NCBI GenBank assembly: GCA_026397695.1
Contig: JAPLUJ010000279.1
Span: forward strand, 2,740 to 13,345
Source of the DNA: Verrucomicrobiota bacterium
GTDB taxonomy: Bacteria > Verrucomicrobiota > Verrucomicrobiia > Verrucomicrobiales > Akkermansiaceae
Length of the DNA: 10,606 nt
Reading direction: 5' to 3'
Shown here: one piece after another, positions 1 through 10,606 of the stretch
How the letters are laid out: every line of letters starts with the position of its first letter
Position numbering within the stretch: the first letter of the stretch is position 1
Program-made: the position numbers and the translations under genes
The notes under the pieces: generated by a model
Told to the model about the DNA's origin: nothing
Databases searched by the model: none
What the model saw: only the letters and a program-made list of their open reading frames with translations

Positions 1-623
1 GCATCGGGGCGGATGGTTTGCTGGTCGCAGGCGGGAGCTTCAAAGCCGGTGACCTGGGTGCGCGGGGCGGGTAGAGACAGAGTGATGTTTTCAATCGGGG
101 CGGTGACTTGGTCTTGGCGGTTGGCAACCGCCGCCACGGGGGCGATGCCGCCTTCGAGGGCGAGCAGCCATGGGCGGGTGCTGCGGGTGAAGACGGCTTC
201 CATGCGCTGGCGGTAAAACCAACGGGAAATGCTCGGCTGTCCGCCGACCACGGTGAGGCCGGTGATGTGGGTATCGGCGTGACCACCTAGCCGATGGGCC
301 ACGCCGGGCAACACGCGGTTCCAACGCGAGGTGGCCGGCGCGGTGACGAGAGTGGCGGCGGTGGCACGGCACAGGGCCTCGGCGGCGGCGGCATCGGTGG
401 CATATCGCGCCTGCGAGAACTGCCCCCCACTAACCGTTAGAATCCGCGCCGCGCCGCAGCCGGCGATGGCGGCGGCGGCCGGGCCGGTATTTTCACCGAC
501 CAAGCCGACGCTGAACGGGGTTTCCAGGGAGGCGGCGAGTTGCATGGTGGCGGACAGGGCTTCGAGGGCGGACTTGGCGAGAGTGCCATCGGGTTCGGGG
601 TGGGCGAGGAAGAGTGTGCTCAT
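1..623 (-). CDS. etfA: Electron transfer flavoprotein subunit alpha (partial, 3' end off window)
   Basis: Alpha subunit of the ETF heterodimer, which carries the redox-active FAD, takes electrons from acyl-CoA dehydrogenases and passes them to ETF-quinone oxidoreductase. The first 207 residues are visible from the ATG at 623; the C-terminal FAD domain lies beyond base 1. The visible part starts MSTLFLAHPEPDG and has the Rossmann-like alpha/beta pattern of ETF domain I, including an Ala-rich helix with GENTGPAAAAIAG and a segment GGQPSISRWFY resembling the alpha-subunit domain boundary. It lies 147 bases downstream of etfB on the same strand, with a heptamer foldback element between. No clear Shine-Dalgarno precedes the ATG. 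The subunit call rests on recognition of the fold plus the adjacent etfB and ETF-QO genes; sequence divergence makes it less certain than those. Confidence 0.85.
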   Translation of the reverse strand, partial: MSTLFLAHPEPDGTLAKSALEALSATMQLAASLETPFSVGLVGENTGPAAAAIAGCGAARILTVSGGQFSQARYATDAAAAEALCRATAATLVTAPATSRWNRVLPGVAHRLGGHADTHITGLTVVGGQPSISRWFYRQRMEAVFTRSTRPWLLALEGGIAPVAAVANRQDQVTAPIENITLSLPAPRTQVTGFEAPACDQQTIRPD

Positions 624-640
624 GGGATGCGAAGCAACAG

Positions 641-769
641 GTTATATGTTATAAGTTAGAAGTTATTAGAAAAAGACAGAAGAGGAGAAGACAGAAGACA
701 GAAGAAAAGAGGACGGATTCGATAATTATTATCTTCTGTCTTCTGTCTCCAAGTCTTCTGTCTCATCTC
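641..769. repeat. Heptamer foldback element A (GACAGAA type) between etfB and etfA
   Basis: The gap is a series of about 7-nt units. On the plus strand GACAGAA occurs at 675-681, 690-696 and 697-703, with an 8-nt unit GAGGAGAA at 682-689. The inverse unit TTCTGTC occurs at 734-740, 741-747 and 756-762, with an 8-nt unit TCCAAGTC at 748-755. The arms can pair: 16 bp, an 8x8 mismatch at the octamers, then 7 bp. The loop contains the palindrome GATAATTATTATC (721-733). The period continues on the outer side as GTTATAT, GTTATAA, GTTAGAA, GTTATTA (641-668). Read on the minus strand, the element starts immediately after the etfB stop codon, and its second arm is followed by T5, so it could act as a terminator, attenuator or mRNA-stabilising hairpin. 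Function is inference. Confidence 0.85.
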
Positions 770-770
770 T

Positions 771-1574
771 TTAAGCGCCCTTGATCCAGGCGACGATATC
801 GGCGGCGATTTGCGCGGGCGGGACATCCTTGATGATCTGGGTGGTGCGGGTCTGGGTGGGGAGGGTCACGGAGGTGAAAGTGATGTCGCCGGTGCCGACC
901 GGGGCAGGCTTGATCGTCTGCAGGGCCGCCATGATGCCGCGCATGTTAGACATGCCGACACGCGGGTTGTTGCTGGGTTCGGGGAGGTTGCCGGTGGCCC
1001 AGCCGATGACCACGGGCGGGGCGCTGCAGACGGAGACTTGATGTTTGCCGCCTTCGACACGCTCCATGATGCGCAGGCTGCCATCGGCCCCGATGGTGAG
1101 GGAATCGACGCCTTGGAATTGGTCGGTGATGGCGAGACGCTCACCTACGATCTGCATGGTAGCTCCGGCCCCACGGGAGGCGGATTCCCAACCGCCGAAA
1201 AGGAGGAGTTGCGACAGGTCGAGACCGGGGATGGCACTGATGGCATCGGCGAGGGCGGCGGCGGTTTCGGCGGCATCGGTGAAGCCGCCGGTCGGGCCGT
1301 CGAGGGCGATGAGTTCAAAGGGGACCTTCTGGGCGATGGTCATCATGACTTGTTGCAGTTTCGCTTTGGGGCCGAGGCTGACCAGCCATACTTTGCTGCC
1401 GGGATGGACGGTGGCGAGATTGGCGGCTTCGTACAGGGCATGACGCGCCCATGGATCTAGCGATGAGGGGAGCATCATTTCATTTTTCAGCGCGGGCCCG
1501 GCGGGGCCGGTGACGGGTTCGAGGGTTTGCAGGGGGTCGGGCACGAGGCTGCCGCAGACGATGATTTGGTACAT
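771..1574 (-). CDS. etfB: Electron transfer flavoprotein subunit beta
   Basis: Beta subunit of ETF, which binds AMP and carries the loop that docks onto partner dehydrogenases. The protein is 267 residues, near the usual 250-265. It begins MYQIIVCGSLVPDP, has an acidic/Ala-rich segment DGPTGGFTDAAETAAALADAI where beta subunits bind AMP, and ends with NNPRVGMSNMRGIMAA, matching the position of the family's recognition-loop segment (normally NxPRY-S-PxIMxA). I chose the ATG at 1574 because it gives the normal ETF-beta N-terminus. A start at 1718 is open, but would translate the heptamer element into a low-complexity leader with no family counterpart. It lies 207 bases downstream of ETF-QO and upstream of etfA. 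No convincing Shine-Dalgarno is seen. The sequence is divergent but the assignment is well supported by context. Confidence 0.9.
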   Translation of the reverse strand: MYQIIVCGSLVPDPLQTLEPVTGPAGPALKNEMMLPSSLDPWARHALYEAANLATVHPGSKVWLVSLGPKAKLQQVMMTIAQKVPFELIALDGPTGGFTDAAETAAALADAISAIPGLDLSQLLLFGGWESASRGAGATMQIVGERLAITDQFQGVDSLTIGADGSLRIMERVEGGKHQVSVCSAPPVVIGWATGNLPEPSNNPRVGMSNMRGIMAALQTIKPAPVGTGDITFTSVTLPTQTRTTQIIKDVPPAQIAADIVAWIKGA

Positions 1575-1623
1575 AAGGTTCAGATGACTGGAGGTTAGGG
1601 ACGCTTCAGGGAGAAGGGATGGA

Positions 1624-1776
1624 GACGCAAGACGCAAGACTCGAAGACGCAAGAAAAGAGGAAGAGAAGAGCAGGCATGCGGCGGAGCGTATTCCTGGAA
1701 ACATCTAACTGATGACACGCGGTTCTCTTCATCATCTTTTTCTTCTCTTGCGTCTTGTGTCTTGCAGTCTTGCGTC
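1624..1776. repeat. Heptamer foldback element B (GACGCAA type) between ETF-QO and etfB
   Basis: The left arm on the plus strand reads GACGCAA (1624-1630), GACGCAA (1631-1637), GACTCGAA (1638-1645), GACGCAA (1646-1652), then GAAAAGAGG. The right arm holds the inverse units TTGCGTC (1748-1754), TTGTGTC (1755-1761), TTGCAGTC (1762-1769), TTGCGTC (1770-1776). Each arm has four units totalling 29 nt, one of them an octamer. The outer 10 bases and inner 9 bases of the arms pair directly, and the middle pairs with a one-base offset. The ~95-nt space between has further GA-rich/CT-rich complementarity (AAGAGAA with TTCTCTT). On the minus strand the first arm begins 5 bases after the ETF-QO stop codon. 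It shares the string AAGAAAAGAGGA and the unit architecture with element A, but uses a different heptamer. Confidence 0.85.
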
Positions 1777-1781
1777 TTTTA

Positions 1782-3557
1782 TCAATTTTCCGCCGAATGC
1801 AGGCCGCCGGATCCGGCTTGGAAGGAGACCAGTGCGTGTTCGGGGTTATGGGGATGGGCTTTGGCGCAGTTCCAGAGGCAGGCACCGCAGTGGATACATT
1901 TCTCACGGTCGAAGACGGGGCGGCCGTTGTCGCTGGGGGTGATCGCCTGGCCGGAGCACATTTCCACACAGATTTTGCTATCGCAGGATTCGCACTCTAA
2001 TGGATAGAGGAAGACGACGTGGTCGGCGTAGCCGGGCGGGGCTTGGACTTTGCCACCCATGAGCAGGGCGTCCTGATGGGAAACCAACAATGCACCGTCG
2101 AACGGAATGGCCGGCCATCCGACGCGGTCCATGAGGATGCCGCTGGCGGCGATGCCTTTGGTATCGCAGTCCTTGCGGATGCGGGCAATTTCCTCGTTGG
2201 AAATACGACCCGCATAGTAGCTTTCGAGGCCGGGCACGCGGGCGTGCGGCGGGCTGGGGCGTCCGGGCATCGAGAGGACTCCGCGGGTGAGGCCGGTGAG
2301 CATGGTGCCGATGAGGCCCGGGACCACGCCACGTTGGAAGCCATCACGGGATTTTTCCGCGATGCGGCCGGCGGCATCGAGTTGGCTGGCACGGCGGCGT
2401 TTGACGTAGGTGGCGTCGAGGTTTTCCCGGCTGAATGGTTTGCCGGCGGTGAGCAGATCGATGACGGCACAGGCGAGTTGCACGCCGGTGGCCCATGCTT
2501 CATCGACGCCCGAGTTTGTTAGAACATTGGTGGAGCCGCTGCCTTCACCGATGCGGGCGAAGCCGTCGCCGGTGAGGAAGGGTTCGCCGCGGCGGCCGGA
2601 TTCCTGCAGGGATTTCGCGCCCCATGAGCGCAGGCGGCCGCCTTTGAGGTGGCGCCAGAGATATGGGTGCATCATCCAATGTTGGAGATAACGATAGGCG
2701 GTGCGGACCGGACTATCAAACCATGAGGGCACGAAAATACCGAGTGATGCCACACGGTCCGGATGGACGTAAAGAAAGCCGAAGATTTCCGGTTCGGGGA
2801 AGCCGATAGTGTGGAGCACGGTGCCGGGAGCGAGTTCGCAATGATCGGGTAGATCCACAACGAATTTCATGCCGAGCGCCCAATCGTGGAGGTGGTGGCC
2901 GTCCGGCACGCCGAAATGATCGTCGAGTTGTTGGCCGATGGCACCGACGGGGCCATCGGCGACCACGGTGAGCGGGGCGCGGACCTCCATGCCGGGGGTG
3001 AAACCTGCGGCGGGTTCGCCGTCCCGCGTGACGCCCTGGTCTGCCAATCTAACACCGGTGACGGCGTGATTTTCAATGATCGCTTCGCTGACGGGGGATC
3101 CGGGCCAGATTTGGACTGTGCCGGTGGCCATGAGTTGGTTGCCTACCCATTGGGTGAACTGGCCCATCGAGAGGACGAGGCCGCCGTGTTTATTGAGGAA
3201 CGACGGGGTCCATGGGAGTTCGATGGCATGGTGTTTTACGCCGAGGAAGCCACCGAGGGTACGGATTGTCCGATCAGCGGCACGCAGGATGAATGGGCGG
3301 CGGCTGGCGCCGACATGGTCTAACAGGTAGAGGATTTTTTCCGAGGTGACCGGGGCCGCCATCGGGATTTGTGCGGAGTCCAATTCGGGAAAGGATTCGC
3401 GCAGGCTTGAGGCCTGGGTGACGACACCCGAGACGCCGATGCCATCGGGGTTCATGGTGGCCGCCGCAAGGGTGGTTAGAAAACCGCCGGCTGCGGGGCC
3501 GAACCCGACGCACACAATATCTGCATCCATGCGCGGACGGTCGATGGGGTTGGTCAT
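1782..3557 (-). CDS. Electron transfer flavoprotein-quinone oxidoreductase (FixC-FixX fusion type)
   Basis: Membrane-associated FAD/Fe-S enzyme that moves electrons from reduced ETF to quinone. The protein has 591 residues, slightly longer than typical bacterial ETF-QO. An N-terminal FAD-binding motif GFGPAAGG lies at 18-25. A second flavin-contact region, GDGFARIGEG to NSGVDEAWATG, lies at about 330-358. A C-terminal ferredoxin domain carries Cys 522, 525, 530, 534 and Cys 554, 557, 560, 564 (CESCDSKIC-EMC and CIHCGACLWNC). Human ETF-QO and FixX use only four of these positions for one [4Fe-4S] cluster, so the extra cysteines are unusual. The ATG at 3557 is preceded by a weak CCACCTC-rich leader; Met10 (DADIVCVG) is an alternative start. 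It is first of the ETF-QO/etfB/etfA set, and the gene downstream is separated by foldback element B. Confidence 0.9.
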   Translation of the reverse strand: MTNPIDRPRMDADIVCVGFGPAAGGFLTTLAAATMNPDGIGVSGVVTQASSLRESFPELDSAQIPMAAPVTSEKILYLLDHVGASRRPFILRAADRTIRTLGGFLGVKHHAIELPWTPSFLNKHGGLVLSMGQFTQWVGNQLMATGTVQIWPGSPVSEAIIENHAVTGVRLADQGVTRDGEPAAGFTPGMEVRAPLTVVADGPVGAIGQQLDDHFGVPDGHHLHDWALGMKFVVDLPDHCELAPGTVLHTIGFPEPEIFGFLYVHPDRVASLGIFVPSWFDSPVRTAYRYLQHWMMHPYLWRHLKGGRLRSWGAKSLQESGRRGEPFLTGDGFARIGEGSGSTNVLTNSGVDEAWATGVQLACAVIDLLTAGKPFSRENLDATYVKRRRASQLDAAGRIAEKSRDGFQRGVVPGLIGTMLTGLTRGVLSMPGRPSPPHARVPGLESYYAGRISNEEIARIRKDCDTKGIAASGILMDRVGWPAIPFDGALLVSHQDALLMGGKVQAPPGYADHVVFLYPLECESCDSKICVEMCSGQAITPSDNGRPVFDREKCIHCGACLWNCAKAHPHNPEHALVSFQAGSGGLHSAEN

Positions 3558-3652
3558 GGGCGGATGAGGTGGAATTAAGAGCTAAGGGGTGAAAGACAGT
3601 AAACGTTGAAACAGCATATGGCAGATAGAACTCACGCAAGGCTTGCGGGCGG

Positions 3653-3681
3653 AAAATAGGGATCCGCAGATGGCAAGGCAA
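3653..3681 (-). promoter_or_regulatory. Candidate promoter for the ETF-QO/etfBA set
   Basis: On the minus strand TTGCCT (3681-3676) is followed after exactly 17 bases by TATTTT (3658-3653); each hexamer matches the sigma-70 consensus at 4 of 6 positions. Transcription would start near 3646 and leave a leader of about 90 bases before the ATG at 3557. An inverted repeat CGCAAG-G-CTTGCG (3635-3647) falls at the predicted start and could be an operator. This is a pattern match only. Confidence 0.35.
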
Positions 3682-3689
3682 GCCAAGTT

Positions 3690-3706
3690 CCGGGCGGATC
3701 GCCCGG
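3690..3706. other. GC-rich hairpin in the gap between vapC and ETF-QO
   Basis: CCGGGCG and CGCCCGG form a perfect 7-bp stem with a 3-base loop in the 238-base gap at 3558-3795. It has no T-tract on either strand, so it is not a canonical intrinsic terminator. A smaller hairpin GCGCC-GCA-GGCGC lies at 3746-3758. I see no coding potential or RNA gene in this gap. The hairpins may separate vapBC transcription from the ETF genes, but that is a guess. Confidence 0.4.
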
Positions 3707-3795
3707 CGGCGTGACGCATTGCACCGTAATCAATGGCACAGGTCTGCGCCGCAGGCGCTCTGGCAGCGGGGGGGTGACATCGGCGGGGTGGAGCA

Positions 3796-4224
3796 TCATC
3801 CGTCTTGTAACACGAGGTGGAAATGGCGTCTTCCGGCAAAGCGGAAGGTGCGGAATCCCCGTTCGTCGAGGGTAAGGATATGCGGAGTTCCGAGGCGTTC
3901 CGCCAGCAGCACCAGAGTGGCGTCGGCAAAATCCATGGGCGCATCGGCATAGCGAGCCATCAGTGCGACCACCGCTTCGAGCCGTAGCGGGGCGAAAATG
4001 TCTTCGATATGAATAGGTCCCTTGGCCAGAAGTCCTGCCAGTGCCCCGGCGCCACCGGCGACGGAGCGGAGGAAATGCATGGCTTCGGTGACGACCGCAC
4101 CCGTGGTGTGAAACCTCCCGCTCAATGGCAGCCACGCCTCACGCACCTGCGCATGGGCAGGGTCGTTCCGATCCAGCAACGCGACCAACGCTCCGGTATC
4201 GACGAGATAGAAGCCGGGTTTCAT
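3796..4224 (-). CDS. vapC: PIN-domain toxin of a VapBC-type toxin-antitoxin module
   Basis: Predicted Mg2+-dependent ribonuclease toxin of 142 residues, the usual VapC size. The PIN-domain acidic residues are visible: Asp9 in YLVDTGALVALLD, Glu47 in VVTEAMHFL, Asp98 and Asp101 in MDFADATLVLLAE, and Asp120 in LTLDERGF. All catalytic positions appear intact, so the toxin should be active. Its ATG (4224-4222) overlaps the TGA stop of the antitoxin gene (4223-4221) as ATGA, which implies translational coupling with antitoxin first. RNA target specificity (tRNA or rRNA cleavage in characterised family members) cannot be told from sequence. The module sits between the acyl-CoA dehydrogenase gene and ETF-QO, genes that would be expected to work together. 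Confidence 0.9.
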   Translation of the reverse strand: MKPGFYLVDTGALVALLDRNDPAHAQVREAWLPLSGRFHTTGAVVTEAMHFLRSVAGGAGALAGLLAKGPIHIEDIFAPLRLEAVVALMARYADAPMDFADATLVLLAERLGTPHILTLDERGFRTFRFAGRRHFHLVLQDG

Positions 4225-4469
4225 TTCGGTCGCCAGTTGTTGCGCTTGATAGCGTCGCGGAACGGGTCCGGTGTGGCGGCTTGTTCCGGGGTGGAAGCCA
4301 GGCAGCCGGCAAAGGCGGCCGCCCGCGTGCCAAACGGAAGCTGCCCAAGCTCCCGCGCCAGCAGGTCGCGGACGAGTTCGGATTCGGACTTGTTCAGTCG
4401 CTCAGCGGTCTCCTTCAAGGCGACGCGCTGGGGCTGGGGTAGGCGAATGGTAAGCGTGGAAGTGTGCAT
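4221..4469 (-). CDS. vapB: Ribbon-helix-helix antitoxin of the VapBC-type module
   Basis: 82-residue protein with an N-terminal ribbon-helix-helix (CopG/Arc-like) DNA-binding domain at about residues 4-42 (LTIRLPQPQRVALKETAERL, then helix 2 SESELVRDLLARELG). The C-terminal tail, rich in Ala, Pro and charged residues, would wrap the toxin. The ATG at 4469 was chosen because the predicted beta-strand LTIRL then begins at residue 6, as is normal. A longer start at 4553 would add a Cys-rich segment and read through the operator-like palindrome. The stop overlaps the vapC start. The protein probably represses its own promoter together with VapC. Confidence 0.85.
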   Translation of the reverse strand: MHTSTLTIRLPQPQRVALKETAERLNKSESELVRDLLARELGQLPFGTRAAAFAGCLASTPEQAATPDPFRDAIKRNNWRPK

Positions 4470-4476
4470 GGCCGAA

Positions 4477-4490
4477 GCATGGCACCATGC
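4477..4490. promoter_or_regulatory. Palindrome upstream of vapB, likely autoregulatory operator
   Basis: GCATGG-CA-CCATGC is a perfect 6+2+6 inverted repeat lying 8-21 bases upstream of the antitoxin ATG. Next to it the 9-mer ATGCAAGAC is repeated directly at 4487-4495 and 4499-4507, 12 bases apart. RHH antitoxins typically bind short palindromes at this position, so this is a good candidate for VapB/VapBC binding. No clear -10/-35 pair was recognised. The rest of the 154-base gap to the upstream gene includes only a minor dyad, TGGCA-AACTA-TGCCA (4579-4593). Confidence 0.5.
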
Positions 4491-4623
4491 AAGACGGAAT
4501 GCAAGACATGAATCCGAGCGGGGGCAACAGGTGGGGCACTCACACCCTAACACACCAAGCGTTGAGTTCGCTCGCGCGTGGCAAACTATGCCAAGTTCTG
4601 GTCTGCCGTCTCCTATCCTTTTC

Positions 4624-6567
4624 TCAAACCGGATAATCGAGGGCTTCCGGGATCATCACGGTGGTTAGAGCGTTGGCGGCGCGGTCTTTGGCAAGGCGGA
4701 AGCCGTGCAGACCGACATCGAGTTGCGAGCGCATGCTGATGAACGACTGCAAGTGGCTGGCCTCCGGGTCGGCGGCGTGGTCACTGCAACAACATGTGCA
4801 GGCGGGCTGCGGGTGATAGCCGAAGAAGAGTTCGCTGCAAATGCGGGCGGTTTCCCCGACAGCGCGGGCGGCCTGGACATGGCAAGGCGAGCGTGCCGGG
4901 GAGTTCCTCGGTGACCGAGGGATCACCGGCAGCGGATTTTCCGAGTTCCACCACATCAAGGATTTGCTGACGTGAGGCGAGGAGCCAGCACAGCGCATCG
5001 GTGAGCGGGAAGGTGACGCCCTGGCGGTTGGATTGATAGAGTTTGGTGCCATTGGCATCGGTGGTGTTCTGCATGTAGCGGACGGTCCACAGCCATAATT
5101 CCATAGCGGCAGCGATGGCGCTGGCACCGGTGCCGGGATGGCCGGCAGCGATGGTGTGGAGGTCCTGGATCCAGCCTTCAAACTGCATGATGAACAGTTG
5201 GTGGGTCATGGTGACGGAAAGTTGGCGGCGCTGGACGGCTTCCGGGCCTTCGTAGGTGGCTTCGAGCTGGGCATCCATCCACTTGTGAGGGAGGAAGCCG
5301 GGGCAGTCTTCGGTGATGCCGTAGCCGCCCATCAAGCTAACAGCTTCGCGCATGATGGTGGCCCCATAGCCGGTGTTCCAAAGTTTGCAGGCGGGGCACA
5401 GGACATTGGCCTGCACATCGAAGATGGCGTATCTTTGACGCGGTCGAGCGGATCGAGGCGGTCGAAGAGACGTGCGGTTTCAAAGCCGAGAGCGGCACCC
5501 GCCTCGCCGGTGGCCCAGATATCGACGAGGCGATGGAGGACATCTTGTTTGGTTTGGAGGCCGAGGTCGTAGCGGGGCGATCCGGGGCTGCCGGTTTCAC
5601 CGCCGCGGAACCGGGTGCGTTGATAGCGGATGATCGGCTCGATGGCGGAGAGCAGTTTGGCGGAGGTCATCAGGCCGACGGTGACGCGGGTGCGGCGGAA
5701 GACGGCTTCGATGATTTCGCTGTGGCTGAAGTTGGGGATGATCACGCCGTCTTTGACGGTGTAGCCGCCGATGATGCGCGATGCGGGGACGTTGAGGTTG
5801 AAAACAGGATCACAGGTGGAGGACAGTTGATGGACCATTTTGCGGGTCGGAACCCCGGCATCCCAGAGACCGGGATCGGATTTTTCGAGGATGACCATGC
5901 AACTCCCCTTGATGCGGGGATCGGCCGAATCGACGGCGGCGGTGACGACGTTGGCGAAGTCCATGTTGGTGATGAAACGTCCGCGTTTGTCGATGTTGAG
6001 AAGCGGTTCCTGACCGTCATCCCAACTGACGACGCGCATTTTGCCACTCAACATCCCGGTTTCCACGCCGACGAAGGGGATGGGTTCGGTGAGGGCAAAG
6101 GCGACGCGGGTGGGCACGCGGGCATCGCCGGGTGCGGGTGGACTGACCAGCGGCATGTAATGGGCGAATTGCTCGGGTGTGCCGCGTTCATGGATGGGCG
6201 CGACACCGAGATTGCTGGCAAGGCTGCAGGTGGCGGCCCCGGCATCGACCCACGAAAGTTCGAAAGCGACCAGGGCGAGGGCGAGGTTTTTCGGGCCTTC
6301 GATGAAGCCGCCGTGTTCCGGGTTGAGAAAAGCCGCGGTGATGCCGGATTCGTCGTAAATCGCGAGCAGGGCGTTTTTTTCCGCCGTCCACTCATGGGTA
6401 TTGCGTCCACCTTGGGCGACGAGACGGGCGATAGGACCACGCGCGACGGGACGCACGGATTGGATGATCATCGTCAGCTCGTAACGGTCGGCATAACGCC
6501 ACTGGAGTGCCCGGAGTTGGTCGGAAGGGAGTGTTTGAAGGGTGGGAACAGAGTCGGTGGCGGACAT
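4624..6567 (-). pseudogene. Large acyl-CoA dehydrogenase, broken by two frameshifts
   Basis: FAD enzyme that would oxidise an acyl-CoA and reduce ETF. It would have ~647 residues, well above the usual ~380, with a C-terminal extension as in AidB/DmdC-like large members. Frame 1 runs from the ATG at 6567 to a tract ending RLFDRLDPLDRVKD. At about 5426-5435 homology moves to another frame (AIFDVQANVLCPACKLWNTG, then MGGYGITEDCPGFL and TYEGPEAVQ, whose Glu at 5251-5249 is the probable catalytic base). At about 4876-4890 it moves back to frame 1 (CHVQAARAVGETARICSEL to the C-terminal MIPEALDYPV). The first lesion is a net -1, the second a net +1 or -2. Uncorrected, translation from 6567 stops at 5332, before the catalytic Glu. 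Neighbouring genes are intact, arguing for real decay, but sequencing error is not excluded. Confidence 0.8.
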
Positions 6568-6684
6568 GGTTGCGGGTGGAAACGATATTGATTTTCGCGC
6601 GCGATTGTGATGGTTTGGCAGCCGATGGCAAGCCTTTGGGTGAGGTGATTTTTGGGGGTTGCCGTCGGCTTGATCCTAGGGTAA

Positions 6685-6701
6685 GTCAGGGCCATCCTGA
6701 C
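6685..6701. promoter_or_regulatory. Operator-like dyad between the dehydrogenase and gltD-like gene
   Basis: GTCAGG-GCCAT-CCTGAC is a perfect 6-bp inverted repeat with a 5-base centre. It ends 9 bases before the TATAAT box at 6711 and covers where a -35 element for the plus-strand gene would lie. That hexamer (about 6688-6693) does not resemble TTGACA, as is common at activator-dependent promoters. The dyad is therefore a candidate binding site for a regulator of the divergent pair; the regulator is not in this window. Confidence 0.45.
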
Positions 6702-6707
6702 GCCATG

Positions 6708-6717
6708 CATTATAATG
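6708..6717. promoter_or_regulatory. Symmetric -10 element, possibly bidirectional
   Basis: CATTATAATG is a perfect 10-base palindrome, so a consensus TATAAT lies on both strands (plus 6711-6716; minus 6714-6709). On the plus strand a start near 6723 would give a leader of about 20 bases to the gltD-like ATG at 6744. On the minus strand the leader to the dehydrogenase ATG at 6567 would be about 135 bases. Neither direction has a good -35. Symmetric -10 boxes that fire both ways are known in bacteria; use here is inferred. Confidence 0.5.
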
Positions 6718-6743
6718 TGCGGGCAACGGGTTAAAGACAGGAC

Positions 6744-8165
6744 ATGGATACACATGATGGAATTTTCTGGCAGCCCAACCGCACTTGGGCGCACTTTGAT
6801 CGGATAGATCCGCCGAAACGCTCGGCCGTGGATCGGGTGGCGGATTTCCTCGAGATTTACGCGCTTTACGATGAGCAGACGGCGCGTGAGCAGGCCATTC
6901 GGTGCATTCAATGTCCGGAGCCATCGTGTGTCGAGGGGTGCCCATTGCACAACCGGATTCCCGAATGGCTGGCAGCCACGGCGGAAGGGCGGTTTCTTGA
7001 AGCGGCGACGCTTTCACGCGCCACCAGCAACATGCCTGAGATTTGTTCCCGGGTGTGTCCGCAGGAACGCTTGTGCGAAGGATCGTGCATCCTCAATGGC
7101 CGGGCCGAACCGGTGACCATCGGGGCGATCGAACGCTTCATCAACGAATATGCGTTTCAGTCCGGCGTGATGGACGAGGTGCGGGCGACCCCCAATGGTT
7201 TGCGGGTGGCGGTGATTGGCTCCGGGCCGGGCGGATTGTCGGCGGCCGATGAGTTGTCGGCGCTGGGTTACGCGGTGACCGTGATGGAATGCCAGAACCT
7301 GCCCGGCGGTTTGTTGGTCAACGGGCTCCCCGCCTTCAAACTGGAGAAATCGGCTGTCGCCCGCCGCATTGCGATTTTGGAGCGGCGCGGGGTCGAGTTC
7401 CGGCTTGAATATGCTTTGGGCAAGGACGTTTCGTTAGGGGAGTTATTGCGCGATTATGCTGCGGTGTTTCTGGCCTTCGGGGCACAACAGGCCAAGCCGC
7501 TTGGCATCCCGGGCGAGCACCTGTCCGGAGTGATCCAGGCTCTGCCATTCCTTATTCAGAAAAACGTGGATTATCCCGTGCTCGACATGCCACCGCTCGA
7601 CGTGGCGGGCAAACGGGTGTTGGTGCTGGGTGGCGGCGACACCGCCATGGACTGCCTGCGTACCGCCGTGCGCAGTGGCGCCAGCGCCGCCATCTGCTTG
7701 TACCGCCGCGATCTGGCCAACATGCCCGGCAGCCGCAAGGAATATGCCAACGCTCTGGAAGAAGGCGCGGAGTTTCGTTTTCTAACCAATCCGACGGCGC
7801 TCGAAGGGGACGCGTCAGGGGCGGTGGTGCGGGTGCGGTGTGTGCGCATGGAACTGGGCGCGGCGGACGCCAGCGGACGCCGCAAACCCCAGCCGGTGCC
7901 CGACTCCGAATTCACCGTGGAAGCGGACTGGGTGATCGGTGCCTACGGTTTTGATCCCGTGCCGTTTCCTCCCGAGAGCGACCTTGCGGAGGTGAAAACC
8001 AACAGTTGGGGCGGCATCGTGGTCGATGCCAACCAGATGACCAGCGTGCCCGGGGTCTTCGCCGGCGGCGACTCGGTGCGCGGTCCGTCGTTGGTCGTCC
8101 ATGCGGTGCGCGATGCGCGCTTGGCCGTGGCCGGCATCCATCGCTATCTGGCATGCGGCAAGTGA
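6744..8165 (+). CDS. GltD-like NAD(P)/FAD/Fe-S oxidoreductase (glutamate synthase small-subunit family)
   Basis: 473-residue protein with the full layout of the glutamate synthase beta-subunit family. Eight N-terminal cysteines for two [4Fe-4S] clusters lie at 54, 57, 62, 66 (CIQCPEPSCVEGC) and 101, 105, 111, 115 (CSRVCPQERLCEGSC). An FAD-binding GSGPGG lies at 159-164, a second nucleotide-binding GGGDTAMDC at 296-304, the YRRD-NMPGSRKE segment at about 320-333, and a C-terminal flavin motif SVPGVFAGGD at 434-443. In GOGAT this subunit takes electrons from NADPH to the large subunit, but no gltB is adjacent. It could pair with a distant gltB, or serve another partner as NfnB- or PreT-like relatives do. 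It is divergent from the acyl-CoA dehydrogenase and convergent with folB, leaving only 15 bases. No good Shine-Dalgarno: AGGA lies just 1 base before the ATG. Confidence 0.9.
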   Translation: MDTHDGIFWQPNRTWAHFDRIDPPKRSAVDRVADFLEIYALYDEQTAREQAIRCIQCPEPSCVEGCPLHNRIPEWLAATAEGRFLEAATLSRATSNMPEICSRVCPQERLCEGSCILNGRAEPVTIGAIERFINEYAFQSGVMDEVRATPNGLRVAVIGSGPGGLSAADELSALGYAVTVMECQNLPGGLLVNGLPAFKLEKSAVARRIAILERRGVEFRLEYALGKDVSLGELLRDYAAVFLAFGAQQAKPLGIPGEHLSGVIQALPFLIQKNVDYPVLDMPPLDVAGKRVLVLGGGDTAMDCLRTAVRSGASAAICLYRRDLANMPGSRKEYANALEEGAEFRFLTNPTALEGDASGAVVRVRCVRMELGAADASGRRKPQPVPDSEFTVEADWVIGAYGFDPVPFPPESDLAEVKTNSWGGIVVDANQMTSVPGVFAGGDSVRGPSLVVHAVRDARLAVAGIHRYLACGK

Positions 8166-8180
8166 TCTGTTGGGACCACC

Positions 8181-8537
8181 TCACCGCCGCCGCTCCACAT
8201 GGACGGCGACACATTCGGCGTCCGGCAGGATGTGTTTTTCGAGAGTGACGGCGACGCTTTGCAGCGGGTACCTGCCTAACAGCCAAGCCGCGGTTTCCAC
8301 GGCGAGCGTTTCGATCAGGCGGCGCGATTTGGCAGACGCGAGGGATTGGATTTCCTGAGCGACCACAGCATAATCGATGGTGCGTGAGAGGTCGTCGGCG
8401 AGGCCGTTGAAGCCCTGACTTGGAACCATGCGCACGGTGAGCCACAACGTTTGGGCATGGGCGCATTCCTCGTCCGGAACGCCGATATGGGTGCTCACGT
8501 GCAAGCGACGGATCTCAATGGTGTCAGACGGATGCAT
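8181..8537 (-). CDS. folB: Dihydroneopterin aldolase
   Basis: Folate-pathway enzyme that cleaves 7,8-dihydroneopterin to 6-hydroxymethyl-dihydropterin and glycolaldehyde in the cytosol. The protein has 118 residues, typical for FolB. Family features are IRRLHVSTHIGVPDEE with the conserved Glu at 23/24, TIDYA at 53-57, the pterin-binding region RRLIETLA with Glu76, and TLEKHILP with Lys101 at the catalytic lysine position. The start at 8537 (MHPSDTIEI) matches normal family length; the upstream open frame is shared with DUF721 coding sequence. It is the last gene of a minus-strand cluster, 5 bases after the DUF721 stop, so probably co-transcribed and coupled. Confidence 0.9.
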   Translation of the reverse strand: MHPSDTIEIRRLHVSTHIGVPDEECAHAQTLWLTVRMVPSQGFNGLADDLSRTIDYAVVAQEIQSLASAKSRRLIETLAVETAAWLLGRYPLQSVAVTLEKHILPDAECVAVHVERRR

Positions 8538-8542
8538 GGGCG

Positions 8543-8914
8543 CTAACCGTGGGTGAATTTCACCGATTTGATGCGCTCCTGGCCGAGTTGACTGCGGATA
8601 CGGGCGAGGAGCATGGGTTTCATCTGCTCGAGGTGGAAACGCATGGCGGGTTGCGTCACGCGCAGCACGAGGTGACCGTTTTTCACGGAGACAGGCTCGC
8701 TGTGACGGGCGATGAAATCGCCGGCGAGTTCCTTCCAAGTGGCACGCACCTGATCTTCATGCAGGCTATCCTCCGCGCCGGCGGCACGCAGGATGGCGGC
8801 AATGAAATCACCCGCAGAATGGACCCCGGCATGGAGGTCCATGGCTTCGTCATGTCCTCGCCATTCCCGCAGAATCTCCGCGCGGATTCCGCCGGTGCGA
8901 GGAGTGCGGTTCAT
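8543..8914 (-). CDS. DUF721 (DciA-like) protein
   Basis: 123-residue basic protein of the DUF721 family, whose characterised member DciA helps load the replicative helicase DnaB. Visible signs are the helical N-terminal part (RAEILREWRG), then AGDFIAAILRAAGAEDSLHEDQVRATWKELAGDFIARHSEPVSV, and the strand-rich end GHLVLRVTQPAMRFHLEQMKPMLLARI-LGQERIKSVKF, which is the family's KH-like core with the 'W..i.G..ia.hs.P' pattern. I chose the ATG at 8914, 16 bases after the ferredoxin stop; an ATG at 8944 would overlap the ferredoxin gene by 14 bases. Role in helicase loading is known for the family, not shown for this phylum from sequence. Confidence 0.8.
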   Translation of the reverse strand: MNRTPRTGGIRAEILREWRGHDEAMDLHAGVHSAGDFIAAILRAAGAEDSLHEDQVRATWKELAGDFIARHSEPVSVKNGHLVLRVTQPAMRFHLEQMKPMLLARIRSQLGQERIKSVKFTHG

Positions 8915-8930
8915 GAAGGCGGGCGGGCGC

Positions 8931-9167
8931 TTACTCGTCGCCATCGTCACCGATGGCCTCGACGGGGCAGCCCTCCATCGCCTCACGGCACTGGGCGAGT
9001 TCCTCGTCATTTTCCGGCTGTTTCATGACGTAGGAGTAACCTTCGTCTTCGGCGCGGTTGAAATTGTTAGGTGCGGTTTCGCGGCACAAGTCGCAGTCGA
9101 TGCACTGGCTATCCACATAGAATTTGCCAGTCACGTTTTCGGAATTTTTGTCTTCGCTGTCAGCCAT
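8931..9167 (-). CDS. Ferredoxin with a single [4Fe-4S] cluster
   Basis: 78-residue, very acidic soluble electron carrier. The motif CIDCDLC gives Cys22, Cys25 and Cys28, and EGCPVEAIG gives Cys67, the fourth ligand; Cys60 is extra. The second cluster motif of bacterial 2[4Fe-4S] ferredoxins is absent, leaving the spaced ALPNNF-like region (ETAPNNF) and a long insertion, as in monocluster ferredoxins. The acidic termini (SEDKNSEN, GDDGDE) are typical of ferredoxins that dock on basic surfaces. It is the first gene of the minus-strand cluster with DUF721 and folB, starting 142 bases from the divergent membrane-protein gene. The redox partner is unknown; the GltD-like or ETF enzymes nearby are not obvious partners. 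Confidence 0.9.
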   Translation of the reverse strand: MADSEDKNSENVTGKFYVDSQCIDCDLCRETAPNNFNRAEDEGYSYVMKQPENDEELAQCREAMEGCPVEAIGDDGDE

Positions 9168-9242
9168 GGTGTTGGGGAATGATTTGGGTCGAGCTCAATT
9201 ACCCGCGTCGGGCCGGTGATGCAATGCGAATTTTTCGGGAAC

Positions 9243-9258
9243 TTGTCATTTTGTCATT
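9243..9258 (+). repeat. Tandem TTGTCATT repeat upstream of promoter
   Basis: The 8-mer TTGTCATT occurs twice head to tail (9243-9250 and 9251-9258), ending 5 bases before the predicted -35 box TGGTCA. It lies in the divergent region of the ferredoxin and membrane-protein genes. Position and spacing suggest a regulator site or alternative -35 sequences (TTGTCA resembles TTGACA), but no function is shown. Confidence 0.45.
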
Positions 9259-9263
9259 CGCAC

Positions 9264-9292
9264 TGGTCAAATCGAGGTTCCGCCGGTATGAT
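9264..9292 (+). promoter_or_regulatory. Sigma-70-like promoter for the membrane-protein/hemQ-like pair
   Basis: TGGTCA (9264-9269; 4/6 to TTGACA), 17-base spacer, TATGAT (9287-9292; 5/6 to TATAAT). The predicted start at about 9299-9300 is next to a GTG (9301) and 10 bases before an ATG (9310), so the transcript would be leaderless or nearly so. Confidence 0.55.
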
Positions 9293-9300
9293 AGAAAGCA

Positions 9301-10422
9301 GTGCCAGTCATGACATCCCAGCCCCCATCATCCTCCGAGCCTCCTTCCCAGCCCCCGCGCCACCGCCCGGCGCTGGGTGATTTGATGCAAGAAACGACCG
9401 AGCGGGATCTGTGGGCGTTCGATGACGCGCTGGATTCGCCCAATGCGCCGGAGGATGTGTGGGTCGAGTTGCCGCCGGCCCGGGCATACGGCAAGGACAT
9501 TCCCATGCCGCGGGAACGCCAGCCGGGAAAAAAGCTTGGCACCACAGACAACCCGGAGTCAGACAATGCCGCATCAGAGGATCAGATCCGGATCAACGTC
9601 AACAAGCCACCTATCAGAAACCGCCCTGCCGGGTCGTTGGCGAGGCCATCGACACCTGAGAGCACATTCGATGACCTCGAATCCTGGGACCAGCTCCCGG
9701 TAAAACCGGAAATCGTGGAGCCACCCGCCGAGGTGGTTGCAGCACCGACCCAACCCGAGTACCAGTTAGAACCGGAGGTGGCGGTGGTGGCGCTTGCGGA
9801 GATCACGCCGGACAGTGACACGACCGAGACGAAGGACGAGTTTTCCCCGGTGGTTCGTGCCAACGCCGTGCCAGTCTCGCTGCGTCTGCATTGGCGATTC
9901 TCCAAGACCGAGTGGGCCGGGCTTGTCGGGTTGCTGGTACTTCTGTTAGCCACAGGGGGCGCGATTCTGGGTTTCTCGCTGAGACATCTGCCCACGGAAA
10001 CGCATCGGGTGCAAACCAATGATTTCCCTATCAAGGGTGACTATCTCACCGTTGATTCCGCGACGAGTTATTGGCGGGCGCCGGTGACGGCGGGGGACTC
10101 CCCCGACACGTTCCGGCACGGGACCCGCTTGCTGCCGGTTCTCGAACTCACGGCGAATGGCGGTCCTGCGGTCATCCGGGTGTTGTTTCGCAATGAAGAG
10201 CGTGCGGTGGTTGGCGACGTGGTGAGCCGGGCGGTGCGCGACCATGGCAAATGGATCATCCCGGCAACCGCGGGATTCGACGATTTCGGGATGCACGCCG
10301 CCTACCGCACCGGCGAGGGCAAACGCTGGACAATCGAGGTGTTCGAAGCACCCGCGGAAAGCGCTGCGGGCAAGGAATTCCAGAAACTTTTCGCAATGGA
10401 TATCTCCACCGACCTGCGCTGA
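9301..10422 (+). CDS. Single-pass membrane protein of unknown function with proline/acid-rich cytoplasmic arm
   Basis: I do not recognise a family. The protein has 373 residues from the GTG at 9301 (370 from the ATG at 9310, equally likely). Residues 1-195 are low complexity, rich in Pro, Glu, Asp and Ser, and probably disordered. A basic stretch (LRLHWRFSKTEW) precedes one hydrophobic segment at about 206-226 (AGLVGLLVLLLATGGAILGF). The remaining ~145 residues form a compact domain with alternating hydrophobic strands (LPVLELTANGGPAVIRVLF, WTIEVFEAP) that would lie outside the cytoplasmic membrane by the positive-inside rule. No signal peptide or lipobox is present. It has its own promoter and is followed after 11 bases by the chlorite dismutase-family gene, so the two are probably co-transcribed. 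A sensor, scaffold or anti-sigma-like role is possible but unsupported. Confidence 0.75.
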   Translation: MPVMTSQPPSSSEPPSQPPRHRPALGDLMQETTERDLWAFDDALDSPNAPEDVWVELPPARAYGKDIPMPRERQPGKKLGTTDNPESDNAASEDQIRINVNKPPIRNRPAGSLARPSTPESTFDDLESWDQLPVKPEIVEPPAEVVAAPTQPEYQLEPEVAVVALAEITPDSDTTETKDEFSPVVRANAVPVSLRLHWRFSKTEWAGLVGLLVLLLATGGAILGFSLRHLPTETHRVQTNDFPIKGDYLTVDSATSYWRAPVTAGDSPDTFRHGTRLLPVLELTANGGPAVIRVLFRNEERAVVGDVVSRAVRDHGKWIIPATAGFDDFGMHAAYRTGEGKRWTIEVFEAPAESAAGKEFQKLFAMDISTDLR

Positions 10423-10433
10423 AATCAACCGCC

Positions 10434-10606
10434 ATGATCCATTCAGAAGCCAGCCCGATCATCCCGCGCATTGGTTGGCACGTCATGCATTTGTTCTATC
10501 ACGTCGATCATGCCCAGTGGGCGCTCTACAGCGACGATGAACAACGCCAGGCCAAGACCCGCCTCACCGAGCTGGTGCAGGAAATCCGCGCCAATCCCGA
10601 CACGCA
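10434..10606 (+). CDS. Chlorite dismutase/HemQ-family protein (partial, 3' end off window)
   Basis: The first 57 residues are visible. The stretch GWHVMHLFYHVDHAQWALYS, followed by a charged helix (DDEQRQAKTRLTELVQEIRA), resembles the N-terminus of the chlorite dismutase-like family, which includes the HemQ coproheme decarboxylase of heme synthesis. The heme-ligand His and other catalytic residues lie beyond the window, so HemQ versus a chlorite dismutase-like paralogue cannot be decided. The start at 10434 is 11 bases after the membrane-protein stop. Confidence 0.6.
   Translation, partial: MIHSEASPIIPRIGWHVMHLFYHVDHAQWALYSDDEQRQAKTRLTELVQEIRANPDT

Follow-up and report, generated by a model that had tools for sequence, protein, structure and literature searches.

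Intergenic heptamer-armed foldbacks in a verrucomicrobial ETF operon as probable gene-less relatives of elements carrying 23S_rRNA_IVP genes

Both gaps beside an electron-transfer-flavoprotein (ETF) subunit gene of an Akkermansiaceae genome are occupied by foldbacks, elements A and B (Table 1). With a probability that we put at about three in four (0.77), they are non-coding, MITE-like members of a widespread bacterial foldback class whose full copies carry an IVP gene (Pfam PF05635, 23S_rRNA_IVP) between inverted heptamer arms. In the same joint reading, the class members sitting in 23S rRNA genes would be the known intervening sequences (IVS). We describe here how these elements are built and linked to IVP, how the GAC subfamily is tied to its heptamer, the copies dispersed in one relative, the turnover at orthologous sites and a preference for non-coding stretches. 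The window, i.e. the whole stretch of DNA analysed (10,606 nt, G000:C212:2740-13345), belongs to a genome of 4.5 Mb (G000) and carries, on its minus strand, an ETF operon with the genes of the ETF subunit (PF01012) and of ETF-QO. It also contains a PIN-domain and ribbon-helix-helix gene pair (3796-4553) that resembles a toxin-antitoxin module.

Table 1 Features of the window and of related loci
Feature	Position or locus	Strand	Description
GTTANNN heptamer array	641..666	+	beside A; units GTTATAA
Element A, whole foldback	675-762		GACAGAA arms
A left arm	675..703	+	GACAGAA 675-681, 8-nt GAGGAGAA 682-689, GACAGAA 690-696, GACAGAA 697-703
A loop	704..733	.	30 nt
A right arm, inverted	734..762	-	TTCTGTC 734-740, TTCTGTC 741-747, 8-nt TCCAAGTC 748-755, TTCTGTC 756-762
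ETF subunit (PF01012)	771..1574	-	flanked by A and B; CAT at 1572-1574 taken as start codon; stop 771-773
Element B, whole foldback	1624-1776		GACGCAA arms
B left arm	1624..1652	+	GACGCAA 1624-1630, GACGCAA 1631-1637, 8-nt GACTCGAA 1638-1645, GACGCAA 1646-1652
B loop	1653..1747	.	95 nt
B right arm, inverted	1748..1776	-	TTGCGTC 1748-1754, TTGTGTC 1755-1761, 8-nt TTGCAGTC 1762-1769, TTGCGTC 1770-1776
ETF-ubiquinone oxidoreductase (ETF-QO)	1782..3557	-	transcript neighbour upstream of B; stop 1782-1784
Gap A in relatives (sequence readings)	G029, G019		GACAGAA-type with A's loop
Gap A in relatives (sequence readings)	G006		GTTANNN foldback
Gap A in relatives (sequence readings)	G018		GTTA remnant
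Gap A in relatives (sequence readings)	G036		one-sided TTGGGTC array
Gap A in relatives (sequence readings)	G026		mixed arms
Non-GAC IVP arrays of G000	C549, C511		GGGGCTA-type
Non-GAC IVP array of G000	C537		AGAGACC
Non-GAC IVP array of G000	C402		GATAGAA/GATCGTG
Non-GAC IVP array of G000	C10		short, AGTCATG-type
Dispersed foldback-loop copies of G036	L364-L375		variable arm length
CTAG-bounded repeat	L006, about 1470-1570
CTAG-bounded repeat	L025, about 1350-1550		two tandem copies
CTAG-bounded repeat	L030, about 1470-1570

The first-pass annotation had reported two foldbacks with GACAGAA (A) and GACGCAA (B) arms, one 8-nt unit in each arm and a common sequence at the inner edge of the left arms, and all these features were located. 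The octamer takes unequal positions in the arms of B, which read 7-7-8-7 (left) and 7-8-7-7 (right) from the outside inward, and the right arm of B includes one GACACAA unit. The common sequence, AAGAAAAGAGGA, lies at 702-713 in A and at 1651-1662 in B. The pattern GACNNAAGACNNAAG had four matches in the window versus 0.00 expected, with none of 200 shuffles containing any, and these shuffles together with the reversed-pattern control of the genome (see below) rule out chance as the origin of A and B. Folded as RNA, both elements are far more stable than shuffled sequences. The coding strand of the operon is the minus strand; RNA of this strand folds at -48.1 kcal/mol (z -7.3) for A, with its two octamers unpaired in a 3x3 internal loop, and at -75.4 kcal/mol (z -9.8; the sole strand folded) for B. 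Plus-strand RNA of A folds at -42.6 kcal/mol (z -4.85). Only 8 nt separate the right arm of A from the ETF subunit stop codon, and 5 nt that of B from the ETF-QO stop codon.

The arm pattern AAGACN{2,3}AAGACN{2,3}AAGA gave 82 matches in G000 (40 forward and 42 reverse) versus 1+1 for the reversed pattern used as control, and it was present in 43 of 59 genomes (G000 counted in), which confirms a family in this genome and its relatives and excludes that only two copies exist. The matches, which overlap and are therefore not element counts, ranged from 0 to 409 per genome among the 59, a span also seen within one genus. A stricter pattern detected at least 112 stretches in 84,980 species genomes, those among the matches listed being mainly from Verrucomicrobia (with Akkermansiaceae as a frequent label), besides some Bacteroidetes and a single Pyrinomonadaceae, in assemblies that may be mis-binned. 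Verrucomicrobium sp. BvORR034, whose genome does not bear a MAG label, also has such repeats. The unit order 7-8-7-7 was found in 99 of 257 distinct GAC arms. Neighbours among these arms at 700 nt or less formed 52 convergent, 1 divergent and 18 same-strand pairs, a few of them being orthologues or possible assembly duplicates (e.g. L089/L184 and L058/L163); the convergent orientation is strongly enforced. GAC arms also tend to avoid ORFs and prefer non-coding stretches: by crude script ORF calls, 132 of the 252 arms taken (from the 257) were at most 20% covered by ORFs versus 8% of random stretches, the remaining 48% being covered to a larger extent.

The position of A and B, 5-8 nt past stop codons within an operon, and their very stable folding would suit hairpins that serve the host, selected as stems in 3' UTRs or between cistrons for stabilising, attenuating or separating the operon mRNAs. 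The conservation of B points the same way. In a close relative (L180), 91.9% identical to the window over 3,476 aligned bases, both 29-nt arms of B are identical and its loop is 93.7% identical. At gap A, however, L180 has a GACNCAA foldback with a loop unrelated to that of A, and since foldback and loop both differ, the "matched change" at this site is a replacement of the entire element. The first-pass annotation was right in part, on the shared architecture, on the agreement of heptamer kind between the arms of one element and on the hairpin as the unit. Orthologues of the ETF subunit were found in 6 of the 58 other genomes (79-87% identity). Gap A has diverse structures in relatives (Table 1). 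Among the 59 genomes, an exact pattern of A's loop matched only the window itself and the G029 ETF locus; the loop at the G019 ETF locus is similar by sequence, and the variant units of this orthologue are unmirrored between its arms. The GTTANNN array beside A is apparently the surviving left arm of a foldback with a different heptamer, which has both arms at this gap in G006. Judged from these sequence readings, gap A is a turnover spot; no clean empty site with defined ends and no target-site duplication was identified among the loci compared. Such turnover of presence, heptamer and loop at one gap among relatives, and GAC matches going from 0 to 409 within one genus, make a host-serving function an unlikely explanation.

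The first-pass annotation overlooked the gene carried by full copies of A- and B-type elements. Six of the 52 convergent GAC pairs have loops of 387-425 nt, each containing an ORF of the family PF05635, annotated also as S23 or four helix bundle protein. A seventh IVP ORF among the GAC-selected loci (L193) is without GAC arms nearby. The sole solved IVP relative found by sequence was 2gsc (XCC0516), presumably from Xanthomonas judging by its locus name. G000 has 8 matches to PF05635, 6 of them above the cut-off; the IVP on C239 has GACNNAA arms and the other five have non-GAC arrays on both sides.

Inverted heptamer arms also tend to enclose IVP genes beyond the GAC subfamily, with a heptamer that differs by lineage. 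We compared the flanks of 115 IVP loci (6 of the 8 G000 matches and the best 109 of a longer list in relatives). At least three inverted 9-mers common to the own two flanks were found at 84 of them versus 4.9% of 13,110 mismatched pairs and 6.2% of 3,624 random placements, the other 31 falling below this threshold; for at least one 9-mer the figures were 95 of 115, 22.8% and 31.6%. The flanks had autocorrelation peaks at multiples of seven (lags 7, 14 and 21); stretches farther out had only the coding period of 3. Under a strict cut of 12 of 14 matches at lag 7, 54 of the 114 loci taken for this test were periodic versus 0.4% of shuffles, the same cut giving 1-11 loci of 114 at the other lags tested (5, 6 and 8-11). 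Purines were richer in the 5' arm than in the 3' arm at 107 of 114 loci. Three or more inverted 9-mers were also present at 17 of 29 IVP loci (the best 29 of a longer list) from other genomes of the phylum versus 4.3%, at 16 of 19 in viral contigs versus 6.4%, and at 9 of 10 in plasmid records (10 taken out of 19) versus 8.9%. The viral set comprised 19 of 25 loci, six apparent repeats having been removed by listing and not by sequence, with L405 and L406 kept though near alike. The 9-mer test admits some chance matches, since it fails just one of the ten plasmid loci although, by eye, the arms of L358 (AAAAGCT/AAAAGCC) seem direct rather than inverted and L356 seems armless. The IVP gene of an Azospirillum lipoferum 4B plasmid (L362) lies inside a 23S rRNA gene (Rfam LSU_rRNA_bacteria, 705 bits), between GAGGACG/GATGACA-type units facing their inverse. 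This locus and the IVS of PMC4990558, as far as described in the part of that paper available, are two examples in which an rRNA IVS is built like the intergenic elements.

In the GAC subfamily, the heptamer follows the IVP sequence. GAC arms with at least two units on each side accompany 14 of 14 IVPs with 65% or more identity to that of C239 and 0 of 101 others. The median number of GAC matches was 78.5 in the 14 genomes with a C239-type IVP versus 1 in the 45 without (p=2.9e-7; p=2.5e-4 once 8 matches are subtracted from each genome to allow for the arms of the IVP itself; p=0.0035 with the same genus alone), in a test that is not fully independent because the genomes are related and no relatedness correction was made. 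G053, from another family, has a C239-type IVP and 221 GAC matches; members of its family without such an IVP have 0-4 (G043, G047, G050 and G056) or 38 (G039). The exceptions are G006, G039 and G009, with 62, 38 and 19 matches and without a close IVP. GTTA-armed IVPs were found in G006, G018 and G032, in loose agreement with the GTTANNN counts; these counts were not used as statistics, the reversed control being high (in G000, 18 matches vs 71), probably through other heptamers. The arm heptamers of A and B are of the same kind as at the C239 IVP of the same genome, and the GACNNAA arms of the window probably belong to this IVP lineage.

Dispersal is clearest in G036, in which one 34-nt loop core is present in 12 copies, 8 of them identical, with the two orientations represented 7 and 5 times. 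A search of the 58 other genomes for this core gave 0 matches, and the G036 loop is also present in another named assembly. The copies differ in the number of arm units, their ends vary and several lie within a longer common repeat, so the moving unit there may exceed the foldback. A mobile loop core common to the family was considered and is not general, A's loop having matched its own locus and the G029 orthologue alone. As loops are mostly unshared between loci, "copies" usually have arms alone in common. A repeat bounded by CTAG, in which a single GACNCAA arm (GACCCAAGACAACAAGAC...) precedes the conserved tail GAATTTGACCTAACGACAACACATTC, seems to be a mobile subtype of its own.

REP/RAYT-type or IS-derived MITEs with an unrecognised transposase would present the same dispersed inverted-repeat structure, and could include the G036 copies within a longer repeat and the CTAG-bounded single-arm subtype. 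The gene found in the loops of full copies, however, is IVP, whose subfamily the GAC arms follow, and we hold this origin to be very unlikely. The differing unit number of same-loop copies and the existence of one-sided and long arrays (as at gap A of G036) might instead be expected of ordinary heptamer microsatellites, with arms that slippage of the polymerase and template switching at hairpins would produce and IVPs that merely lie in such regions; slippage of heptamers is an idea already in print, in the available parts of PMC4692102 and PMC4679880. Free slippage should produce neither a 52:1 excess of convergent pairs, nor the IVP-subfamily specificity (14/14 vs 0/101), nor own-flank matching in several sets, and microsatellites appear an improbable account.

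The changes were said to be matched in both arms, which we examined in 51 of the 52 GAC pairs by shuffling across genomes, with relatedness uncontrolled. At the fifth base, arm-to-arm agreement was 0.803 versus 0.595 when shuffled (0/2000). At the fourth base it was 0.407 versus 0.348, with 102 of 2000 shuffles reaching 0.407, and in 28 all-GACNCAA elements there was no match at this base (0.302 vs 0.331 shuffled). The match between arms is therefore real for the heptamer class and the fifth base but at most weak overall at the fourth, and absent there within GACNCAA. With covariation at the fourth base slight at best, compensation base by base is not supported, nor is strict covariation of arm bases at that position. 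At orthologous sites, the own arms of IVP elements score 50.5 versus 38.1 for orthologue arms (sd 1.4; 0/5000; 54 of the 55 grouped elements, out of 115, in 9 groups defined by the downstream gene's peptide). The own partner arm was the single best match in 28 of 54 rows, with only 1 of 6 in the livF-like group and 2 of 8 in the DUF58-like group (gene names were read from peptides). By these scores, a single site carries different heptamers in different species, and the two arms of an element tend to match. IVPs with differing heptamers were seen at shared operon sites before pheT-like (L205, L291, L293, L300, L312) and gyrA-like (L204, L294, L304, L308, L310) genes, by peptide reading. The presence of IVPs at common operon sites in several genomes suggests that some copies are old residents. 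IVP orthologues recur at conserved operon sites across many species, a pattern that resembles vertical inheritance more than free mobility.

Comparison with known systems, limited to the available parts of the papers cited in this paragraph and the next, places A and B close to IVS. The IVS of PMC4990558 has inverted terminal repeats, a long stem, an IVP ORF in the loop and tandem heptamers on the ORF side, as found here; upstream of its S23 ORF, Warrier et al. 2016 (PMC4990558) describe GACAGAT three times in tandem and GACAGAA once. Its size is 428 nt, versus 387-425-nt loops plus arms in full GAC copies. A and B share the inverted ends forming a long stem but, unlike IVS (and L362), they are not inserted in a 23S rRNA gene, being intergenic in a protein operon, between ETF genes and without any Rfam match in the window. 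They are also ORF-free, their 30- and 95-nt loops being too short for an S23/IVP ORF, and GAC arm matches number tens to hundreds in some genomes. Neither a general inverted-heptamer rule nor gene-less copies appear in that portion of the IVS account of PMC4990558. A and B belong to the heptamer-armed IVP foldback class as defined here by convergent arms of tandem 7-nt units of one heptamer kind, which is also the kind around an IVP gene of the same genome. They are also MITE-like, being non-coding and dispersed with inverted repeats, though most members share arms and not loops. MITEs and REPINs (PMC3116915, PMC3733652) are likewise short non-coding inverted repeats dispersed between genes, but here the arms are tandem heptamers, the loops are mostly unshared and the linked gene is IVP.

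Heptamers are described as over-represented among bacterial repeats, without a detailed literature (PMC4692102). The GGGAATC repeats of Xanthomonas (Rehm et al. 2015, PMC4692102) are, as here, intergenic tandem heptamers varying in sequence and length between relatives, and form 70 and 75 convergent pairs in two genomes. They were studied as G-quadruplex formers, whereas GACAGAA and GACGCAA lack G-runs. The TAACTGA repeats of Beggiatoaceae (PMC4679880) are also intergenic heptamer tandems, nearly all direct with one inverted set reported, while the arms here are inverted. The terms "S23" and "four helix" occur 0 times in the text of PMC4692102, and "S23" and "23S rRNA" 0 times in that of PMC4679880. 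Paired inverted heptamer arms, of which the first-pass annotation gave no known case, are in print for Xanthomonas (PMC4692102), and tandem heptamers at the IVP gene for one 23S rRNA IVS (PMC4990558). Inverted heptamer pairs (PMC4692102), IVS heptamers (PMC4990558) and IVP genes in cas loci (PMC3936711) had thus been published separately. New with respect to the open-licence literature searched (without bioRxiv and most subscription papers), in which no link between IVP and inverted heptamer arms was found aside from the PMC4990558 heptamers, are the general form of this link and the gene-less foldbacks as relatives. Heptamer repeats scattered over genomes, hairpins between genes and insertions in rRNA appear to form a single kind of element.

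In the sections of the papers at hand, the function of IVP/S23 proteins is said to be uncharacterised (PMC11270868, PMC10053308) and PF05635 to resemble Avd of diversity-generating retroelements (PMC10053308). If A and B are gene-less members of the IVP foldback class, the arms would be the recognition and folding unit of the IVP, an Avd-related four-helix bundle that could act in trans on gene-less copies. The transcripts would fold into a hairpin cuttable by RNase III, as reported for the rRNA IVS, so that insertion between operon genes might cost little. Arm length would change through slippage, and the heptamer of a site mostly by whole-element replacement. The Avd resemblance (PMC10053308) might also suggest a retroelement-like spread by a reverse transcriptase acting in trans, for which folding transcripts would be suitable. 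However, reverse transcriptase (PF00078) is present in 10 of the 14 genomes with a GAC-armed IVP and in 29 of the 45 without, and had no match in G018 (97% complete, 93 GAC matches) or G006 (97%, 62). Its presence does not track GAC abundance, so that as a simple correlate it is unsupported, and we see this route as improbable too. A bolder proposal, possible but which we advance only tentatively, is that IVPs are mobility or maintenance factors of pan-bacterial hairpin elements without transposase or reverse transcriptase, each recognising its own heptamer stem and propagating both its own gene and gene-less hairpins. Were this so, a single system would embrace the heptamer repeats of bacteria, heptamer hairpins between genes and the intervening sequences of rRNA. 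The lineage-specific link between IVP and arms makes the arm hairpin a candidate ligand, for which the heptamers of other lineages are ready specificity controls. It also leads one to expect that gene-less hairpins multiply in the presence of the matching IVP.

IVP genes have been reported in cas loci (PMC3936711, in the part available), and these may be element insertions and not cas genes. In plasmids of two different cyanobacteria (L354 and L358), an IVP gene with heptamer arrays is found between cas6 and cas4.
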